Both the position numbers and the translations under genes were made by a program. Of a stretch of DNA of 64,000 nt, positions 1 to 64,000 are shown piece after piece. Origin of the DNA: Paludibacteraceae bacterium. GTDB lineage: Bacteria > Bacteroidota > Bacteroidia > Bacteroidales > Paludibacteraceae. Numbering within the stretch: position 1 is the first letter of the stretch; every line of letters starts with the position of its first letter. The stretch covers positions 186,001 to 250,000 of the forward strand of contig JAGBVI010000001.1 in assembly GCA_017630395.1 (NCBI GenBank), written 5' to 3'. A model generated the notes under the pieces. The model saw only the letters and a list, made by a program, of their open reading frames with translations, made no database searches and had not been told where the DNA came from.

Positions 1-704
1 AACGTAGTCCCGCTTCCCACAAATGGGTCAAGAACTGTATCACCTTCATCAGTAAAAAGTTTAATAAACCAAGTGGGAATTGATAACGGAAATACTGCAC
101 TATGTCCTTTGTTGTGAGTTTCACAAGGTAGATAAAGAACATTGTCTGGAAATACACTATCCTTTCCACACCAATTGGCACGCCGAGTTCCCACGTTTGA
201 TTTCGTTCCACTGTCCATTCTTTTCTTATCTCTTTCAGAAATGTTGGAAAGACGAGAAGACCAATCGCCAATGGGAACTTTTACTGCATCTTGATTCATC
301 TTGAACTTCTTTTCCTTTGTGAAGTGGAGAAGTCTTTCCCATGCGTCACGGAAACGGTTGGGCCATTTACCAGGGGCTGCATTCTTCTTATGCCAGATGT
401 ATTCCTCAGTCCATAACCAACCCATTTCACGCATGGCAATAATCAATTCCATTACATAAGTGGAACGTTCCCCATTAACAACCTTTTCTTTAATGTTTAA
501 GACGAATGAACCGCTTGGCTTCAAGATTCGTAACATCTCCTTAACACGAGGAATCCACCACTCCACATAATCATCTACTTTGATACCTCCATAGGTGTTC
601 TTTCTCTGGTCTGCATAAGGTGGAGAAGTAACGATGAGGTCAATGGTGTTGTCCTCAATCTTCTTCATCTCTTCCAGACAATCACCAGTATAAATTTCAA
701 TCAT
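1..704 (-). CDS. DNA N4/N6 methyltransferase (beta class), 3' end outside window
   Basis: Translated from the ATG at 704 and open to the window edge, so partial (about 234 residues). Motif IV TSPPY lies near residue 30 and the SAM-binding motif DPFVGSGTT lies at the visible C-terminal end; this IV-then-I order is that of beta-class N4-cytosine/N6-adenine methylases (PF01555). It overlaps the end of the Mom-like gene by 8 nt, so the two are probably cotranscribed. Likely role: methylating phage DNA to evade host restriction. Target sequence cannot be read from the sequence. Confidence 0.9.
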   Translation of the reverse strand, partial: MIEIYTGDCLEEMKKIEDNTIDLIVTSPPYADQRKNTYGGIKVDDYVEWWIPRVKEMLRILKPSGSFVLNIKEKVVNGERSTYVMELIIAMREMGWLWTEEYIWHKKNAAPGKWPNRFRDAWERLLHFTKEKKFKMNQDAVKVPIGDWSSRLSNISERDKKRMDSGTKSNVGTRRANWCGKDSVFPDNVLYLPCETHNKGHSAVFPLSIPTWFIKLFTDEGDTVLDPFVGSGTT

Positions 705-1299
705 GTTTCTTTTTACCTCTTCGTTTTTCCAAGTCATAGAGATAGATTTCCTTGCCTAATGTCTGCTCATAATGTGCTTCACCATTCTCAAGGGCTTCCT
801 TTACTCTCTTGGCAAAAGGTTTCAATTCACCCTTATATTTTGTTCTAATGGTTTTGTCATGGTATCTCTTACCCTCAAACATTATCACTCTACCCTTGGC
901 AGTTCTTCCTAGATGTTCAAAGTTGGATGCTTGGTAAATCACTCCCTTGTGACCATAAGTGTTATCAGCATAGGAGATTACCTTCTTCACATTGGTATTC
1001 TTGATTAGCCATTTGAGCGTTCTGCCTATAAAGTAACTCTCAGTATTCTTAGGCGTATTGTCAATGCAACACAATCGTCTAAGTTCAATGATGTCATCTA
1101 TGGAGTCGGCATATTTCTTCCAACAGTTAGCCATACCTAATCCTCCATAAATCATTGCTCCTACCATTGTGTCACCGTCCATGAGCTTGAAGCAATAGGA
1201 AGATAAGAGACCATTGATGTTATGACTATAATGCCACTTTTCAATGAAGTCTTTTATCTCTTTTCTTTCACAAGGCTGAACAGTATATGTAATTGCCAT
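697..1299 (-). CDS. Mom-like DNA modification protein
   Basis: 200 aa resembling the phage Mu Mom/GNAT-fold DNA modification family: a central ELRRLCC...SYFIGRTLKWL segment followed by ISYADNTYGHKGVIYQASNF is the pattern I recognise for it. Mom converts adenine to a carbamoylmethyl-type derivative that blocks restriction. Its position between a methyltransferase and HsdS-like genes supports a modification role. A TATAAT box ends 6 nt before the ATG, so the mRNA may be leaderless. The specific chemistry is inferred from family only. Confidence 0.75.
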   Translation of the reverse strand: MAITYTVQPCERKEIKDFIEKWHYSHNINGLLSSYCFKLMDGDTMVGAMIYGGLGMANCWKKYADSIDDIIELRRLCCIDNTPKNTESYFIGRTLKWLIKNTNVKKVISYADNTYGHKGVIYQASNFEHLGRTAKGRVIMFEGKRYHDKTIRTKYKGELKPFAKRVKEALENGEAHYEQTLGKEIYLYDLEKRRGKKKHD

Positions 1300-1306
1300 G
1301 AGAGTA

Positions 1307-1813
1307 TTATACTGATGTTCTAAATTTCTCTTTTACTTCATTGACAATTTGTTTAATGTAATCTTCCATAAATTGCCAATCGGGAGAACAATCTATTTTA
1401 CATGGTAATTTCACGACTGTGTTTTTAAGATGTTTATACCATTTTCTTCCATAAGAATACTTCAGTCGTTCTAAGTCAAATACTGTAACCAAAAATAATC
1501 CAACATACGGATTCAAATTGGAATTATAACCTGCCACTATATTAGTTGTAGCTATAAAGTCTTCATTTATATAGTTTGTATACCCAACTGAACCTTGTCC
1601 ATCACAAATAAATAAAATACAATTTCCCTTTTGTAATTTCTTCTCATCTTTGAAGCATTTTTCTTGAACACTATTATTTTGTTTTGAAGCACCAAGATAA
1701 AGACAATCAGTTCCATCAGACAATTGTTCCCCTTTATTTGAAATTTTACCTACTTCAAATCTAAACAAATCACCTAATCTAAATTTCTTCCAATTAGTTG
1801 TATCTAACATCAT
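1307..1813 (-). CDS. Single-TRD HsdS-like specificity subunit (copy 1)
   Basis: 168 aa. Opens with NWKKFRLGDLF, the classic start of a type I target-recognition domain, and ends with a helix WQFMEDYIKQIVNEVKE matching the HsdS conserved spacer helix. Length is one TRD, half a normal HsdS. Starts in an ATGA overlap with copy 2. Probably dimerises to direct the HsdM-like protein (2831-3688). Confidence 0.8.
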   Translation of the reverse strand: MMLDTTNWKKFRLGDLFRFEVGKISNKGEQLSDGTDCLYLGASKQNNSVQEKCFKDEKKLQKGNCILFICDGQGSVGYTNYINEDFIATTNIVAGYNSNLNPYVGLFLVTVFDLERLKYSYGRKWYKHLKNTVVKLPCKIDCSPDWQFMEDYIKQIVNEVKEKFRTSV

Positions 1814-2304
1814 AAATGTGTTCTAATTTCCTCTTTTACTTCATTGACAATTTCTTTAATGTAATCTTCCATGTATTGCCAATCAGGATTACCGTCATTG
1901 TCAGACGGAAGCCATATTTCAGATTCTTCCATTCGTTCCAATTTCCATTTTCTACCGTAAGAAAACCTAAACTTTTCGTTACGAATGACGGTAGATAAGA
2001 AAAGACCTATCGCTGGTGTTAAGTTCCATCCATTCGGATAAAGAACATTAACATCATCTGATGCCCAAAATGGATAAAATTGATAAAATGATTCTGCAAC
2101 AGAACCGTTATAATTTACAGTTATCACATTTCCTTTATGAATTGGCATTTTATCTATAAAACACGATATTCCATTATTGCTATCAATTGCGCTAACAAAG
2201 GGCAAAACTCCACATTTTTTATCAGAGTTTATCAATCGTTTTCCTTTTTTTATCAAAAATAAATCTCCCAATCTAAACTTCTTCCAAATAGAGCTACTAT
2301 TCAT
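1810..2304 (-). CDS. Single-TRD HsdS-like specificity subunit (copy 2)
   Basis: 164 aa, paralogue of its neighbours: same IWKKFRLGDLF opening and WQYMEDYIKEIVNEVKE end, but a divergent middle, as expected if the three copies recognise different half-sites. ATGA overlaps on both sides make translational coupling likely. Confidence 0.8.
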   Translation of the reverse strand: MNSSSIWKKFRLGDLFLIKKGKRLINSDKKCGVLPFVSAIDSNNGISCFIDKMPIHKGNVITVNYNGSVAESFYQFYPFWASDDVNVLYPNGWNLTPAIGLFLSTVIRNEKFRFSYGRKWKLERMEESEIWLPSDNDGNPDWQYMEDYIKEIVNEVKEEIRTHL

Positions 2305-2831
2305 CCCAAAATTTTATCAATTATTTTACAATTATCATTATTAATCTCACTCAATAGTTCACTCATGAATTGTTCAATAAAGTCAAAATCTGGTTCGTCA
2401 TGAATAGTTGGCAATTTAATAGTAAAATTTTTCAAATTACGAAACAATTCCCTACCATATGCGACAAACTTCACTGCTGTCTCAAATTCTATCAATTTAC
2501 AAATGAACAATTTTTGTAATACTGTCATGTCATTTTTATAAGGCGTAAGAACCGCCATGCCCTGACATGTATAAAATTTATTGTTCTGAACAAACGCTGA
2601 CCCCACGCTTCCACCTAATGCAACAGTTATGCAACCTTTTTCAAACGGTTCTATATCATCAATTAAATCAACTTTTGAAGATACACCATTTGAAGAATCC
2701 GTTCTTGTTACAAAATCAACTAAAACATCGTCACATTTTGTCATTTTATTATAATCAAAACCATTGCCGAATTCAATCTAAAACAATTCGGCAATCTTGT
2801 AATTCTTCCACTTAATAAAATCAAGTTTCAT
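2301..2831 (-). CDS. Single-TRD HsdS-like specificity subunit (copy 3), with in-frame TAG
   Basis: 176 codons from the ATG at 2831. Codon 18 (2778-2780) is TAG, inside the conserved opening: KWKNYKIAELF-[TAG]-IEFGNG aligns with KKFRLGDLF-R-FEVGK and KKFRLGDLF-L-IKKGK of the other copies. Reading continues in frame through a full TRD and C-terminal helix. With TAG read as Gln this is an intact third S subunit; under the standard code it would be a pseudogene. The start overlaps the HsdM-like stop by 1 nt. Confidence 0.75.
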
Positions 2832-3688
2832 CAACGATAGTCTCCGTTTTTAATCAAAAACGCCAAGTAATCACGAACTGTCTTTTCAAAATCTTTTCTT
2901 GTAAGTTTTGAATAATCAGTTTCCATATATGCTTCGCACAACCACTCGTCATCTCCATTGACAAGTTTTGTAACGCTCTTTCCATTTACATTTGACCTGT
3001 CACGATACAAATGTAACCATTCCTCTTCAATAGAATTCCAATCATCCTTTTGTACTCTGCCCAAGTTCTTTTTCTTCACAAAACCATCATCCTTAAAGTA
3101 ACCAAAAAATGTTTCTGTGTTATTAGGAATACCAACTTTGAAAATCATACAACAAGTAGAAACATTAGCATTAGGGTGGAACAAATCAGAAGGAAGAGTA
3201 AATACTGCATCCAACGTATGTTTCTCTAAAATACCATTCTTGATTTTTGCTATTTCTTTTGCAGTTCCTATTGCACAACTCATAGGAAGAATGACCGCAA
3301 CATATCCACTCTCCATCCAATCCAACATCTTTTCTACAAATACAAATCCATTTGTCTTGTCTCCGCTTGAATTGAAAGGAGGATTCATAAGAGCAATATT
3401 GGGTTTCTTTTCTCTAATCAAGTTTTCACAATCAAAGAAATCAGCATTTATCACAGTATCTTCAAACTCTTCCTTAGCAACCTTATATACATCTTCTACC
3501 AATTCAATACCAAATATGTTATCTGTATAATTCTTAGCACTTTTTAGAAATAATCCATAACCACAATTAGGGTCAATTACTTTATCAGATTCCTTAATAC
3601 CAAGAGCTTTACAAATAAAATTTGCAATGTGAGAAGGGGTAAAAATCAAATTTTTATCTCTCGTATTAGCTGTTAATTTATCACTCAT
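2831..3688 (-). CDS. HsdM-like N6-adenine DNA methyltransferase
   Basis: 285 aa. SAM-binding motif DPNCGYG at residues 39-45, catalytic NPPF at 102-105 (motif order I then IV, gamma class), followed by VILPMSCAIG and LPSDLFHPNANV, typical of HsdM/N6-Mtase. Shorter than full HsdM (about 500 aa), lacking the N-terminal helical domain. Heads an operon with three half-S subunits; no HsdR is present, so it is probably methylation-only protection. Confidence 0.88.
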   Translation of the reverse strand: MSDKLTANTRDKNLIFTPSHIANFICKALGIKESDKVIDPNCGYGLFLKSAKNYTDNIFGIELVEDVYKVAKEEFEDTVINADFFDCENLIREKKPNIALMNPPFNSSGDKTNGFVFVEKMLDWMESGYVAVILPMSCAIGTAKEIAKIKNGILEKHTLDAVFTLPSDLFHPNANVSTCCMIFKVGIPNNTETFFGYFKDDGFVKKKNLGRVQKDDWNSIEEEWLHLYRDRSNVNGKSVTKLVNGDDEWLCEAYMETDYSKLTRKDFEKTVRDYLAFLIKNGDYR

Positions 3689-3715
3689 AATTTTATTATA
3701 AATCAGTTCTACTGA

Positions 3716-5080
3716 TTACATATCCCAAATGACTCTGTAATCATTCTGCAAGTAGTTTCTTGCTTCTTCTGTCTTGAATGTTTTAGTTCCCTTTGAGGTA
3801 TCAAAGTAAAGAAGATAGGGTTTGTGATATTCGATGAAATCTTTTATCCTTGTATATTCCTTTTCAGAAATAGTATCATTAAAAAGTCTACAGTTTTTCT
3901 TCTTTACTTGCTTTCTAAAGATGAACTTACCATTTTCTGCCTTTTCGACATAAAGCTTAATTCCCTTATGCTCCTCGTTCATTTTCTTTAGATGGTATGC
4001 TTCATCCTTAACACCCATGACTTCTGCCCAAGAATTATCAGACTTGAAATAACAAGTAATAGAAGTATCATTCTTATGATTCATAGCATTAAGAACATAC
4101 GTAATAATGTCATCATGTGTGAGATAATACTTCTTTTCTTCTGCATAGTAAGTCTCATAATACCTAACATCAGTAGCCAAGGTGTTTTCCACAGCCTTTC
4201 TCACTTCCTCATTCATCTCCTCAAAACAATCTTCGATGAACTTCTCTTTTGGATTTGATAACGAATCAAGATAGGCAGTGCGATAAGTTCCATCATCACG
4301 AAGAATTGCGAAAAGATATTGTTTGCTCTTTTTCTTACAAATTCTCCATCTATCTTCGCTATCTTTGATGTAACCCTCTTTCTTCTTGGTTTCTTCCTCG
4401 CCATTCCATGAGTATCTATTTTTCGTCCAAGAGTGTCTTGAATAGATGTCATGGCGACCTACGAACATCATCTTCTCTCCTTGCTTACTCTTATAGACAT
4501 GCCACATCTGCAAGTTTTTAGGAGTAATGTAACCTTGAGAATTAAGAATGTTAGAATATGCAATGTTATCCTTGAAAGTCTCAGAAGAACAAGGAATCAG
4601 AACTCTGTCTTTACCATCCCAACCATAAACAAACTCACCCTCAATGTCACCCTTGATTATTGAACAGTTGTCAATAATCCATGCGAGATTATTTTGTGTA
4701 ATCTCAAATACCCAACCTCTAGGGTCTTGGATTTCAAAAGAGACATTGCGATAAGAAGCAAATCTGTTATAACTGAAACGGTTTGCTTGCTTAAAGATTT
4801 TGAATCCCTTGGTAGGAACATTATCATGCTCCTCTGTGGGAACTTTCTCGGAAATCCAATTATTGAAAGAAGTCTCATGACGGAATTTGCCTTTCTCATC
4901 ATAATAAGAGACAAATCCCATCTTGTAAGTAGGCTCTGTTGTTTCTTCAACTTTTACATACTCACCATCAATACGAACATATCTTTTTACATAGCTATCA
5001 TCCTTTACGTGTCTGAGGTTGAACCCACATTTGAGCTTTTTAGGGATGAAAATGTTTTCTTTGATTTCTGCGTCTTTCAT
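3716..5080 (-). CDS. Hypothetical protein, 454 aa
   Basis: Not recognised. Soluble, charged and aromatic-rich, no signal peptide or membrane segment. Contains repeated short beta-like stretches (GEFVYGWDGKDRVLIP, RHSWTKNRYSW). Follows the next gene with a 2-nt gap, so probably one operon with 5083-5508. Confidence 0.75.
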   Translation of the reverse strand: MKDAEIKENIFIPKKLKCGFNLRHVKDDSYVKRYVRIDGEYVKVEETTEPTYKMGFVSYYDEKGKFRHETSFNNWISEKVPTEEHDNVPTKGFKIFKQANRFSYNRFASYRNVSFEIQDPRGWVFEITQNNLAWIIDNCSIIKGDIEGEFVYGWDGKDRVLIPCSSETFKDNIAYSNILNSQGYITPKNLQMWHVYKSKQGEKMMFVGRHDIYSRHSWTKNRYSWNGEEETKKKEGYIKDSEDRWRICKKKSKQYLFAILRDDGTYRTAYLDSLSNPKEKFIEDCFEEMNEEVRKAVENTLATDVRYYETYYAEEKKYYLTHDDIITYVLNAMNHKNDTSITCYFKSDNSWAEVMGVKDEAYHLKKMNEEHKGIKLYVEKAENGKFIFRKQVKKKNCRLFNDTISEKEYTRIKDFIEYHKPYLLYFDTSKGTKTFKTEEARNYLQNDYRVIWDM

Positions 5081-5082
5081 TT

Positions 5083-5508
5083 TTAAAAAAGATTTCTAAT
5101 CTTTACGAATTCAACACCATTGAGAATCGTCTTATGAACATACTTCTTATTATCCGTCTCTCTCACCACATTCGTAAACTCCTCTGACCAAGCATCTCTC
5201 AAACGCTGTTCCTCAGCATCAATGCCATCAATAAGGAGGTTACGAAGAGGAATGTCAAAGAGTTTGATTTCATAATTAGCGCTTGAACCATTTACAGTCT
5301 TGACAATCAGAGAACCATCATACCAAGTCCATTTCCAAATTTTCAGCTTGTGACAATCCTCAAGGTTCAATCTGATATAAGTATCATCATCAAAATGAAG
5401 TATAGCGATACGATAATGATAATCATCGTCATCAAACTCTACCTTAATAAGATTACGCATATCGATGTAATCTTGAATGTCGTCACTATTTGCGAATTCT
5501 GTTATCAT
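5083..5508 (-). CDS. Hypothetical acidic protein, leaderless start
   Basis: 141 aa, unrecognised, acidic (DDDDYHYR, FDDDTYIRLN). A TTGACA box, 17-bp spacer and TATAAT (about 5510-5545, minus strand) end 6 nt before the ATG, which places the expected +1 at the start codon; no Shine-Dalgarno is possible. Confidence 0.75.
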   Translation of the reverse strand: MITEFANSDDIQDYIDMRNLIKVEFDDDDYHYRIAILHFDDDTYIRLNLEDCHKLKIWKWTWYDGSLIVKTVNGSSANYEIKLFDIPLRNLLIDGIDAEEQRLRDAWSEEFTNVVRETDNKKYVHKTILNGVEFVKIRNLF

Positions 5509-5550
5509 ACGCAGATTATAAAATAAATTGTGAATGTTGTCAAGACTTTT

Positions 5551-6801
5551 TTAATTAGAAGACTTGAAATTATAGATAGGCTTAATGATGTCTACAATTT
5601 CAACAGTATCGCCAATGTTAGCAATAATTTCCTCCATTGGTTTATAGACCATAGGAGCTTCATCCAAAGTGTCCTTAGAAACCGAAGTAGTGAAGATACC
5701 ATTCATAGAAGACTTATAATCATCAAGATTGAGAGTTTCCTTAGCCTTTGCACGAGACATGATTCGTCCTGCTCCATGAGGTGCTGAACAGTTCCAATCT
5801 TCATTACCCTTACCAATGCAGATAAGAGAACCGTCACGCATATTCATGGGGATGAGTACCTTTTCCCCCTTCTTTGCAGAGATTGCACCCTTACGAATGA
5901 TACCTACTTCGTTAGTAAACCCATCACCATCATCATAGTAATTATGAATCGTGTGGAATCCTGTAGGAACAACAGTAGGATAATTACCATCCCAAATACC
6001 ATTTTCCCAAATAGCATAGGCAATCCTCTCGCGGTTATTCTTTGCCCATACCTGACACAGTTCCAAGTCATGAAGATATGCAGCCATGTGAGTTCCTTCA
6101 AGATAACATAAATCATCAGGAATTGTTTCCATCTTTTCTACCATCTTAACAGCCTTGATAGCAGACGGAATAATGTCAGAATAACCACCCTTTTTACACA
6201 CACGAACAATTTCCTTTGTCATGTCATCATAATATTCCTTTTTAGAACAATCCTTGATAGCCACGTTCTGATAATACTCACAAACCTGCTTACCGAGATT
6301 GCGAGAACCCGAATGAATTACAAGATACTTGTTACCATCCTTGTCTTCATTAATCTCAATGAAGTGATTACCACCACCGAGAGTACCCATTGAACGATAC
6401 AGACGTTCCACATTTTGTAAATGATTGATACAAAACATTTCGTCAATGAAATATTTCGACCAATACATCGACACATTTGGCATTCTCGTGTCGTCCTTTG
6501 CAAATACAGACTGACCATGAGGAACGAACTTACGAATAGCATTATCAATACGTTCCAAGTCAAGCTCTACCTTGCCAAGCTCTACACAATACATTCCACA
6601 ACCAATGTCAACACCTACAACATTAGGAATAATCTTATCGTCAACTGTGGAAGTGAAACCGATTACGCACCCCTTCCCTGCATGAACATCAGGCATAATG
6701 CGTACCTTGGAATTCTTGAAGGCTTCAAGTTCCATAAATGCGTTAATGTCATCAATCGCATTCTGTTCAATGTTGTCAGTAAAAATCTTTAAGTTCTTCA
6801 T
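5551..6801 (-). CDS. rtcB: RtcB-type RNA ligase
   Basis: 416 aa, close to the family's usual length (E. coli about 408). Shows the RtcB signature motifs: PDVHAGKG (37-44), VGVDIGCGM (62-70, metal-binding Asp/Cys), LGGGNHF (141-147), VIHSGSRNLG (161-170), HTIHN (283-287) and APHGAGRIMSR (340-350) with the guanylated His at 342. RtcB seals 2',3'-cyclic phosphate and 5'-OH RNA ends using GTP and Mn. In a phage with a large tRNA array the likely job is resealing tRNAs cut by host anticodon nucleases. It could also join processed halves of the split tRNAs in this window. Confidence 0.95.
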   Translation of the reverse strand: MKNLKIFTDNIEQNAIDDINAFMELEAFKNSKVRIMPDVHAGKGCVIGFTSTVDDKIIPNVVGVDIGCGMYCVELGKVELDLERIDNAIRKFVPHGQSVFAKDDTRMPNVSMYWSKYFIDEMFCINHLQNVERLYRSMGTLGGGNHFIEINEDKDGNKYLVIHSGSRNLGKQVCEYYQNVAIKDCSKKEYYDDMTKEIVRVCKKGGYSDIIPSAIKAVKMVEKMETIPDDLCYLEGTHMAAYLHDLELCQVWAKNNRERIAYAIWENGIWDGNYPTVVPTGFHTIHNYYDDGDGFTNEVGIIRKGAISAKKGEKVLIPMNMRDGSLICIGKGNEDWNCSAPHGAGRIMSRAKAKETLNLDDYKSSMNGIFTTSVSKDTLDEAPMVYKPMEEIIANIGDTVEIVDIIKPIYNFKSSN

Positions 6802-6822
6802 AATAAATTATTTGTGTTTCTA

Positions 6823-7116
6823 TTAGTTAATCCAGCAATCTTCAATATAACCACCTTCCATGAGCCAAGTGCAACACCAATTGTTACCTTTCTTGACAGA
6901 ACCTTCTTCAACTGCAAAGTCCAATTCTAATTCTGCCTTTTCGATAAACCAATTAGGATTGTTTCTGTCACCTTTGAAGTTCTCAATAATTTTACGAACT
7001 TCGCCCTCATCATCCTCTACGAATGAGCCACAGTTAGATTCCCAATGAAAGGCATAATGACCCCACATTGCATTATAAGTTAAACGAAGGATTCCTGTTT
7101 GAGTATTCATATTCAA
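6823..7116 (-). CDS. Hypothetical protein, 97 aa
   Basis: Unrecognised acidic protein with aromatic clusters (MWGHYAFHWES, NWCCTWLMEGG). Resembles in layout the 44378-44677 protein (IIxxF...WFI.KA.....), suggesting a shared small fold. Start MNMNTQ is provisional; an internal Met is two codons in. Confidence 0.65.
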   Translation of the reverse strand: MNMNTQTGILRLTYNAMWGHYAFHWESNCGSFVEDDEGEVRKIIENFKGDRNNPNWFIEKAELELDFAVEEGSVKKGNNWCCTWLMEGGYIEDCWIN

Positions 7117-7161
7117 GTCTTTTTCTATGGAATTATATCATTTATATTTGTTGTTTAAAAA

Positions 7162-7362
7162 TTATTCATTTTCAATAATTGTTTCGTATGCGTGTACGGT
7201 AGCCATACGAAACCCATCTAATTTTGCAATCGTAATTTCTCCAAGTCTGTCTCCAAATTTTTCAAGCAATCTTTCAAAAATGAATTCCATACCGAGAGAG
7301 ATAGAGAGTTTTGAAATCTTCTCTTTGTTTTCCTTTGCGATATTCATTGCAATTTCAAGCAT
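7162..7362 (-). CDS. Hypothetical helical protein, 66 aa
   Basis: Unrecognised; mostly amphipathic helix (NIAKENKEKISKLSISLGMEF). No membrane segment or signal. Isolated, with spacers of a few dozen bases either side. Confidence 0.6.
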   Translation of the reverse strand: MLEIAMNIAKENKEKISKLSISLGMEFIFERLLEKFGDRLGEITIAKLDGFRMATVHAYETIIENE

Positions 7363-7383
7363 AATAATTTTTCTTTCTAATGT

Positions 7384-7722
7384 TTATGCGTAACAAGTCC
7401 CCTCAACTGGATTACCGTCCCAACGGTATGCATTGGAAAATGAATTAACTTCAATGCAATCCTGCCACAGAGACTTATCACGGGAGAAGTTCTTTATCTT
7501 CTTACGCATCATCTTAGCCCAACGAGGGGATTCGTCACTCTTGGATGGAACTGCTACATAATTACCCCAAGCGTTGTACTTTCGCTCGGCAGAAACCTCA
7601 ATAACAGTTACCATTTTAGCGGTTTCCTTAATGACTTTATAAAATGTAACATTTGTCTGTTCCCAACCCCATTGACTAACGAAATATTTGTTCATCTTTA
7701 CTTTCTGTGTTTTGTTGTTCAT
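7384..7722 (-). CDS. Hypothetical protein with TFYKVI...YRWDG domain
   Basis: 112 aa from MNNKTQK, chosen over an upstream in-frame start that would fall inside the promoter (TTGACA-17-TATAAT near 7749-7782). The sequence TFYKVIKETAKMVTVIEV ... SNAYRWDGNP matches the C-terminal half of the plus-strand protein 46486-47112 (NFYKVIRTTGSSVVL ... YEWAYKWDGQP), so the two are paralogues. Function unknown. Confidence 0.75.
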   Translation of the reverse strand: MNNKTQKVKMNKYFVSQWGWEQTNVTFYKVIKETAKMVTVIEVSAERKYNAWGNYVAVPSKSDESPRWAKMMRKKIKNFSRDKSLWQDCIEVNSFSNAYRWDGNPVEGTCYA

Positions 7723-7817
7723 TTTTAGTACCTTTATTGGGTACGCAGGTATTATATGGGAAATTACAAATAATGTCAAGCTCTTTTTGATAAAATTTTG
7801 ATAAATAAATTCAAATT

Positions 7818-8480
7818 ATGGCTTATACAGTAAATCTTACACATCGTGGCCCACAAGTAATTGAGTGTATCGACCTTTTTGATGAAGCTCGTTATGGGGC
7901 TGACAAATTATTCTTCCGTAAGCGTTGCAGAACTGCAAAGGAAATTCATGACCAAGTTTCTATCGCACTTGGTAATGATTCTATTCTTGTTCTTCCAGAA
8001 GGTAAAACAAAAGAAGATTATGGAATTGGTAATCCTCTTTCAAAAGAAAAATCAAATGACGGAACAATTACAATTCCAACGATTGCACTTAATCGATATC
8101 ATATCCCCAATAAGAAGTTCTGGAATAATGATGTTCCCACCGATGACGATAAATCTCATAGAGCTTCTATGGCAGTTCGTTTTTCAATTCGTGTTCACTT
8201 CCGTGACGATTATGCTTATATTGATTTTGGATGTCCTTGGGAAGAAACAAAAGATTTTGGAGGAACACTTACCGATGAACCAACAACTACATACACAGAT
8301 TTCATCAATAAGTTTATTTTTATCAAGTGTCACTTCATTTCTAAGGAAGATGCCCTTCAAATACTTGATAGCATTTTCGAGAATATGTCTGCAAACACCC
8401 TATCATATTCCGTGATGCGTAATGTTGTGACAGAAACAACAGAACTTATAGACGAAGATGGTTCTATTATCGCTCTCTAA
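7818..8480 (+). CDS. Hypothetical protein, 220 aa (plus strand)
   Basis: Unrecognised soluble protein, one of the few genes on the plus strand. Precedes the membrane protein at 8508 by 27 nt; both end at the hairpin at 8789-8826, so they probably form a two-gene unit. Codon usage resembles neighbours. Confidence 0.75.
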   Translation: MAYTVNLTHRGPQVIECIDLFDEARYGADKLFFRKRCRTAKEIHDQVSIALGNDSILVLPEGKTKEDYGIGNPLSKEKSNDGTITIPTIALNRYHIPNKKFWNNDVPTDDDKSHRASMAVRFSIRVHFRDDYAYIDFGCPWEETKDFGGTLTDEPTTTYTDFINKFIFIKCHFISKEDALQILDSIFENMSANTLSYSVMRNVVTETTELIDEDGSIIAL

Positions 8481-8507
8481 TAATAAGTAATCCTAAATAA
8501 ATTTGTT

Positions 8508-8768
8508 ATGGCAGAAGAAACTAAAACACAAGATATGGAGGAGAAGGTAACTACTAAATCTGTTGTTACAGAAGAAGTTAAAGAGAAACTCGAAGATGCT
8601 GCTACTAGCCTTGTAGAAAAGGCACAGGATGCTAAACATCCTTGGTACACAAAAGTTGCTCTTTATATTGTTGCAGTTATTCTCGGTGGTGGTGCATTCC
8701 TTTTTGCCAACTTCGGTGATACCATCATGGCTATCATTGAAAAATGGCTCAATGGACTTGCACAATAA
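8508..8768 (+). CDS. Small single-pass membrane protein
   Basis: 86 aa: charged helical N-terminus rich in Glu/Lys, then one membrane segment (VALYIVAVILGGGAFLFANF, about residues 50-69) and a short amphipathic tail. Unrecognised; tail-anchored layout. Confidence 0.7.
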   Translation: MAEETKTQDMEEKVTTKSVVTEEVKEKLEDAATSLVEKAQDAKHPWYTKVALYIVAVILGGGAFLFANFGDTIMAIIEKWLNGLAQ

Positions 8769-8788
8769 TATATTAACAATATAACAAT

Positions 8789-8826
8789 TTTGAGAGGAGT
8801 AACATGTTAATGTTACTCCTCTTTTT
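8789..8826. terminator. Bidirectional intrinsic terminator
   Basis: A 13-bp inverted repeat (AGAGGAGTAACAT) with a 4-nt loop followed by six T on the plus strand. It ends the 7818-8768 unit; its left edge also overlaps the end of the 51-aa minus-strand ORF. Confidence 0.85.
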
Positions 8827-8968
8827 TAGGTTCATAGTAAATGTGTTCTTTATCTACCCTCACCACATCTTTCTTTTCATCATTCCATTCAAATTCACTA
8901 TGTGTAATTATCACTGGTTTCTCTAATGGAAAATCTGCAATCTCGTAAAGAAAATCTGGTTCTTTCAT
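8813..8968 (-). CDS. Small acidic protein, 51 aa
   Basis: ATG at 8968 to TAA at 8813; unrecognised. Highly charged (FEWNDEKKDVVRVDKEHIYYE). Follows the 8977-9504 gene with an 8-nt gap, consistent with cotranscription; its last codons lie in the terminator stem. Confidence 0.55.
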   Translation of the reverse strand: MKEPDFLYEIADFPLEKPVIITHSEFEWNDEKKDVVRVDKEHIYYEPKKEE

Positions 8969-8976
8969 GAGATTAT

Positions 8977-9504
8977 TTAACCATTTTGTAAATCTGGGAA
9001 ATCCAAGAATTTCAAATCAACTGGTTCATCTTTTTTCTTATTTTCCCACACTTCCATTTCATCATCCAAGTTAAAATCATGTTTTTTCCCGATAAATTTT
9101 GCTTCCTCTTCACTTTTGATGTGTTTACTGTTTACTATGAATATAGGATTCTCATAGCAGTATACATAATAATTCAAGGAGACATTTATTGAAGAAACAT
9201 TATTCCAATTCACGAAATCTGTATCACTTACTTTAAAAACATTCTGATGATAATCTTTCATTTCGTTGGTAATCTCGGATAAAAAATTTACTACCACATC
9301 TTTCTCAGTTTTGAATGCTGAGAGATATTTCACAGAAGGAATAAAACCATCATCGTTTTTCTGCATATATCGTGTAGGAATAAATGATAATGATTTACTT
9401 CCAAAATAATCAACGAAAATAGTATTACCATCATTCATCTTCAAAACTATACAAGGAAATGCCTCATATAACTTACCGTCTTTGCTCAAAAAAGGAAAAT
9501 CCAT
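8977..9504 (-). CDS. Hypothetical protein, tandem paralogue A
   Basis: 175 aa. Shares with the adjacent 9526-9975 protein the start MDFPF, a LYEA.P..VL.M..G segment, a FKVSD..F..W motif and similar spacing. The nucleotides upstream of both starts are nearly identical too (CGGTAGAGATTAATTATGG), so a duplication included the leader. Function unknown. Confidence 0.75.
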   Translation of the reverse strand: MDFPFLSKDGKLYEAFPCIVLKMNDGNTIFVDYFGSKSLSFIPTRYMQKNDDGFIPSVKYLSAFKTEKDVVVNFLSEITNEMKDYHQNVFKVSDTDFVNWNNVSSINVSLNYYVYCYENPIFIVNSKHIKSEEEAKFIGKKHDFNLDDEMEVWENKKKDEPVDLKFLDFPDLQNG

Positions 9505-9525
9505 AATTAATCTCTACCGTTATAC

Positions 9526-9975
9526 TTATTCTTTAACCTCTAATTCTGATAAGTCTGTAACAATGCGAGGTTTTCCTTCTATAATTGGGTGTCTTTCTGA
9601 AAAACCTAGTTTAACTTTATCAAATGCTATTACAATTTTCTGCATTTCTATCTCTATTTTACATATGGCATCCCATCGAATAAAACCGTTATCAGAAACT
9701 TTTAATAATCTCTGCCCACTCTTTTTCATTTCCATTTCTGCCAATATTACAAAGTTTTGTGCCATTTGCCAAGGACTTAAAAATTGGGAACTATAGATAA
9801 CCGTTTCAACCCCATCACCATTTATAACACGTTTGTCAATAATAGGTTCAAAATCTTCCACATAATCTAAGAAGTAATTCAATTTTATTACTTCTCCATT
9901 AGCCATCGTCAATATTACCATAGGTAATGCTTCGTACAATGGACTGTCTATATCTTTCTGAAAAGGAAAATCCAT
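9526..9975 (-). CDS. Hypothetical protein, tandem paralogue B
   Basis: 149 aa, paralogue of 8977-9504 (MDFPF, LYEALPMVILTMANG, LKVSDNGFIRWD). Unrecognised family. Sits 2 nt after the 9978-10157 gene. Confidence 0.75.
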   Translation of the reverse strand: MDFPFQKDIDSPLYEALPMVILTMANGEVIKLNYFLDYVEDFEPIIDKRVINGDGVETVIYSSQFLSPWQMAQNFVILAEMEMKKSGQRLLKVSDNGFIRWDAICKIEIEMQKIVIAFDKVKLGFSERHPIIEGKPRIVTDLSELEVKE

Positions 9976-9977
9976 AA

Positions 9978-10157
9978 TTAATCTCTACCGTTATATCTTT
10001 TCTTATTACGCTCTTTCTGAATCTTTTTTAATTCATTCTTCCAACCATTCACCATCATTCGTCTTTCATTGATAGCCTTGAGTTCCTTGTCATAGGCTTC
10101 ATTCAGATTGATAGTAGGTTTCAGTTTGTCCAATGCTGCAAAAGGATTAGTGGTCAT
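9978..10157 (-). CDS. Small basic helical protein, leaderless
   Basis: 59 aa from MTTNPF. The -10 TATAAT ends 6 nt before this ATG, so it is preferred to an in-frame upstream start. C-terminal half very basic (KNELKKIQKERNKKRYNGRD). Unrecognised. Confidence 0.7.
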   Translation of the reverse strand: MTTNPFAALDKLKPTINLNEAYDKELKAINERRMMVNGWKNELKKIQKERNKKRYNGRD

Positions 10158-10211
10158 GCACTTATTATAGCACATGACCACCACTTATGCAATACTTATT
10201 TCAAATAAAAA

Positions 10212-10478
10212 TTAGAAATCTCTACGAGCACGAACATCGTTACGAACCTTACCCAATGTGTCCACAAACTTGTTTCTTGCATTGTCTACGCCATAACGAT
10301 TGCAAAGAGGTCTTACATAGTTGTGCTGTACATAAGGGTCATCCCATACACTCTTCATGAGCTTCTCCTCACTTGCTTCCACCAACTGAGGATTCTTCTG
10401 CAAATGAGAATAAAAGTGCATGTTCATCCCCTTTTCCAATCCTTGAATTGTCTTTTCACTTGAACTTTTTCTAAACAT
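10212..10478 (-). CDS. Hypothetical protein, 88 aa
   Basis: Unrecognised, basic and soluble (MFRKSSSEKTIQGLEKG ... VRNDVRARRDF). Downstream of three membrane-protein genes, with a 6-nt gap to 10485. Confidence 0.7.
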   Translation of the reverse strand: MFRKSSSEKTIQGLEKGMNMHFYSHLQKNPQLVEASEEKLMKSVWDDPYVQHNYVRPLCNRYGVDNARNKFVDTLGKVRNDVRARRDF

Positions 10479-10484
10479 ACTCTA

Positions 10485-10799
10485 TTATTTACTAATGTCT
10501 GTGAGTCTAAAATTAGTAAAGTGATAAATCGTCCCATCTTTCTCAAATGAAATGCGTCCGTCTTTCAATTCAAATTCTCCATCATTCAAGTAGATACTAC
10601 TATGTCCATGAATATCATGAATATCTAAACGATACTTATGCGATGCTTCATTGCTAATCTTTTCACAACAACCATGAATAGCAATTGAGAAAAGAAGAGT
10701 AAAAACACCTACAATTATCCCTATAATGAAAGTGGGAAAGTATCTGTCAAACCAACTTTCAAGCTTTGATTCTCTAAATTTAAGTGTACGCCAAGCCAT
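10485..10799 (-). CDS. Membrane protein, paralogue of 10799-11122
   Basis: 104 aa. One membrane segment (FIIGIIVGVFTLLFSIAIHG) then a small beta-rich domain ending ISFEKDGTIYHFTNFRL. Same layout as 10799-11122 and 61780-62040 (TM, then D.I.YF..DG...). Stop and next start overlap by one base. Probably displays a small domain outside the membrane; function unknown. Confidence 0.75.
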   Translation of the reverse strand: MAWRTLKFRESKLESWFDRYFPTFIIGIIVGVFTLLFSIAIHGCCEKISNEASHKYRLDIHDIHGHSSIYLNDGEFELKDGRISFEKDGTIYHFTNFRLTDISK

Positions 10800-11122
10800 T
10801 ACTTTATGTGTCTGTTGTCTTCAAGTGTATAAGTAGTGAGGACATAAGTTCTGTCACCTAGTTTGATAATCAATGTAGAGCCTTCCCTTGTGATGTCCTC
10901 TTCATTACATCTCAAATAGCCATCCTTTCCATAACGAATTTCATAATCGTATTCTCTATCTAATTCTGCTTCAACATGGCAAACAAATATAGCAAGTAGA
11001 ACACCAAAGGTTATAAATCCCACTACAACCAAAAACCAATCATAATTCCATTTCCACCAATAGGTGAAATCTTCCCATCTATCTTCAAACCATTCCTTTA
11101 CCTTTTCTTTGTCAATCTTCAT
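10799..11122 (-). CDS. Membrane protein, paralogue of 10485-10799
   Basis: 107 aa. Trp-rich cytoplasmic N-terminus (WFEDRWEDFTYWWKWNYDW), one membrane segment (FLVVVGFITFGVLLAIFVC), then a beta-like domain with GSTLIIKLGDRTYVLTTYTL. ATGA overlap with 11119-11334. Confidence 0.75.
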   Translation of the reverse strand: MKIDKEKVKEWFEDRWEDFTYWWKWNYDWFLVVVGFITFGVLLAIFVCHVEAELDREYDYEIRYGKDGYLRCNEEDITREGSTLIIKLGDRTYVLTTYTLEDNRHIK

Positions 11123-11334
11123 AAAAAGAACATCAATGTTAAAAATCCAATACCTATCAATAGACTAAAAGTAATCATAAAAGTGAGACCAATCCAACCA
11201 ATAAGGTCAGAACTTTTCTTCATCTTCTCAAATTCTTCCAATGCTTCCCTAGATTGAATAATTAAATTTTTAGTATCAATTAACAACTTACGTTCGAGTT
11301 CTACCTTAGTACGTTCAAGTTCTGCCTTATCCAT
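11119..11334 (-). CDS. Small coiled-coil membrane protein
   Basis: 71 aa: N-terminal coiled coil (LERTKVELERKLLIDTKN) and one C-terminal membrane segment (WIGLTFMITFSLLIGIGFL). Part of the four-gene membrane operon 10485-11894. Confidence 0.7.
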   Translation of the reverse strand: MDKAELERTKVELERKLLIDTKNLIIQSREALEEFEKMKKSSDLIGWIGLTFMITFSLLIGIGFLTLMFFL

Positions 11335-11336
11335 AA

Positions 11337-11894
11337 TTACTTACAAATCAAAGAACTAATAAGAATTGCCAAGGAACATGACATTACACATGCCAATCCA
11401 ATGTACCAATAAATCTTCTCAAACTTGACATTGTTCTCATAGATAACTCTCTTCAATTCACCTCTACTGATAACTTCCATGTCAGATTCCAAATCCTTAT
11501 GAACCATTGCATCAGCAGGGACTTTAACAGTAACCTTATCGGCATTACATTCAGCAGCAGTCTTGGTATAACCATCATTCATCGTCACAGCCTTCTTACC
11601 ATCAATGGTAACATTACCATCTTTATCAATGACAATCTTTTTACCATTCTTCTTGATAAGAGTTTTGCCATTCACTGTTACAACAGAATTACCATAAACG
11701 ATGTCACCTACTACATGATTACCTTGAATAACAGGTTCATCAATGTTACCAATGTTATTAAAAACAGTATTACCTCCCATGTCTGCCATCTTCTCACCAA
11801 ACTTAGCCATCTTTTCGCCAAACTTGGTCATTCTCTTTGAGAAGTCTTCTGCCCATGAGAAATCAAAATCGTCATCTTCGTTTGTATTTTTCAT
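11337..11894 (-). CDS. C-terminally anchored protein with beta-repeat region
   Basis: 185 aa from MKNTNEDD. Heptad-like N-terminus (FSKRMTKFGEKMAKFGEKMADMGG), a central beta-solenoid-like stretch of Asn/Gly/Val repeats (VNGKTLIKKNGKKIVIDKDG), and a C-terminal membrane segment. TTGACA-17-TATAAT lies immediately upstream and ends 6 nt before this ATG (leaderless). First gene of the membrane operon. Confidence 0.75.
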   Translation of the reverse strand: MKNTNEDDDFDFSWAEDFSKRMTKFGEKMAKFGEKMADMGGNTVFNNIGNIDEPVIQGNHVVGDIVYGNSVVTVNGKTLIKKNGKKIVIDKDGNVTIDGKKAVTMNDGYTKTAAECNADKVTVKVPADAMVHKDLESDMEVISRGELKRVIYENNVKFEKIYWYIGLACVMSCSLAILISSLICK

Positions 11895-11940
11895 GCGATT
11901 ATTATACATCAGTTCTAATTATTTGTCAAGTGAAAATCAT

Positions 11941-11975
11941 AAAAAACCACCAAGAAGTTATTAGACTTCAAGGTG
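11941..11975 (-). terminator. Intrinsic terminator
   Basis: On the minus strand CCACCTTGAAGT-loop-ACTTCTTGGTGG followed by six T; it overlaps the last codons of the secreted protein gene. Confidence 0.8.
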
Positions 11976-12134
11976 GGGTGTTATTTCAAAATCGTCTTGG
12001 CTAACCAATTCCCAAGACGCATGTTCCTTAGGAACTAAGTCCCATGTCGGAGGTAATGTATTTTCAGGAGTAGGAGGTAATGTGTTACCAAATGCTACCG
12101 TTGCCGTAATTAGTGTAATTAATATCGTTTTCAT
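11961..12134 (-). CDS. Small exported protein
   Basis: 57 aa from MKTILITLITATVAFG, a clear signal peptide with likely cleavage after AFG. The mature part has a short repeat NTLPPTPENTLPPTW. Unrecognised; no lipobox. An upstream in-frame extension is rejected because it would bury the signal peptide. Confidence 0.65.
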   Translation of the reverse strand: MKTILITLITATVAFGNTLPPTPENTLPPTWDLVPKEHASWELVSQDDFEITPHLEV

Positions 12135-12298
12135 AATTGTGTTTTGTTTAAGTTGCTTAAGATTGAAACCATAGTAAAACTTCGCAATTTTACTTACGAA
12201 GTAATAAAACTCCGCATTCATTGTTACTGTTCATGACCAGTAGAATGTTGAAGCCCAAGGATAAATCTACTATTAGTAGAATAATGACCTAGTTTTGT

Positions 12299-12373
12299 CA
12301 GTTATGGTGAGAATTGAACTCACGCCTTTCCTACGCATCACCGTATTCAGTTCTACCACTGAACTACATAACT
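12299..12373 (-). tRNA. tRNA-like, anticodon unresolved (possibly His)
   Basis: Acceptor AGTTATG/CATAACT, D-arm GTTC/GAAC and T-arm GTGAG-TTCAATT-CTCAC are all perfect. The anticodon arm is abnormal: TACG/CGTA closes a 6-nt loop GTGATG with no U33. GTG (His) is the only plausible anticodon. Could be degenerate or need processing. Confidence 0.5.
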
Positions 12374-12385
12374 AACTGACTATTA

Positions 12386-12457
12386 AGCCCTCAGTCCGAT
12401 TTGAACGGACGACCGCCTCATTACAAGTGAGGTGCTCTACCGCTGAGCTATAAGGGC
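12386..12457 (-). tRNA. tRNA-Thr(TGT)
   Basis: Canonical cloverleaf; anticodon arm CCTCA-CTTGTAA-TGAGG. No encoded CCA. Confidence 0.92.
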
Positions 12458-12465
12458 AAAAGGAT

Positions 12466-12553
12466 TACAGGGGCAGGATTCGAACCTGCGCTATGCCCAC
12501 GATGGGGTCTTCTGGTTATGAGCCAGACGAGATAGACCGCTTCTCTACCCTGT
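12466..12553 (-). tRNA. tRNA with CAT anticodon and long variable arm
   Basis: Anticodon arm TCTGG-CTCATAA-CCAGA, T-arm canonical, acceptor ACAGGG/CCCTGT. About 20 nt between anticodon and T stems form an extra arm, unusual for a CAT tRNA. Met versus lysidine-modified Ile cannot be decided. Confidence 0.75.
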
Positions 12554-12559
12554 GATTTA

Positions 12560-12895
12560 CTCCGCAGCCTGGGCTCGAACCAGGGACCCAATGATTACCC
12601 AAAAGACTGATAATCAATAAGTTACGATTATCTTTCTTTCGTGGACTTTCTCTTCATCGTATCATTTCTGACTTAGATGCACCGTGTAAAGTCTCTGCAC
12701 ATAAAAGAACGATTGCTCGTTCAATCTTGCTCAGGATTGGGATAAGATTTATAGGCACTTATCCGTTCCCTGACTTAGCGGTGTGTTCACCTCAAAGTTT
12801 CCAATGAGGGCTGCCTATGCCTTGATTATTGCATAACACGCTTATAATCAACATGTTCTGACAGTCATTTGCTCTTCCAACTGAGCTACTGCGGA
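12560..12895 (-). tRNA. tRNA-Asn(GTT) interrupted by a group I intron
   Basis: 5' exon 12861-12895 (acceptor TCCGCAG, D-arm, stem AATGA, CTGT) and 3' exon 12560-12597 (TAA, stem TCATT, T-arm CCTGG-TTCGAGC-CCAGG, acceptor CTGCGGA). Joined, they give a near-consensus bacterial tRNA-Asn with loop CTGTTAA. The 263-nt insertion carries group I core sequences. Exact splice sites are provisional by one or two bases. Confidence 0.85.
12598..12860 (-). ncRNA. Group I intron in tRNA-Asn anticodon loop
   Basis: 263 nt. Contains AATCCTGAGCAA, then GTGCAGAGACTTTACACGG and later AAAGTCC, matching the conserved core elements of bacterial/plastid tRNA group I introns (IC3 type, as in trnL-UAA), plus an 8-bp P2-like hairpin TTGATTAT/ATAATCAA near its 5' end. 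The intron ends in G. No ORF inside, so no intron-encoded endonuclease. Confidence 0.85.
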
Positions 12896-13380
12896 ATTAG
12901 TTATTTCACTATCTTTTAATCTTCTTTCATCTGCTTACAAAACATATTATACATAAGTTCTATAATTAGATGGGAACTTTGACAGTTCCTTTCTGACAAG
13001 TTTTGCCAGTCTCTTTTTTCAGTTCTTACTTATCGCTTTTTGATTCGTGTGAACAAATATATTATAACGATGTTCTGAAAAGTTTTTCGTGTTTGTTGGT
13101 TATTTAGTAACCGATTTCACACAGAAAAGAGAAAAATTATTTGAAGTCCAATTTCCCTCTTTTATTATTTATAGTTCTGAGTACCGAAAAGAAAGAAAAA
13201 TGTGAAAGATTTTTTATTTTTTCTTTTTCAGTTCCCCTGAACGATTTATATTATACATGAGTTCTATAAACTTGTCAAGCATTTTTTCATAATTTTGTGA
13301 AAAAAGTTTGAAAAAGTTTTCTTGATTTTATTGGGTCATGGTATGAATAAGGTAAGACTCTCAAACAGCGTAAGACTGCT
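12896..13380. other. AT-rich non-coding stretch upstream of the tRNA group
   Basis: No ORF. Holds three minus-strand TATAAT boxes near 12948, 13062 and 13250, each preceded by GAAC-type sequence; only the last has a consensus -35. No recognisable CRISPR leader beyond AT-richness in its last 60 nt. Confidence 0.6.
13250..13278 (-). promoter_or_regulatory. Sigma70-type promoter for tRNA group
   Basis: TTGACA, 17-bp spacer containing AGAACTCATG, TATAAT; faces the 12.3-12.9 kb tRNAs. Confidence 0.75.
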
Positions 13381-13621
13381 GTGTTCATTATACCTTATAA
13401 AGAGCATAATAGAAACGATAAAGGGATGAAAAGTAAGAGCAGGATGAAGTGTTCATTATACCTTATAAAGAGCATAATAGAAACCAATTCTCTCCAAGGG
13501 CAGCGTGGCAAGGCTTGTGTTCATTATACCTTATAAAGAGCATAATAGAAACGGCTACACCTTGCTCATTGAGGATGTAAGAATCGTGTTCATTATACCT
13601 TATAAAGAGCATAATAGAAAC
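13381..13621 (-). CRISPR. CRISPR array: 4 identical 36-nt repeats, 3 spacers
   Basis: Repeats at 13381-13416, 13449-13484, 13517-13552 and 13586-13621 are identical; spacers are 32, 32 and 33 nt and unrelated to each other. The repeat holds an imperfect hairpin (ATTAT...ATAAT, inner CTT/AAG) and reads GTGTTC...GAAAC on plus, GTTTC...GAACAC on minus. It lies 112 nt downstream of the TnpB/Cas12-like gene. No cas1/cas2 nearby. Orientation is uncertain; cotranscription with the minus-strand effector is inferred. Confidence 0.92.
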
Positions 13622-13733
13622 ACTTATGTCTTAAACCATTGATTCTGTTTTTATTATGACATGAAGTATAATTTTATTTCTCATTTTTAAGCACATTTCT
13701 GTCCGAGAAAATGGCAAGAACACCTTGCCTGTA

Positions 13734-15032
13734 TCACTTATCCAGAACTGGATTCAGCTTTACGTTTATGTCTATTTTCTTAGGATTGAACACATTGGAC
13801 TTGACTGCAAAGGTATTCCCTGTTCCAAGACGAATGATATTCAATGACCCATTGATATCGGAATTGATAAGACCCTTTGTGACACTACGGTATAAACCGC
13901 GATGTTTGTGACCATTCATTTCAATTCCTCTTTTACCTCCATACTCATTGTCCTTATGTTTACAAATCTTGATATTATCCAAGAATGAACATTTGGATGT
14001 GTATGCTTCGTTCACCTCTATTAACTCACCACCGACATCCTCTAATTTGTATTTGAGCATATCAATAGCAGTTGCAAAAGGAATTTGGACAAAATTTTGA
14101 TTACCTTTTTTACCCATGTTTACCTTCTGCTTCCAGTCCTTATTATGACCGATTACACAAGTGCCGATGTTATTATCAATCATCATGTCAACTACTCTGC
14201 GAGAAGCCTTATGAAGATAATCCTTAATTTTCATCATGCGCTTTGCTTCCAGTCTTTTCAGACGCTTGGAGAACTTCTTTCCGTGTTTATTGAGAATAGA
14301 AGTGTAGTGTGCCTTTTTCTTGTTATAGTAGTGGTTGATAGCCTTTAATGGTCTGCCATTAACGAGGATAGATATTGACCCTTCGTTTGAAGTTACAGCC
14401 ATCAGGTTATTCAGCCCCAAATCTATACCAAGTGCATTATCCTTATTAAGACCTTTATCATCTACCTCTTTACGATAAACGATTTCAACCTTAATATGAT
14501 TATTGCTAGGAATAAGGCGAACCTCCTGAATCTTTGTTACTTTCGTGAAGACAGGAATCTTAACAGTCTTGGAGATGTTAATGCTTCCGTCCTTTTGAAT
14601 TCTGGCATCATCCTGTTCATAGATAAGAATGTTGGGAACTCCCTCTTTCTTATACTTTGGCATTTTCGGACGACCAGTGAATTTGGAAGGATTTTTCTTA
14701 TAAGCATTGAGTGCCTTGAACCATGCCTTCCAAATTGTATCTACCTGTATAATCACCTGATTGGCAGAATGACTCTTGTGCATTGCACGATAATCGTAAT
14801 CATTTAGTGCTGCCATTCTCTTTCGCATATCAAACTTCCCAACAAATCTCTCATCTTTGATGATGTCAATGAAATCAGGAATATTCTCGTGTTTACCAGT
14901 GAATGCCTGACGGTAGATGTACAGAGTTCGGTTATACAGATTACGAGACTTCAAAAACTCCTCAGAAGCCCACTCATAAAATGGGTCGGACTTCTTAATG
15001 AAGTGTGTCTCTACTCTGGTAACGTAACTCAT
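13734..15032 (-). CDS. TnpB/Cas12-like RuvC nuclease next to CRISPR array
   Basis: 432 aa, IS605 OrfB/TnpB family, about the size of TnpB and far shorter than Cas12a. RuvC-I Asp204 in GIDLG, RuvC-III Asp392 in SDINGS. In place of the usual RuvC-II Glu after a beta strand it has VIGHNKDWKQ, as in the TnpB subgroup with I-G-x-N-x-x-WKQ; Glu342 in NEAYTSKCS is the likely substitute. The zinc-finger Cys pairs are largely missing (one Cys in SKCSF, one in KICKH). No TnpA gene or IS ends are seen, it has a phage-type promoter (15066-15094), and an array lies just downstream, so it is more likely a compact type V-like effector than a transposon passenger. Guide use is inference. Confidence 0.9.
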   Translation of the reverse strand: MSYVTRVETHFIKKSDPFYEWASEEFLKSRNLYNRTLYIYRQAFTGKHENIPDFIDIIKDERFVGKFDMRKRMAALNDYDYRAMHKSHSANQVIIQVDTIWKAWFKALNAYKKNPSKFTGRPKMPKYKKEGVPNILIYEQDDARIQKDGSINISKTVKIPVFTKVTKIQEVRLIPSNNHIKVEIVYRKEVDDKGLNKDNALGIDLGLNNLMAVTSNEGSISILVNGRPLKAINHYYNKKKAHYTSILNKHGKKFSKRLKRLEAKRMMKIKDYLHKASRRVVDMMIDNNIGTCVIGHNKDWKQKVNMGKKGNQNFVQIPFATAIDMLKYKLEDVGGELIEVNEAYTSKCSFLDNIKICKHKDNEYGGKRGIEMNGHKHRGLYRSVTKGLINSDINGSLNIIRLGTGNTFAVKSNVFNPKKIDINVKLNPVLDK

Positions 15033-15065
15033 TGTTTGTTTTTGTTATTTCGTTTGAACGAGGAC

Positions 15066-15094
15066 ATTTTATCAGATTATTCAGTTCCTGTCAA
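15066..15094 (-). promoter_or_regulatory. Promoter of the TnpB/Cas12-like gene
   Basis: TTGACA, 17-bp spacer containing GGAACTGAATAATC, TAAAAT; leaves a leader of about 30 nt. Same architecture as other phage promoters here. Confidence 0.75.
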
Positions 15095-15187
15095 GAAAAA
15101 TTATTCAGTTTTTGCAAAATTGTGTGATATAAATGCGACTCCTCTTCAAATGTGGGAAAGGCGTGCTAGTCATCTTTACAAAAATGA

Positions 15188-15222
15188 AAGAGGGTGACTT
15201 TTTAGCCACCCTCTTTTTTAAG
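15188..15222. terminator. Intrinsic terminator
   Basis: GAGGGTG/CACCCTC stem with T-tract on the plus strand and TTTCATTTT on the minus strand, at the end of 15218-15415. Confidence 0.7.
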
Positions 15223-15415
15223 ATAAGAGTTTGAAAATGATTGCCAGCCCATAGCAGAAATAAATTTTCCAATGAATTGACTTCATTGTTTCTTCTATTT
15301 CCTCACGAGAAACACCAAACTCATCAATGAGTCTGTCAGTGCTTTTCCATGTTCTCCATAGAAGAAATGTGAGCAATAGACCTATACCGATGAATATGTA
15401 TGCTATTGTTATCAT
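15218..15415 (-). CDS. Small membrane protein, 65 aa
   Basis: From MITIAYIFIGIGLLLTFLLW (membrane segment), then an acidic stretch (DEFGVSREEIEETM) and a second hydrophobic segment at the C-terminus. Longer in-frame starts run into two tRNA genes and are rejected. Unrecognised. Confidence 0.65.
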   Translation of the reverse strand: MITIAYIFIGIGLLLTFLLWRTWKSTDRLIDEFGVSREEIEETMKSIHWKIYFCYGLAIIFKLLS

Positions 15416-15420
15416 TTGAA

Positions 15421-15504
15421 TACCGCCAGTCGGACTCGAACCGACACGCTTTTTACAGCAAGGGATTTTAAGTCCCCAGTGACTACCAATTCCACCATGA
15501 CGGC
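15421..15504 (-). tRNA. tRNA-Leu(TAA)
   Basis: Class II tRNA with extra arm; anticodon arm GGGGA-CTTAAAA-TCCCT, T-arm GTCGG-TTCGAGT-CCGAC. Confidence 0.92.
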
Positions 15505-15512
15505 TTTTAGGA

Positions 15513-15596
15513 TAGGGCAAGTGGGACTCGAACCCACACGAGATTTCTCTCATCGCATTTTGAGTGCGACATGACTACCAATTCCATCATCACCCC
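15513..15596 (-). tRNA. tRNA-Leu(CAA)
   Basis: Class II tRNA; anticodon arm TCGCA-CTCAAAA-TGCGA, T-arm GTGGG-TTCGAGT-CCCAC. Confidence 0.92.
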
Positions 15597-15615
15597 ATTT
15601 CGTGTTGACAAGAGT

Positions 15616-15643
15616 ATTATATCATAGTTCTATTCGTTGTCAA
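15616..15643 (-). promoter_or_regulatory. Promoter for the tRNA-Leu pair
   Basis: TTGACA, 16-bp spacer with AGAACTATGA, TATAAT, ending about 20 nt before tRNA-Leu(CAA). Confidence 0.7.
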
Positions 15644-15662
15644 CACTTTTTTTATTTTTTTT

Positions 15663-16295
15663 TTATTTAATTTCACTTAAATCGTGAATATCATTAATAG
15701 TAAGCTTTTTAAGCTTACCTTTAGCATTTTCTTGAAAGAACTTCACAACTTCCTCCTTAGAATAGTCAAGGGCATAAAGTTTGAATCCGTATTCAAAAAG
15801 AAGATTAGTCAGGGATACAGACTGAGTAGAACGAACCCCACCCTTACCGCTCTTGAACTTACGGACTTTCTGTTCGAGGAACTCACCAATACCCTTATGT
15901 TGACCATATGCCACACAGATGGGAGTTGCAGGGTCAGCCCAAATGGAATAAGCAAGCCATACATTATCCTTCTTAAATGAATCAGCCTTTTCAAGATTAG
16001 TATCATTGAATGTTGCAGTATAAGAAGAAGCACTTGCAGAACTTACCTTAGATTCCAAGAATCGTCCATTGTCATCACAGCAGTCAAAACCATGCTTAGA
16101 GACATTTACCTTACTGAATCCAAGTTTATCACCGATGTAGGAATCATGGAACTCATTGAGAAGAGTGTCCATGTCCAACTTGTTATATTTCTTGGCAGCA
16201 TTGGCAAGAACCCTAAGAGCACTTTTGACATCATTGAGGAAGTTAATATTGTGACCTTCAAAGTTACCAGCATTGAATAGTGTATTAGTCGTCAT
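15663..16295 (-). CDS. Possible restriction endonuclease partner of the adjacent methylase
   Basis: 210 aa from MTTNTLF; this ATG lies 7 nt after a TATAAT box (leaderless), so the upstream in-frame start is rejected. A segment FDCCDDNGRFLESKVSSAS has the D...ExK spacing of PD-(D/E)xK nucleases and is followed by TATFNDTNLEKA and WLAYSIW. Next to a DNA methyltransferase, so a type II restriction-modification pair is possible. Family not confirmed. Confidence 0.5.
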   Translation of the reverse strand: MTTNTLFNAGNFEGHNINFLNDVKSALRVLANAAKKYNKLDMDTLLNEFHDSYIGDKLGFSKVNVSKHGFDCCDDNGRFLESKVSSASASSYTATFNDTNLEKADSFKKDNVWLAYSIWADPATPICVAYGQHKGIGEFLEQKVRKFKSGKGGVRSTQSVSLTNLLFEYGFKLYALDYSKEEVVKFFQENAKGKLKKLTINDIHDLSEIK

Positions 16296-16345
16296 GAAAA
16301 CTATTATACACATGTTCTATAAAAATACTGGTGGAAATTTATTTT

Positions 16346-17485
16346 TCAGTTTTCCGTCACAATGTATTGGTAATCAAGTCCTACCGTGTCTAATCGCTTT
16401 CTTAGTATGCTCGGAATGTTTGGTTCTATACAAAATTTTTTACAATTTTTATAGATGGGAGATTTCTCATCAACGCTCTCATTTCGTTGAATAAGAGTCC
16501 ACTATACATTCCTGTTTAATTCTTTACATGCTTGTGCAGTAGAACCGCTACCTCCATAGATGTCCAGAACATTATCACCGTCTTCAAGAACAAACTAGAA
16601 AAGATGTTTCAACAGTTCAACTGGCTTAGGAGTGTCAAATAATCCATCCAATCCTAAATCTTTCAAATCCTTTGTTCCCTGTCTCGAATAGAAATTAAGG
16701 ATACTTGGACAATTATCTTCTGCATCGTAAAGGTACTTCTTTTCATAAGGTCTTCCGTTTCTGTAATGAAGAAGCCCTTTATTATGAAGTTCAACAAGTC
16801 GTTTATCAGAAGTCCATCCTCTTTTATCAAGAGGTTCAAGATGTAGATTAATTTCGGGAATGTCTACTGTTCTGGGATTACTGGGTGTGCTCAAATCAGA
16901 AGCGAAGAAAATGTCACCGTTTTCGTCAATGAGATTATAATTCCTTAGCCAAGTAAGACCAGATTCCTTTATATATTTCTTCAAGTAATCATTAGCACTG
17001 TTAATGTCCTTATCATACAATGAACGAACATTATTCATAAGATTTCGCATCCATTCGCCATCTTCTGTATCGAGACGCTTCACCTTCCAAGGTTGAACCT
17101 TTGTCTTGTCTTTGGCATAACAAACAACATATTCATGAATTGTGTTGATGTGTTTACTATTACTTCTTGTTGCTTGTCTGGTGATAAATGTCCCTAGGAA
17201 ATTCTTTTTTCCAAATATTTTATCACAAAGAAATCTAATGGTGGCAATCTCACTGTCATCAATGGAAATGAAGATTACGCCAGCATTATGGAGATACTTC
17301 TTACAAAGTGTAAGCCTATCTTCTATTTGTTCCATCCACAAATCACTATCCTCGGCATCGTTGTACGATTTTGTTGTAAGAGTATTATAAGGAGGGTCAA
17401 GATAAATGACTTTGTAGGAAGAATCTAAATGATTTCCATTGGTCATTACGTCCTTATTATCTCCAATGATTACTTTGTTTGCCAT
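16346..17485 (-). CDS. DNA N6/N4 methyltransferase (beta class) with two in-frame TAG codons
   Basis: 379 codons from MANKVII. Catalytic DPPYN at residues 30-34; SAM motif DIYGGSGST near 310, so motif order IV then I (type III/beta class). TAG at codon 297 (16595-16597) and codon 328 (16502-16504) lie in conserved sequence: LLKHLF-[TAG]-FVLEDGDNVLDIYGG and CKELNRNV-[TAG]-WTLIQRNE. The SAM motif is reached only by reading through, so the protein would be dead under the standard code. Both fit Gln. TATAAT ends 6 nt before the ATG. Confidence 0.88.
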
Positions 17486-17517
17486 GACATTATTATACGG
17501 AAGTTCTTATAATAGAA

Positions 17518-17550
17518 AAAGACCCAGAGTTTTTCTCTCTGGGTTTCATA
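17518..17550 (-). terminator. Intrinsic terminator
   Basis: ACCCAGAG/CTCTGGGT stem followed by CTTTTT on minus, just after 17557-18432. Confidence 0.8.
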
Positions 17551-17556
17551 ATTTTA

Positions 17557-18432
17557 TTACTGATTGTTCTTTTGTTCAATAATCCAGTCTATTCCCTTAA
17601 AGTCATTACTTGGTTTACTCTTCTTATATTCCTCGTCAAACTCAAATAGACGAGAGGGGTCATCATCTAATTTCATAAGGTCAAGAATAATTTTAAGAGC
17701 ATCCGCATCAAACTCACCAAGTCGTTCCAATATTATTGGAGTGAATTCGGAAATGAAGTCGGATTTGTCACGTTTCACGATGTGCAGAAGCATGCCCAAA
17801 GAATCGACATCACAATTATTATCACGACCCCACTTACCATTGTATCTGAATGTAGATAGAATCAAGGGGATAGACTTTGCCAGCACGTCATCCTTATCTT
17901 CTTTCACAACTTCAAGTAGAAGAGATAGGGCTTCAAGGTCACAATTCTTGAACGATTTGAGAATCAACGGTATTACCGATGAGACGGAAACTGTATAACA
18001 TTCTTCTTTCTTAACCAATGGTTTCAATCTGAGCAACGATTCATAGATTTTATCGTCTTTAATAATCTTGTTAATTTCCTTGTCTTTTGAAGAAATGTCA
18101 TAGCAACTCCATCCCCAAATCTCTCGCCAAGTCATAGGACGAAGATTGCGAATGTCGTTTTTATTCATTCCCTCTGGTCGCTTGGTGATTTGGCTTACAC
18201 AATGATTGCAAGGACATTTTTCACCATATGTCACATAAACTAATTCTTTTATTTTGTAATGAACATCGTCAATTACGACACATTCATCATAATTAATCTC
18301 TCTCCATCCCTTTACTACTGGAAGAAGCGTAAGATTATCATCGTCATCCCGCCAGTAAATTTCTCCGTTGCTTTTTACAACAACTCGCTCAGGGATTTTC
18401 ATCTTTCCGTTGGAATAGGGTTCAACATTCAT
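17557..18432 (-). CDS. NUMOD4/HNH-derived protein with helical repeats (copy 1)
   Basis: 291 aa. N-terminal third resembles NUMOD4 plus a degenerate HNH (SNGEIYWR ... VHYKIKELVYVTYG ... NKNDIRNLRPMTWRE): sequence layout is kept but the HNH His/Asn residues are not. The rest is helical repeats (SVIPLILKSFKNCDLEALSLLLEVVKEDKDD), like ARM/HEAT repeats. Paralogue of 18459-19292. Possibly a domesticated homing-endonuclease fragment; function unknown. Confidence 0.65.
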   Translation of the reverse strand: MNVEPYSNGKMKIPERVVVKSNGEIYWRDDDDNLTLLPVVKGWREINYDECVVIDDVHYKIKELVYVTYGEKCPCNHCVSQITKRPEGMNKNDIRNLRPMTWREIWGWSCYDISSKDKEINKIIKDDKIYESLLRLKPLVKKEECYTVSVSSVIPLILKSFKNCDLEALSLLLEVVKEDKDDVLAKSIPLILSTFRYNGKWGRDNNCDVDSLGMLLHIVKRDKSDFISEFTPIILERLGEFDADALKIILDLMKLDDDPSRLFEFDEEYKKSKPSNDFKGIDWIIEQKNNQ

Positions 18433-18458
18433 GTTTTTATTTCTGTGTATAAGTTTTT

Positions 18459-19292
18459 TTAGTTGTGTTTGTTCTGTTCAAGAATCCAGTTAAGTCCCTT
18501 AAAGTCATTATCTGGTTTACTCTTCTTGTATTCCTCATCAAACTCAAATAGACGAGTTGGGTCATCGTCTTTCTTCATGAGATTGAAAATAACTGGTAGA
18601 ATTTGATGATTGTGTTCTTTGAATACTTTTACGATAGTTGGTGTCAACTTAATGAGTATACCGTCTTTATCGTTTTTGATTAGATTGACGACCGTAATCA
18701 AATTCGTCATTGAGAACTCATTGTTGCCTCCGATAAACGCATTAAGAATGATTGGAACGGAATCAATCAAAGAAACATTCATTTTCAGTGTTTCAAAGAA
18801 AACTGTCAAAGCTTCATTATTACAGTTCTTAAACACAGAAACCAGCGGAGGTATCGCTGTGGATAACGAGAAGTTTAATGATTCTTTATCTTGAATCAGG
18901 GGTTTCAATCGTTTTAATGTTTCGTATACAACTTCATCACTAATCGTATAATGTATAAGGGCATCGGCTGAGTCAATGTCTCTTGAAGACCATCCATAAT
19001 ACTCTCTCCAAGTAACCGCTGTTAGATTTCGTATATCATCTTTGTTGAAATCTGTGGGCTTAGAGTTCACGTATTTGACAAAGTGATTGTATATACAAGG
19101 TTCTCCAAACTTTGAATATACCAAATCCTTGATGTCATAAAACTTTCCCTCAATGAATACTGCATTGTTGTATCCCCGTTTCAACACTGCGAGAAATTCA
19201 TTTGTGGTCTTATCAATTACAGTTCCGTCCGAGTTAATCTCATAATTGTCGGGCAGTTCTATTTTATCATTGTTCACAGGTTTATTTTCCAT
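18459..19292 (-). CDS. NUMOD4/HNH-derived protein with helical repeats (copy 2)
   Basis: 277 aa from MENKPVN, 7 nt after a TATGAT box with TTGACA 17 bp upstream (leaderless). Same architecture as copy 1: NYEINSDGTVIDKTTNEFL, DLVYSKFGEPC, NKDDIRNL, then helical repeats and an identical tail motif RLFEFDEEYKKSKP. Tandem duplication. Confidence 0.65.
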   Translation of the reverse strand: MENKPVNNDKIELPDNYEINSDGTVIDKTTNEFLAVLKRGYNNAVFIEGKFYDIKDLVYSKFGEPCIYNHFVKYVNSKPTDFNKDDIRNLTAVTWREYYGWSSRDIDSADALIHYTISDEVVYETLKRLKPLIQDKESLNFSLSTAIPPLVSVFKNCNNEALTVFFETLKMNVSLIDSVPIILNAFIGGNNEFSMTNLITVVNLIKNDKDGILIKLTPTIVKVFKEHNHQILPVIFNLMKKDDDPTRLFEFDEEYKKSKPDNDFKGLNWILEQNKHN

Positions 19293-19459
19293 GTGTTTTA
19301 TCATACTACAAACTTCATTATTTGTCAATGATTTATTTTTCAGCTTTTTCAAACCCACTTGAAGTTGTAAATGCAATCAGTGTGACTTTTATAATTGGTA
19401 AGGAGGTTGGCAAAGTCCGTGGAATTATAATAGCAAATGACTGCCATAGTGAGATAAAA

Positions 19460-19490
19460 AACCCCCTCTAAGTGAGGGGGCTGAATCATT
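19460..19490 (-). terminator. Intrinsic terminator
   Basis: CCCCCTC-ACTTA-GAGGGGG followed by six T on minus, after the 39-aa lipoprotein gene. Confidence 0.85.
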
Positions 19491-19508
19491 AGATAGCAAC
19501 TATAATTA

Positions 19509-19628
19509 TTACTTCTTAACAGGAAGAACCTTTACAGGGGCAGTCTTCTCAGTCTGAACCTGCTGCTGTTGCTGCTGACAAGCCACAAGGGCGAGTCCCA
19601 TCATCGTAATCACTGCGATTGTCTTCAT
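19509..19628 (-). CDS. Mini-lipoprotein, 39 aa
   Basis: MKTIAVITMMGLALVAC: signal peptide with lipobox LVAC, then a Gln run (QQQQQQ) and a short polar tail. TATAAT ends 6 nt before the ATG (leaderless) and a terminator follows. Size and Cys position recall small phage/plasmid lysis or entry-exclusion lipoproteins, but that is inference. Confidence 0.65.
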   Translation of the reverse strand: MKTIAVITMMGLALVACQQQQQQVQTEKTAPVKVLPVKK

Positions 19629-19725
19629 AAGATTATTATATATCAGTTCTATTAGAAAGTTCATGTATTTTATGGGTTGCGATAGTTTTTTCCTTAGAAA
19701 ATAAAATTAAAAATCTATCGCTTCT

Positions 19726-20124
19726 TTAACATTTTACTTTAATCTTTGTGTTATAGAGATAAAAGTTCAACTCAAACTCTCCTGTGACTTCTTTCCATCC
19801 TTTCATGTTATCTGAAAAACATGGCACAAAGTAAATGTACTTATCACCATTGCGAATTACGGTATTTTCATTTACCTTCACATATTCCTGCTTTTCATCA
19901 CACCATACAGAAAAATCCCCACAAACAACCTGTCCAACATCATACACAGAAGAAATGGCAACATCGTGTTTAGGTTTCTCCCATTTTCTTAACTTAGGAG
20001 GAGAATAAGAATAACATAGACTTAGACACAAGATGTTATTGTTGTTTAATTTTTCTAGGAGATTATTGTCATTTACGAGTTTCTCGTTACCCCCATTCTG
20101 TACAAGATAACTATTTATAATCAT
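19726..20124 (-). CDS. Hypothetical protein, 132 aa
   Basis: Unrecognised. Asn-rich N-terminus (NDNNLLEKLNNNN), later GDKYIYFVPCF and FELNFYLYNTKIKVKC beta strands. No signal peptide or membrane segment. Confidence 0.6.
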   Translation of the reverse strand: MIINSYLVQNGGNEKLVNDNNLLEKLNNNNILCLSLCYSYSPPKLRKWEKPKHDVAISSVYDVGQVVCGDFSVWCDEKQEYVKVNENTVIRNGDKYIYFVPCFSDNMKGWKEVTGEFELNFYLYNTKIKVKC

Positions 20125-20183
20125 TTTATATTTTTAATTTTCCAAAAGGATTATAACATGTTTTTCAAAAAAGTCAATACTTT

Positions 20184-21353
20184 TTAGTCAAAATTCGTAT
20201 AATTTCTAACTTTATCCTTGAAGTCGTTAATTCCATTGATGTGATTGTACTTGCCGCCAGTTTGTTGCTTTCTGGCATTCTTTATCTGAGAACTTATTGA
20301 CCCCTTAAATTCACCAGCGGATTGACGAGAAACCCACCTTGAAGCATTTGATAATTCTGAATCAATTTGTTCGTCGGTTTTGAATCCTTGTCCTATTTCT
20401 TTCAAAATTATTTTATTCACGTGGTCAACCATTGATGGGTTTTTTGTCAACGCTTTATGAGATATATCTTCGTAATCCAATTTACCATTCTTTGTATAAC
20501 GAATGCCCTTCGGAACATTCTTACCTTCTTCGTTTGCATTTCTCGTTAATAGTCTGAAATCCTTTTCGTCTGGATTTTCTTTGGAATTAGGAATCCAACT
20601 ATCTTTTCCCTTAGAGTTGAAGATAATCATAACAACGCCATCGATGAACTTTCTCATATCAAACTTTTTAGTTTGACCTTTATATGAGTATTCAATTGTT
20701 CCATTGGATTTTCTGATTGTATCCATTGCTTTTTTTACACCTGTGTGAGTTTTCCTGAGAATTTGGTTTGGTACTACTCTATCACGAGATGAATTATTTT
20801 CGGATGCTTCTTTGTAAGGGGTAAGAACCCAAATAATGTGAACATTCTTTGGTTTATAGCCAGCTTCAACGAATGGTACAGCAAGACGAGCAAAATCATG
20901 AACGTCCTTACCAGTGATATTAAGAACAATGTTCGGTAAAGTTTCTTTTGATTTATTTTGTCTGGCAGAGTTCAAAAGACCATCTAGCTTAGTGTTCTCC
21001 AATTCTGAATCATCTGGTTCAAATATATTTTTTGCAAATGTGTGCATTTTAGAAACTTTGTCAGCATCCTTGAAATCCATGTCCTATAAAAATTCATTCC
21101 CCTTTGTCTTATATTTGTCGCCTTTAAATTTGGCTTCTCTTGCAATGTATGTTTTTAAATCATCCACATCACAATTAACACCGTTATATCCCAGCATGTT
21201 CTGTAATACAAAGTTTTTACCAGAGCCAGCACCACCTACTAAAAATATAATTTGTCCATAATTAGGGAATTGTACAAATCTTCCCTCAGTTAAAAATGTT
21301 TGATTATGGTAGAAAAAATATTTGTAAAAATCATTTATGAAAGGAGTAGACAT
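20184..21353 (-). CDS. P-loop NTPase/kinase-like protein with in-frame TAG
   Basis: 389 codons from MSTPFIN. Walker A GGAGSGKN at residues 40-47 followed by NCDVDDLK, as in zeta-toxin/polynucleotide-kinase-type P-loops. TAG at codon 90 (21084-21086) gives KGNEFL-[TAG]-DMDFKDADK; the downstream frame continues for 299 residues (VHIIWVLTPYKEA, SRDRVVPNQILRKTHTGV), where kinase-like Arg lid residues appear. Only read-through yields both halves. Probably phosphorylates a nucleotide or nucleic acid; substrate unknown. Confidence 0.75.
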
Positions 21354-21365
21354 TTGTTGTATTTA

Positions 21366-21404
21366 TTACAAAAAAAGACCCTCAGAAAAATGAGGGTCTT
21401 TTTC
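21366..21404. terminator. Bidirectional intrinsic terminator
   Basis: AAAAAGACCCTCA/TGAGGGTCTTTTT perfect inverted repeat between 20184-21353 and 21406-21873. Confidence 0.85.
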
Positions 21405-21405
21405 T

Positions 21406-21873
21406 TCACCACCAATTTGTGAAAATCAAATTATCTGTATTTTCCCAATAGATGTCTCCTAACACTCGAACAATCTCTTTGACTTCGTTGTAATCACATC
21501 CATCAAATCGTGTATGGTTATATCTCCATCCATTATTAGGAAACAACTTTACCAACTGACTTTGAACATCCTCACTGAGTTCTTCAAGAGTGTCACAGTA
21601 ATCAATATCCTTCCCTTTCAAAGAATCATCTACTAGGTCAATGGCAAGTTGACAATCCTTGAGTAGTGCATCAATGTCTTCCTTGTCAACCAAGTAATAC
21701 TCACAGTTATCAATACTGATGCCCCAATGTTTATCAAACCACTCCATCAGACAATAATTCTTTCGGAAATAAGCACACTCATCATTTATAGAAGTAGTAA
21801 AGTGTACTTCCTTAGTCTTAGGATTGCGAATCTTCTTCTAAGTTACGTAATAAAAATTTGTATCAAGCCCCAT
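21406..21873 (-). CDS. MGLD-family phage protein with in-frame TAG
   Basis: 155 codons. Starts MGLDTNFYYVT-[TAG]-KKIRNPKTKE; TAG is codon 12 (21838-21840). The MGLD start and overall length match 22578-23060 and 36252-36848, so the upstream segment is genuine coding sequence. The gene overlaps the 3' end of 21863-22135 by 11 nt. Function unknown. Confidence 0.75.
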
Positions 21874-22135
21874 AACTATCTTTCTTCTTAGAGTCAATGT
21901 AAGTACATGTGAAATCAATACCAAAACATACTGAAATGATTGATACAAACATAAGGTCTATCATACCAAATGATTCTACATCAAACACAAGATATGTTAC
22001 GATTAGAAGTGTAGTGAGAGTCTTAATGACGAACCACTTCCAAGGATTATTCTCACGCCAATACTCGCAATACATAATCATACCTAATTCCACTGTCAGT
22101 AGAATTCCAATAATAATTAGCAGAATAGTATTCAT
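21863..22135 (-). CDS. Three-segment membrane protein, 90 aa
   Basis: From MNTILLIIIGILLTVELGMIM; further hydrophobic segments around VIKTLTTLLIVTYLVF and IDLMFVSIISVCFGIDF. Start codon overlaps the stop of 22135-22446 (TAATG). Unrecognised. Confidence 0.7.
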   Translation of the reverse strand: MNTILLIIIGILLTVELGMIMYCEYWRENNPWKWFVIKTLTTLLIVTYLVFDVESFGMIDLMFVSIISVCFGIDFTCTYIDSKKKDSYGA

Positions 22136-22446
22136 TATTTTTCCTCCTTCTTCCAATTCTCAATTACCTCATCAAAGTGCTTAGAAAACGCTTTCTTTAT
22201 ATATGAGTGAAGAGACCACTTGCTAATAAGGTTATTGAAGCAGACAACGAACTTATTGTTCTTATATATGGAAATCTTACCACAGAGAGAACATTCGTGA
22301 AGTGCAACACCCAAGGTCTGACCATCTTCCGTCATAAACTCAAAGAGTTCGTAATGATAAAGGTCATGTCCCCATGTGAATTTCCGATAATTCACTGACT
22401 TGAACTTAGTCTCTTCGAGGAACTTTTTGATTGTATTAATGTTCAT
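22135..22446 (-). CDS. Hypothetical protein, 103 aa
   Basis: Unrecognised soluble protein with a CSLC pair and aromatic residues. Translationally coupled to the membrane protein downstream. Confidence 0.7.
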   Translation of the reverse strand: MNINTIKKFLEETKFKSVNYRKFTWGHDLYHYELFEFMTEDGQTLGVALHECSLCGKISIYKNNKFVVCFNNLISKWSLHSYIKKAFSKHFDEVIENWKKEEK

Positions 22447-22577
22447 GATAGATTGTATTAAGTTGCTACGCGATTATAACATTCGTTTCTTATTTTGTCA
22501 AGAATTTTTTGAAAAGTTTTTTCAAACAAGATAGAAACGGTGAGTAACCAAATGAATAAAACAAATAGGATACATGA

Positions 22578-23060
22578 TTAGTAAGATGCAAGGTAAGTAA
22601 TTAGTTCATCATCCTTCATTTCCATGAGGAGTTTCATAAGACCATTGATAAGGTCTGCCATCATCGTTCCATCAAAGTCATCAAAGATGTTCACAGCATT
22701 GAAAGAGTGACCACAGCGAAGTTCATTCTCAAAAGCCTTAGAGAGAATTCGTCCTGCCACATAATACTCACGATGAAGTACATCATTAGGAAGCTCTTTA
22801 TCCTCTGCATTCGTCATGTCATCATAAGCAACCTTTGCTGCCTTATGAATGTTCATAACACTTTCCATGAGGTAAGCAACCATTCTGATTACATCATCCT
22901 TAGTAAAGATGAAATAACCCTCTTTCTCAGTTCGCTTACCAAACATATAAAAGAGTTCATGAAGAGTACGCTGACCACGCCAATACAAGCAACGGTCATC
23001 ATCCTCTTCAAACTTAATGTCCGTATGCTTACTGTTATACATGTACATGTCTAATCCCAT
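22578..23060 (-). CDS. MGLD-family phage protein
   Basis: 160 aa, MGLDMYMYNSK start, then a predicted all-helical body (DLINGLMKLLMEMKDDEL). MGLD(M/Q)Y-starting proteins recur in many phages; role unknown. One of three in the window. Confidence 0.75.
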   Translation of the reverse strand: MGLDMYMYNSKHTDIKFEEDDDRCLYWRGQRTLHELFYMFGKRTEKEGYFIFTKDDVIRMVAYLMESVMNIHKAAKVAYDDMTNAEDKELPNDVLHREYYVAGRILSKAFENELRCGHSFNAVNIFDDFDGTMMADLINGLMKLLMEMKDDELITYLASY

Positions 23061-23065
23061 AATCG

Positions 23066-23263
23066 TTATGCGTAATAAGTTGTATTTTCAATTGAAGCGT
23101 CCATGAGACAATCGTTGACGTAGCATGTCGCAGCATCAATGAGAGTTTCATCTTCCTCTACTGCAAGGATAATCTTGACGACTACATCGAGAGCTTCATA
23201 CTCATTCTTTGCTTTGCCAATCATCTCCACGAACTTCTGTAACTTTTCGTAATCTTCTTTCAT
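23066..23263 (-). CDS. Small acidic helical protein
   Basis: 65 aa from MKEDYEKLQKFVEMIGKAKNE; unrecognised. Start lies just beyond the TAA of 23265-23549. Confidence 0.6.
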   Translation of the reverse strand: MKEDYEKLQKFVEMIGKAKNEYEALDVVVKIILAVEEDETLIDAATCYVNDCLMDASIENTTYYA

Positions 23264-23264
23264 T

Positions 23265-23549
23265 TTAGTCTGCAATAATTATATGATGATTTTTATAAGG
23301 GTTTATCCATTTTGAATCGGTATAAAGAAAATGTGCAACTGTGCGCTTACGAATTTCACTTTTTGTTGCCCATACTGCATAGTCATCATTCCCGACCTTA
23401 GAAACCATTAGATTATATTCCACTCCTTTTGGAGAAACACGTTTCTCTCGGAATGTACGCTGTTCGTCATTTACCATAGACTTAATCTGAGCGGTATTGA
23501 ATACGTCCTTTAATACTGACCTTGCACAAATCTTGATAGAATTGCCCAT
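23265..23549 (-). CDS. Hypothetical protein, paralogue of 46145-46396
   Basis: 94 aa. RTFREKRVSPKGVEYNLMV matches STYREFRTAPNGKKYELHI in 46145-46396, followed by a Trp position (VWA) and a Tyr/Trp-rich end in both. Unknown function. Confidence 0.7.
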   Translation of the reverse strand: MGNSIKICARSVLKDVFNTAQIKSMVNDEQRTFREKRVSPKGVEYNLMVSKVGNDDYAVWATKSEIRKRTVAHFLYTDSKWINPYKNHHIIIAD

Positions 23550-23592
23550 ATACTTATTATATATTATTTTTTATAAATGGTGATTATTTTTT

Positions 23593-24084
23593 TTACAAAT
23601 TTAGGAACTTTTTGGCAGCAGCAATGGTTTCCTTACAGTAAGGCACATAACTATCACCCTCAATAAAGAAACAATAAATGGGTGTATCTTCGTAAAAGAA
23701 TCCATACATTGCATGTGTATCGCCATTATCATCTTTGAACGTCTCCCACTTGAAGCATAGACTCTCAAATGTATAACACAGTCCATTGTACCCAAGATAA
23801 ATGTAACGATTATTATCACCCATGACATTGCTCATAGCAATATCAATAATACAATCACTCTTAATCATCCCATGACAATAAGAATTGATTTTTGCCCCAG
23901 CATTGTCTTCGGTGACATCATCAAATACTCCATTGTCGAACATGGCGGTATTGAACTCACCAATCACCACACGGTTATACTTAGAAATTTTAGAATAAAG
24001 TTCTATAAAGTAATTGTGTAGCTTCTGCGTAATCTCCTTAGTGAGATAGTGTTTTATATTTTCTTCAAGTCCAGTGTCTTTCAT
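23593..24084 (-). CDS. Hypothetical protein, 163 aa
   Basis: Unrecognised. Helical N-terminus then beta-rich segment (RYIYLGYNGLCYTF, YGFFYEDTPIYCFFIEG). Likely cotranscribed with 24102-24770. Confidence 0.7.
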   Translation of the reverse strand: MKDTGLEENIKHYLTKEITQKLHNYFIELYSKISKYNRVVIGEFNTAMFDNGVFDDVTEDNAGAKINSYCHGMIKSDCIIDIAMSNVMGDNNRYIYLGYNGLCYTFESLCFKWETFKDDNGDTHAMYGFFYEDTPIYCFFIEGDSYVPYCKETIAAAKKFLNL

Positions 24085-24101
24085 ATTTTGTTTATATTTG
24101 A

Positions 24102-24770
24102 TTAAGAATTTTTCTCTGCGAGTTTTGCCAATTTTTCTTGCAGTTTTGTGATTTTGGTTTTGGCAGCGAGAATGGCAGCTTTCTCATTAGCAATCTGTTC
24201 ATTGATTCGCTTAATTGCGTTTTCATTGCGTTTACGAGCCTTTTCAACATTCTCTGCAATTTCTTCGTCAGAGAGTTTGATAATACGAGGAACGATTCTT
24301 ACCTCTACCTTTTCACCATCAACCTCACCATAAGTCACGAACTCAGAAATCTTCCATCCGTTCTTATTTTTGTTTGTGAGTCGCTGATGAGGACTTTGAT
24401 AAAAATCACGGAATACGAGTCTGCCACCATTGAATACAATCTTCTGACCAGTCTTCACATTAGTGGCTTCATAAAGGAAGATACTGGGATGTTCCCTCTT
24501 ATTATAAAGATAGGCGTTGTAACCTCTCACTTCTCGGTATTCCCAACCGCCATAGATAGGTCCAGCACCATCACCGCCAATGATGCGAACTTTGGAACTG
24601 TCACACACAGTGGCAACATAAGGGTCAGACGTAGTACCCGCTTCTGAACCAATGTAAGTTTCTTCTTCAATGTTCATGATGCCACCAGACGGTACAATGA
24701 CGAACTCGGTCTTTCCGTCAAACAGTTGCATCATGTCATCAAACATCATTGTGCTATTGATTTCCTTCAT
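24102..24770 (-). CDS. Hypothetical protein with C-terminal coiled coil
   Basis: 222 aa from MKEINSTMMF (an in-frame TTG upstream lies in the promoter). Gly-rich beta region (IGGDGAGPIYGGWEYREV), then a long Lys/Glu coiled coil (RKRNENAIKRINEQIANEKA) to the end. Unrecognised. Confidence 0.7.
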   Translation of the reverse strand: MKEINSTMMFDDMMQLFDGKTEFVIVPSGGIMNIEEETYIGSEAGTTSDPYVATVCDSSKVRIIGGDGAGPIYGGWEYREVRGYNAYLYNKREHPSIFLYEATNVKTGQKIVFNGGRLVFRDFYQSPHQRLTNKNKNGWKISEFVTYGEVDGEKVEVRIVPRIIKLSDEEIAENVEKARKRNENAIKRINEQIANEKAAILAAKTKITKLQEKLAKLAEKNS

Positions 24771-24813
24771 GTCAGGGACATTGTACAAAATTTTTAGAAA
24801 ATGTCAAGAGTTT

Positions 24814-25002
24814 TTATTGTAAAAATAACATAAGGATTACTGCAATAATAGTAACAGCCAACCAAATGTTGAAATATCGTTTGATTTCATTTGTTACAAA
24901 TGATTCTGAAAAACCTTTTTCAACGAGTGTAAAAAATCTTTCAACACACATGTAAACTAATGGTAAACAAAGTATTCCTAACCAAATACCAATCTCTTTC
25001 AT
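24814..25002 (-). CDS. Two-segment membrane protein, 62 aa
   Basis: Hydrophobic segments IGIWLGILCLPLVYMCV and IWLAVTIIAVILMLFL separated by a short loop. Unrecognised; small-membrane-protein layout. Confidence 0.6.
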   Translation of the reverse strand: MKEIGIWLGILCLPLVYMCVERFFTLVEKGFSESFVTNEIKRYFNIWLAVTIIAVILMLFLQ

Positions 25003-25011
25003 ACAAGGAAA

Positions 25012-25914
25012 TTATACATTATTCTTCCTCTTTGTCAAGACTTTTTTTACAAAATATTGTGAAAAATCCTTTACACAATTTACATCAACCATGTGACATT
25101 GACATTCGTAACCATCCATAGGTGTGATGGTGTATTCGTAGTTCTTATGATAATGACCCATGAACCAATGTTTAGGAGTAAGATAGCAAGCCATGTCTGT
25201 CAATTCCTCTTGTTCCCTGGCCAGGTCATTCTTCAAATCCTTATCCATTACTAGGAACTTATCACAATTAGAATTGAATACAATACCATCAGGAATAGGG
25301 CCTGTGTGTCCAATAATGAAATCAAACTGATAAGAATTCTTATAATTATCCCAAGGGTCAATGTAATCAAAACTTGCCCAATAATTCTGCCCTTCCTTCA
25401 TCAACATTCTGTTCAAGGAAATTGCACCACCAAATACAAAACCTCTATAACCTCTGTATTCAATTATCCCCTTGTTCATGGGGAAGATGTTAGTGAAGTG
25501 TAAGGCATAGTATTCTTGTGTATGATAATAAGCACAGTCATGATTACCTCTGATAAAGTATGCTATGCAGTTACGCTCTCTAAAAAGATTGTCAAGTTTA
25601 CGGTATTGTCTCCATGAATTATCATAGAGCATTACTTGGTCTCCAAGCATAATGAAAACACAATCATGATAATCATTTTCGAGAAGTTCCTCTTTGAAGC
25701 GTTTGTAATTACCATGCAAGTCTCCAACTAAGAAGATTTGCTTATCATCAGGGATTGTATATGTCAAGATATAATTATTTACATTATAAGCATCATTTAT
25801 ACCTACAATGTCAAACTTATCAACACTAATACAAGGTTGTGGTAAATCTTCAAGATTTATCCTTGAACCAAGATGTTGAAAATCCCTTTTATAACTGTTC
25901 CAATTAATTGTCAT
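25012..25914 (-). CDS. Calcineurin-like metallophosphoesterase
   Basis: 300 aa with the metal-binding series GDLHGN (64-69), GDQ (91-93), GNHD (123-126), a later IIGHTGP and GHYHK: the five-motif pattern of the calcineurin phosphoesterase superfamily. Could be a protein phosphatase or Ap4A/nucleotide hydrolase; the lambda-phosphatase-like GDLHG start favours the PPP-type branch. Its first 30 codons were copied into the chimeric ORF at 26783-26944. Confidence 0.9.
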   Translation of the reverse strand: MTINWNSYKRDFQHLGSRINLEDLPQPCISVDKFDIVGINDAYNVNNYILTYTIPDDKQIFLVGDLHGNYKRFKEELLENDYHDCVFIMLGDQVMLYDNSWRQYRKLDNLFRERNCIAYFIRGNHDCAYYHTQEYYALHFTNIFPMNKGIIEYRGYRGFVFGGAISLNRMLMKEGQNYWASFDYIDPWDNYKNSYQFDFIIGHTGPIPDGIVFNSNCDKFLVMDKDLKNDLAREQEELTDMACYLTPKHWFMGHYHKNYEYTITPMDGYECQCHMVDVNCVKDFSQYFVKKVLTKRKNNV

Positions 25915-26059
25915 TGCGTTTATCTGTTATATAAGCGTCTTTCATAGCCATTTCTTTTCTTTTCTTTGGCTGCGCTTTTAACCATTTGATATTATATACG
26001 AAAGCGTGGGGTTTTTTGTGGGCTCCACCGTGTCTTCCATCTTTTTTAGACCTGCTCAT
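25904..26059 (-). CDS. Small basic protein, 51 aa
   Basis: MSRSKKDGRHGGAHKKPH start; very Lys/Arg/His-rich, likely nucleic-acid binding. Overlaps its neighbours by 11 and 14 nt, so part of the same transcript. Unrecognised. Confidence 0.6.
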   Translation of the reverse strand: MSRSKKDGRHGGAHKKPHAFVYNIKWLKAQPKKRKEMAMKDAYITDKRNDN

Positions 26060-26435
26060 TTTTATAAACTGATTTAGCGTGTCGAACTATTGCCCAAGGA
26101 TGAATTGTATAATTCTCGTTTAGGGTAATCTTATAATCAAAACATTTATCGACTTCGTCCCACACTTTCATAAAACCATCCTTACCATAGTTTCCCAAGT
26201 AACTAAACAAAAGAGTGAAATACTTGAAAGCATCTTTCTTAGTTCTAATACGCGCACAGAAGGCTTCTATCTCCCAATCCTTAGCGGTGGTGTCTATACA
26301 AGAAACGATATAGGCAAACTTACGACCTCTCATGTCTTTCTTAGAAAGTCTGTATCGTTCAATCTTGGACATAACAACAAGGTAATCATTGAACCAATAC
26401 CAATCTTCTGAAATGATTTTATCCGTGTCTTTCAT
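26046..26435 (-). CDS. Hypothetical protein, paralogue of 26919-27341
   Basis: 129 aa. Shared pattern: D..I.S..., RYRL.KK..RG.K.AY.VSCID..AK, KKDA.KY..LL..Y..NYG..G.MKVW.EV.K.FDYKI. Unknown function. Confidence 0.75.
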   Translation of the reverse strand: MKDTDKIISEDWYWFNDYLVVMSKIERYRLSKKDMRGRKFAYIVSCIDTTAKDWEIEAFCARIRTKKDAFKYFTLLFSYLGNYGKDGFMKVWDEVDKCFDYKITLNENYTIHPWAIVRHAKSVYKNEQV

Positions 26436-26436
26436 C

Positions 26437-26573
26437 AGTATGATTTGATATATTTTACAAAATCCATAGGAATTCTAATAACTCATCCATCATTGAGTTT
26501 GACAGTTACCTTTTTCAGAAGACCATTGTCAACTATCTACAAGTTCCACATTCTTTGCAATGTCATCGGTCAT
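26437..26573 (-). pseudogene. Decayed gene remnant
   Basis: Conceptual reading with one frameshift gives IAKNVELVD then KKVTVKLNDG-[TGA]-VIRIPMDFVKY, matching the C-terminal module of 29895-30188 (VQLVDCERW...VTVKLNNG...VPINAV). The break and the TGA mark it as a relic. Confidence 0.45.
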
Positions 26574-26778
26574 TGTCGTTTTCCTTTCTATACGGATGAC
26601 ATACCAACCATCCATTGTCAAATGTTATGTGTGAAATTGCCTGTTCTTCTGAATTATATTTCAACCAATAATTATCCCAATATATTGACTCAAATTCAAA
26701 ACTCATATTTTCAAGTTCTTCCTCAGTCTTACTATTGAGAAAATTACGAAGTTCTATTAAATTTTCAATCATTTCCAT
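26563..26778 (-). CDS. Small acidic protein, 71 aa
   Basis: From MEMIENLIELRNFL with GGATAAG upstream; the longer in-frame start overlaps the chimeric ORF. Helical acidic N-terminus, then Trp/Tyr-rich beta part. Unrecognised. Confidence 0.6.
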   Translation of the reverse strand: MEMIENLIELRNFLNSKTEEELENMSFEFESIYWDNYWLKYNSEEQAISHITFDNGWLVCHPYRKENDNDR

Positions 26779-26782
26779 AATC

Positions 26783-26944
26783 TTATCCAATGTAATAGTT
26801 AGCCAACTCACGAAGTTTGGTAGGAAGACCATTCTCACCTATTACGAACTCAACACTAATGCAAGGTTGGGGTAGACAGTTTAGGTCTACCATTGAACCA
26901 AGATGTTGAAAATTCCGCTTATAACTGTTCCATTTGATTAGCAT
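26783..26944 (-). CDS. Chimeric ORF made of two gene fragments, 53 aa
   Basis: Residues 2-31 copy the phosphoesterase N-terminus (WNSYKR.FQHLGS...LPQPCISV) and residues 33-52 copy the end of 30799-31056 (FVIGENGLPTKLRELANYYI). Both fused in frame with an intact start. Most likely a recombination product; whether it is expressed is unknown. Confidence 0.6.
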   Translation of the reverse strand: MLIKWNSYKRNFQHLGSMVDLNCLPQPCISVEFVIGENGLPTKLRELANYYIG

Positions 26945-27341
26945 ACTTACCAAATTTCTTCTTGAAATCTTCCTTACAATACTCCATAACTACATAAGGA
27001 GTAATGGTGTAGTCCTTATTAATACAAATCTTGTAATCAAAATACTTTTCAACCTCAGACCACACCTTCATTAGTCCTCCTTCACCATAATTCTTACAAT
27101 AAATGGCAAGTAAAAAATGATACTTCATCGCATCTTTCTTTTTACCTACACGCTTACAGAAACCTTGCTGTTCACCTTCTTTTGCAGCCATGTCTATACA
27201 AGAAACCATGTAGGCTATCTTGTCACGTCCTCTCTTCCCTTTTTTACCAAGTCTGTATCTAATAGTTTCTGTGCAAGCAATTAGATACTTGCCCATAATA
27301 AAATAATCGCTATAAATGATTTTTTCTGCGTCCGTTTTCAT
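26919..27341 (-). CDS. Hypothetical protein, paralogue of 26046-26435
   Basis: 140 aa, same family as 26046-26435 with a longer C-terminus. No Shine-Dalgarno is visible before ATGAAAACG (AACAAACATG context). Confidence 0.75.
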   Translation of the reverse strand: MKTDAEKIIYSDYFIMGKYLIACTETIRYRLGKKGKRGRDKIAYMVSCIDMAAKEGEQQGFCKRVGKKKDAMKYHFLLAIYCKNYGEGGLMKVWSEVEKYFDYKICINKDYTITPYVVMEYCKEDFKKKFGKYANQMEQL

Positions 27342-27346
27342 GTTTG

Positions 27347-27721
27347 TTATGATTTATGTGCGAGGTTCAGTTCTTTAAGAATTGGAAGAATTTTATCTTC
27401 CATGTGAGGATAAAATTTATACAAAGTATCATAAGCATCAAGTGGCTTATCTGGTTTTGTGAATCTTGCACATTCCCAGTCAATAACCATCTGTACAAAA
27501 TCGTCATGTGTCTTTGCTCTGCGTTCATGATGTTTTGACCACCACTGATGACAAGTGTGTACAAATTCAGTCGGAAAGAAATGATAAAGAATAATCTTAT
27601 CTACATCATGGAGATAACCACGAATAGTATTCTTCCCCAAGAGTTTCTTTTCTAAAGTAAGAAACGCCTTACGGTGTTCTAACGAGTATCTGATTTTATG
27701 ACGTTGATTTTTTGTAAACAT
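27347..27721 (-). CDS. DUF5662-like phage protein
   Basis: 124 aa. Contains GYLHDVDKIILYHFFPTEF and HHERRAKTHDDFVQMVIDWECAR, resembling the His/Asp-containing DUF5662 family often found in phages. An HD-type metal site is conceivable from HDVDK; function unproven. Confidence 0.6.
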   Translation of the reverse strand: MFTKNQRHKIRYSLEHRKAFLTLEKKLLGKNTIRGYLHDVDKIILYHFFPTEFVHTCHQWWSKHHERRAKTHDDFVQMVIDWECARFTKPDKPLDAYDTLYKFYPHMEDKILPILKELNLAHKS

Positions 27722-27757
27722 TCCTATTATAAAGTTATTGCTTTACAAATTTTTGAA

Positions 27758-28321
27758 TCATTGGATAACTAAATCATGTCGTTCACAAGTCTCTTGCTCC
27801 CCAACTTCTAAAAAAGGTGTCGGCTTAATGTAACACATTCCTGTTGTATCCGATGTGCGATGGAAATGCGTACAAGTTGCACAAGTTCTACCCTCCGCTG
27901 GTACGAGAAGTTTTAGATATGCTGGGTCAATGTCGCATTCTATTCCATCCGACATAAAGATAGATACAAGATGATTTTCGTTCTCAGATTCGTTTTTGGA
28001 CACAATATATTGTCCTGAAGGTATCTTGACAGTTGTTTCTTTCAATCTACCAATCGCCTGTCTACCATTCACGACCTTTGGTTCTACTGTGTCACCCTTT
28101 TTGAACAAACGATTAGGATTGTACTTTGGATTAGAAGGGAGAGATATTTGAGACAGATGAATATTTTTGCAAACTTTAATCATTTGTCCACAATACTGCT
28201 CATAAAATGAAACAAGAATGTTTTCATTTTTAAGACCTATTTCATATCTGCCATGAATGATGAGAGAGTCTCCTGGCATGAGACTTTTAACATTTTCTTC
28301 TGTGAGTTCTATGAGTTCCAT
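27758..28321 (-). CDS. Hypothetical protein with Cys cluster
   Basis: 187 aa. Beta-rich body, then CATCTHFHRTSDTTGMCYI...CERH near the C-terminus: four Cys and three His that could bind zinc or an Fe-S cluster. Unrecognised family. Confidence 0.7.
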   Translation of the reverse strand: MELIELTEENVKSLMPGDSLIIHGRYEIGLKNENILVSFYEQYCGQMIKVCKNIHLSQISLPSNPKYNPNRLFKKGDTVEPKVVNGRQAIGRLKETTVKIPSGQYIVSKNESENENHLVSIFMSDGIECDIDPAYLKLLVPAEGRTCATCTHFHRTSDTTGMCYIKPTPFLEVGEQETCERHDLVIQ

Positions 28322-28435
28322 AATTTTACTTTTTATAACGCTGATTTTTTGTGGATATATGTTATGAAATTATTTCTTCTCGTGTCACGAAAATTATAAC
28401 ACAACAAGAAAAAAATGTCAAGAATTTTTATAAAA

Positions 28436-29479
28436 TTAGTTTTTAGAAATATTGTTGACAAATAGTCTTGTTAATTCTAATGCTCTGTCAACCAAGTAAT
28501 TTCTATTTGTGTTTCGTGAATGAATGTTACCGTCTTCCTCAATCTTATGAACCACAGTTCCCTTTTCATGAGAGATACCAATGTACGCCAGCAGCGGTTC
28601 AGCATAGCCAGTTATAGAAATTCCAATAGTTGTATTAGCTTTTGTTCTAGCCCCTTTTGCCATCTGTTCTGCAACTGGGGAACTGACAACCCCAAATGTA
28701 TCTATGATTTCTTGTCTAACTCCGAGAAGAGAAACCTTAGATTCATTTGAGTACGTAATGAATCCACATTTGAGAACATCTGATGCCCCTACACCATTTG
28801 CAATAGTTCCTGCGATGTTTCCTGCCGTACAACTCTCTGCCGTAGAAATAGTAATACCATCCTTAATCATTCTCTGTATAAAAGAATTCATTTCCAATCC
28901 TTTGATAAAGAAATCATAACAAGGTAAACGGAGATTATTATCAAGTTCTCCAATGATAATTTGTTCACGAATCATTGAAGAAGAAATACCATAGTCTTCA
29001 CCTTTTAACATAGTAGCAGATACGTTTTCAGGAACATTGATAGATTTTCCATCACGCCCATAAACACAGAAATGAAGATTGTCAATAAGATAAGGATAAT
29101 TGTTCCATGTTTCTAATTTAGAAAACTGGTCAGCCCCAACAATCCAATAAATTTTATCTGAAACATTGAACTTCTTACGAATAATGCCAATAAGGTCAGA
29201 AGTATAACCATCAGGGTTATTCAATTCAATGTCAGAAACCTCAGCCCAACTATTGAACCCAAAATCTTTGATAGCACTCGTAATAATGTCTAATCGTTCT
29301 CTAAAAGAAAACATAGTATTATCTTTATGTGGAGAACAAACAACAGGACAGAATACAACCTTATCAAATCCCATCTGCTTGTATGCTGCCTCTGCAATTT
29401 TGAGATGACCCTTATGAATAGGGTCAAAAGAACCTCCGAAAAAACAAATCTTATCACTCATCGTTCCTTTATTGTTCAT
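28436..29479 (-). CDS. NadD-PncC fusion: NaMN adenylyltransferase and NMN deamidase
   Basis: 347 aa, two domains. Residues 10-190: nucleotidyltransferase with GGSFDPIHKGHL (15-26) and ISSSMIRE (165-172), the NadD signature. Residues 195-345: CinA C-terminal/PncC domain with STAESCTAG (212-220) and GISITGYAEP (286-295). PncC turns NMN into NaMN and NadD turns NaMN into NaAD, so the fusion covers two consecutive steps toward NAD. A consensus promoter lies directly upstream. The family assignment is firm; substrate preference is inferred. Confidence 0.92.
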   Translation of the reverse strand: MNNKGTMSDKICFFGGSFDPIHKGHLKIAEAAYKQMGFDKVVFCPVVCSPHKDNTMFSFRERLDIITSAIKDFGFNSWAEVSDIELNNPDGYTSDLIGIIRKKFNVSDKIYWIVGADQFSKLETWNNYPYLIDNLHFCVYGRDGKSINVPENVSATMLKGEDYGISSSMIREQIIIGELDNNLRLPCYDFFIKGLEMNSFIQRMIKDGITISTAESCTAGNIAGTIANGVGASDVLKCGFITYSNESKVSLLGVRQEIIDTFGVVSSPVAEQMAKGARTKANTTIGISITGYAEPLLAYIGISHEKGTVVHKIEEDGNIHSRNTNRNYLVDRALELTRLFVNNISKN

Positions 29480-29532
29480 AACTTCTACAAGATGATTATA
29501 ATATATATTTGAATTTTTGTCAAGTGTAAACT

Positions 29533-29889
29533 TTATAAAAATATCAATTCTTCTGTTTTGTTGTGGAAATAAATGACATGAGAAATGGTATTGTTTCTCT
29601 TACGTGTATAGAAAATTTCAATCCCACCGTAATTTTCTCTTAATCTATAACCTGAAACTCCATTAGATAAAAACATGTTCAAAAAGTTTTCAGAGGTTAG
29701 TTCATCACCTTGACCTTTTGAAATAATTGTTGTATGTTCTTCTGGTTCAAGATGTAATACGCCATTGACATGTTTTCCGACAATTCGTCTAACTGTTGCA
29801 TAGAATTTTATACCATAAAGAGGTGATGTAAAAATTGACAACAACTTATTATAAACCATCAGGTAATTATTTCTTTTCCCAGCTTTCAT
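29533..29889 (-). CDS. Hypothetical protein, 118 aa
   Basis: From MKAGKRNN. Basic N-terminus, then VNGVLHLEPEEHTTIIS. Member of a run of small proteins (29533-30793) sharing a short beta module. Confidence 0.65.
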   Translation of the reverse strand: MKAGKRNNYLMVYNKLLSIFTSPLYGIKFYATVRRIVGKHVNGVLHLEPEEHTTIISKGQGDELTSENFLNMFLSNGVSGYRLRENYGGIEIFYTRKRNNTISHVIYFHNKTEELIFL

Positions 29890-29894
29890 GACGG

Positions 29895-30188
29895 TTAGCA
29901 CTTTACAATTTTTACAGCATTGATGGGAACTTGAAACTCAGTTCCATTATTGAGCTTTACCGTTACAGAATCTGCATCCCAACGCTCACAATCAACGAGT
30001 TGAACACTGTGACTGACACCATCTTGTTCAATGATAGCATAAACAGGATAACCTTTATATAAGGCGTTCTTTGCATTAGCATACATTTCTACCGCATCTT
30101 GATTGAGTGGATTGTTATATTTGATGCGTTGAAGTACATCTTTATTCTTACTGAGAATATCCTTATCAAAATTTTGCATGATGTCCAT
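29895..30188 (-). CDS. Hypothetical protein with VKLNNG beta module
   Basis: 97 aa. C-terminus VQLVDCERWDADSVTVKLNNG...VPINAVKIVKC is shared with 30563-30793 and the relic at 26437. Small barrel-like module is plausible; function unknown. Confidence 0.7.
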   Translation of the reverse strand: MDIMQNFDKDILSKNKDVLQRIKYNNPLNQDAVEMYANAKNALYKGYPVYAIIEQDGVSHSVQLVDCERWDADSVTVKLNNGTEFQVPINAVKIVKC

Positions 30189-30189
30189 G

Positions 30190-30561
30190 TTATTGTTCTA
30201 ATGTTAATATTGTATTATGGTGAAAAGATAAGATGTAATCGGAATAAGATTTCGTGTTGAGAATTCGGATAGAACCATTTCCAGAATTGACAATTTTGTA
30301 TGTTTCCTTTCTGTAATCTTTCTCAGCCTCGATGAAATTATTGATAAAACTGCTTGATGTCTTTCTTATGCCAATTCTTTTAACTGGACGAGGTTCAAGA
30401 ATCTTTGCAACCTTTCCACGTATGGGTCTACCATTCTCCCCCATTTCATAGATAACCTTATGTGCGTTACAGATGACATTAGTTCCATAGCCCGCCCCAA
30501 ATAGAATAGATGAGAGTTTCTTTGCAATGAAATCGTGTTTCAGTTTCTTAGAAGTATTCAT
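30190..30561 (-). CDS. Hypothetical basic protein, 123 aa
   Basis: From MNTSKKLK, placed just after the TGA of 30563-30793. Basic, with VAKILEPRPVKRIG similar in spirit to neighbours. Unrecognised. Confidence 0.65.
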   Translation of the reverse strand: MNTSKKLKHDFIAKKLSSILFGAGYGTNVICNAHKVIYEMGENGRPIRGKVAKILEPRPVKRIGIRKTSSSFINNFIEAEKDYRKETYKIVNSGNGSIRILNTKSYSDYILSFHHNTILTLEQ

Positions 30562-30562
30562 C

Positions 30563-30793
30563 TCAGCATTCAACATTGGTTACATTGTTCATGGGTACAC
30601 GGAGAATAGAACCATCATCAAACTTAATGACAACGTGAGAAGAACTCCAGTTGTGACTATTGATAATTTCTCCCGACTTAATTTTGTTGTCAATGTTCAC
30701 TTTAACGAAGAAACGATAACCCCTGCTCATTTCGTGCCTGACTCGTTCAAACAATTCCAGAGTCTCATAGTAAACATTATATATACTCGTCAT
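30563..30793 (-). CDS. Hypothetical protein with beta module
   Basis: 76 aa from MTSIYNVYY. Ends HVVIKFDDGSILRVPMNNVTNVEC, paralogous to the 29895-30188 C-terminus. Confidence 0.65.
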   Translation of the reverse strand: MTSIYNVYYETLELFERVRHEMSRGYRFFVKVNIDNKIKSGEIINSHNWSSSHVVIKFDDGSILRVPMNNVTNVEC

Positions 30794-30798
30794 TGCAA

Positions 30799-31056
30799 TC
30801 ACTTAATGTAATAGTTAGCCAACTCACGAAGTTTGGTAGCAAGTCCTTGCTCAGAACCAACTACGAACTCTACTCCAACAGCTACATCATACACCACATA
30901 ACCCTCATCCTCACGATAAGAAACCATTACCTCCCCCTTGTGGAAAGTGGAGGAAAGCATAGCTTCAAGGTCATCAGTCTGCTCATAGACATCAAAACCG
31001 TTACGATAAGCGTCTCTGCGAACGATACTGTCAAAGTTGATACGATTCATTTTCAT
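30799..31056 (-). CDS. Hypothetical protein, 85 aa
   Basis: Unrecognised. AAAGGAA Shine-Dalgarno upstream. Its last 20 residues (EFVVGSEQGLATKLRELANY) recur in the chimeric ORF 26783-26944. Confidence 0.7.
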   Translation of the reverse strand: MKMNRINFDSIVRRDAYRNGFDVYEQTDDLEAMLSSTFHKGEVMVSYREDEGYVVYDVAVGVEFVVGSEQGLATKLRELANYYIK

Positions 31057-31154
31057 GATGTTTGTGTTCCTTTCTTATGTCGCTGACGACATTGTATCAA
31101 AAATTTGAATTTTTGTCAAGTAAATTTTGAATTATTTTTCGTTTTTTTTTGCAA

Positions 31155-31184
31155 AAAAGAGTGACCTGTTAAAGTCACTCTTAA
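31155..31184 (-). terminator. Intrinsic terminator
   Basis: AAGAGTGAC/GTCACTCTT stem then TTTT on minus, downstream of 31216-31737. Confidence 0.8.
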
Positions 31185-31215
31185 TAAAATTCAAATTATT
31201 TTTTAATCAAATAAG

Positions 31216-31737
31216 TTAGGACAATGCGTAATAGATGTCTTGCCAATTAATTTCACCCTCGTTACCCTTGATGAGGAAAGCAAGAATAATTTTCTGACCA
31301 GGTGTACCATTTACACCAGCTATTGTCGATGTATGTTTTGTAAATGTTACTCGGATTGCTTCTGAAATAGGAAGCCACTCACAGTCATCCCAATGTTTGA
31401 AAGGATGTTTAATTCTTTCTGCAATTCTTTCTGCAACGATTTTTTTATGTTTTTCATTTGTAAGATTGCGACCAGCGGAATAAAAGTTCACCTCATCATC
31501 ATATCGTGAACAGATGGGCAGCTTTGATTCTGTTTTGCCAAAACACCATTTTACAATTCTGGTCAATCCATTAACATATTTGATAAGTTGTTCTCTGTCA
31601 CCTTCAGGTTCATTATTAGCATCACAATATTCATTAAACCATTCGTCAAGTTTATCTCCATTCAGTAAACATTCTTTCATCCAACCCAAAGCATTATCAA
31701 TAATTGTATTGATGTCAAAGTCCTTAACTTTTTCCAT
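31216..31737 (-). CDS. Hypothetical protein, 173 aa
   Basis: Unrecognised, acidic and soluble, helical N-terminus (INTIIDNALGWMKECLL). Ends at a terminator. Confidence 0.7.
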   Translation of the reverse strand: MEKVKDFDINTIIDNALGWMKECLLNGDKLDEWFNEYCDANNEPEGDREQLIKYVNGLTRIVKWCFGKTESKLPICSRYDDEVNFYSAGRNLTNEKHKKIVAERIAERIKHPFKHWDDCEWLPISEAIRVTFTKHTSTIAGVNGTPGQKIILAFLIKGNEGEINWQDIYYALS

Positions 31738-31752
31738 GATATTATTTATGAA

Positions 31753-32139
31753 TTAGATATTCTTGTTCATGAAAAAGTAAAGTCGTTCTGCGTTCTGATG
31801 AAGAGGGGTATTGTGTTCCAGATACTCAATTGCAAACTTCAAATAGTTCTTCACAGCAGGAGCAATGCGAGAAAGAACACGATGATTGCCGCATTCACGA
31901 ATCTCTGTATTTTTACGATAGTCAAAGTAGATTACAGAATAACCGAAGCTGGCAAGACGACCATCGTTCCCGAAGAACAATTCAAGAAACTCGTTTTCGT
32001 TATCGTCAATGTACAGACGGAAATAGTTTTCCTTATACTGGGGAAGCTTCTGCTCGTTCACGTCAAAGGAATCGCCAGTGAGGTTCTTAAAGATATTAAT
32101 GATTTGATTACGGTTAAGTTCTTTGGAAATGAAGCTCAT
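31753..32139 (-). CDS. Hypothetical protein, close paralogue of 40479-40865
   Basis: 128 aa; same length and roughly 55-60% identity by eye to 40479-40865 (LNRNQIINIFK..TGDSF.VNE, APAVKN..KFA.E.LEH). 8.7 kb apart, so a segmental or gene duplication. Function unknown. Confidence 0.75.
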   Translation of the reverse strand: MSFISKELNRNQIINIFKNLTGDSFDVNEQKLPQYKENYFRLYIDDNENEFLELFFGNDGRLASFGYSVIYFDYRKNTEIRECGNHRVLSRIAPAVKNYLKFAIEYLEHNTPLHQNAERLYFFMNKNI

Positions 32140-32269
32140 GATTTTATTATTTCTTTATGTTAGTATTTAATTGTTTCCGTCACATTTGGCGACACACATA
32201 TTATATATCTTTTTATGTTTTTGTCAAGCTTTTATAATAAGAAAGTTGGAACTTAGTTATAATGATTAT

Positions 32270-32368
32270 ATGGACAAAAATGTTTTAGAATTATTGCGAG
32301 GTATATTTTCTTATGTTGTTTTTGGAATTGTTCTACTAATTCCCCAAATGATGAGATTTTATGTTTGA
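32270..32368 (+). CDS. Leaderless mini membrane protein, 32 aa
   Basis: MDKNVLELLRGIFSYVVFGI then a hydrophobic end: one membrane segment. TATAAT ends 6 nt before the ATG and a terminator follows 12 nt after the stop, so it is a self-contained unit on the plus strand. An upstream in-frame start is rejected because it spans the promoter. Confidence 0.6.
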   Translation: MDKNVLELLRGIFSYVVFGIVLLIPQMMRFYV

Positions 32369-32379
32369 TAAAAAGTTCA

Positions 32380-32410
32380 GCCACTCCTTTTGAGTGGCTG
32401 TTTTATTATC
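32380..32410 (+). terminator. Intrinsic terminator
   Basis: AGCCACTC-CTTTT-GAGTGGCT followed by GTTTTATT on plus. Confidence 0.8.
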
Positions 32411-32744
32411 ACCAGAGACGAGTGGCAACGCCTGTTGCCTCACGGAAAATACGATATACATCCTCACCGTAAAGATTTTCCCATTCGTGTACAACCTTGG
32501 TGGTAGACTTGAAATTACGAGTAGTCACCTTGGAACACTTGACATCAACCAAATCCAGTCCGTTGATGCGAATTTCAAGAACGTTCCACTTACGACCAGT
32601 TACAGTCAGAGGAAGCATGCACTTCACGGAGAAGTTCTTCTCGTCTACAATAATTGACTTGCAACCAGTCATTGCACGGAAAGCGTTGATGGAGGGGGAA
32701 AGGAAACCGATGAGCGTCTGGGCGATGTACTGAGTGTTGTTCAT
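32409..32744 (-). CDS. Hypothetical protein, 111 aa
   Basis: From MNNTQYIAQ; the longer frame runs through the promoter at 32778-32805. Basic/beta-rich (VTGRKWNVLEIRINGLDLVDV). Unrecognised. Confidence 0.7.
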   Translation of the reverse strand: MNNTQYIAQTLIGFLSPSINAFRAMTGCKSIIVDEKNFSVKCMLPLTVTGRKWNVLEIRINGLDLVDVKCSKVTTRNFKSTTKVVHEWENLYGEDVYRIFREATGVATRLW

Positions 32745-32777
32745 GATTTTATGTTTGTCTTGTTCGTGTGACCACAT

Positions 32778-32805
32778 TATACCAGAGATTTGAATTTTAG
32801 TCAAG
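32778..32805 (-). promoter_or_regulatory. Family-A promoter repeat
   Basis: TTGACT, spacer AAAATTCAAATCTCTG, TATAAT-type -10. Near-identical copies at 34689, 36898, 39194, 40914, 42984, 44724 and 46407. Confidence 0.8.
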
Positions 32806-32894
32806 AACTTTTTTTGATTTTTTTGTAAAAAAATGTGAATTTCTGCAATGCTAAACCCTCACTATCTTTTTCCGTTGTTTCTTGCAAAAAATTT

Positions 32895-32955
32895 AAAAAA
32901 ATCGGGGGCACCGGCGACATTAGGCTTGACAATTGTAAATTCTATGTTATAATGG
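32895..32955 (+). promoter_or_regulatory. Duplicated plus-strand promoter cassette (copy 1)
   Basis: CACCGGCGACATTAGGC then TTGACA-16-TATAAT followed by GGTAGTAAGAATCATTT. The same cassette is at 47185-47245. It points into the 3' end of 33042-33335, so it would give antisense RNA. No plus-strand ORF follows. Confidence 0.65.
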
Positions 32956-32989
32956 TAGTAAGAATCATTTATTTTTATTTTGAAAACAA

Positions 32990-33014
32990 AAAGGAGGGGA
33001 TTTCTCCCCTCCTT
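32990..33014 (-). terminator. Intrinsic terminator
   Basis: GGAGGGGAGAAATCCCCTCC then TTTTTGTTTTC on minus, ending 33042-33335; the same hairpin without a T-tract on plus. Confidence 0.75.
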
Positions 33015-33041
33015 GACCCATTACTCACATTTCCTAAAAAA

Positions 33042-33335
33042 TTACATTTCAAGAACTCTTTTGACGAATGCCCAAGTCATCGGATGCAGACTACGAGAAC
33101 CATACCAGAAGCGAGCATCATCATCGTGGCTAGTTACCCAACCGAAAATAGAACCATTGTTCATGCACATGTCAACCATCACTCTGCTATGACGCACACC
33201 GTCTTCCGTAGTGTAATCGGAAGTGATGAGGATTCCGTCTTCCGTCTCTTTGATGTTGATTTCGCCACCACTAAGGAGGTCATAGAGTTCGCTGTTGGCT
33301 TCACCGAGGTATCCGAGCTGTTCTTTGCTAATCAT
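33042..33335 (-). CDS. Hypothetical protein, 97 aa
   Basis: Unrecognised, acidic. Preceded by a family-B promoter (33365-33393). Confidence 0.7.
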   Translation of the reverse strand: MISKEQLGYLGEANSELYDLLSGGEINIKETEDGILITSDYTTEDGVRHSRVMVDMCMNNGSIFGWVTSHDDDARFWYGSRSLHPMTWAFVKRVLEM

Positions 33336-33364
33336 GTTAGTGTTTAGTTTGTTGTTCCGAGGGA

Positions 33365-33393
33365 ATTATACACTAAAATTCTAATAATGTCAA
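33365..33393 (-). promoter_or_regulatory. Family-B promoter repeat
   Basis: TTGACA, spacer TTATTAGAATTTTAGTG, TATAAT. Identical copies at 35373-35401 and 38510-38538. Confidence 0.8.
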
Positions 33394-33490
33394 GAACTTT
33401 TTGAATTTTAATTCAATAATTCTACAACTTTTATGCGTTGATTTGCTTGAAACCAAATGGCTGACAATAAGAAAAATAATTTTTATCTGA

Positions 33491-33649
33491 TTAGACTGTG
33501 ATTTTTTGAAAATAAATTGAAGTCTGGATGATTTTATTTCTTCCTTTTATTTCTAAAATTGACATTGTTCCCAAAAAAGATTCTGGAAAATATCTGTCAA
33601 TGACACTTCTCAACCATTGCGAAGTAAGAATTATATATGCTGCTAACAT
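33491..33649 (-). CDS. Possible small protein, 52 aa
   Basis: Open from ATG 33649 to TAA 33491 in an otherwise empty 300-nt gap: MLAAYIILTSQWLRSVIDRY. Basic, no clear Shine-Dalgarno. Unrecognised; coding status uncertain. Confidence 0.35.
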   Translation of the reverse strand: MLAAYIILTSQWLRSVIDRYFPESFLGTMSILEIKGRNKIIQTSIYFQKITV

Positions 33650-33707
33650 TATTGATTGACGAGTTTGACATTCTGGAAGTATTATGATGTCAACGACTTT
33701 TTGAAAA

Positions 33708-34184
33708 TTATATGATTTCCATCATTTTCTTTTCGTTCTCCACACTGTCTTCAAAAATCATAAAGCGAATAATATCAGAATTATAGAAATAGTAGTCATC
33801 AGAGATACCTTTGAGTATTTTAGAACCATTCATTGACATACCAAGACAAAGACTGGGCTTTTTTCCATGAACAACCGCAAACTTCATAATTTTATCGGGT
33901 GTAGTGGTGGTAATAAAATCGTTTTTGTACTCTCTAATGAGCATTACAGGATTTTTTAATTTAGAAATATAACTCTTGATGAGTTTATCAAATCGCTTCC
34001 AATCACCGTTATCATCTTTAAGATAACTCACGGCAATCTCAACGATTTCATTCCCATTACAATCCTTGACAATTTTCTTTTTATTTTTCTCTTCCAACCA
34101 TGCAGTAGCAGTTGCTACACCTTCAAAACCCATTTCCACTTCGTTGTGATTGTCCTTCTTAATCGGTTTGAATATGTTTTCCAT
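33708..34184 (-). CDS. Hypothetical protein, 158 aa
   Basis: Unrecognised. Contains KNPVMLIREYKNDFITTTTP and GKKPSLCLGMSMNGSK. Soluble. Confidence 0.7.
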   Translation of the reverse strand: MENIFKPIKKDNHNEVEMGFEGVATATAWLEEKNKKKIVKDCNGNEIVEIAVSYLKDDNGDWKRFDKLIKSYISKLKNPVMLIREYKNDFITTTTPDKIMKFAVVHGKKPSLCLGMSMNGSKILKGISDDYYFYNSDIIRFMIFEDSVENEKKMMEII

Positions 34185-34211
34185 AATGTTTTTTGTTTAA
34201 GTAATTGATAA

Positions 34212-34658
34212 TTAACGAACTACAACCTCTTTTCCCCAACCCAGTTTCGGGTCAATTATGTAGAGTTTTTTGAAAGCCTTATTCCACTGCTTCTTTTCCT
34301 CTTCGGAATCATAAAGCCAACTTTCCATCTTTTCATGAAACTGATTCAGGAATCGTTTCGTGATTCGCTTCAATCCACGTTCATTCTTGGAAATCATCGG
34401 CAACATGAACATCATGATTCGTTCGGCTTCCACCTCTGCATCTCTGTCATTTCCATTATCTTCGTCAGTATATTCTTCAGGGAGTTCAATCCATCCCATG
34501 ACATTTTCCATGTACCATTCGTAAAGGAATTCAAATGCTTCTTCTTCATCCGTAATCTCTTCACCACCGTTGCAGAATACATCCATGAACGAGTGGATGG
34601 TTACGTAGAAATTACGAACCCAATTTTCTGTATAAAGCAGCGGATAATCGGTTTTCAT
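34212..34658 (-). CDS. Hypothetical acidic protein, 148 aa
   Basis: Unrecognised, strongly acidic middle (EEYTDEDNGNDRDAEVEAER). Preceded by a family-A promoter (34689-34717). Confidence 0.7.
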   Translation of the reverse strand: MKTDYPLLYTENWVRNFYVTIHSFMDVFCNGGEEITDEEEAFEFLYEWYMENVMGWIELPEEYTDEDNGNDRDAEVEAERIMMFMLPMISKNERGLKRITKRFLNQFHEKMESWLYDSEEEKKQWNKAFKKLYIIDPKLGWGKEVVVR

Positions 34659-34688
34659 ATCGTGTATTTCTTTCTTGTCTCCGAAGAG

Positions 34689-34717
34689 ATTATAACAAAG
34701 ATTTGAATTTTAGTCAA
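34689..34717 (-). promoter_or_regulatory. Family-A promoter repeat
   Basis: TTGACT-17-TATAAT, upstream of 34212-34658. Confidence 0.8.
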
Positions 34718-34735
34718 GCAATTTTTTAAGATTTT

Positions 34736-34969
34736 TTAAGAACACAGAGTTATCGCTTTATCATTGAGAACCTCATTTACGTACTCTTCGTTTATCACCT
34801 CTTGGAGATTATGAAGAAAGAAATGACCTTGCTTCTTAAAAGTCTTTGGAAAGTTAAGTTTCCAATTATCGACATAAACTTTCATATTTTTGAGAACTTT
34901 GTCCTCAGCTTTTCTCATGAGTTCTGGAATGAAACTCCCATCATAAATTATGTCAAGTGTTTTGTTCAT
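34736..34969 (-). CDS. Hypothetical helical protein, 77 aa
   Basis: From MNKTLDIIYDG; longer in-frame start overlaps 34980-35345. Unrecognised. Confidence 0.6.
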   Translation of the reverse strand: MNKTLDIIYDGSFIPELMRKAEDKVLKNMKVYVDNWKLNFPKTFKKQGHFFLHNLQEVINEEYVNEVLNDKAITLCS

Positions 34970-34979
34970 ATTCTTAAAA

Positions 34980-35345
34980 TTACTTTGCGTCTTCCCAGAT
35001 GATAACTTCTGCACCGTTATTCTCAGCATACTTCCAGTCACCCCACGCAGCAACCCAATTCATCGTAGAAGCATCCTTATTCCAAGAAGTAGCGATGTTG
35101 AAATAGGTGTTGATATATTTCTGCAAGGACTTGTTATGCCAAGCGCGGTCGTGCGTCACATACATGCAATAAAGATAAACTGCACGAGAAGAGGTATTCT
35201 CAGCGGGAATCCAACCATTCTTCTTCGTGTATTCCAGATTAAGAGAAACCGTCTCACCGCAATCAAGAATGATGTTCAGGGTGATGATTGCAGGGTTCTT
35301 CTTGGAGTTCTTCTTACCAGCAGCGGAGTAGGAGATGTTAGCCAT
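34980..35345 (-). CDS. Hypothetical protein, 121 aa
   Basis: From MANISYSAAGKK. Basic N-terminus, then Trp-rich C-terminus (NWVAAWGDWKYA). Unrecognised. Family-B promoter upstream at 35373-35401. Confidence 0.7.
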   Translation of the reverse strand: MANISYSAAGKKNSKKNPAIITLNIILDCGETVSLNLEYTKKNGWIPAENTSSRAVYLYCMYVTHDRAWHNKSLQKYINTYFNIATSWNKDASTMNWVAAWGDWKYAENNGAEVIIWEDAK

Positions 35346-35372
35346 GTTAGTGTTATTTGTTGTTCCGAGGGA

Positions 35373-35401
35373 ATTATACACTAAAATTCTAATAATGTCA
35401 A
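35373..35401 (-). promoter_or_regulatory. Family-B promoter repeat
   Basis: TTGACA-17-TATAAT identical to 33365-33393. Confidence 0.8.
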
Positions 35402-35420
35402 GAACTTTTTGTAAGAATTT

Positions 35421-35585
35421 TTAGAAAAAGTGTGAAATAATGTAAGCACTAATTAAAAGAATAGCGTAATATGTAAGTAGAATTTCGGGTATGTGTTCTG
35501 TATGGGGATAATTATCAGCATACAAACATGCACCAATAATAAATGGTAATATCACAAAAACCACGAAAAGAAGCATAATAAACAT
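35421..35585 (-). CDS. Small membrane protein, 54 aa
   Basis: ATG 35585 to TAA 35421. Two hydrophobic segments (MLLFVVFVILPFIIGACLY and LLTYYAILLISAYIIS) around a polar loop. Unrecognised; fills an otherwise empty gap. Confidence 0.55.
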   Translation of the reverse strand: MFIMLLFVVFVILPFIIGACLYADNYPHTEHIPEILLTYYAILLISAYIISHFF

Positions 35586-35627
35586 AAAAGTAAAAGATGT
35601 GGGGTCATTTCTGACCCCTTATTTGAT

Positions 35628-36026
35628 TTAGAAGTTGTGGTCATAGAAAGCGCAAGAATGGTCACGAAGTTCTCCCATGCTTACCCAACGCTTCTTCAAA
35701 CGTCCTGTGGGAGTCTTGAGAGGTTCACCACACCAAGTTTCAACCACCCACTTACCGAACTTGGAGATACCCTTTACCTTACGGTGTGTAACCTCCGTCT
35801 TATAACCAGTGAGAACAAGGGGAGCATAACGCTGTTCCTCATTGTTATAGCAGTAGTAACCATCGAACTTGGGGGTGAAGTCACGCTCAACCTCATAACC
35901 AACGAGGATGTCACCTTCCTTCACAAGCAACCAAGAGTGGACATCACTGTAACCAAACTCATTGAGGAAACCAAGGATGCGAGCATCTTCAAGACCGAAC
36001 TCAGAAATGTTTTTGATGTTGTTCAT
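35628..36026 (-). CDS. Hypothetical protein, leaderless
   Basis: 132 aa from MNNIKNISEF. TTGACA-17-TATAAT ends 6 nt before the ATG. Beta-rich (DILVGYEVERDFTPKFDGYY). Unrecognised. Confidence 0.7.
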   Translation of the reverse strand: MNNIKNISEFGLEDARILGFLNEFGYSDVHSWLLVKEGDILVGYEVERDFTPKFDGYYCYNNEEQRYAPLVLTGYKTEVTHRKVKGISKFGKWVVETWCGEPLKTPTGRLKKRWVSMGELRDHSCAFYDHNF

Positions 36027-36104
36027 GGCGGTATTATACACGAGATTTGAATTTTTGTCAAGCTAATTTTTGAAATTTTAGATTTTTTATTCTGAGAGAC
36101 ATAC

Positions 36105-36136
36105 AAAAAGAGGTGGAGTAATTTCCACCTCTTGTA
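36105..36136 (-). terminator. Intrinsic terminator
   Basis: AAGAGGTGGA/TCCACCTCTT stem then TTTG on minus. Confidence 0.75.
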
Positions 36137-36158
36137 AAAAGCATTACCTTACGAGTGA

Positions 36159-36242
36159 TTATTTTTCAATCTCTTCCTCAGTAAGTTCCCAACTGATGCC
36201 ATTTATTTGACAGAAGATTTTTAGAATTTCTTTATCAAACAT
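36159..36242 (-). CDS. Possible microprotein, 27 aa
   Basis: MFDKEILKIFCQINGISWEL..., acidic helical. Starts 9 nt after the stop of 36252-36848 and ends just before a terminator, so it would be the last cistron. Too short to be sure. Confidence 0.4.
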   Translation of the reverse strand: MFDKEILKIFCQINGISWELTEEEIEK

Positions 36243-36251
36243 TTTATTTTT

Positions 36252-36848
36252 TTACCAAGAAGAAGAATATTCAAGAACCCACTCACCAGTGTACACACCA
36301 GTCTCGCGGTCGGTATAGAAACGGAAGTAATTGAGTTCACAAATCATGATTACCTGAGTAAGAACATTGATTGCGTTCTCAACAGTCCAGAAATAATCGT
36401 TATCGTACTCGGTGCTACCGAAGAAGCAACCACTCTGGGAAGGAAGATTCTCCTTAACGAATTCCAAACCCTCCTCGGTAATGGTGTAGTTGTCAACCTG
36501 CCACACCTCATACTCATTACCATCAGCGTCAGTGATGAATTTAGGAGCAGGAGTTTCCTTAGTGACAAAGGACATAATCTTCTCGCAGAGTTCCTTCAGT
36601 TCCTTAATCTTGGACAGAGAAACCTCATAACGCCCGCAGTCATCAACGCCATTCTGAATGTTGTTCACGAACCACTTGTGAATGTTGTTGTGCTTGCGGA
36701 AGTAGCCCAGAATCAAATCCTTGGATGGTTCACTCGGTTGACGAAGACCTTCGCGTTCTTCCCTAGACATCTTCCAATAGTCATTCCAACGCTTGTAAGA
36801 GTTGTTGGTTGACTTGTGACGAATCGTAATGTACTGGTCAAGACCCAT
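36252..36848 (-). CDS. MGLD-family phage protein
   Basis: 198 aa, MGLDQYITIRHK start followed by KDLILGYFRKHNNIHKWFV and a Tyr/Trp-rich end. Same start as 21406-21873 and 22578-23060. Function unknown. Confidence 0.8.
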   Translation of the reverse strand: MGLDQYITIRHKSTNNSYKRWNDYWKMSREEREGLRQPSEPSKDLILGYFRKHNNIHKWFVNNIQNGVDDCGRYEVSLSKIKELKELCEKIMSFVTKETPAPKFITDADGNEYEVWQVDNYTITEEGLEFVKENLPSQSGCFFGSTEYDNDYFWTVENAINVLTQVIMICELNYFRFYTDRETGVYTGEWVLEYSSSW

Positions 36849-36897
36849 TATCGTATTTCCTTTCTAATTGATTGTTTAGTGGGGTGTCCCCAAGAGG

Positions 36898-36926
36898 ATT
36901 ATAGCAGAGATTTGAATTTTAGTCAA
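36898..36926 (-). promoter_or_regulatory. Family-A promoter repeat
   Basis: TTGACT-17-TATAAT upstream of 36252-36848. Confidence 0.8.
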
Positions 36927-36934
36927 GAACTTTT

Positions 36935-37171
36935 TTACATAAAATTGAGAAAATCTTCAATCTGACGATATCCCCAATAGGTAGCGTCCCAATATTCCTC
37001 GGATTCTTCCTCAGACATTTCGGAGAGGTTCTTCCCAGTAGCCTTCACCATAAGTTCATAAATCTCATTGCGAGCACACTCCTCATTATCGGTGTAACTA
37101 CGAATGTAGTTCTTGTTCTTCTCTGCCATTTCACGAGCCAGTTTATTGAGACTGAATGATGCCTTGTTCAT
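36935..37171 (-). CDS. Hypothetical acidic protein, 78 aa
   Basis: Unrecognised helical protein (LSEMSEEESEEYWDATYWGYRQ). Confidence 0.65.
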   Translation of the reverse strand: MNKASFSLNKLAREMAEKNKNYIRSYTDNEECARNEIYELMVKATGKNLSEMSEEESEEYWDATYWGYRQIEDFLNFM

Positions 37172-37190
37172 AGTTGAATTATTGTGGTTA

Positions 37191-37268
37191 TTAGTTGTCT
37201 CCGAGAAGTTCCATGAAGAGGTTAAGTTCTTCTTCCATCGCCAGCCTGTTGTATTCGTAGATGCTCAT
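37191..37268 (-). CDS. Microprotein, 25 aa, paralogue of 39631-39723
   Basis: Ends YNRLAMEEELNLFMELLGDN; the ORF at 39631-39723 ends YNKQMLEEELNTFMGFLGDN. Conservation of a 20-residue block between two loci supports real coding. Acidic amphipathic helix; function unknown. Confidence 0.6.
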   Translation of the reverse strand: MSIYEYNRLAMEEELNLFMELLGDN

Positions 37269-37331
37269 GATTGTTGTTCGTGTTGCTGACGACATTATAC
37301 AAGACATTTGAATTTTTGTCAAGAGAAAAAT

Positions 37332-37979
37332 TCAAATGTCTTTCTTTATCCAGTTGTGGGAATAGAAACTATAGTAGAAAGTTGTTTCAAAGGTCTTTCT
37401 CTCGCCAGCTTCTTCATTCACAGAGAGAGTTACTTTATTTTCCAAATCATCAGTTCCATTACCATTAAACTGTTCGCTGATAATCTCATCGTCTTCATCA
37501 AGAACAAACTCTTGTCGCCAATACTCAACATCGCCTTTTTCGTAATCTGTAATGTCTATACATGAACGGAAGAGTTCAATGACCTTCTTCAGTGTTTCGT
37601 CATATGCAGCCCTATCCTCCTCGTTATCAAACTTGGCAGTGACCCATAATGTTGCGTAGTCTGCACCTTTCCAAGAATCGTATTTATCATTTACCTTATC
37701 ATCATCCCACTTGGAATAATTGCCCTCAGCACTCAACCAGAAGATATCACCATTTGAATCACACCCACACTTAGCCATGTCAAGAACGCGATTGAAGACA
37801 TGAACTAATTCGGAGAATGCGGTCATCTTATAGACTCCGAGATTTTTATGAAGAAGCAGCAGATAACGATTGATGATATCAAGTGTTCCGCACTTCTCAT
37901 CTATTTCATTCAGGCAATTCATTGCGATGTCGTTGCAACGCTCCTTATCCTTTACACTAAGATGTTTTTGTACTCGCAT
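37332..37979 (-). CDS. Hypothetical protein, close paralogue of 39850-40473
   Basis: 215 aa. Identical stretch LLLLHKNLGVYKMTAFSELVHVF in both (only part quoted) and shared DTL/ETLKKVIELFRSCID, then YWR.E. Unknown function; acidic. Confidence 0.75.
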   Translation of the reverse strand: MRVQKHLSVKDKERCNDIAMNCLNEIDEKCGTLDIINRYLLLLHKNLGVYKMTAFSELVHVFNRVLDMAKCGCDSNGDIFWLSAEGNYSKWDDDKVNDKYDSWKGADYATLWVTAKFDNEEDRAAYDETLKKVIELFRSCIDITDYEKGDVEYWRQEFVLDEDDEIISEQFNGNGTDDLENKVTLSVNEEAGERKTFETTFYYSFYSHNWIKKDI

Positions 37980-38103
37980 TTGTTTCGTTTATTTTTTAAG
38001 AAATTGATGGGGTGACATTTCAGTCACCTTTTTTTTGTTTTGTAAAAGTGACTTCTCTACGCTCATGTTTGTTGTAGTATTGTTCTTTATCGTTTATTGG
38101 TAA

Positions 38104-38132
38104 AAGGAGTGGATTTCACCCCTCCAAAAACA
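38104..38132 (-). terminator. Intrinsic terminator
   Basis: GGAGGGGTG-AAATC-CACTCC then TTTT on minus, downstream of 38174-38455. Confidence 0.65.
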
Positions 38133-38173
38133 TCTTATTCCTAATGTTCATTTCTTTTAAGTGTTTTTGATTT

Positions 38174-38455
38174 TTAGAACATAATTGCAAGAGACCAGTC
38201 ACTAAGTTCATTGCTTTGCAGCCCGTAATACTTCTTGTCCTGAGTGTCATCGATGAAGATTGAATCTGTTTCATCAATGTAGAACTCTTTGCTATCATTT
38301 ACCACAATAATTGTTTCGAGTTCGGTCACAACAATATTAGTAATCTTGCCAGTGATAGCCTTAACCCATCCATCAATCTGAATGAATGTGACTTCCTGAC
38401 CATTAGACTTGGCATTGTTGATGTCTTCCATGAGTTCCTGATATTTGGTCTTCAT
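38174..38455 (-). CDS. Hypothetical protein, 93 aa
   Basis: Unrecognised, beta-rich (EVTFIQIDGWVKAITGKITNIV), acidic. Confidence 0.7.
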   Translation of the reverse strand: MKTKYQELMEDINNAKSNGQEVTFIQIDGWVKAITGKITNIVVTELETIIVVNDSKEFYIDETDSIFIDDTQDKKYYGLQSNELSDWSLAIMF

Positions 38456-38509
38456 ATCTTGAGTTCCTTTCTCGTTTAGTGATTGTTGTTCTTAGTAGAT
38501 TACGAGGGA

Positions 38510-38538
38510 ATTATACACTAAAATTCTAATAATGTCAA
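38510..38538 (-). promoter_or_regulatory. Family-B promoter repeat
   Basis: TTGACA-17-TATAAT upstream of 38174-38455. Confidence 0.8.
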
Positions 38539-38553
38539 GAATTTTTTATTTTT

Positions 38554-38838
38554 TCACCACTTCTTGTTTCGCCACATTTTGTTCAGACGATTGCAAACCT
38601 TACGAGAAAAGATGAGTTCATTGTTAAAAAGGAACTTGATAACGAGTTCCTCGTCAATTTCGTGGTTCATGCGACTGAAATACCATTCTTTGAGTTCATT
38701 GGAATAAAGAACATCAACGTAGTAACGAGAATAGCGACCGAGGGTATTAGGAAGTCCGAGTACAATAGTCATTGCAGCAGGATTTTTGGGACTACCTTTA
38801 CGACCTTTACAGATTACATTTACGAGCATATCGTCCAT
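38554..38838 (-). CDS. Hypothetical protein, 94 aa
   Basis: Unrecognised. MDDMLVNVICKGRKGSPKNP start similar in kind to 34980-35345 (AAGKKNSKKNPA..T). Basic. Confidence 0.7.
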   Translation of the reverse strand: MDDMLVNVICKGRKGSPKNPAAMTIVLGLPNTLGRYSRYYVDVLYSNELKEWYFSRMNHEIDEELVIKFLFNNELIFSRKVCNRLNKMWRNKKW

Positions 38839-38859
38839 TTTGTTTTGTTTCTTTCTATA

Positions 38860-39144
38860 TTAGAAGCAATAGTCACGGATGGTGGCAATAGCAGTACGGA
38901 AGTCGGAAAGATTACCTACGAAAAACTTTACGCCATTGTTGACATGCTTTACCCAGAAACCGCCATCAAACCAAACCTCTACAACGTGATTATGGAAGTA
39001 GGAGCTGAGACGGTAATGTAGAGGAGCAATCACCTCATGATTGATAAAACTGTTTCGTCCACCGATTACGCGCACATGGGTATCAAAGTGGATGCAGTTG
39101 CTGCACATTTCGGTGTCCTTATCAAGAATGAAGTTCGTGTTCAT
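38860..39144 (-). CDS. Hypothetical protein, 94 aa
   Basis: Unrecognised. CSNCIHFDTHVRV and a His-rich middle (EVIAPLHYRLSSYFHNHVVEV). Ends GNLSDFRTAIATIRDYCF. Confidence 0.7.
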   Translation of the reverse strand: MNTNFILDKDTEMCSNCIHFDTHVRVIGGRNSFINHEVIAPLHYRLSSYFHNHVVEVWFDGGFWVKHVNNGVKFFVGNLSDFRTAIATIRDYCF

Positions 39145-39193
39145 GTTAGTTAGTTCCTTTCTCGTGATTTGTTAGTGTTGTTCGTGTGACCAC

Positions 39194-39222
39194 ATTATAG
39201 CAGAGATTTGAATTTTAGTCAA
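39194..39222 (-). promoter_or_regulatory. Family-A promoter repeat
   Basis: TTGACT-17-TATAAT upstream of 38860-39144. Confidence 0.8.
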
Positions 39223-39256
39223 GAACTTTTTGTAAAAAATTTCAAACTTTTTTATC

Positions 39257-39294
39257 AAAAAGAAAACGATAGGCTGTTTCCAACCTATCGTCTC
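39257..39294 (-). terminator. Intrinsic terminator
   Basis: ACGATAGG/CCTATCGT stem then TTTTCTTTTT on minus, after 39325-39609. The same stem sequence recurs at 45417-45448. Confidence 0.8.
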
Positions 39295-39324
39295 TTACTA
39301 CCTATGAACTACACTAACAAAAAA

Positions 39325-39609
39325 TTAAAGTCGCACAATTTGTTCTTCTGGAATCTCAATGAGTACATTCTGTTCAATGAAGAACTTATAAGGCTGGGCA
39401 GCGAAACGAATCGCCTTGGAAATTGCCCTAGCAAATGAGTCACCCTCTTTCCAACCAAAGAAGCAATAATTCCATTCCTCACTAATCACACCATATTGAA
39501 TAGAGTTGCTACGATTCGTCACCAGCCATCCATTCTCCCTGCGAACAAGGTTGATGAGATTCTTACCAACACGGAAGTCAGTCTTTACGATGTCGTTGAT
39601 GTTGTACAT
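39325..39609 (-). CDS. Hypothetical protein, 94 aa
   Basis: Unrecognised. ENGWLVTNRSNSIQYGV, then helical. Similar plan to 38860-39144 and 30799-31056 (beta part followed by a final helix of about 20 residues). Confidence 0.7.
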   Translation of the reverse strand: MYNINDIVKTDFRVGKNLINLVRRENGWLVTNRSNSIQYGVISEEWNYCFFGWKEGDSFARAISKAIRFAAQPYKFFIEQNVLIEIPEEQIVRL

Positions 39610-39630
39610 GATTGTTGTCCCTTTCTATTA

Positions 39631-39723
39631 TTAGTTGTCACCAAGAAATCCCATAAATGTGTTAAGTTCTTCTTCCAGCATCTGCTTGTTGTAACTGAGG
39701 ATGTCTACTGTTTCTTCTTTCAT
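39631..39723 (-). CDS. Microprotein, 30 aa, paralogue of 37191-37268
   Basis: MKEETVDILSYNKQ then MLEEELNTFMGFLGDN. A promoter (TTGACT, TATACT) ends 9 nt before the ATG. Conserved block shared with 37191-37268. Confidence 0.6.
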   Translation of the reverse strand: MKEETVDILSYNKQMLEEELNTFMGFLGDN

Positions 39724-39849
39724 GACAGGGACAGTATAACACTTATTTGAATTTTAGTCAAGTCAATTCTGTATAATTTTTTAATTTTTTTTTCGTGTCT
39801 AATGTGGATTTTACAGGAATTCTTCAACCCATTGAACAATGAATCGTCA

Positions 39850-40473
39850 TTAGTCTTCATTGCCCCAACTGTGAGAATAAAAACTATAAAAATAAGTAGT
39901 TTCAAAAGTCTTAAACTCATTGTTATCCTCATCTGGTGTTAAATCGTTATCGTCATTATCATCGTCACTGACTATAAACTTTTCTTTAAGCTCATTTCCT
40001 TCATCGTCAGTAATAACTTCCTTACGCCAGTATTCAATATCGCCTTCCTTATAATCGTTCGGGTCAATACAGGAACGGAAAAGTTCTATCACCTTCTTCA
40101 ATGTATCGTCAAAGGCATATTTATTAACCTCTTCGTAGTGTTTCACCGTAACGAAGATGGTGGCATAGTCCGAATCTTTCCAATTATCAATATTATCGTT
40201 TGGAATGTCATTTTCCCACTTTGTGAATATACCTTCAATGTTCAAATGTAACTCACTCCCCTCTTCTGCCATTGTGAGAATTCTGTCAAACACATGTACC
40301 AACTCAGAAAAAGCAGTCATCTTATAGACTCCGAGGTTCTTGTGCAAGAGAAGAAGAAATCTTTCAATAACCTTAATGGTGTCAAACTTTTCGTCCACTT
40401 CGTTCAGACAATCAATGGCAAGGTTTTCGCAAATGTCCTTGGTCTTCTTAGTTAATTGTTTCTGTATTCTCAT
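39850..40473 (-). CDS. Hypothetical protein, close paralogue of 37332-37979
   Basis: 207 aa. See 37332-37979; differs mainly in an Asp-rich linker (DDDNDDNDLTPDEDNN). Followed upstream by 40479-40865, itself a duplicate of 31753-32139. Confidence 0.75.
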   Translation of the reverse strand: MRIQKQLTKKTKDICENLAIDCLNEVDEKFDTIKVIERFLLLLHKNLGVYKMTAFSELVHVFDRILTMAEEGSELHLNIEGIFTKWENDIPNDNIDNWKDSDYATIFVTVKHYEEVNKYAFDDTLKKVIELFRSCIDPNDYKEGDIEYWRKEVITDDEGNELKEKFIVSDDDNDDNDLTPDEDNNEFKTFETTYFYSFYSHSWGNED

Positions 40474-40478
40474 TTTGT

Positions 40479-40865
40479 TCAGACATTCTTGTTAAGGAAA
40501 TTGTAAAGACGCTTGGCATTATCGTGCAACGAACTCTCATGTTCAAGTGCTTCTACTGCAAACTTCATGAAGTTCTTGACAGCAGGAGCGATGCGGGTCA
40601 GAACGCGATAGTTACCACACTCAGAAATCTCAGCATTACGAGAAGAGTCAATCATTTTGCTAGAATAACCAAAACTGATAAGTTCACCCAACTGACCGAA
40701 GAAAAGTTCGATATATTCGTTCTCATTACCATCAAGGTAAAGTCGGAAATAATTCTCCTTGTGCATGGGGATTTTATTCTCATTCACGACAAAACTGTCA
40801 CCAGTGAAATACTTGAAGATATTGATGATTTGGTTACGGTTGAGTTTTTTGCAGATGAGGTTCAT
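40479..40865 (-). CDS. Hypothetical protein, close paralogue of 31753-32139
   Basis: 128 aa. See 31753-32139. A 5-nt gap separates it from 39850-40473; AAAGGAA lies before the ATG. Confidence 0.75.
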   Translation of the reverse strand: MNLICKKLNRNQIINIFKYFTGDSFVVNENKIPMHKENYFRLYLDGNENEYIELFFGQLGELISFGYSSKMIDSSRNAEISECGNYRVLTRIAPAVKNFMKFAVEALEHESSLHDNAKRLYNFLNKNV

Positions 40866-40913
40866 AGTTTCTAGTTCCTTTCTCGTTTAGTGTTTTGTTG
40901 TTCGTGTGACCAC

Positions 40914-40942
40914 ATTATAGCAGAGATTTGAATTTTAGTCAA
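40914..40942 (-). promoter_or_regulatory. Family-A promoter repeat
   Basis: TTGACT-17-TATAAT upstream of 40479-40865. Confidence 0.8.
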
Positions 40943-40977
40943 GAACTTTTTTAAATTATTTTTCGTTTTTTTTAATA

Positions 40978-41014
40978 AAAGAGACTAGGCTATTTCTAAC
41001 CTAGTCTCTCAACT
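40978..41014 (-). terminator. Intrinsic terminator
   Basis: AGAGACTAGG/CCTAGTCTCT stem then TTTATT on minus, after 41038-41358. Confidence 0.8.
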
Positions 41015-41037
41015 TATCCGTCAAGTAACATGAAAAA

Positions 41038-41358
41038 TTATTTGAGTTGTTCGTGTAACTCTAAAAGGTTGTCAATTATGAGGTCAAACTCAGAATAAGA
41101 ATCCATCTTATATTCAGCCATTTCGCAAAGCTCAATAGAAGAAATAAGAAGAGAACGAAGTTTATCATTTGAAAATACTGTCGCCAACTTATTTTTCAAA
41201 TCATCGGCAACAATGTATTGCGCGTTATCAAGCACATCGTTCAACAATCCAGTAAACAAGAAAGTCATTGATTCTTCATAACCGTGATTGGTGAGTTCGT
41301 TGACTTCGGCTTCGGTGAACTTTTCGTATGTGTTCACTACTTCTGCTGTCTTAGTCAT
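41038..41358 (-). CDS. Hypothetical acidic protein, 106 aa
   Basis: Unrecognised, all-helical prediction, acidic. Four nt downstream of 41363-41527. Confidence 0.65.
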   Translation of the reverse strand: MTKTAEVVNTYEKFTEAEVNELTNHGYEESMTFLFTGLLNDVLDNAQYIVADDLKNKLATVFSNDKLRSLLISSIELCEMAEYKMDSYSEFDLIIDNLLELHEQLK

Positions 41359-41362
41359 AGTA

Positions 41363-41527
41363 TTAATTGTTTTTGATTTCGTGTGCTACCCATTCTACTG
41401 CAAGGTCACGAAGAACCACCCCATAATCCCCACCGTAATACTTCACATGGAACTGTGCCATCTCGATGAGTTTGTCCATCACTTCTTTAGTGAGAATCCT
41501 CTTAATATCGTTTTCAGTAACTTTCAT
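41363..41527 (-). CDS. Small helical protein, 54 aa
   Basis: From MKVTENDIKRILTKEVMDKL; a longer in-frame version runs antisense through the membrane gene. Unrecognised. Confidence 0.6.
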   Translation of the reverse strand: MKVTENDIKRILTKEVMDKLIEMAQFHVKYYGGDYGVVLRDLAVEWVAHEIKNN

Positions 41528-41531
41528 AATC

Positions 41532-41705
41532 TTACATCTCAAAGAAGTTCTTATCAATAACAATACCAACGATGCAGATAATAATCGTAGGAACGCAGAT
41601 AAGGCATGCGAGGAAGAAGAGTGCCATATCTTCTGGATTGTAGCACTGTACATAACCAATGAAGAAGGTGACGAGGGCGACCAGAAACATTACGAAGTTG
41701 TTCAT
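41532..41705 (-). CDS. Two-segment membrane protein, 57 aa
   Basis: MNNFVMFLVALVTFFIGYVQ (segment 1), then LFFLACLICVPTIIICIVGI (segment 2). 4 nt upstream of 41363-41527, same transcript. Unrecognised. Confidence 0.65.
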   Translation of the reverse strand: MNNFVMFLVALVTFFIGYVQCYNPEDMALFFLACLICVPTIIICIVGIVIDKNFFEM

Positions 41706-41793
41706 GATTTTGTTTGTTTTAGTGTTTTGTTTGTTGTTCTGAGCTTCACACTCTGTGAAGCTGAGGTGATTATACTACAATTTCAGATAATTG

Positions 41794-42231
41794 TCAAGAA
41801 CTTTTTAGAATTTTTAGGAGATTTTTTAATTTTTCTTCTTCTTTTTTCTCCATTTTATAAAAAGCCTCTCGAATGTTAGAATAACAGATTTTACTCAATC
41901 TTGAAACGATATGTGCAACATCCATTGGCTCATAATATACCCTTCCATAATATGTAGGTTTGCCAACATAAGGTCGTTCAAATACAAAAACTACATTGCC
42001 AGCAATTTCCACAGTCAATTTTCTAAATCGAATAGTCTTATAACTTCTAAATGATTTCCAATGCCAACCTGTCGTTATTTCAATTGTATAACGATTTTCC
42101 TTATTTTCAAACACGATGACTGTGAGAAACCATGTGGTGTCCCCTACAGGTTCAGAAGTAACAGAAATTACATCACATTTCGGTAATTCTTCAATAATTG
42201 TTTCGTAAAGCGTTTCCTCATTCATTGTCAA
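41794..42231 (-). CDS. Hypothetical protein, family with 42228 and 43020
   Basis: 145 aa. Ends in a Lys/Glu helix (KMEKKEEEKLKNLLKILK) like the tails of 42228-42641 (ENLKFLANYFGLEV) and 43020-43439 (NRLKNLAKKFGIL). Beta-rich body. ATGA overlap with 42228-42641. Confidence 0.7.
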   Translation of the reverse strand: MTMNEETLYETIIEELPKCDVISVTSEPVGDTTWFLTVIVFENKENRYTIEITTGWHWKSFRSYKTIRFRKLTVEIAGNVVFVFERPYVGKPTYYGRVYYEPMDVAHIVSRLSKICYSNIREAFYKMEKKEEEKLKNLLKILKSS

Positions 42232-42641
42232 ACTTCTAATCCAAAATAATTAGCAAGAAATTTCAAATTTTCTCGTTCTTTCTCAGAAAGTCCATCACCT
42301 TCTTGCTTAGGCTTTACTTTTGATGCCCATTCCTCAAAGACTTTGTTAGCAAAATCAATGATTTTCTTACCTACTTCATCGTTGATGCTTGCTTTACAAT
42401 TTGTCAAGGTTGAACCAAAGTATCCACCTCTCATAAAAGTTACATAGTGGTCATCATCCAGAACCAAATAAGAGCCATCTTTTTTCAAAGCACAATGAAC
42501 GGAAATTTTTATGTAAATCCCATCCGTTTCCCACTCAAAGAACTGATGAGATGTGCTGAATACTACATCCCAATCATAATTCTCGGATTCCTCTGTAAAG
42601 AGTATATCCAATACATTGCTAATTACTTCGTTCTTATTCAT
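42228..42641 (-). CDS. Hypothetical protein, 137 aa
   Basis: See 41794-42231; beta-rich body with a Trp/Tyr-rich region, final LANYFGLEV helix. Unrecognised. Confidence 0.7.
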   Translation of the reverse strand: MNKNEVISNVLDILFTEESENYDWDVVFSTSHQFFEWETDGIYIKISVHCALKKDGSYLVLDDDHYVTFMRGGYFGSTLTNCKASINDEVGKKIIDFANKVFEEWASKVKPKQEGDGLSEKERENLKFLANYFGLEV

Positions 42642-42647
42642 GACTTT

Positions 42648-42956
42648 TTAGAATTTGTGAAGATTTTCTACCCAAGTCTTACGCATGTTCTCGCTGTACC
42701 ACTTGATGCAGTCGGTGAGAATACGGCGGTCACTCTCCTCAACACTGCAACCTGGCCACTGCCCCCAAATGCACTTGTCAACCCACATGAGCATGGTGTT
42801 CTCAGAAACCTTGTGCTCCTTACAAGTGGCTACATAAGCATTCCACAGACGAGGAGTGGTTTCCATCATATTGATTACCTTATTACGAAGAGTGGCGAAG
42901 TCATCGTTATTGAGGATGTCGGAATTGAGAATGTCTTTACGGATGATGTTGTTCAT
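42648..42956 (-). CDS. Hypothetical protein, 102 aa
   Basis: Unrecognised helical protein (DKCIWGQWPGCSVEESDRRI). Directly upstream of 42228-42641. Confidence 0.7.
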   Translation of the reverse strand: MNNIIRKDILNSDILNNDDFATLRNKVINMMETTPRLWNAYVATCKEHKVSENTMLMWVDKCIWGQWPGCSVEESDRRILTDCIKWYSENMRKTWVENLHKF

Positions 42957-42983
42957 GTTCTTGTATTTCTTGGTTACGAGAGA

Positions 42984-43012
42984 ATTATACCAAAGATTTG
43001 AATTTTAGTCAA
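42984..43012 (-). promoter_or_regulatory. Family-A promoter repeat
   Basis: TTGACT-17-TATAAT upstream of 42648-42956. Confidence 0.8.
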
Positions 43013-43019
43013 GAACTTT

Positions 43020-43439
43020 TTATAAAATTCCAAACTTTTTTGCGAGATTTTTCAACCTATTCTCTTCCTCTTCCGCAAGTCTAATTCTTTCTTCATTATT
43101 TTTCTTAGCCAATTCTTTTAACGAATTGATAATGAAGTCAAAAGACATGTCATCAAGTTCTATAAGTCTTTCTCCTTCAAAGATAACATCACCCCCTTCA
43201 AGAACCTGAAGCCAATTAAACTTAATACCAGAATCCTTTAAGCGTGCAATGAAATAATCATCAATCTCATCAGTATAATAATCTTCATAAAACACAGACA
43301 AAACATATTTGATTCCATTTTCATCTATGTGAGTTGCCGTAATATCACAATTTTCAAAATCCACTTCACATGTAATTGTGGCAGTAGATAACTTTGTGAT
43401 AATGTCCTTTGTCAACTGAAAATTCGTGTATCGTTTCAT
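43020..43439 (-). CDS. Hypothetical protein, near-leaderless
   Basis: 139 aa, family of 41794 and 42228. TTGACA-17-TAAAAT ends 9 nt before the ATG. Confidence 0.7.
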   Translation of the reverse strand: MKRYTNFQLTKDIITKLSTATITCEVDFENCDITATHIDENGIKYVLSVFYEDYYTDEIDDYFIARLKDSGIKFNWLQVLEGGDVIFEGERLIELDDMSFDFIINSLKELAKKNNEERIRLAEEEENRLKNLAKKFGIL

Positions 43440-43504
43440 AACGAGGAGATTTTACTACAAATTGAAAATTTTTGTCAAGGAGTTTTTGAAACTTTTTATT
43501 TGTA

Positions 43505-43831
43505 TCAAACATCCTCATCAGTATCAAAAATCCAACCTTTGAAGTTCACGGACTTCACCACCTCAATCTCAACAATATCAGGTCTCTCAGGTCGCCAACG
43601 ATTCGCAAAAACGCAACTAAACTTAGTCTTCTCAGGAAGCAGTGTTACCTTCTGCAAGGCATTGAGGTTGAAGTATCGGGTATCGTAACCCTCACCTGCA
43701 CCATCAGTCATATTCACCACAATCTCACGGTCTGTCACTCGTTTGGCTATAAACCCATTTACAACTAACTTACAATCACCTGAGAGGACATCCACGGCAA
43801 TCAGATTCTTAAAAGCATTTATCATCTTCAT
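43505..43831 (-). CDS. Hypothetical protein, 108 aa
   Basis: Unrecognised, beta-rich (NGFIAKRVTDREIVVNM). Confidence 0.7.
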   Translation of the reverse strand: MKMINAFKNLIAVDVLSGDCKLVVNGFIAKRVTDREIVVNMTDGAGEGYDTRYFNLNALQKVTLLPEKTKFSCVFANRWRPERPDIVEIEVVKSVNFKGWIFDTDEDV

Positions 43832-43870
43832 GATTATATTATGTGCGAGTTTTGTTAATACAAGACGATA

Positions 43871-44035
43871 TCACATCTCATCCATCTTCCTCTTAACATA
43901 CTGAGTCATCAAATCAACGAAAACCTGTTTTTCGGGAATATCAAAGAGTCTGGCTGTATCTCTTGCCATACGCTTGAAGTCTTCGATGATTTCAGGAGTA
44001 ATCCCATACTTTTGCATAAGCTTATCGTTTTTCAT
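43871..44035 (-). CDS. Small helical protein, 54 aa
   Basis: ATG 44035 to TGA 43871: MKNDKLMQKYGITPEIIEDF, amphipathic helices throughout. Unrecognised. Confidence 0.6.
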   Translation of the reverse strand: MKNDKLMQKYGITPEIIEDFKRMARDTARLFDIPEKQVFVDLMTQYVKRKMDEM

Positions 44036-44062
44036 ACACTAATTTGTAACTTTTTGAATTTT

Positions 44063-44344
44063 TTATGATAAAATGTTCTTTCCATGATTGTCAATCACTG
44101 TCTCAATGTAGGATTTCAACTGTCGCTTCTGTTCAAAGTCATCGCAGTTGAATGTGCTTCCTTTATATTTGATTGAGAACGAACTCCAACCCATCCAAAG
44201 AATAGGTTCATCGAGACTGATGTAAAGATAATAGGTATTTTTCAAAGTAATCCTATAAATTGTACATGTGGGCATTTGTTGCTCACAAATATTCTTCACT
44301 CCTACTTTCTCAATCAGATTCTTAATTTGAGTATAATAGTTCAT
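44063..44344 (-). CDS. Hypothetical protein, 93 aa
   Basis: Unrecognised beta-rich protein. Confidence 0.65.
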   Translation of the reverse strand: MNYYTQIKNLIEKVGVKNICEQQMPTCTIYRITLKNTYYLYISLDEPILWMGWSSFSIKYKGSTFNCDDFEQKRQLKSYIETVIDNHGKNILS

Positions 44345-44377
44345 GACAGTAATTTTAGATAAGGCTGTTCTTTTTTT

Positions 44378-44677
44378 TTAGATGTTGAAGCACTTTCCAA
44401 AAGTTACATTCGTACCGTTTTTTACCACGAACTCACAACCCCAGTCACCAAGTTCCAGATTGCGCTTATTGATGTCGTATACATAGCATTCATTTGCCTT
44501 ATTGATAAACCATTCTACGGAAGAGAATTCCTTGTTAGAGAATGAACCGATAATTTCATTGATGTTTTTATCGTTCTTGAATCCCCAGCACATTTCCTTA
44601 CCGCCCGCATCTGCCACACGGATGATGTAATAAAAACCTACGCATTCTACTTTGATGATGCAATTCTGTCCGCTCAT
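44378..44677 (-). CDS. Hypothetical protein, 99 aa
   Basis: From MSGQNCIIKVECV with AAAGGAAC upstream. Layout like 6823-7116 (KGxxxNxxxxIIGSFSNKEFSSVEWFINKA). Unrecognised. Confidence 0.7.
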   Translation of the reverse strand: MSGQNCIIKVECVGFYYIIRVADAGGKEMCWGFKNDKNINEIIGSFSNKEFSSVEWFINKANECYVYDINKRNLELGDWGCEFVVKNGTNVTFGKCFNI

Positions 44678-44723
44678 AGTCTTAGTTCCTTTCTTGTTTA
44701 GTGTTTTGTTGTTCGTGTGACCA

Positions 44724-44752
44724 CAGTATATCAAAGATTTGAATTTTAGTCA
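44724..44752 (-). promoter_or_regulatory. Family-A promoter repeat
   Basis: TTGACT-17-TATACT upstream of 44378-44677. Confidence 0.75.
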
Positions 44753-44778
44753 AGCTTTTTCTGATAAAATTTTAATTT

Positions 44779-45327
44779 TCACAAGTCTTTATAATAATTT
44801 TCTATTCCAGTCCATTCCCAATCCCAATGTTTGCGACAATCTTCCTCGTTTTCAATCATTGCAGCTTCATTTTCATATCTACGATAGAACAAAAAACTAT
44901 CAAACAAAACATCATCCCAACCCAGTCCCTTATACAAACTAAAATTAAATGCTTTCAGTTTGTTAAAATCATCGCTAAGAATACTAAGTTCAAAATCAGT
45001 TAAAAGCATAATGATGGACATTCCATAACCACAACCTTTTCTCAATTTCAAATCACTTGTGGAATGTCTGCAATACTCAGGGTATTCCCTATCAACACCG
45101 ATTTCAAACCAAATCGATGCAGAGTTCCAAAATTCACGACCATTGTTCAAACGAATGCACATGATTGCTTTTTGTCCCCTAGTAAAGCGATGTTCTTTCA
45201 AAATTTCAGTAACATCTACATAAATGGTATTACACTTTTTAATCACTTGACCGAAATTCTTTATCCCATTCTTTTTAATTTCGTTAAGAACGGCTTCTTC
45301 CATATCTTGTGTATAAGTCCAGTTCAT
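44779..45327 (-). CDS. Hypothetical protein, 182 aa
   Basis: Unrecognised. Helical start (NEIKKNGIKNFGQVIKK), then WFEIGVDREYPEYC. Soluble. Confidence 0.7.
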   Translation of the reverse strand: MNWTYTQDMEEAVLNEIKKNGIKNFGQVIKKCNTIYVDVTEILKEHRFTRGQKAIMCIRLNNGREFWNSASIWFEIGVDREYPEYCRHSTSDLKLRKGCGYGMSIIMLLTDFELSILSDDFNKLKAFNFSLYKGLGWDDVLFDSFLFYRRYENEAAMIENEEDCRKHWDWEWTGIENYYKDL

Positions 45328-45416
45328 GTCTCTTTTTTGTTGCCACAGACATTGTACTAAAATTCTAATCTTTTGTCAATCTATTTTTTTGATAAAATTT
45401 CAACAATTTTCAAAAA

Positions 45417-45448
45417 AGGACGATAGGCTGTTTAACCTATCGTCCTCC
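45417..45448 (-). terminator. Intrinsic terminator
   Basis: GGACGATAGG/CCTATCGTCC stem then TTTTTT on minus, after 45468-46121. Confidence 0.85.
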
Positions 45449-45467
45449 ATTATATATGAATACGCCG

Positions 45468-46121
45468 TCAAAAATTAGTAACACTGTGTCGTACTTTTCT
45501 CATTTCAATTTTTTCTACAATATAGTCAATGACTTCTCGATAATGGCTGAAAAACCTGTTCTTATTCTTATTAATCCAAGAGAGCCAGCTCACAAACTTA
45601 CTACGCCATTCCATCCAATTACGAAGACTGCAACCGACACTATTCATCACGAAAGACTCATCGTAATTATTCATTTCAGCAATGAAAATCCAAATAGCTG
45701 CTTCTTTGAACTTGCAACCACCTCGTTTGCCAGAATGATACTCCCATTCATGTAACCATTGTTTCCAATTCATTACAAACGTTTCAATTGCCTTCTTCTT
45801 CAATTCCGACTCCAATTCTTCCTTAACAACCTTTTCAACTGATGTCTTGATAATAGAAAGTCGGACGTGGTTGACTTCCACAATCTGTTTGATGTTAATC
45901 GTGACGAACACTTTATCAAACTTTCGGTCATTTCGCTTTACGTAGAATACGCTGACCTCGGAACTGTTATTGTCCAAATAGAAACATTTCTCTGTTTGCT
46001 CAACACCGTTCACTACCCAAGTAAGGATTGCACTTTCTCCCTCACCTTTTGCGAAGATGTTGATGAGGTCGTCCATACAGAAGTCCTTTCCGTCCTCAAT
46101 TACCCGTGTGATAATTTTCAT
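45468..46121 (-). CDS. Hypothetical protein, 217 aa
   Basis: Unrecognised. Beta-rich N-terminal half, Trp-rich helical C-terminus (RNWMEWRSKFVSWLSWINKN). Confidence 0.7.
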   Translation of the reverse strand: MKIITRVIEDGKDFCMDDLINIFAKGEGESAILTWVVNGVEQTEKCFYLDNNSSEVSVFYVKRNDRKFDKVFVTINIKQIVEVNHVRLSIIKTSVEKVVKEELESELKKKAIETFVMNWKQWLHEWEYHSGKRGGCKFKEAAIWIFIAEMNNYDESFVMNSVGCSLRNWMEWRSKFVSWLSWINKNKNRFFSHYREVIDYIVEKIEMRKVRHSVTNF

Positions 46122-46144
46122 TGTTTTGTTTGTTTTAGAAGTTT

Positions 46145-46396
46145 TTAGTCTACGATTTCTACGAAACGATTTTTACAACGGAAGTTCCAACCCTTAGTAT
46201 CAGTCCAGTATCCAAAAGACTTGCTCTGAGGCTTCACGTAATTCTCACATGCCCATACCCAAATCTGACCGAGAGCACTACGCCAAATGTGCAGTTCATA
46301 CTTCTTACCATTAGGTGCAGTACGGAACTCACGATAAGTGCTCTTCTCTTCGGAAACCAGTGCGTTAATTTCTGCTGTGGTGAACTTTTCCTTCAT
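46145..46396 (-). CDS. Hypothetical protein, paralogue of 23265-23549
   Basis: 83 aa. STYREFRTAPNGKKYELHI and IWVWACENYV align with 23265-23549. A family-A promoter ends 9 nt before the ATG, so very short or no leader. Confidence 0.7.
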   Translation of the reverse strand: MKEKFTTAEINALVSEEKSTYREFRTAPNGKKYELHIWRSALGQIWVWACENYVKPQSKSFGYWTDTKGWNFRCKNRFVEIVD

Positions 46397-46406
46397 GACG
46401 AGGGAA

Positions 46407-46435
46407 TTATAGCAGAGATTTGAATTTTAGTCAAG
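46407..46435 (-). promoter_or_regulatory. Family-A promoter repeat
   Basis: TTGACT-17-TATAAT upstream of 46145-46396. Confidence 0.8.
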
Positions 46436-46485
46436 AGAAAAATACAAATAATTTTCAATACAAATACAAAATAAATAAAACTGAC

Positions 46486-47112
46486 ATGTACAGTTATAAA
46501 GTCAAAGTAAAGAAAGTTAGCGGAATCCTCAAAGAGAGTGTATTGCCTAATTGCAATGTAGTAGTAAAATCCAAGACTCGTTTGTCAAAGAAAAGTCTTA
46601 ATGAAAAGTTGAATAAATTTTATAATAACAAATATGGTCTTGTTGTTGAAGAGTTCAATGTAACTGGCTTCGATAACGATGAACCTGCTCCTTATTATAC
46701 TGGCAACACCGCATCCTCTACCAGAATTGATAGAGCTTCCACAAAGAAAGAGAAGCCAGCTCGTAAAACAAAGTCTATTGAAAAAGAAACTACTCACGGT
46801 CTTAAAGTTGGTGACATTCTTCAATCTTCATACGGTTATAATAGAACAATCCATAATTTCTATAAGGTAATCCGCACCACTGGTTCTTCTGTTGTTTTAC
46901 ATAAATTAGTAAAGAATTACATAGACGGTGACAATGGTGGATGGGCAACTTCTTGGAGAGTAATGCCAATTAAAGACGAATTAGATTCAAAAGAGCGTCC
47001 ACTCACAAAGAGAGTAAAAGATGGATTCATGGGAGAACCTTGTGTAAAAATCTCATCCTATGAATGGGCTTATAAATGGGACGGTCAACCAAAAACAGAA
47101 ACATCTGATTAA
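46486..47112 (+). CDS. Hypothetical protein, two-part (plus strand)
   Basis: 208 aa from MYSYKVKVKK. Basic N-terminal part, a Lys/Thr-rich linker (STKKEKPARKTKSIEKETTH), then the FYKVI...YKWDG domain shared with 7384-7722. Ends at its own terminator. Unrecognised. Confidence 0.75.
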   Translation: MYSYKVKVKKVSGILKESVLPNCNVVVKSKTRLSKKSLNEKLNKFYNNKYGLVVEEFNVTGFDNDEPAPYYTGNTASSTRIDRASTKKEKPARKTKSIEKETTHGLKVGDILQSSYGYNRTIHNFYKVIRTTGSSVVLHKLVKNYIDGDNGGWATSWRVMPIKDELDSKERPLTKRVKDGFMGEPCVKISSYEWAYKWDGQPKTETSD

Positions 47113-47116
47113 AATT

Positions 47117-47145
47117 GAAAAGGAGGGATTTCCCTCCTTTTTTAA
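47117..47145 (+). terminator. Intrinsic terminator
   Basis: AAAAGGAGGG-ATTT-CCCTCCTTTTTT on plus. Confidence 0.85.
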
Positions 47146-47184
47146 TGTCATTATAATAAGCTGCGGTGATAAAATTTAAAAAAA

Positions 47185-47245
47185 TGGGGCGCACCGGCGA
47201 TATTAGACTTGACAATTGTAAATTCTATGTTATAATGGTAGTAAG
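47185..47245 (+). promoter_or_regulatory. Duplicated plus-strand promoter cassette (copy 2)
   Basis: CACCGGCGATATTAGAC then TTGACA-16-TATAAT and GGTAGTAAGAATCATTT as in copy 1 (32895). Points into the 3' end of 47327-47575 (antisense). Confidence 0.65.
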
Positions 47246-47281
47246 AATCATTTATTTTTATTTTTATCCCGAAAATAAAAA

Positions 47282-47300
47282 GGGAGGATTTTCCTCCCTT
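47282..47300 (-). terminator. Intrinsic terminator
   Basis: GGGAGGAAAATCCTCCC then TTTTTATTTTC on minus, after 47327-47575. Confidence 0.7.
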
Positions 47301-47326
47301 ATATTGTTTTTATAATTTATTATCGG

Positions 47327-47575
47327 TTACGCCACTAGACTGTTACGATTACAGATTACGCGATGAACCACATTAATCCAATCAGGAAATTCCACAAGAT
47401 GTGCATACTCGATATAAAGTTTAGCATCAATTACTACGTTGTTTATATAATTGACTGCCTGTTTCACATTCCATCCACGAGGATTTTTACGAAGATTGGA
47501 AATAAGCTTCTTTCTAATAACAAAAGCTTTTGATATTTCTTCCTGAGAACCGATGAGATTAACGATGGCATTCAT
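47327..47575 (-). CDS. Hypothetical protein, 82 aa
   Basis: From MNAIVNLIGSQEE; unrecognised helical protein. Confidence 0.65.
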   Translation of the reverse strand: MNAIVNLIGSQEEISKAFVIRKKLISNLRKNPRGWNVKQAVNYINNVVIDAKLYIEYAHLVEFPDWINVVHRVICNRNSLVA

Positions 47576-47673
47576 GTTGATGATGTGTGTTTGTGTTAGT
47601 ATTATTAGGTGGCACACACAATATACACTAAAATTCTAAAAATGTCAAGACCTTTTTGATAAAAATTTAAACA

Positions 47674-47706
47674 AAAAAAGCACTACCCATTAGGATAGTG
47701 CTTTAA
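47674..47706 (-). terminator. Intrinsic terminator
   Basis: AAAGCACTA/TAGTGCTTT stem then TTTT on minus; marks the end of the tRNA array transcript. Confidence 0.8.
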
Positions 47707-47774
47707 TGAGGAATCGCGTTTCATGTGCTATGAAAGTGTTAAATACACAGGAAAAAGCGATAATAATAGACAGA

Positions 47775-47847
47775 TGGCCCCAATGTGGCTCGAACACATA
47801 CTGCCAGAATCAAAATCTGGAATTCTAACCGATTAAATTATAGGGCT
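47775..47847 (-). tRNA. tRNA-Gln(TTG)
   Basis: Anticodon arm CCAGA-TTTTGAT-TCTGG; T-arm ATGTG-TTCGAGC-CACAT; acceptor AGCCCTA/TGGGGCC with an A1-C72 mismatch, shared with the CUA tRNA at 49056. Confidence 0.88.
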
Positions 47848-47856
47848 TTGTAAAAA

Positions 47857-48975
47857 TTATTTATTAAAAGTCATGTTAAAAAGTTCATCAGGAGTATACC
47901 ATTTTTGTTTTTTGTCTTTTCTTAAAGAGTATCTTTCATAAACTCCTTTTATTTTTGAAAGTTTAACATATCGTCCTCCATCCCAATTTGACCATATTTT
48001 CTTTTCTTCATTCATATAATACCCATCTAATGTCGGTATTTGATGAAAACCATCAGGAATATGTGTTGTTTGGTTTTTGGACATCGTTTTTCTAATTTTT
48101 AATTTGCATTCCATTGAACATACTGTGAAATTGGATTTTTTATTTCTTTTCCATTTACTTTTGAATTTTTTACCACAAATATCACAAGTGTATTCAAATA
48201 ATTTCTCTGGCTTATCTTCATCATAAAGTATAAAATAGTTATTAGCATGACGTGTATGTTTAGTTCCATATTTTTTATCAACATAATCCATCATGTCAGA
48301 TAAATCTTTATAATAAAGAATTTTTATATCTTCATCTTTTACACTTTCAATTTTTGCTTTAACTTGCCTAGAATTATAACCTTTGATTTCCACTAATTTT
48401 CCATCTACACGAAAATCAGGAATATAAATTTTATTTTTCCCATCAAACACATAGTCATAAGTTTTAGTATTCCTAATTACCTCATGACCGTGTTCTGTCA
48501 TGTAAATATAGTAAACCAATTCATAAGTAGAACTGCAATAAAAACCTTTATAATGTCCCGATTTTGAACGAGGTTGACCGTTTTCTACAAATACAGTTCC
48601 ATTCTTTTGTTTTGTCAAGTTTGCACATTTAGAATTACATTTTCGGGAACAAGTTTTATTCTTCCTACTTTCATATTCTATTACTTTACCACAAATACAA
48701 CACTTATTAGGGTTTTGGTAGTATTCTTCTTTTTTTATTACAGAAATGGGTCTGTTATTTGTTTTATAATAATTTTTCAATGAGTCAGAAATCTTTTTAT
48801 TCACATATTCTCGCTTCAATCTACTAGAATACTTACGTGAACAACTTTGACTGCAAAATTCACTCAAAGAATATTTTGACCAAACTTTGTAAAATTTTTC
48901 TCCACAAAATTTACAAGTCTTTTCTATCTTCTCGTATTCTTCTTTTTCAGTCTGAGTATAACTTTTCTTACCCAT
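47857..48975 (-). CDS. Homing-type PD-(D/E)xK endonuclease with zinc fingers
   Basis: 372 aa. Cys-pair fingers at 21-45 (CKFCGEKF...CSQSC), about 92-113 and about 265-288; nuclease core KIYIPDFRVDGKLVEIKG with PD at 186-187, E196, K198; a preceding SSTYELVYYIYMTEHGH helix as in very-short-patch/PD-(D/E)xK homing enzymes. Sits between tRNA-Gln and the suppressor tRNA, a typical insertion site for a mobile endonuclease. Confidence 0.82.
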   Translation of the reverse strand: MGKKSYTQTEKEEYEKIEKTCKFCGEKFYKVWSKYSLSEFCSQSCSRKYSSRLKREYVNKKISDSLKNYYKTNNRPISVIKKEEYYQNPNKCCICGKVIEYESRKNKTCSRKCNSKCANLTKQKNGTVFVENGQPRSKSGHYKGFYCSSTYELVYYIYMTEHGHEVIRNTKTYDYVFDGKNKIYIPDFRVDGKLVEIKGYNSRQVKAKIESVKDEDIKILYYKDLSDMMDYVDKKYGTKHTRHANNYFILYDEDKPEKLFEYTCDICGKKFKSKWKRNKKSNFTVCSMECKLKIRKTMSKNQTTHIPDGFHQIPTLDGYYMNEEKKIWSNWDGGRYVKLSKIKGVYERYSLRKDKKQKWYTPDELFNMTFNK

Positions 48976-49055
48976 GCTATTATTTAGTGACTTGAACAGA
49001 AAAAGAAATTATTTTATGAGGTTTTACCACTAAACTAACTTCACCATTATGAGAA

Positions 49056-49129
49056 TGGCCCCCCACGGTGTCGCGCCGTGTCTTCAGGTTTTAGAGACCT
49101 GCTTGCTAACTATCTTACAACAGAGGGCT
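49056..49129 (-). tRNA. Amber suppressor tRNA (anticodon CTA)
   Basis: Anticodon arm CAGGT-CTCTAAA-ACCTG gives anticodon CUA, reading UAG. D-stem TTGT/GCAA, T-stem CACGG/CCGTG (loop CGCGACA, not the usual TTC). Acceptor AGCCCTC/GGGGGCC has the same A1-C72 mismatch, G2-C71, C3-G70 and A73 as the phage tRNA-Gln, and G2-C71/C3-G70 are GlnRS identity pairs. Predicted to insert Gln. Confidence 0.85.
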
Positions 49130-49146
49130 ATATAATAAATTATTAC

Positions 49147-49353
49147 TTACTTCCCACTTGGTGTTACAGGAATCTCAATGATGTCCTCAATTACATATAC
49201 TCCACAAGGGAGCATGTCTTGCGACCTACTATCAGGCATCGGTCTCAATTCAGGAGCACCTTGCCCACATGTATTGGCACAACAACCTGTCAATGAGGCT
49301 ATTAAACCAAGAAGAAAAAATAATATTACAATTAAACAACCTGCTTTATTCAT
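49147..49353 (-). CDS. Lipoprotein, 68 aa
   Basis: MNKAGCLIVILFFLLGLIAS then lipobox LTGC and a Cys/Pro-rich mature part (CANTCGQGAPELRPMPDSRS). Exported; function unknown. Confidence 0.7.
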   Translation of the reverse strand: MNKAGCLIVILFFLLGLIASLTGCCANTCGQGAPELRPMPDSRSQDMLPCGVYVIEDIIEIPVTPSGK

Positions 49354-49394
49354 GATTGTTATTTACTTTCTTAGCTCACACTGCTGTCAATGTT

Positions 49395-49571
49395 TCACTT
49401 ACTTTTATTGAATGGTGCAACTTTTGCAATTGTGATTCTACAACCAACTTCAACAAAGTCCTTCAACATATCAGCAGGAATCACTACACCCTTGTTCTGC
49501 ACATACGCTTCATGCAAAAACTGATGGAGTGCATCATCACTTCTTAAATCGTAACTTGTAATCTCTTTCAT
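49395..49571 (-). CDS. Hypothetical protein, 58 aa, leaderless
   Basis: From MKEITSYDLRSDD; TATAAT ends 6 nt before it. The longer frame runs through tRNA-Gly and is rejected. Unrecognised. Confidence 0.65.
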   Translation of the reverse strand: MKEITSYDLRSDDALHQFLHEAYVQNKGVVIPADMLKDFVEVGCRITIAKVAPFNKSK

Positions 49572-49597
49572 GTTTATATTATATATAAGTTCTACTA

Positions 49598-49669
49598 AGC
49601 GGGCGATGGGATTCGAACCCACGACATCAACCTTGGCAAGGTTGCGCTCTACCACTGAGCTACGCCCGC
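49598..49669 (-). tRNA. tRNA-Gly(GCC)
   Basis: Canonical; anticodon arm CAACC-TTGCCAA-GGTTG. Confidence 0.93.
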
Positions 49670-49671
49670 AG

Positions 49672-50030
49672 AAAAATTAAGGGTCACTCCCCCTTAATAA
49701 AGAATTAAGGGGCTGACATCCCTATTGGACCGCCCCATGACTAAATTATGTATTCATTTCGCTTTCAGAGGGGAATACTCCTGTAAAACCTCCCATCAGA
49801 GCTTCGACTTCATGAAGAGGAAGCAGCCGTTGAGAGAATTATATACGAACTTACCATTTTTGTCAAGGATTTTTTTGAAAAATAATGTGGAAATTGCAAC
49901 CACCGCTTCAGACGGATATTTTTCCTTTATGGTATTTTTATTCCTATAAGATAAGTTTCTATCGTTTCAGATGGTAAAAATGTTGCTGCATTTTTTACCC
50001 TTAAATCACCTCTTTTTTTTGAAGTTTTTA
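49672..50030. other. Non-coding spacer with hairpins
   Basis: No ORF supported. Contains CCCCTTAAT/ATTAAGGGG near 49690, a TATAAT box with TTGACA near 49837-49865 (minus), and GGTAAAAATG/CATTTTTTACC near 49970. Confidence 0.55.
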
Positions 50031-50118
50031 CGGAGCAGGTGGGATTCGAACCCACGGAGGGCTATTAACCCTCAACGGTTTTCAAGACCGTCTCAATAAA
50101 CCGCTCTGACACCGCTCC
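50031..50118 (-). tRNA. tRNA-Ser(TGA)
   Basis: Class II; anticodon arm ACGGT-CTTGAAA-ACCGT, extra arm GAGGGTTAATAGCCCTC. Confidence 0.93.
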
Positions 50119-50251
50119 AAATTGGCAAGGCTGTTGCCATTTTTTCCTGTTATTGACTTAACGACTAACAGACAGGTTTGCCAGACCATTCAAAACAGCC
50201 GTACCCTTGCGTTCTCTCTTAGGGTAATTATCGGGACTTTTCCCTACGTAG

Positions 50252-50341
50252 CGGGTGGTGGAGGATTCGAACCTCCGAACCGTATTAACTACGATTAAAG
50301 TCTTAGCAGGACTCCGCATTCAGCCACTCTGCCAACCACCC
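50252..50341 (-). tRNA. tRNA-Ser(GCT)
   Basis: Class II; loop CTGCTAA; acceptor GGGTGGT/ACCACCC. Confidence 0.92.
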
Positions 50342-50346
50342 GAATT

Positions 50347-50434
50347 CAAGACACAAGCGGTGGATTTGAACCACCTTTAATTTTGTAGTTGCAGTACATC
50401 ATATTATCCATTTAGGTTTGCTGTATGTGTCTTT
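50347..50434 (-). ncRNA. Covarying AAG-stem/CAGCAA element, copy a (tRNA-Cys-like)
   Basis: Closing stem AAGACAC/GTGTCTT, then ATACAGCAAACC. Interior has an arm ATGTA-CTGCAAC-TACA (anticodon GCA if tRNA) and a T-arm GGTGG-TTCAAAT-CCACC, but no normal D-arm. Could be an aberrant tRNA-Cys. Confidence 0.55.
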
Positions 50435-50439
50435 AATAG

Positions 50440-50513
50440 CGCGAACAAGGGAACTCGAATCCCTGACCTCCACAGTGACAGTGTGGCGTTCTAACCTACT
50501 GAACTATGCCCGC
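50440..50513 (-). tRNA. tRNA-Asp(GTC)
   Basis: Anticodon arm CCACA-CTGTCAC-TGTGG; acceptor GCGGGCA/TGTTCGC. Confidence 0.92.
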
Positions 50514-50519
50514 GAATAA

Positions 50520-50632
50520 CAAGGCTCTTTATAACTAATGAGATAACCAACTTCTCTATATTTCTGATTTTCTGAAATAATTGGACTTGAACCAATGAAC
50601 TTTAGCTATGCTAATTTGCTGAACGAGCCTTT
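50520..50632 (-). tRNA. Circularly permuted tRNA (CAT), in element copy b
   Basis: Inside a stem AAGGCTC/GAGCCTT followed by GTTCAGCAAA, the 3' half (CATAG, CTAAA, T-arm ATTGG-TTCAAGT-CCAAT, acceptor TATTTCA) comes before the 5' half (acceptor AGAAATA, D-arm GAGA-AGTTGGTTA-TCTC, ATTAGTT). Joining 5' half to 3' half gives loop TTCATAG with anticodon CAT and a four-pair stem; positions 1 and 72 are unpaired. Confidence 0.55.
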
Positions 50633-50666
50633 GAAAATTGTTGTAAATCGTTGATAATCAACGGAG

Positions 50667-50739
50667 TGGAGCCGACAGGAATCGAACCTGCTACCCTCTG
50701 CGTGCAAAGCAGATGCTCTACCAAATGAGCTACGACCCC
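50667..50739 (-). tRNA. tRNA-Ala(TGC)
   Basis: Anticodon arm TCTGC-TTTGCAC-GCAGA; acceptor GGGGTCG/CGGCTCC. Confidence 0.93.
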
Positions 50740-50747
50740 AAAAATTT

Positions 50748-51041
50748 TTAATAATCCTCTTCTTCTATTTCAAAACCATCATCACGATAATCACGCCACT
50801 GATTTTTCATCGCAACAGTTTCTTCAATTGGTTCATTGAGACAAACCAAGATTTGTTCAGAAGAATAATCCCAGTCAATGTCATCAATGTTATCAGAATA
50901 AGTGTCTATGAACTCGGCAAGAAGTTCTTGTTTAGACACAAAAGTTGTATCTCGTTTAACATACTGTTTGAGATAATTCTCCCAAGCCTTTCTGTCAACG
51001 AGAACCTCTAATCCGTTATTGTCTATGATTTCGTAATACAT
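50748..51041 (-). CDS. Hypothetical acidic protein, 97 aa
   Basis: Unrecognised; starts MYYEIIDNNGLEVLVDRKAW, very acidic C-terminus. Abuts tRNA-Ala. Confidence 0.7.
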   Translation of the reverse strand: MYYEIIDNNGLEVLVDRKAWENYLKQYVKRDTTFVSKQELLAEFIDTYSDNIDDIDWDYSSEQILVCLNEPIEETVAMKNQWRDYRDDGFEIEEEDY

Positions 51042-51067
51042 GGTTTCTAAAAAGGTTTATTAAAATT

Positions 51068-51101
51068 AGGAACAACCCCCATTATTTAGGGGGTTGAACC
51101 A
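51068..51101 (-). terminator. Intrinsic terminator
   Basis: AACCCCC/GGGGGTT stem on minus, downstream of the DUF2828 gene; a second G/C-rich hairpin lies at 51184-51209. Confidence 0.65.
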
Positions 51102-51219
51102 TTAATAAACAAACAAAACACGAACCACAATCATTAACACAATGACTATGGTGTTCCCATCGTTTCACAACGAGAGGTTATAAAGGGTAGGGGGACTACC
51201 CCCTACCAAAAGTATTTAG

Positions 51220-52752
51220 TTAGTCAACAAGCTTAATGATTGAATAACGCTCACCATTAAGAACCTGCAACATGAAGTCAGCAGGAGTCTTACCTGAGAG
51301 AATCTGCTCAAACATACCAGGCTTACAACCGCCAACAAGAACTGCACCGTGCTGATGCTGAGTTACAGGAAGATTACCGTAATCACGCTGTGCTGCATTC
51401 CAGAATACCAACTTAGGTACTCGATACCCTGCACAAGAATACATAGTTCTGATACGCTCATACGCTGTTACATCATTACCACCATATACACAAGCATCAA
51501 ACTGCATATCAGAGATAATCACGATTGCTTCAGGCATCTCCTCAGCAGGAAGCTTATGCTTCTTTGCTGCATTGAGTACCAACTCAAAGGTTGCAATTAG
51601 ATTTGTAGAACCACCCCAAGGAGCAGAAGCAATATGATTTACCTTCTTCCCAACACTCCACTTATCATCAAATTCGATGAGATGAGGGTTAGACTCAAAG
51701 GTAATGAACTTATTCTTGAACACTCCCTTGTTATGCTCAGACACATACATACCAAGCGAGATTGCCACACCAATAGGCTTAGGATTATCACCCCAAGTCA
51801 TTGAACCTGAAGTATCTACCACTGCAAGCCAATTCTTATGTGCTGCATCTCCAAAGTAATCAGGGAGGGAACGCCACATGTTGTCAAGCTGCTTCTCATC
51901 ATTCTTATGTAAAGAATAGTCAAAGAACTTATTGACAATCTCATAAGGATAGAGGGTCTTGACATTCACCTTTGCATCCTTGCAGTTAGTATCTCCACGC
52001 TCAATAGCCTTGGAAACTGCATCAATATGAGCACGATAACGCTCACCGTCCTTCTCATGGAAGCACTTACGATACTTCATGTTGGCGTTAGAAGGAACTT
52101 CGTTATAGTCAAAGGTGTAATCCTTGTTCGTAAGATAAGTCTCAAGAATATTGATACGCTTACGAAGCATGGAAAGCGTCTTACGGTAATGCTTTTCAGT
52201 CACTCTCAACTCCTTGCACAACATCTTACCATAAAGGCGAGTGCGCTTAGAAGAAGCATTTACGGAAGGAAGCCACTTAGCCATAATTGAGATAGGCTTG
52301 TCAGACTTATAGTTAGTAATGTCTGACTTCAACTGCTCAACAATGAACTGAATAATCTGCTTGTCAAGGTCATCATGAACTCCAAACAAACAGAACAAAT
52401 CATCCCATCGTCCATAAGTGGGAATGTGAGAGATGATGTTAGAGTTAATAAAAATCTTTGGGTCAAGTGTGGCTACCTCGTGGATACCCTTACGGAATAC
52501 CTCACGCTCACCCTGTCCACCGTTGCCACGCACATCACGAAGATAGAACAAACAACGAACTGTGGACAACTTGTCCTCTAACCATGCGCTCCGAACCATA
52601 GTACGAATCCCATTAGGATTCTTACGATAAGAAGCACCCTTAGCGAATAAATCAAGTACAGAGTTCAACGTACTCTTCCAAGCAGCCATGCCGTTTGTAG
52701 TCTCCGTCAAATTATCCGTCTCCTTGATTGCATCAAATAATGCGTTACCCAT
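51220..52752 (-). CDS. DUF2828 protein (Ro60/TROVE-like with vWA domain)
   Basis: 510 aa. LRDVRGNGGQGERE at 71-84 and a helical-repeat body as in DUF2828/TROVE proteins, then a vWA domain with MIDAS motif AVVDTSGSM (310-318), T at about 383 in WGGSTN and D in IVIISDMQFD. Ro60-type proteins form rings that bind misfolded RNA and Y RNAs. Its position inside the tRNA array, in a genome with RtcB, suggests RNA quality control; that link is inference. Confidence 0.88.
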   Translation of the reverse strand: MGNALFDAIKETDNLTETTNGMAAWKSTLNSVLDLFAKGASYRKNPNGIRTMVRSAWLEDKLSTVRCLFYLRDVRGNGGQGEREVFRKGIHEVATLDPKIFINSNIISHIPTYGRWDDLFCLFGVHDDLDKQIIQFIVEQLKSDITNYKSDKPISIMAKWLPSVNASSKRTRLYGKMLCKELRVTEKHYRKTLSMLRKRINILETYLTNKDYTFDYNEVPSNANMKYRKCFHEKDGERYRAHIDAVSKAIERGDTNCKDAKVNVKTLYPYEIVNKFFDYSLHKNDEKQLDNMWRSLPDYFGDAAHKNWLAVVDTSGSMTWGDNPKPIGVAISLGMYVSEHNKGVFKNKFITFESNPHLIEFDDKWSVGKKVNHIASAPWGGSTNLIATFELVLNAAKKHKLPAEEMPEAIVIISDMQFDACVYGGNDVTAYERIRTMYSCAGYRVPKLVFWNAAQRDYGNLPVTQHQHGAVLVGGCKPGMFEQILSGKTPADFMLQVLNGERYSIIKLVD

Positions 52753-52798
52753 AATTATTTCTTTCTATGTTTATTGTTAATAAAAATGGTCAATTCAT

Positions 52799-52920
52799 TC
52801 GCCCTTGTCAGGATAATTCTTTATATTTGAACAAGTCACTTATTTCTCCACGTTTTATAACCCAAATATAATGTGATTAGATTTGCTGAACGTGACTTTT
52901 ATTAGGAATTATCCTAACAA
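52799..52920 (-). ncRNA. Structured RNA with element copy c
   Basis: Outer inverted repeat CCTTGTTAGGATAATTC/GAATTATCCTGACAAGG encloses the closing stem AAGTCAC/GTGACTT (52832-52900) followed by GTTCAGCAAATC. No T-arm or D-arm inside. Lies between the DUF2828 gene and the permuted tRNA-Thr. Confidence 0.55.
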
Positions 52921-52935
52921 GGATGAATGAATTAA

Positions 52936-53078
52936 CAAGACCCATTATTATTACATTTTTACTGCGCTCTACCCAACTGAGCTACTCCCATCATTGGGGA
53001 CAGGAGGCAGGACTCGAACCTGCGACATCAGGCTTACAAGGCTATGTTATAATTGAATGGTTTGCTGTGTGGGTCTTT
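52936..53078 (-). tRNA. Circularly permuted tRNA-Thr(TGT), in element copy d
   Basis: Between a closing stem AAGACCC/GGGTCTT (followed by ACACAGCAAACC) the tRNA 3' half comes first (GCCTTGTAAGCCTGATGTC, T-arm GCAGG-TTCGAGT-CCTGC, acceptor CTCCTGT), then CCCCAATG, then the 5' half (acceptor ATGGGAG, TA, D-arm GCTC-AGTTGGGTA-GAGC, GCAG). Joining the 5' to the 3' half gives a perfect arm CAGGC-CTTGTAA-GCCTG. The linear order gives no tRNA. Acceptor pairing includes two G-T wobbles. Confidence 0.65.
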
Positions 53079-53082
53079 ATAA

Positions 53083-53167
53083 TGGGAGGGGGTGGATTCG
53101 AACCACCGTTCGGCTTTACCCGACGAAATTTACAGTCTCGCTCCTTCAGCCACTCGGACACCCGCCC
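53083..53167 (-). tRNA. tRNA-Tyr(GTA)
   Basis: Class II; anticodon arm CGAGA-CTGTAAA-TTTCG; acceptor GGGCGGG/CCCTCCC. Confidence 0.92.
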
Positions 53168-53377
53168 AATTTGAAAGTTTTTGAACAGAACTCTCTAAAC
53201 TGTTATGTACCATTCTCCATAAACAGGATAAATTTTGATAAATGTAATAACCTCATCTAAGGTTAAATTTATCTGGGTTGTACACAAACCCTCTACACTC
53301 TGGATAAGTTACCTTACCATCAAGTGCTACTTTTATCGCATTTAGATTAGCACGAAATAAATGCAATGATTGCAAGA

Positions 53378-53449
53378 CAAGGCATAGGGGAATTGAACCC
53401 CTGTTTAGGGAATGAAAATCCCTTGTCCTAACCACTAGACGAATGCCTC
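53378..53449 (-). tRNA. tRNA-Glu(TTC)
   Basis: Anticodon arm AGGGA-TTTTCAT-TCCCT; D-arm GTCTAGTGGTTAGGAC typical of Glu. Confidence 0.93.
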
Positions 53450-53527
53450 ATGTGTTTTAACATCGCTGTCAATTTACTTGTCAAGAACTCTCAGTGTTCT
53501 TGGTTATCCGTGACGGACAACAAACAT

Positions 53528-53556
53528 ATTATACATCAGTTCTATTACTTTGTCAA
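53528..53556 (-). promoter_or_regulatory. Promoter upstream of tRNA-Glu
   Basis: TTGACA, 17-bp spacer with AGAACTGATG, TATAAT. Confidence 0.75.
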
Positions 53557-53564
53557 GAACTTTT

Positions 53565-54032
53565 TTATCGTTTATTGAAAAATGGAATACCAGCGATGTC
53601 TCCATTCTTATCAATGAGAACGACTTTACCCATCTGTTTTGCTTTTTCTACAAGAGAACGAATCGTATATTCGTTGAATGTTTCTCCGTTGAAAGGAAGA
53701 CCAAGTGCTTCGTTTACCCAATGCTTAAATCGGTCAACCACTTCTTTTCTCTGTTCTGAGGTAATCTCATCATCCTCATCAATTTCGCCAAGATAGTAAA
53801 GATAAGTCTCAGGAGATGCACCATCATGAAGATTCCAAGTCATTTCATCCCTATACATGTAACAATCATTTACGAGTTGTTTGAAATCACTGTATTCAAT
53901 TTCATGCTCATCATCTTCTATTAATCTGAATAAAAAGTTTACAAACTTTTCATCACTACGAGACGTAAACTTACCCTCTGCGACATCATTGAAGAAGTCT
54001 TCTGCGTTCCATTTTTTAATCAAAACTGACAT
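53565..54032 (-). CDS. Hypothetical protein, 155 aa
   Basis: Unrecognised, acidic, helical (DEKFVNFLFRLIEDDEHEIE); C-terminal VVLIDKNGDIAGIPFF. Lies among tRNA genes. Confidence 0.7.
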   Translation of the reverse strand: MSVLIKKWNAEDFFNDVAEGKFTSRSDEKFVNFLFRLIEDDEHEIEYSDFKQLVNDCYMYRDEMTWNLHDGASPETYLYYLGEIDEDDEITSEQRKEVVDRFKHWVNEALGLPFNGETFNEYTIRSLVEKAKQMGKVVLIDKNGDIAGIPFFNKR

Positions 54033-54052
54033 AACGAGATTATTTATAGTAG

Positions 54053-54126
54053 TAGCGGGGATAGGACTCGAACCTATGACTTTCCGAATATGAATCGGAC
54101 GTTCTAACCAACTGAACTACCCAGCC
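54053..54126 (-). tRNA. tRNA with CAT anticodon (Met or Ile2)
   Basis: Anticodon arm TCCGA-TTCATAT-TCGGA; acceptor GGCTGGG/CCCCGCT with one mismatch. Confidence 0.85.
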
Positions 54127-54301
54127 GTTGTGTGGGTAGATGAACTACCCAGCCATTTTGATACCGATAACATGTTTCTCATTACACCATACCCACGACC
54201 GTTTAGTAGCTACTCTAAGTCTTAACAGGCACAGGGAATCTCACCCCAAACTTCACCGATACTAGCAGAAATTTTGCGCTAAGGATTTCTGCAAACCTTA
54301 A
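54127..54301 (-). other. Non-coding spacer with partial tRNA duplication
   Basis: 54140-54155 repeats the first 14 nt of the upstream tRNA (GGCTGGGTAGTTCA); the rest has hairpins but no tRNA or ORF. Confidence 0.5.
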
Positions 54302-54373
54302 TCAGGGAGGCGAGACTCGAACTCGCAACCACTTGAACCCAAATCAAGCATTCTACCATTGAACTACACCCTG
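54302..54373 (-). tRNA. tRNA-Pro(TGG)
   Basis: Anticodon arm CTTGA-TTTGGGT-TCAAG; acceptor CAGGGTG/CTCCCTG. Confidence 0.92.
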
Positions 54374-54375
54374 AA

Positions 54376-54820
54376 TTATGGTTCTCACTACCACTCGGAG
54401 AACACCTAAGCCTGTACACAACTTAGGTACATTATGGATGATGAACATCTTCAAACATCCGCTTTTGAGCATGTGTGACTCTTGCACAGGCAGCACGTTG
54501 TCTACCTCGTTTTATAAGACGATGCACATCTTCGTCTCCGTGGATACACATTTATTGTCTTCGCACCTGCATCTCATTATCTAAGCCTGATAATGCCAAT
54601 CATGAACTTTTGATTGCTATCGTACACCCTATTCAGGTGAGGACTTGGTGCAGCATCTCATGTTTAACTTCCGTGAGAAGAATGATAGTTTTACTACTGC
54701 TATACTATCCAAACAGGGAAACTCAGGTATTACCAACCAAGGTTACTTCTTACTGCGAACCTCACAAACAGTCTACTCATTACTTTTCCAGTGCTTATCT
54801 CTTGAATTTCATAAGTGGAA
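54376..54820 (-). other. Hairpin-rich non-coding spacer
   Basis: About 445 nt without a credible ORF. Several strong hairpins, e.g. ACCTAAG/CTTAGGT, GGATGTTTG/..CATCC and GACGAAGATGTGCATCGTC. Possible structured RNA or processing spacer. Confidence 0.45.
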
Positions 54821-54894
54821 TACCCACGGACAGATTCGAACTGCCGACATTTTGTGTGTAAGACAAACGCTACTACCAACTGAGCTACATGGGC
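54821..54894 (-). tRNA. tRNA-Val(TAC)
   Basis: Anticodon arm TTTGT-CTTACAC-ACAAA; acceptor GCCCATG/CGTGGGT. Confidence 0.92.
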
Positions 54895-55488
54895 TTATGC
54901 TTTTGATGGAGATTTTCTTTTCGGACGGTCAATCTCTAACCGTTCACACCACCTTGAGATTTGTGTATGTGATACTCCGTATTTCTTACCTACCTTAGTT
55001 ATAGGCATGGTTTCAACCGCATGTCTCAATTCATCCTTTGATGGAATTTTTGACATCTGCTCTTGGTATTTATTAAAACACTCATTAGAACAGAATGTTT
55101 TATGAAACTTTGGTAAAACTTTTTGGCAGACAGGGCAGAACTTCACAGGCATAGCCTTTAAGGGCTGTTTCCATTCATTTTCAGAGTTGTAATAATAATC
55201 TTTCCAACTTTCACCGTATAATTCCTTTATTGATTTCATTTCTTCAACCGCTAAAAAATTACAATGTGCTTTTCTATGACAGTTTGGACACAATGGTGTT
55301 AAGTTATCTAATTCATCACTCCCTCCGTCTTTTCTTGGAGTAATGTGGTGTATGTCAAGTGGAGCTTCATTCCATCCGCACACACAACACTTTACTTTCA
55401 TCCTAGATAAGATTTTACCTACTGTTCGTGATGATAAATCTAACAGTGTAACTTCATCTCTAGGTTTTCCTTTGAACTTCTTACTCAT
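54895..55488 (-). CDS. HNH endonuclease
   Basis: 197 aa from MSKKFKGKPRDE. HNH core: CCVCGWN...LDIHHITPRKDGGSDELDNLTPLCPNCHRKAH, with a second C-pair finger later (CPVCQKV...CSNEC) and a C-terminal HTH-like segment (ITKVGKKYGVSHTQISRWCERL). Probably a free-standing homing endonuclease in the tRNA array; its stop abuts tRNA-Val. Confidence 0.9.
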   Translation of the reverse strand: MSKKFKGKPRDEVTLLDLSSRTVGKILSRMKVKCCVCGWNEAPLDIHHITPRKDGGSDELDNLTPLCPNCHRKAHCNFLAVEEMKSIKELYGESWKDYYYNSENEWKQPLKAMPVKFCPVCQKVLPKFHKTFCSNECFNKYQEQMSKIPSKDELRHAVETMPITKVGKKYGVSHTQISRWCERLEIDRPKRKSPSKA

Positions 55489-55569
55489 ACATGTATTATT
55501 TATCACACTTTCGTTTAGTAGGTGTGAATAACCTGTTCATGTATATATTATATCATAGTTCTATTCACT

Positions 55570-55645
55570 TGGGAAGAAAAATTATCAAACTGAATATCTC
55601 AGGATTTGAACCCGACCTTAAGCCATGCTATACATATATTGCTCT
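55570..55645 (-). tRNA. tRNA-like, anticodon unresolved
   Basis: Acceptor GAATATT/GATATTC, D-arm GCTC-AGTGGA-GAGC and T-arm TCGGG-TTCAAAT-CCTGA are good; the anticodon arm (AATATATGTATAGCATGGC) has no canonical 5-bp stem with 7-nt loop. Confidence 0.4.
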
Positions 55646-55765
55646 CCACTGAGCTTAATATTCTTCTTGAATTAGTTTGCAACTCTAATTTGCAAGTTTG
55701 ATTCTCAATACATTATTCATTATCGCCCTAGAAATGATAACGATAACAAATTGAAGAAAATTTTA

Positions 55766-55839
55766 CAAGGCACTCATTTTTATGAACAGATTATAAGTCT
55801 GCGGCTTTTCAAGCACTATTGATTGCTGTATGTGCCTTT
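55766..55839 (-). ncRNA. Covarying AAG-stem/CAGCAA element, copy e
   Basis: Closing stem AAGGCAC/GTGCCTT with ATACAGCAATC; inside, only an arm GCAGA-CTTATAA-TCTGT (anticodon TAT if tRNA) and a short TCAT/ATGA hairpin. Not a normal tRNA. Confidence 0.5.
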
Positions 55840-55843
55840 GGAA

Positions 55844-55918
55844 TAGTCCTGATTGGGCTTGAACCAACGACCTTTCCCTTATCAGGGGAACGCTCATAAC
55901 CAACTGAGCTACAGGACT
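55844..55918 (-). tRNA. tRNA-Ile(GAT)
   Basis: Anticodon arm TTCCC-CTGATAA-GGGAA; acceptor AGTCCTG/CAGGACT. Confidence 0.92.
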
Positions 55919-55934
55919 ATGTTATTATTCATAA

Positions 55935-56009
55935 TGCCCCACCTAGGACTTGAACCTAGAACCTAATCATTAAGAGTGATTTGCTACTAACCGATTGAGC
56001 TAGTGAGGC
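55935..56009 (-). tRNA. tRNA-Lys(CTT)
   Basis: Anticodon arm AATCA-CTCTTAA-TGATT; acceptor GCCTCAC/GTGGGGC. Confidence 0.9.
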
Positions 56010-56010
56010 T

Positions 56011-56487
56011 TTATAATTTATTGACATCAAGTAATCCATAATGAGCTTCTCTATGACAGTTTGCACATAAAAGAACACATTTAGAAACTTCATCATTTAT
56101 AGTTTCCATTGAAAGTTGACCAAGCGTTGCTACATTCAATGCAAAACTTTTTTCATCAGGGTTTTTATGATGAAATTCCAATGCTTGAGTACAACGGTTG
56201 TAACCACATGCCATACATTTACCGCCAAACTTTGTATCAATTATTTGTTGTTTACGTTCTCTTGCACGATTACGATTGCTTACATTTATTCGCTTATTTC
56301 TTTTTATGCGAAGAAACTCTTTTTCTTCCTCCGTATAATCTTTTGCATTGAAAGGTCTATGATTAGTTTTCAATCCATACTTTCCTAACCAATGACGAAC
56401 CGCACTATAACTTTTATCAAGTTCTTTACAGATGTCACGGATAGAAAAATTCTTGTCAATTAATTTTTGTAATTCTTCTCGTTCCAC
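56011..56487 (-). CDS. HNH endonuclease with N-terminal HTH
   Basis: 158 aa. N-terminal helix-turn-helix (FSIRDICKELDKSYSAVRHW), C-terminal HNH: CMACGYNRCTQALEFHHKNPDEK...CVLLCANCHREAHYG. Free-standing homing-type enzyme; its stop abuts tRNA-Lys(CTT). Confidence 0.9.
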   Translation of the reverse strand: MEREELQKLIDKNFSIRDICKELDKSYSAVRHWLGKYGLKTNHRPFNAKDYTEEEKEFLRIKRNKRINVSNRNRARERKQQIIDTKFGGKCMACGYNRCTQALEFHHKNPDEKSFALNVATLGQLSMETINDEVSKCVLLCANCHREAHYGLLDVNKL

Positions 56488-56540
56488 ATCTTTATTTAGT
56501 TCACTTTACAAATAAAGAAGAGATTTTATTACTGATTTAG

Positions 56541-56614
56541 TGGTAAAGGGTGGAATCGAACCACCGACACCAACATTTTCAGTGTTGTGCTACTACCGAC
56601 TGAGCTACTTTACC
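56541..56614 (-). tRNA. tRNA-Phe(GAA)
   Basis: Anticodon arm CAACA-CTGAAAA-TGTTG; acceptor GGTAAAG/CTTTACC. Confidence 0.93.
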
Positions 56615-56619
56615 AATTA

Positions 56620-56693
56620 TAGGACCGCACAGACTTGAACTGTGAACCTAAGGATTATGAGTCCTCCGCTCTAACCGATTGAGCTACAATCCC
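56620..56693 (-). tRNA. tRNA with CAT anticodon (Met or Ile2)
   Basis: Anticodon arm AGGA-CTCATAA-TCCT; acceptor GGGATTG/CGGTCCT with wobbles. Confidence 0.88.
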
Positions 56694-56702
56694 ATATAAA
56701 AA

Positions 56703-56776
56703 TAGGTGTGGTGGGACTTGAACCCACGACTAATCGCTTAAAAGGCGACTACTCTGACCATCTGAGTTACACACCC
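56703..56776 (-). tRNA. tRNA-Lys(TTT)
   Basis: Loop CTTTTAA in stem TCGC/GCGA; acceptor GGGTGTG/CACACCT. Confidence 0.92.
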
Positions 56777-56918
56777 TTTTGCGAGAATGATTATCCGTCA
56801 ATAACACCTCGTTATCAACCATCGCTCATTCTCTATTTTACGATGATGAACATACTCCATTTGAGAACACCCCATGTTAGTTCGCGTGAATGCGTGGACA
56901 GTTCATGATAGATTAGAG

Positions 56919-57002
56919 CGTCCTCGGTAGGATTCGAACCTACAATGTGCTTTCGCACGGCAGATTAGAAGTCTGCTCCAGTATCCATTGTGGCACGAGG
57001 AC
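56919..57002 (-). tRNA. tRNA-Arg(TCT)
   Basis: Anticodon arm GCAGA-CTTCTAA-TCTGC; acceptor GTCCTCG/CGAGGAC; long variable region GTGCGAAAGCAC. Confidence 0.9.
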
Positions 57003-57007
57003 TTATG

Positions 57008-57142
57008 AGGTAATTGATAACCCACAATTACCAAAGGGTTTATGAAACTAAAATTGAAATTTAGTCAGGTCTCCCAATCTATCACCCGATAGCGAGAGAA
57101 AATTGGTAATTGATAACCCACAATTACCAAAGGGCTTATGAA
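57008..57142. repeat. Two direct repeats containing a hairpin
   Basis: A unit of about 38 nt starting GGTAATTGATAACCCACAAT occurs at 57008-57045 and 57104-57142 with one substitution; each folds as GGTAATTG/CAATTACC. Confidence 0.8.
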
Positions 57143-57193
57143 AGCAGAAAACAAAAAATATAAGTTTTCCCTTATCCACACACATGGACAAGA

Positions 57194-57264
57194 CAGGCTG
57201 ACAAGGACTCGAACCCTGATAAACGGTTTTGGAGACCGTCATTCTACCATTGAATTATCAGCCT
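57194..57264 (-). tRNA. tRNA-Trp(CCA)
   Basis: Anticodon arm ACGGT-CTCCAAA-ACCGT; acceptor AGGCTGA/TCAGCCT. Confidence 0.92.
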
Positions 57265-57498
57265 AAATTATTCCATAACCACGTCTCGTATGGATTTGAA
57301 TTGGGTGTAATTCTTTTTGAGCATGACGGTTTCTTCAAACTGACACTTACCGACAAACAGTCCTAGTTCGTTCTCTACTCATAGAGAACTTGTGAGACCT
57401 TATTACAGATGACAATCGTAATGGAGAAATGAATGCGAAAACCATCACGATAGAGCGGCAACATCCTGTGCAAAGACCTCGGATTGTCATGAAACAAA
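57265..57498 (-). other. Hairpin-rich non-coding spacer
   Basis: No ORF. Notable inverted repeats: ATGACAATC/GATTGTCAT enclosing about 65 nt, and GTTCTCT/AGAGAAC. Confidence 0.45.
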
Positions 57499-57570
57499 TA
57501 CCCCCAGACGGTAACGCTCCGTCTCCTTCGGTTTGGAAGACCGATTTGCTAACTTGTACAACATGAGGGC
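57499..57570 (-). tRNA. tRNA-Gly(TCC)
   Basis: Anticodon arm TCGGT-CTTCCAA-ACCGA; acceptor GCCCTCA/TGGGGGT. Confidence 0.9.
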
Positions 57571-57686
57571 AAATTTTGTAGTGGTATTATCCTGCCACTA
57601 CTCAGGTTAGAAAGGAGGAGCATCAACTCAATGCCCCAATGAACAAACAAATATCAGAACACCATTTTATGTCTGGTGAGACAGAG

Positions 57687-57772
57687 TACGGAAGAAAGGA
57701 CTCGAACCTTCACTGGATTTAATTCCAACAACGTCCTTAGCGTTGCGTGACTACCAATTCCACCACTTCCGC
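57687..57772 (-). tRNA. tRNA-Leu(AAG)
   Basis: Class II; anticodon arm CAACG-CTAAGGA-CGTTG; A34 would need deamination to inosine or reads CUU directly. Confidence 0.85.
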
Positions 57773-58130
57773 ATTAAGGGGTGGTTTCCCACCCCAACAA
57801 ATGATAGAAAGTTCAAAAATATGAATAACATACATGACATCAAATCGTAGGCGGCTTGCAATTCTGTCTTATCGCTTGCCATTTTACTGTTTGGTCAAAC
57901 TGTCATTCGGATACAACCCCTAGCCTCGTGTATCCCATAGGGTTTCACAACCTCCTATTGAGCAAGACAGTTTAATAAAAAACTGACAAAATAAGAAAAA
58001 CAATACCAACTTATTAAGTCCACCGTTGGAAGAAGCGCAGAACAACCTTTTAGCAGGAGGATGTAACCTATACTTTAATTAGTCATCAACAAAACCCATC
58101 ATAACAACTTTATCCAACATTATGACAGAA
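57773..58130. other. Non-coding spacer
   Basis: No ORF or tRNA found. GGGGTGG/CCACCCC hairpin near 57779-57797; otherwise no feature I can name. Confidence 0.5.
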
Positions 58131-58244
58131 AATCCATGAAAGGATTTGAACCTTCATCCCCCTACTCGCTCTTGCTTACTATCTTCGCTTTTCAGCGCCT
58201 TTTTCAGCTCACTTTTGAGTGTTTTACCATTAAACTACATGGAC
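58131..58244 (-). tRNA. tRNA-like with about 40-nt insertion in the anticodon loop
   Basis: Acceptor GTCCATG/CATGGAT, D-arm GTTT-AATGGTA-AAAC and T-arm GAAGG-TTCAAAT-CCTTT are good. Between them ACTC and GAGT could pair as the anticodon stem around about 48 nt, far more than a normal loop. Too short for a group I intron; identity unknown. Confidence 0.45.
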
Positions 58245-58519
58245 ACCTTCGACATCAGGTTAATTACTCCTTTTGTCTATTTTCATGAAAAAATTGTCGG
58301 AAGGATTGAAATCCCTACAATCCTTCGCTTAGGTAGTGATTCTCATTCACAGAGCGTCCCCTGCAAATTACCAGTCAGAGAACCGTTGCCTACCTGATAA
58401 TTCCTTATTTTCCTAGGTTGGAAAGGAACTAACAACCCAACCAAAAGCGAGTTATCGTAGTCGCTATAAACACGGCTCTTATTTTTTACTTCCTCAAGTC
58501 GTTGGAAATTTTGAGAACA
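58245..58519. other. Non-coding spacer
   Basis: No ORF supported; hairpin AGGATTGAAATCC near 58302. Nothing else recognised. Confidence 0.45.
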
Positions 58520-58599
58520 AAATGTAGGAAGGACTTGAACCTTCATGGGATTTCAACCCCACCCTTTAACGGCGCGTCTACCATTCCACCACTCACATT
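58520..58599 (-). tRNA. tRNA-Leu(TAA), second copy
   Basis: Class II; loop GTTAAAG closed by CGCC/GGTG; T-arm GAAGG-TTCAAGT-CCTTC. Weaker than the copy at 15421 (G32, one acceptor mismatch). Confidence 0.7.
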
Positions 58600-58682
58600 C
58601 ATTCTCTTATAAAATCAGATGGATAATTTTGTTATAATTTATAATTACACATCTGATTAGAATTGTTCAATGATTATAACGC

Positions 58683-58748
58683 TGATACATTCAGGAGTCG
58701 AACCTGACCATTGGATAGATTGCAGTCTATCGCCCTCCGATACGTCCC
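58683..58748 (-). tRNA. tRNA-Cys-like(GCA), reduced D-arm
   Basis: T-arm TCAGG-TTCGACT-CCTGA, anticodon arm ATAGA-CTGCAA-TCTAT with only 6 loop bases, acceptor GGGACGT/ATGTATC with wobbles and a mismatch, D region only CGGAGGGCG. Confidence 0.5.
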
Positions 58749-58847
58749 TCCCAAAGCGGGTACTTTCTTATCGGCATTACCTCATTATGAAGGGGTTTGC
58801 GACCCAAGGTATCGGCTACATACATAATGAGTTTGTTATTGAACGAA

Positions 58848-58919
58848 AGGTTCGGGTCGGATTTGAACCAACGCATGAGAGATTTGCAGTCACTTGCCTT
58901 ACCACTTGGCTACCGAACC
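58848..58919 (-). tRNA. tRNA-Cys(GCA)
   Basis: Anticodon arm AGTGA-CTGCAAA-TCTCT; acceptor GGTTCGG/CCGAACC. Confidence 0.9.
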
Positions 58920-58954
58920 ATTATTTCATTATCTCACATGAGAATACATTGTTC

Positions 58955-59225
58955 TCTCATTAGGGATTGAACCTACACATGATAACGACATATCTTAATC
59001 CTACCCCATATCCAGTAGTATAATGTGAATCGAACAACATGATTAAGATTATGAACATCCCATCCTGTCCCAACAGTTTGAGTGTACCCTCATGTGAGAT
59101 AATTTACAGTTTTGGTTCTCATGAGTGTGAAGAGTTCCTGTTATCACAATCAGTAGCTGTTGCTAATCTCTGTGTTCCTGTTATTCTCTTCATACTCATG
59201 AGAACTTTGATTTAGTAAAGTCTTA
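58955..59225. other. Possible tRNA 3'-half remnant and long hairpin
   Basis: 58965-58985 carries a T-arm-like GTAGG-TTCAATC-CCTA, but no matching 5' half. 59128-59208 is a long imperfect inverted repeat with arms TTCTCATGAG(T)GTGAAGAG and CTCTTCATACTCATGAGAA. Confidence 0.45.
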
Positions 59226-59340
59226 TGGAAAATAAGCGGTAACATCATGTCAAGCCCACGACCTGGGCAACCCTTTAGTCCCTAGGGAGTAGCATCATGT
59301 TCTTCACCGAAGAACCCTATAGCCCTCCCATTTTATTTCC
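59226..59340. ncRNA. Structured element, GGAAAATAA-closed
   Basis: Outer inverted repeat GGAAAATAA/TTTATTTCC encloses two ATCATGTT/C-type segments and a CCCTAGGG hairpin. No ORF. Confidence 0.4.
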
Positions 59341-59367
59341 AAGTCAGACTTACCAAAGTCTTGTGTG

Positions 59368-59458
59368 GATTATCTGTTAGCCCAAGTGTTACTCCTTCGT
59401 GGACTCATCGGAAACCGAGAGCACAATGTTACTCCTCCTGTAAAACTAACAGATAATC
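59368..59458. ncRNA. Structured element with 13-bp closing stem
   Basis: GATTATCTGTTAG/CTAACAGATAATC perfect inverted repeat; interior has GTTACTCCT twice. Confidence 0.5.
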
Positions 59459-59474
59459 TTTTTTGTACTTCCAT

Positions 59475-59588
59475 CTCAGGCGGGTAGGTCATTTTTCATA
59501 CCTCACCATTCGCACCCTGAGATTTCCGTCTCTCGCATTGGGCGGGTAGGTCATTTTTCATACCTCACCATTCGCACCCCAATGCGAG
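59475..59588. ncRNA. Two tandem structured elements with identical core
   Basis: 59475-59521 and 59532-59588 share an identical 37-nt core (begins CGGGTAGGTCATTTTTCATA, ends CACCATTCGCACCC) closed by different perfect stems: CTCAGG/CCTGAG and CTCGCATTGGG/CCCAATGCGAG. Conserved core with changed but still paired stems indicates a functional RNA. Confidence 0.65.
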
Positions 59589-59703
59589 ATTTTATTTTGG
59601 AAAATTTACTGATTCTGTCAATCTTTCTCCTACTGCCTACTGATGATTGGCATTCTCATCAGATTTAGTAGTGGGATGTGGCATCCCTTGTTTGTGTGAC
59701 CAC

Positions 59704-59732
59704 ATTTTATCAGAGTTCTGAAACTTTGTCAA
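59704..59732 (-). promoter_or_regulatory. Promoter facing the main tRNA array
   Basis: TTGACA, 17-bp spacer with AGAACTCTGA, TAAAAT. Confidence 0.7.
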
Positions 59733-59856
59733 GCATTTTTTGAAACTTTTTTGAACTTTTTTTCGCTGTCCTTAATTTTCTTTTACTGCTTCGGACGCTC
59801 AGTTCTGTTTCTCGCTTGTCTTTGTTTCGTTCCTCCTGTTTGGTGGCGACAGGCAC

Positions 59857-59885
59857 ATTATACACATGTTCCCCATCATTGTCAA
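59857..59885 (-). promoter_or_regulatory. Promoter facing the main tRNA array
   Basis: TTGACA, 17-bp spacer with GGAACATGTG, TATAAT. Confidence 0.75.
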
Positions 59886-59976
59886 GCACTTTTTTGAAAA
59901 ATTTGTGAAAAAAGTTTCAAGAAAATTCTTAGCCATTGATTTAGAAAGAAAAAGAGCAGGGGTCTTTTCTCTGTTT

Positions 59977-60016
59977 ACAGAAAAAGAGCAGAACTTTTTT
60001 TAGTCCTGCCCTTCCT
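59977..60016 (-). terminator. Intrinsic terminator
   Basis: GGGCAGGAC/GTTCTGCTC stem then TTTTT on minus. Between here and 60165 no gene is supported. Confidence 0.65.
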
Positions 60017-60164
60017 TTCTATGGAGATTACATGAATAACTTATAGATGTCAAGGGCAGAGTACACACCATTTACCACAGAGCATGTAGAATGGTCTGCT
60101 TTCAAATGGTTTGTCTATGCTAATACTTGTCATCGTCTTTCTCTTATTTATACACTTAAAAATA

Positions 60165-60192
60165 GAAAACCTCACAAAAAGTGAGGTTTTCA
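60165..60192 (-). terminator. Intrinsic terminator
   Basis: AAAACCTCAC/GTGAGGTTTT then CTATTTTT on minus, after the His-rich lipoprotein gene. Confidence 0.85.
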
Positions 60193-60225
60193 TGATTTTT
60201 TTTAATTTTATTACTTCCAATGTTT

Positions 60226-60555
60226 TTATTTCCGATGTTTCCTAGACACACGATTATGATGACTCTTGTGATTACCCTTGTGATGACTGTGGTGATGACT
60301 CTTGCGGTGAATATGTATATGGTTACAGGAAGGAGCAATTACAGGGGTAATAATAGGTGCTTCCGCAGAAATCACACCAGGCTCTGCATATACCGCCCCA
60401 GCAACAGGTGCAGCATGATACGAATTATGAACAACCACACGATGAGGACGGTGCGGAACATAACATCCACTATGAATCACAGGAGACCACACTACGTGAC
60501 AAGAACTTAAAAGGCAACTTACCAATACCAACACTGAAAGCATTATTTTATTCAT
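60226..60555 (-). CDS. His-rich lipoprotein
   Basis: 109 aa. Signal peptide MNKIMLSVLVLVSCLLSSC with lipobox LSSC; mature part ends in a His/Lys/Arg-rich tail (HIHIHRKSHHHSHHKGNHKS), suggesting metal or polyanion binding at the cell envelope. TATAAT-like sequence just upstream. Function inferred only from composition. Confidence 0.75.
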   Translation of the reverse strand: MNKIMLSVLVLVSCLLSSCHVVWSPVIHSGCYVPHRPHRVVVHNSYHAAPVAGAVYAEPGVISAEAPIITPVIAPSCNHIHIHRKSHHHSHHKGNHKSHHNRVSRKHRK

Positions 60556-60621
60556 ACGAGCGAATTATACCATTATAATTTGAATAAGTCAAGTAGATTT
60601 TGTTAAAAATTTTAATTTTTT

Positions 60622-61707
60622 TTATTTTTTATATTTCGCAAGAATTGTTTTTGCAAAGAAATCCACCTTACCTTTGTAAACCTTTGAGAACTTCTTTAAT
60701 TCTTCAAGGCTATACTTCTTATGGGCATTGTCTATGTATTTTGAAACAAAATCATAAACTTCTTCACTATCAATTTCACCTTCAGTTATGTCATCGATTC
60801 TATCGGCAACTTTACTCTTTAATGTAGACAATAAATCAATTCTCTATGCTTTTTCACTTCTCATAAAATCCTTATGTGCCTTAGATGGGGCATAATAAGG
60901 AGAACGATAAGTGGAATCTTCTTCATCAATTCCCCAATCACTTTCGCCACCTCCGTAATAAGGTTCATCAAAAGTATCAACTCTACCACTCGTATATGAT
61001 TCTGCGTACATCGGGTCAGCATCATCCTCAAACCCCATGTCCATCATTTTTCTTGTCTCATGAGTTCTCTTAGCCTTATAATTCATGAAGTGAGCAGCCT
61101 GAATGAGATTATCAACAGTCAGTTTCGGAGCAATTTTATCATTAATAAAAATTATCTTTCGTTCTCTGTCAACCTTACCAATCCAATTATTATAATAGTG
61201 AATTCTTCCATTTTCGGTTTTCTCAACCTCATCATAAATGTCATCACCAATCCAGTTGGCAGAACCATCACGACCCTTCTTACCACTCTTTCCAGTAAGT
61301 GCCTTAATCCATGCTTGAACACCATAGTCAAGTGATTCGCCTAATTTGGCTTTATTCTTAGATTGGGCAGCAGCAGCGATAACACCCTTGGCAAATTCCT
61401 CTTGGTCTTTAGGGGTAGTAGAACCATTCATTTGCTTCTGACGAATTTGGTCAGCACGATTAAATAATGCTTGTCTAGTGCTATCGTCAATGTCTTGTGG
61501 AGCATTGAAATATACATAATTCATCACATCCTTATCTTCCAATCCGTCAACATCTTGTTCTTGAAGAGTTGGTGTAGCATTAGCAACAAGGTCTGTATCC
61601 TGAGCAATATCGTCAAGGTCTTCTTTTTGAGTATCCACATCTGCTGCAACAGTCGCTGGTTGTACAGCAGCTTCTTCGTTAATGAATCTAATATTAAAAT
61701 GTTTCAT
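60622..61707 (-). CDS. Hypothetical protein with in-frame TAG, 361 codons
   Basis: MKHFNIRFINEEAAVQPATV start, acidic low-complexity N-terminus, helical middle (AAAAQSKNKAKLGESLDYGV), then RERKIIFINDKIAP. TAG at codon 288 (60844-60846) gives DFMRSEKA-[TAG]-RIDLLSTLKSKVADRID; the frame stays open for 73 further residues of charged helical protein to TAA. Without read-through the second part has no ATG start. Unrecognised; could be a virion or head-associated protein. Confidence 0.7.
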
Positions 61708-61737
61708 TCTAAATTATTTAATGATTTTATAAAACTG

Positions 61738-61770
61738 AAAATCCCACAATCGTATTCGTTGTGGGATTTC
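61738..61770 (-). terminator. Intrinsic terminator
   Basis: AAATCCCACAA/TTGTGGGATTT stem then TCAGTTTT on minus, after 61780-62040. Confidence 0.75.
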
Positions 61771-61779
61771 AAAAATCAT

Positions 61780-62040
61780 TCACTTATTGTCACTTACCGT
61801 CCATTCACCCTTATGACAATGTGTTTTACCGTCTGTGGTGAAATACAAAATTCCATCCTTTATCTCATAGAAATCTGTATAATGTGTATCCGTATGTCTA
61901 GCATAAGGAATAGAAATTTTATACTTAAACTGAGCACGATATTCTTTATTGGCTTTGTTTTTTGAATACGCAAACATTATACTTCCAATGAGAATAGTCG
62001 TCAAAACGCTTAAAATAATAGTATATGGTGTAATTTTCAT
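61780..62040 (-). CDS. Single-pass membrane protein, 86 aa
   Basis: N-terminal membrane segment (YTIILSVLTTILIGSIMFAY), then a small domain ending EIKDGILYFTTDGKTHC, the same layout as 10485-10799 and 10799-11122. Unrecognised. Confidence 0.7.
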   Translation of the reverse strand: MKITPYTIILSVLTTILIGSIMFAYSKNKANKEYRAQFKYKISIPYARHTDTHYTDFYEIKDGILYFTTDGKTHCHKGEWTVSDNK

Positions 62041-62059
62041 GGTAACGCTTTACTATCCA

Positions 62060-62248
62060 TTATTTGTCAAGATTTTTATTCACCAGATAACCACAAGCTA
62101 TACCATAGCCCATGAGGAACATACAAATATGTAAGGGAAATCCCCAAAACCCATCTATCTGTAAACTCTTAGGAGTGAACACATGCCACATTATTAGCAA
62201 TGTGGCTATGCAGCCCATAATTATCATCACTTTGTCAGATAACTTCAT
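62060..62248 (-). CDS. Two-segment membrane protein, 62 aa
   Basis: From MKLSDKVMIIMGCIATLLIMW; second segment LHICMFLMGYGIACGYLV. A longer frame overlaps the polymerase-like gene and is rejected. Confidence 0.65.
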   Translation of the reverse strand: MKLSDKVMIIMGCIATLLIMWHVFTPKSLQIDGFWGFPLHICMFLMGYGIACGYLVNKNLDK

Positions 62249-62261
62249 ATATTCTCTGTTA

Positions 62262-63086
62262 TTACTTCTTAAAAATCTCTTTAACAATTTTTGTTCCATC
62301 CGATTTTGTGAACTCGTAATGAAAAAATCCTTTTTGATTAAAATTAGAAATTTCATCTAACTTTAAGTTCAATTTAGTTCTCTCAGACCACTTTTCGCAT
62401 TCGTTTTTGAAAACGGAATAATCATTGACTTTATAAATCAGTCGGTCAGTATTGACATGCAGAAGTTCTCCGCTATGTTCTAATTTTTCAATCAAATCCA
62501 ACATAAAAAGTTGAGCATTGACCTTAATATTATTAGACTGACGCATGTCATAAAGAGGATTATCCTTATTAATGGACATTGCACCATAAGTTCCGTTCAC
62601 CACTACACGATGTGACATAGCATTCTGGTCATCTTTTCCATTTTTGTCAAAATTCTTTTTTCTCTTGTAGATTTCTTCAAAAATCGCAGGAGTAGGAACA
62701 CATCTGGATAAAAATCCATACTTAATCATGAGAGAGGCATAAAGGTGTTCAACATCAATCAACACACACTTATCTTCCTCATTTTGTTCGTAGGGTTTTG
62801 CTCCATTTATTCCATATGACCATCCATAATTCATCGTCATTGAAGATGTTTCAATGGAAGATTTCAATCCATACGAATGCTCATCATTGAAGAAGTCTAA
62901 AACTTCTCCATACTTCTTTATGACGATGTTATCCAAGATAGTGATATCGTAATCATCATCAAATGTCATTTTCTTTGCACCGAGCACGTCTGCAATGACC
63001 TCTAAACAATGTTTGGTTAAAGAAGTTTCAGGAAGTTGAAATGTCTTAACCAAGTCAGGGACATAAATGTCGTTTTTGTTTTTCAT
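62262..63086 (-). CDS. Family-B DNA polymerase palm-like protein
   Basis: 274 aa. Motif A-like IDVEHLYASLM (110-120; DxxSL), motif B-like VVNGTYGAM (162-170; NGxYG), motif C-like HVNTDRLIY (210-218). Order and spacing are those of the PolB palm/fingers, but the exonuclease and thumb regions are absent and motif C reads NTD in place of DTD. Either a split polymerase subunit or an inactive derivative. ATGA overlap with the RlaP-like gene. Confidence 0.65.
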   Translation of the reverse strand: MKNKNDIYVPDLVKTFQLPETSLTKHCLEVIADVLGAKKMTFDDDYDITILDNIVIKKYGEVLDFFNDEHSYGLKSSIETSSMTMNYGWSYGINGAKPYEQNEEDKCVLIDVEHLYASLMIKYGFLSRCVPTPAIFEEIYKRKKNFDKNGKDDQNAMSHRVVVNGTYGAMSINKDNPLYDMRQSNNIKVNAQLFMLDLIEKLEHSGELLHVNTDRLIYKVNDYSVFKNECEKWSERTKLNLKLDEISNFNQKGFFHYEFTKSDGTKIVKEIFKK

Positions 63087-63910
63087 ATATTCTCCGTTAT
63101 TACTTTGTATACAAAATCGTCCATGAGTTTCATTTTCTCCTCATCCTTCTCTTTGTAATCGTAGTTCTTTACGCTTTCCTTTAGTGTCTCACAGAGTTTC
63201 TTAAAATCATCCATAAAACAATTCATTGTTTCCAAGTAAGGTTCGGCATCTTTGCCCTCTACACGAGCCTTGACGAGTTCCTTTATCATACCATATTTCT
63301 CAGGCTCATGTAAAGACGCACGAGCCAATGTGAGGAAATGGACAGGAGGATAGGTTGTATGTAAAACACAATACCTTGCAGACATTACCATTCTTGCATA
63401 AGAAAGGAAATACTTCAACTTCTTGTTACCCTCTGCTTGCTCATACTTTGCCAAGTCACGAGCAGAACAACCTACCATTGTCTTTGCTACCTTCATTGGC
63501 TCATAGAAATCACCATGTCTTGCAAGCCAACGAAGATGGATAAAAGATTTATCATGTCCAAAAGAATAACTTTCACGAACATGGAGAGCTTCATAAGCAT
63601 TCCATCCGCTCTTGGACAGAACACTACAGAACTTACGAATATCCCATCCCTTGACATCCTTACCCTCTACCTTTATCTCATCAGGAAGAGGATGAACACG
63701 GAGATAATCATCAAGTGGTCGCTTGAATACAAACAAGGTATCATAATCACTATCCTCCTTATTGTACCCATAAGCACGAGACCCTGTGAAGAATATATAA
63801 AGCAATTCTACACCTTTTTCTCTGCATAATTCCTGAACTTCACTGATTATTTTCACTGACATGACGTAGTTATTATACCACTTTTCTTCACTGACTATTT
63901 CCATGTTCAT
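63083..63910 (-). CDS. RlaP-like nucleotidyltransferase
   Basis: 275 aa. Pol-beta-type motif FFTGSRAYGYNKEDSDYD: GSRAYG at 43-48, catalytic Asp55 and Asp57, as in the YcgL/RlaP family (PF10127) associated with RNA-repair loci. Start MNMEIV is favoured because TTGACA-17-TATAAT ends 9 nt upstream; a second TATAAT precedes an internal MSVKII. Likely transfers nucleotides to an RNA or small molecule; the repair role is inference. Confidence 0.85.
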   Translation of the reverse strand: MNMEIVSEEKWYNNYVMSVKIISEVQELCREKGVELLYIFFTGSRAYGYNKEDSDYDTLFVFKRPLDDYLRVHPLPDEIKVEGKDVKGWDIRKFCSVLSKSGWNAYEALHVRESYSFGHDKSFIHLRWLARHGDFYEPMKVAKTMVGCSARDLAKYEQAEGNKKLKYFLSYARMVMSARYCVLHTTYPPVHFLTLARASLHEPEKYGMIKELVKARVEGKDAEPYLETMNCFMDDFKKLCETLKESVKNYDYKEKDEEKMKLMDDFVYKVITENI

Positions 63911-63944
63911 AACTCAGTTATTATACAACTTTTAGATTAGTTTG

Positions 63945-64000
63945 TCAACAAAAAGTTGTTCTCGAAGCACTTTCAATCACTTTTTCCTTTAATTCTTCTG
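63945..64000 (-). CDS. 3' end of an upstream gene
   Basis: Open frame from the window edge to TGA at 63945, ending EELKEKVIESASRTTFC. Only 17 codons visible; the -35 of the next gene overlaps its stop. Confidence 0.4.
   Translation of the reverse strand, partial: EELKEKVIESASRTTFC

Follow-up and report, generated by a model that had tools for sequence, protein, structure and literature searches.

Does a TnpB-like nuclease encoded by a giant phage take its guides from the small CRISPR array that lies beside its gene, or do the two merely share a stretch of DNA? How transposon nucleases come to gain CRISPR arrays is an open question, for which few natural intermediates are available. The locus considered here lies in the window (the whole stretch of 64,000 nucleotides that was analysed), which corresponds to bases 186001-250000 of contig C113 (375,692 bp), in an assembly of 3.57 Mb. 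This contig is a giant phage, with a tail sheath, a major head protein and a DNA polymerase among 10 scanned proteins. Its head protein is a distant relative of the gp23 type (about 30-33% identity in the best INPHARED rows) and has no relative in IMG/VR, and bases 1-25000 of the window have no near DNA match among the 50,697 phage records of INPHARED.

Layout of the array and its surroundings

The array occupies window positions 13381-13621 and is made of four identical 36-nt repeats and three unrelated spacers of 32, 32 and 33 nt, with a spacing of 68/68/69, so that identical repeats and unique spacers, the marks of a CRISPR array, are both present. Assigned to the minus strand, its parts are repeat 1 (13381-13416), spacer S1 (13417-13448, 32 nt), repeat 2 (13449-13484), S2 (13485-13516, 32 nt), repeat 3 (13517-13552), S3 (13553-13585, 33 nt) and repeat 4 (13586-13621), which is the first repeat past tnpB. 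The tnpB-like gene is an intact open reading frame of 432 amino acids at 13734-15032, on the same strand, and its stop codon is separated from the array by 112 nt. A first-pass annotation of this DNA had described four identical 36-nt repeats with three unrelated 32-33-nt spacers directly 3' of a RuvC protein, at 13381..15032; the repeat coordinates and the distance to the tnpB stop codon bear out this description, and its limits are correct.

When up to 3 mismatches are allowed, exactly four sites in the 3.57-Mb assembly match the repeat, and none matches a reversed control pattern. A search of C113 with exact 18-mer seeds, requiring paired repeats of 22 nt or more at distances of 48-100 nt, revealed no further array with four identical repeats. 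Other spaced repeat pairs do occur in this contig, for example 69 nt (23 codons) apart at 271457-275332, and these are probably coding repeats.

The interval between gene and array (13622-13733, minus strand, 112 nt) is a candidate site for an omegaRNA or tracr-like scaffold. It contains, at 13647-13672, a weak, imperfect inverted match to the repeat (GTTTTTATTATG..), which may be an anti-repeat or a worn copy of the hairpin, and whose score, in one of 8 tests run, was matched by 11 of 500 shuffles. Array and TnpB are flanked by an inverted pair (13309-13325 and 15091-15107; 17 nt, 88% complementary), and a related locus, L002, has a 24-nt inverted pair (83%) around its TnpB; both pairs could possibly be element ends, or occur by chance in AT-rich DNA.

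How surprising is the adjacency itself? In a mechanical set of 596 open reading frames of C113, 3 of the 498 gaps immediately follow the 3' end of a tnpB; on a per-base weighting, the chance of adjacency is about 5% (1,823 of 34,177 bases in gaps of at least 241 bp). The gap that holds the array is 1,512 bp long and also contains tRNA genes according to ARAGORN. An Rfam tRNA at 12299-12373 is missing from the ARAGORN list, and a tRNA-like fragment can be seen by eye at about 12860-12896.

On which strand would the array be read? A promoter-like site (TTGACA-17-TAAAAT, 11/12 consensus match) precedes tnpB at 15066-15094 on the minus strand, about 34 nt ahead of the start codon. The next such site (TTGACA-17-TATAAT, 12/12), at 13250-13278 on the minus strand, lies beyond the array and points away from it, which suggests that it marks the end of the tnpB-array unit. 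Promoter and terminator calls are consensus matches only, and promoter-like matches across the region are at chance level (11 found, 11.9 expected), the outliers being two 12/12 sites and the 11/12 site of tnpB. On the plus strand, none of the promoter-like sites ahead of the array is better than 9/12, and a terminator-like hairpin (13365-13382) overlaps the array edge. Given the minus-strand promoter-like sites, the weak plus-strand sites and the orientation of the open reading frames (17 of 18 between 10.2 and 22.2 kb are on the minus strand), tnpB and the array probably form one minus-strand transcription unit, with the array in the 3' part of the transcript. A terminator-like hairpin with a weak T tail, at 13713-13729 on the minus strand just past the tnpB stop, is a possible attenuator between gene and array and could weaken the case for co-transcription.

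Elsewhere in the phage, a 39-nt motif occurs twice at window positions 59479-59579, each time within a stem whose bases differ between the copies yet still pair. The folds of this region (59469-59594) have z-scores of -3.4 and -5.7 on the plus strand and -2.2 and -5.6 on the minus strand, it has no Rfam match at the gathering threshold, and the motif pair looks like a structured RNA element. Reading through TAG lengthens the longest frames from 509 to 1263, 634 to 1489 and 361 to 2059 codons in C113 segments 60001-80000, 140001-160000 and 290001-310000, while reading through TGA gives only 509, 650 and 380 codons in the same segments, which suggests TAG recoding in part of the phage. A tRNA with a CTA anticodon is predicted by ARAGORN at window positions 49055-49130 and is absent from the Rfam listing; conversely, an Rfam tRNA spanning 114 nt (58131-58244) is missing from the ARAGORN list.

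The TnpB protein and its relatives

The encoded protein carries the OrfB_IS605 domain (PF01385, E 1.2e-22) and the Cas12f1-like TNB domain (PF07282, E 2.1e-8), and its residues D204, E342 and D392 are invariant in all 39 aligned rows, making them a candidate RuvC triad in which the glutamate takes an alternative position. These two domains and the D-E-D residues are those of a TnpB (OMEGA) nuclease. The stretch that we take to be the usual glutamate site reads VIGHN, and E342 lies six residues ahead of C348. An alternative RuvC-II glutamate layout is described for TnpB in PMC10711439, and the E342-C348 layout is like it; the window protein differs from that TnpB in having no CxxC zinc finger by eye and DLG, not DPG, in RuvC-I.

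The predicted fold (mean pLDDT 89.7, pTM 0.81, from a model built on 39 aligned sequences) has AsCas12f structures as its top PDB matches (8j3r, E 1e-15), with the TnpB-omegaRNA complex 8h1j at rank 14 (E 1.2e-11) and LaTranC (9jfq) at rank 42. Target TM-scores reverse the order of the E-values, with 0.61 for AsCas12f and 0.67 for TnpB. A single RuvC effector, a TnpB/Cas12 fold and an adjoining array, as in type V systems, are thus all found at this locus. Does this make the protein a Cas12? C113 contains three TnpB genes, and the two paralogs of the window protein, 58% identical (C113:52152-53411) and 45% identical to it, have no arrays; the first-pass annotation was unaware of them. The best Cas12f-model score of the window protein is 57.9 bits, and the array-less paralogs reach 59.0 and 69.0 bits; with two further Cas12f models, the higher score goes to the window protein rather than to its paralogs. 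Since paralogs lacking arrays match Cas12f models about as well, such matches do not make the window protein a Cas12, and the label Cas12-like first given to it turns out not to be distinctive.

The arrangement seen in the window was found at none of 166 related loci (164 plus 2, drawn from the best 80 of 208 viral matches, the best 80 of 145 genomic matches and a few more, the 58% and 45% paralogs being included), whose flanks covered 1.5-4 kb, some clipped at contig ends. The effector-array association is therefore seen once here, and the initial proposal of a type V-like system is not matched by a conserved association. In a FastTree phylogeny of 133 rows, containing no Cas12 reference, the window TnpB pairs with L002, with L010 next.

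CRISPR-like repeats do lie near TnpB at three related loci. In L077 (IMGVR_UViG_3300043436_004687, 339,635 bp), a many-repeat array with some worn repeats, followed by a Cas6b-type gene, is found near TnpB at 4830-6378; it is a viral array accompanied by a likely processing enzyme of its own, and for this reason was rejected as a second TnpB-array case. L133 and L121 were set aside as parallel cases, being of different make: the L133 repeat, presumably of type I-C from its looks, is about 2 kb away, and L121, from a Prevotellaceae MAG, has a pair of perfect 37-nt repeats and a third, worn copy, separated by spacers of about 25 nt, directly upstream of tnpB (597-760). On visual inspection, the repeats flagged at L008, L097, L099, L107, L110, L113 (one 24-nt pair), L141 and L154 were classed as tandem, coding or low-complexity.

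Repeat ends and element ends

Read on the minus strand, the repeat contains an AT-rich hairpin (ATTATGC..GTATAAT) followed by a terminal GAACAC. The ends of TnpB elements in relatives were mapped by comparing copies, and read ..AATAACCT in Tepidibacter, ..ATAACGT in Mitsuokella (two bases further in one species pair), ..CATAACCT(A) in Thermoplasmata and ..ATAACCA in Ruminococcus, the last one being placed by eye, as the alignment continues a few bases. All four elements finish with AAC plus about 2 nt. Tepidibacter, Mitsuokella and Ruminococcus each have at least one copy with a hairpin of at least 7 bp directly before AAC, and the Thermoplasmata pair has no simple 7-bp hairpin right before the element end. 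Differing ends, among those listed, are ..GTATTCAT in Paenibacillus and ..ATAGCCA in one Lachnospiraceae group.

Among the 127 relatives with enough downstream sequence, 28 have a hairpin of at least 7 bp with AAC within 3 nt, located no more than 220 nt downstream, against 11, 10, 18, 9 and 7 in five shuffled sets. Swapping AAC for ACC or AAA also gives counts somewhat raised over shuffles, and GAA, CAA and TTC little or no excess. Matches to the motif, as distinct from mapped ends, include GAACTC (L087), GAACAT (L082 and L083) and GAACTG (L166); L002 and L010, the nearest relatives, have the feature in a short or displaced form.

Of the 751,384 strand positions in C113, 269 carry the hairpin followed by AACNN. 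The hairpin alone is present at 2.1% of 20,000 random positions, and the background once a hairpin is given is about 1.7% per strand, or about 3% on either strand. Between 12500 and 15100, only the four repeats show the feature, on the minus strand and in register with the spacers, and it is missing from all 8 strand ends that four further CRISPR repeats provide. With E values of up to 1 allowed, Rfam gives no omegaRNA-type family for any of the three TnpB loci.

Because the motif and its thresholds were chosen post hoc, with the repeat already known, the likeness is only suggestive: the minus-strand end of the repeat resembles the ..AACNN ends mapped for several members of the TnpB family, though not for every one. 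The resemblance extends to elements of several subclades and, together with the position of the array directly 3' of an intact TnpB, partly supports the first-pass interpretation.

Possible users of the array and comparison with known systems

What could the spacers target? Self-targeting was rejected, the best matches of S1, S2 and S3 in C113 having 10, 10 and 11 mismatches against 9-11, 11-13 and 11-13 in 20 shuffles each; the S2 match is one mismatch below its shuffles, yet not close. The spacers have no close match among INPHARED phages (best E 3 or worse), none in 61 genomes, their own included, other than the array itself (up to 3 mismatches), and none in IMG/VR by exact 22-mers; S2, the spacer compared with plasmids, has no match there. 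The spacer search that had been proposed along with the initial description of the locus thus returned no protospacer in any of these collections, and the suggested use against rival phages or host genes is conjectural.

The only Cas1 match in the assembly is on contig C20, beside Cas4, a 1,255-aa Cas12a and an array with 42 counted repeats. We take C20 as a host contig, the true host of the phage not being certain. The early statement that Cas1 and Cas2 are missing stands in its Cas1 part, with no match in the phage. The Cas12a repeat of C20 is unrelated to that of the phage array, and use of the phage array by this Cas12a was rejected on that ground. An attack of the host on the phage through the C20 array was rejected as well, the best two of its 41 spacers having 6 mismatches and shuffled controls at least 7. 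One Cas6 model and one RAMP model gave no match in the phage or the assembly at E up to 0.1; the same models are positive in 6 and 5 of 14 control genomes. A PADLOC scan of 250 of the 253 C113 open reading frames of at least 150 aa (the three TnpBs were left out) is dominated by methyltransferases among the 25 families listed of 110 and 106, and DNA methyltransferase genes are numerous, at least 7 of 129 and at least 3 of 121 open reading frames matching PADLOC models.

The array repeat is absent from the other 357 genomes of the family and its 32-nt core from the other 392 genomes of the order (both with up to 3 mismatches), so that a repeat shared with a host array, as in virus-borne mini-arrays, was not found among them. 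It is also absent from IMG/VR, searched with the exact repeat and with a degenerate core, and gives nothing convincing in plasmids or phages (best E about 1 and 5). In its plus-strand form, the repeat makes an 11-bp hairpin and leaves a 9-nt tail whose last bases are GAAAC (-6.7 kcal/mol, z -3.3), and the minus-strand fold has -7.0 kcal/mol and z -2.75, 2 of 200 shuffles being as good in each case. A hairpin followed by a GAAAC tail is the shape typical of Cas6-processed repeats.

The account that we tentatively favor, while granting it somewhat less than an even chance, is that TnpB takes its guides from the array. One minus-strand phage transcript would carry tnpB and then the array in its 3' part, and TnpB would bind a guide RNA that has an AT-rich hairpin plus (G)AACNN at the end of its scaffold. 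Each minus-strand repeat would provide such a scaffold end, with the ATTATGC..GTATAAT hairpin and then GAACAC, so that each following spacer would serve as a guide, and TnpB, with its candidate RuvC residues in place, would cut spacer-matching DNA, whether from the host, a plasmid or another phage. With no Cas1 match in the phage, new spacers would have to be supplied in trans, or else the array would be static. That element ends are guide RNA ends is what we infer, along with co-transcription, processing, loading, cutting and targets. In favor of it speak the position of the array, the strand signals, the likeness between repeat end and element ends, the lack of Cas6-model or RAMP-model matches in the assembly, and the predicted fold. 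Against this account stand the 0/166 loci, the post hoc motif, the deviating element ends, the intervening hairpin, the lack of protospacers and the Cas6-like shape of the plus-strand repeat; the usual TnpB guide is about 16-20 nt, and the greater length of the 32-33-nt spacers also counts against it. The array might moreover have been built from TnpB's own omegaRNA, whose 3' terminal hairpin and final (G)AACNN would have been duplicated into repeats inside the phage, an origin that we consider rather unlikely. Were it true, a CRISPR system would have been caught at its birth from an OMEGA system, with a TnpB reading several guides.

Could the array serve another system, or none? It may be a virus-borne mini-array acting in trans, whose plus-strand crRNAs would be made for a Cas6-type (type I/III) system of the host or of a co-infecting element, TnpB being a mere neighbor. 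We regard this as somewhat unlikely and rank it second because of the plus-strand repeat, whose stable hairpin and GAAAC-ending tail have the shape of Cas6-type repeats; the Cas6b-type gene beside the array in the viral TnpB neighborhood of L077 and the cas-less mini-arrays of archaeal viruses, published in PMC6858448, speak in its favor too. It sits poorly with the absence of the repeat from the family and order genomes, the lack of Cas6-model or RAMP-model matches in the assembly, the unrelated repeat of its one mapped system (Cas12a), and plus-strand promoter-like sites that do not exceed 9/12. A relic, that is, a cut-off array that landed by coincidence in a tRNA-rich intergenic stretch and is unused, TnpB working with its own omegaRNA if at all, seems quite unlikely to us: it would account for there being only three spacers, no targets found and no conservation in relatives, and the long gap is a likely landing place, but no decay is visible in four identical repeats, and adjacency, strand and repeat end fit TnpB. 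Very improbable, finally, are spaced regulatory repeats, either operators or promoter-like units. Every repeat does contain GGTATAATG, and TATAAT on the minus strand, but palindromic 36-nt repeats with unrelated 32-33-nt spacers at 68/68/69 spacing are CRISPR-like, and no promoter-like site is listed inside the array.

If TnpB and the array function together, as in the favored account, they would constitute a very small multi-guide nuclease unit of about 1.7 kb, and the presence of one arrayed and two array-less related TnpBs could be used to test the uptake of guides from repeats within one protein family.

Where does this locus stand among known systems? TranC, a TnpB-related nuclease bordering omegaRNA and CRISPR guidance, uses a split omegaRNA (tracrRNA plus crRNA). 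Jin et al. (2025, Cell) reportedly present, going by their title, RNA splitting as the route from transposons to type V systems, with TranC as a step between TnpB and Cas12. LaTranC is among the fold matches of the window protein, with Cas12f and TnpB ranking higher. Cas12f and the type V-F and V-U systems are like the window locus in fold (8j3r), PF07282 and a compact RuvC effector by an array, and differ from it in that here the array association is not conserved and array-less paralogs match Cas12f models similarly. The mini-CRISPR arrays of PMC6858448 share with the array in the window few spacers and no adaptation gene found; in the window, unlike there, no host array with the same repeat was found and a TnpB lies next door. 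In the literature searched, there is no case of a phage with one TnpB copy beside an array and two copies without, in which the end of a CRISPR repeat is matched to that of the TnpB element. Also close are the landfill viruses of PMC12607003, with phage TnpB genes (401 and 433 aa) near CRISPR arrays; like the window protein, these TnpBs are virus-encoded, have all three RuvC motifs and lie near an array, and the accessible text contains no comparison of repeats with omegaRNA such as the one made here. Viral TnpB near CRISPR arrays is thus already reported (PMC12607003), and the locus in the window is a variant of the same kind.
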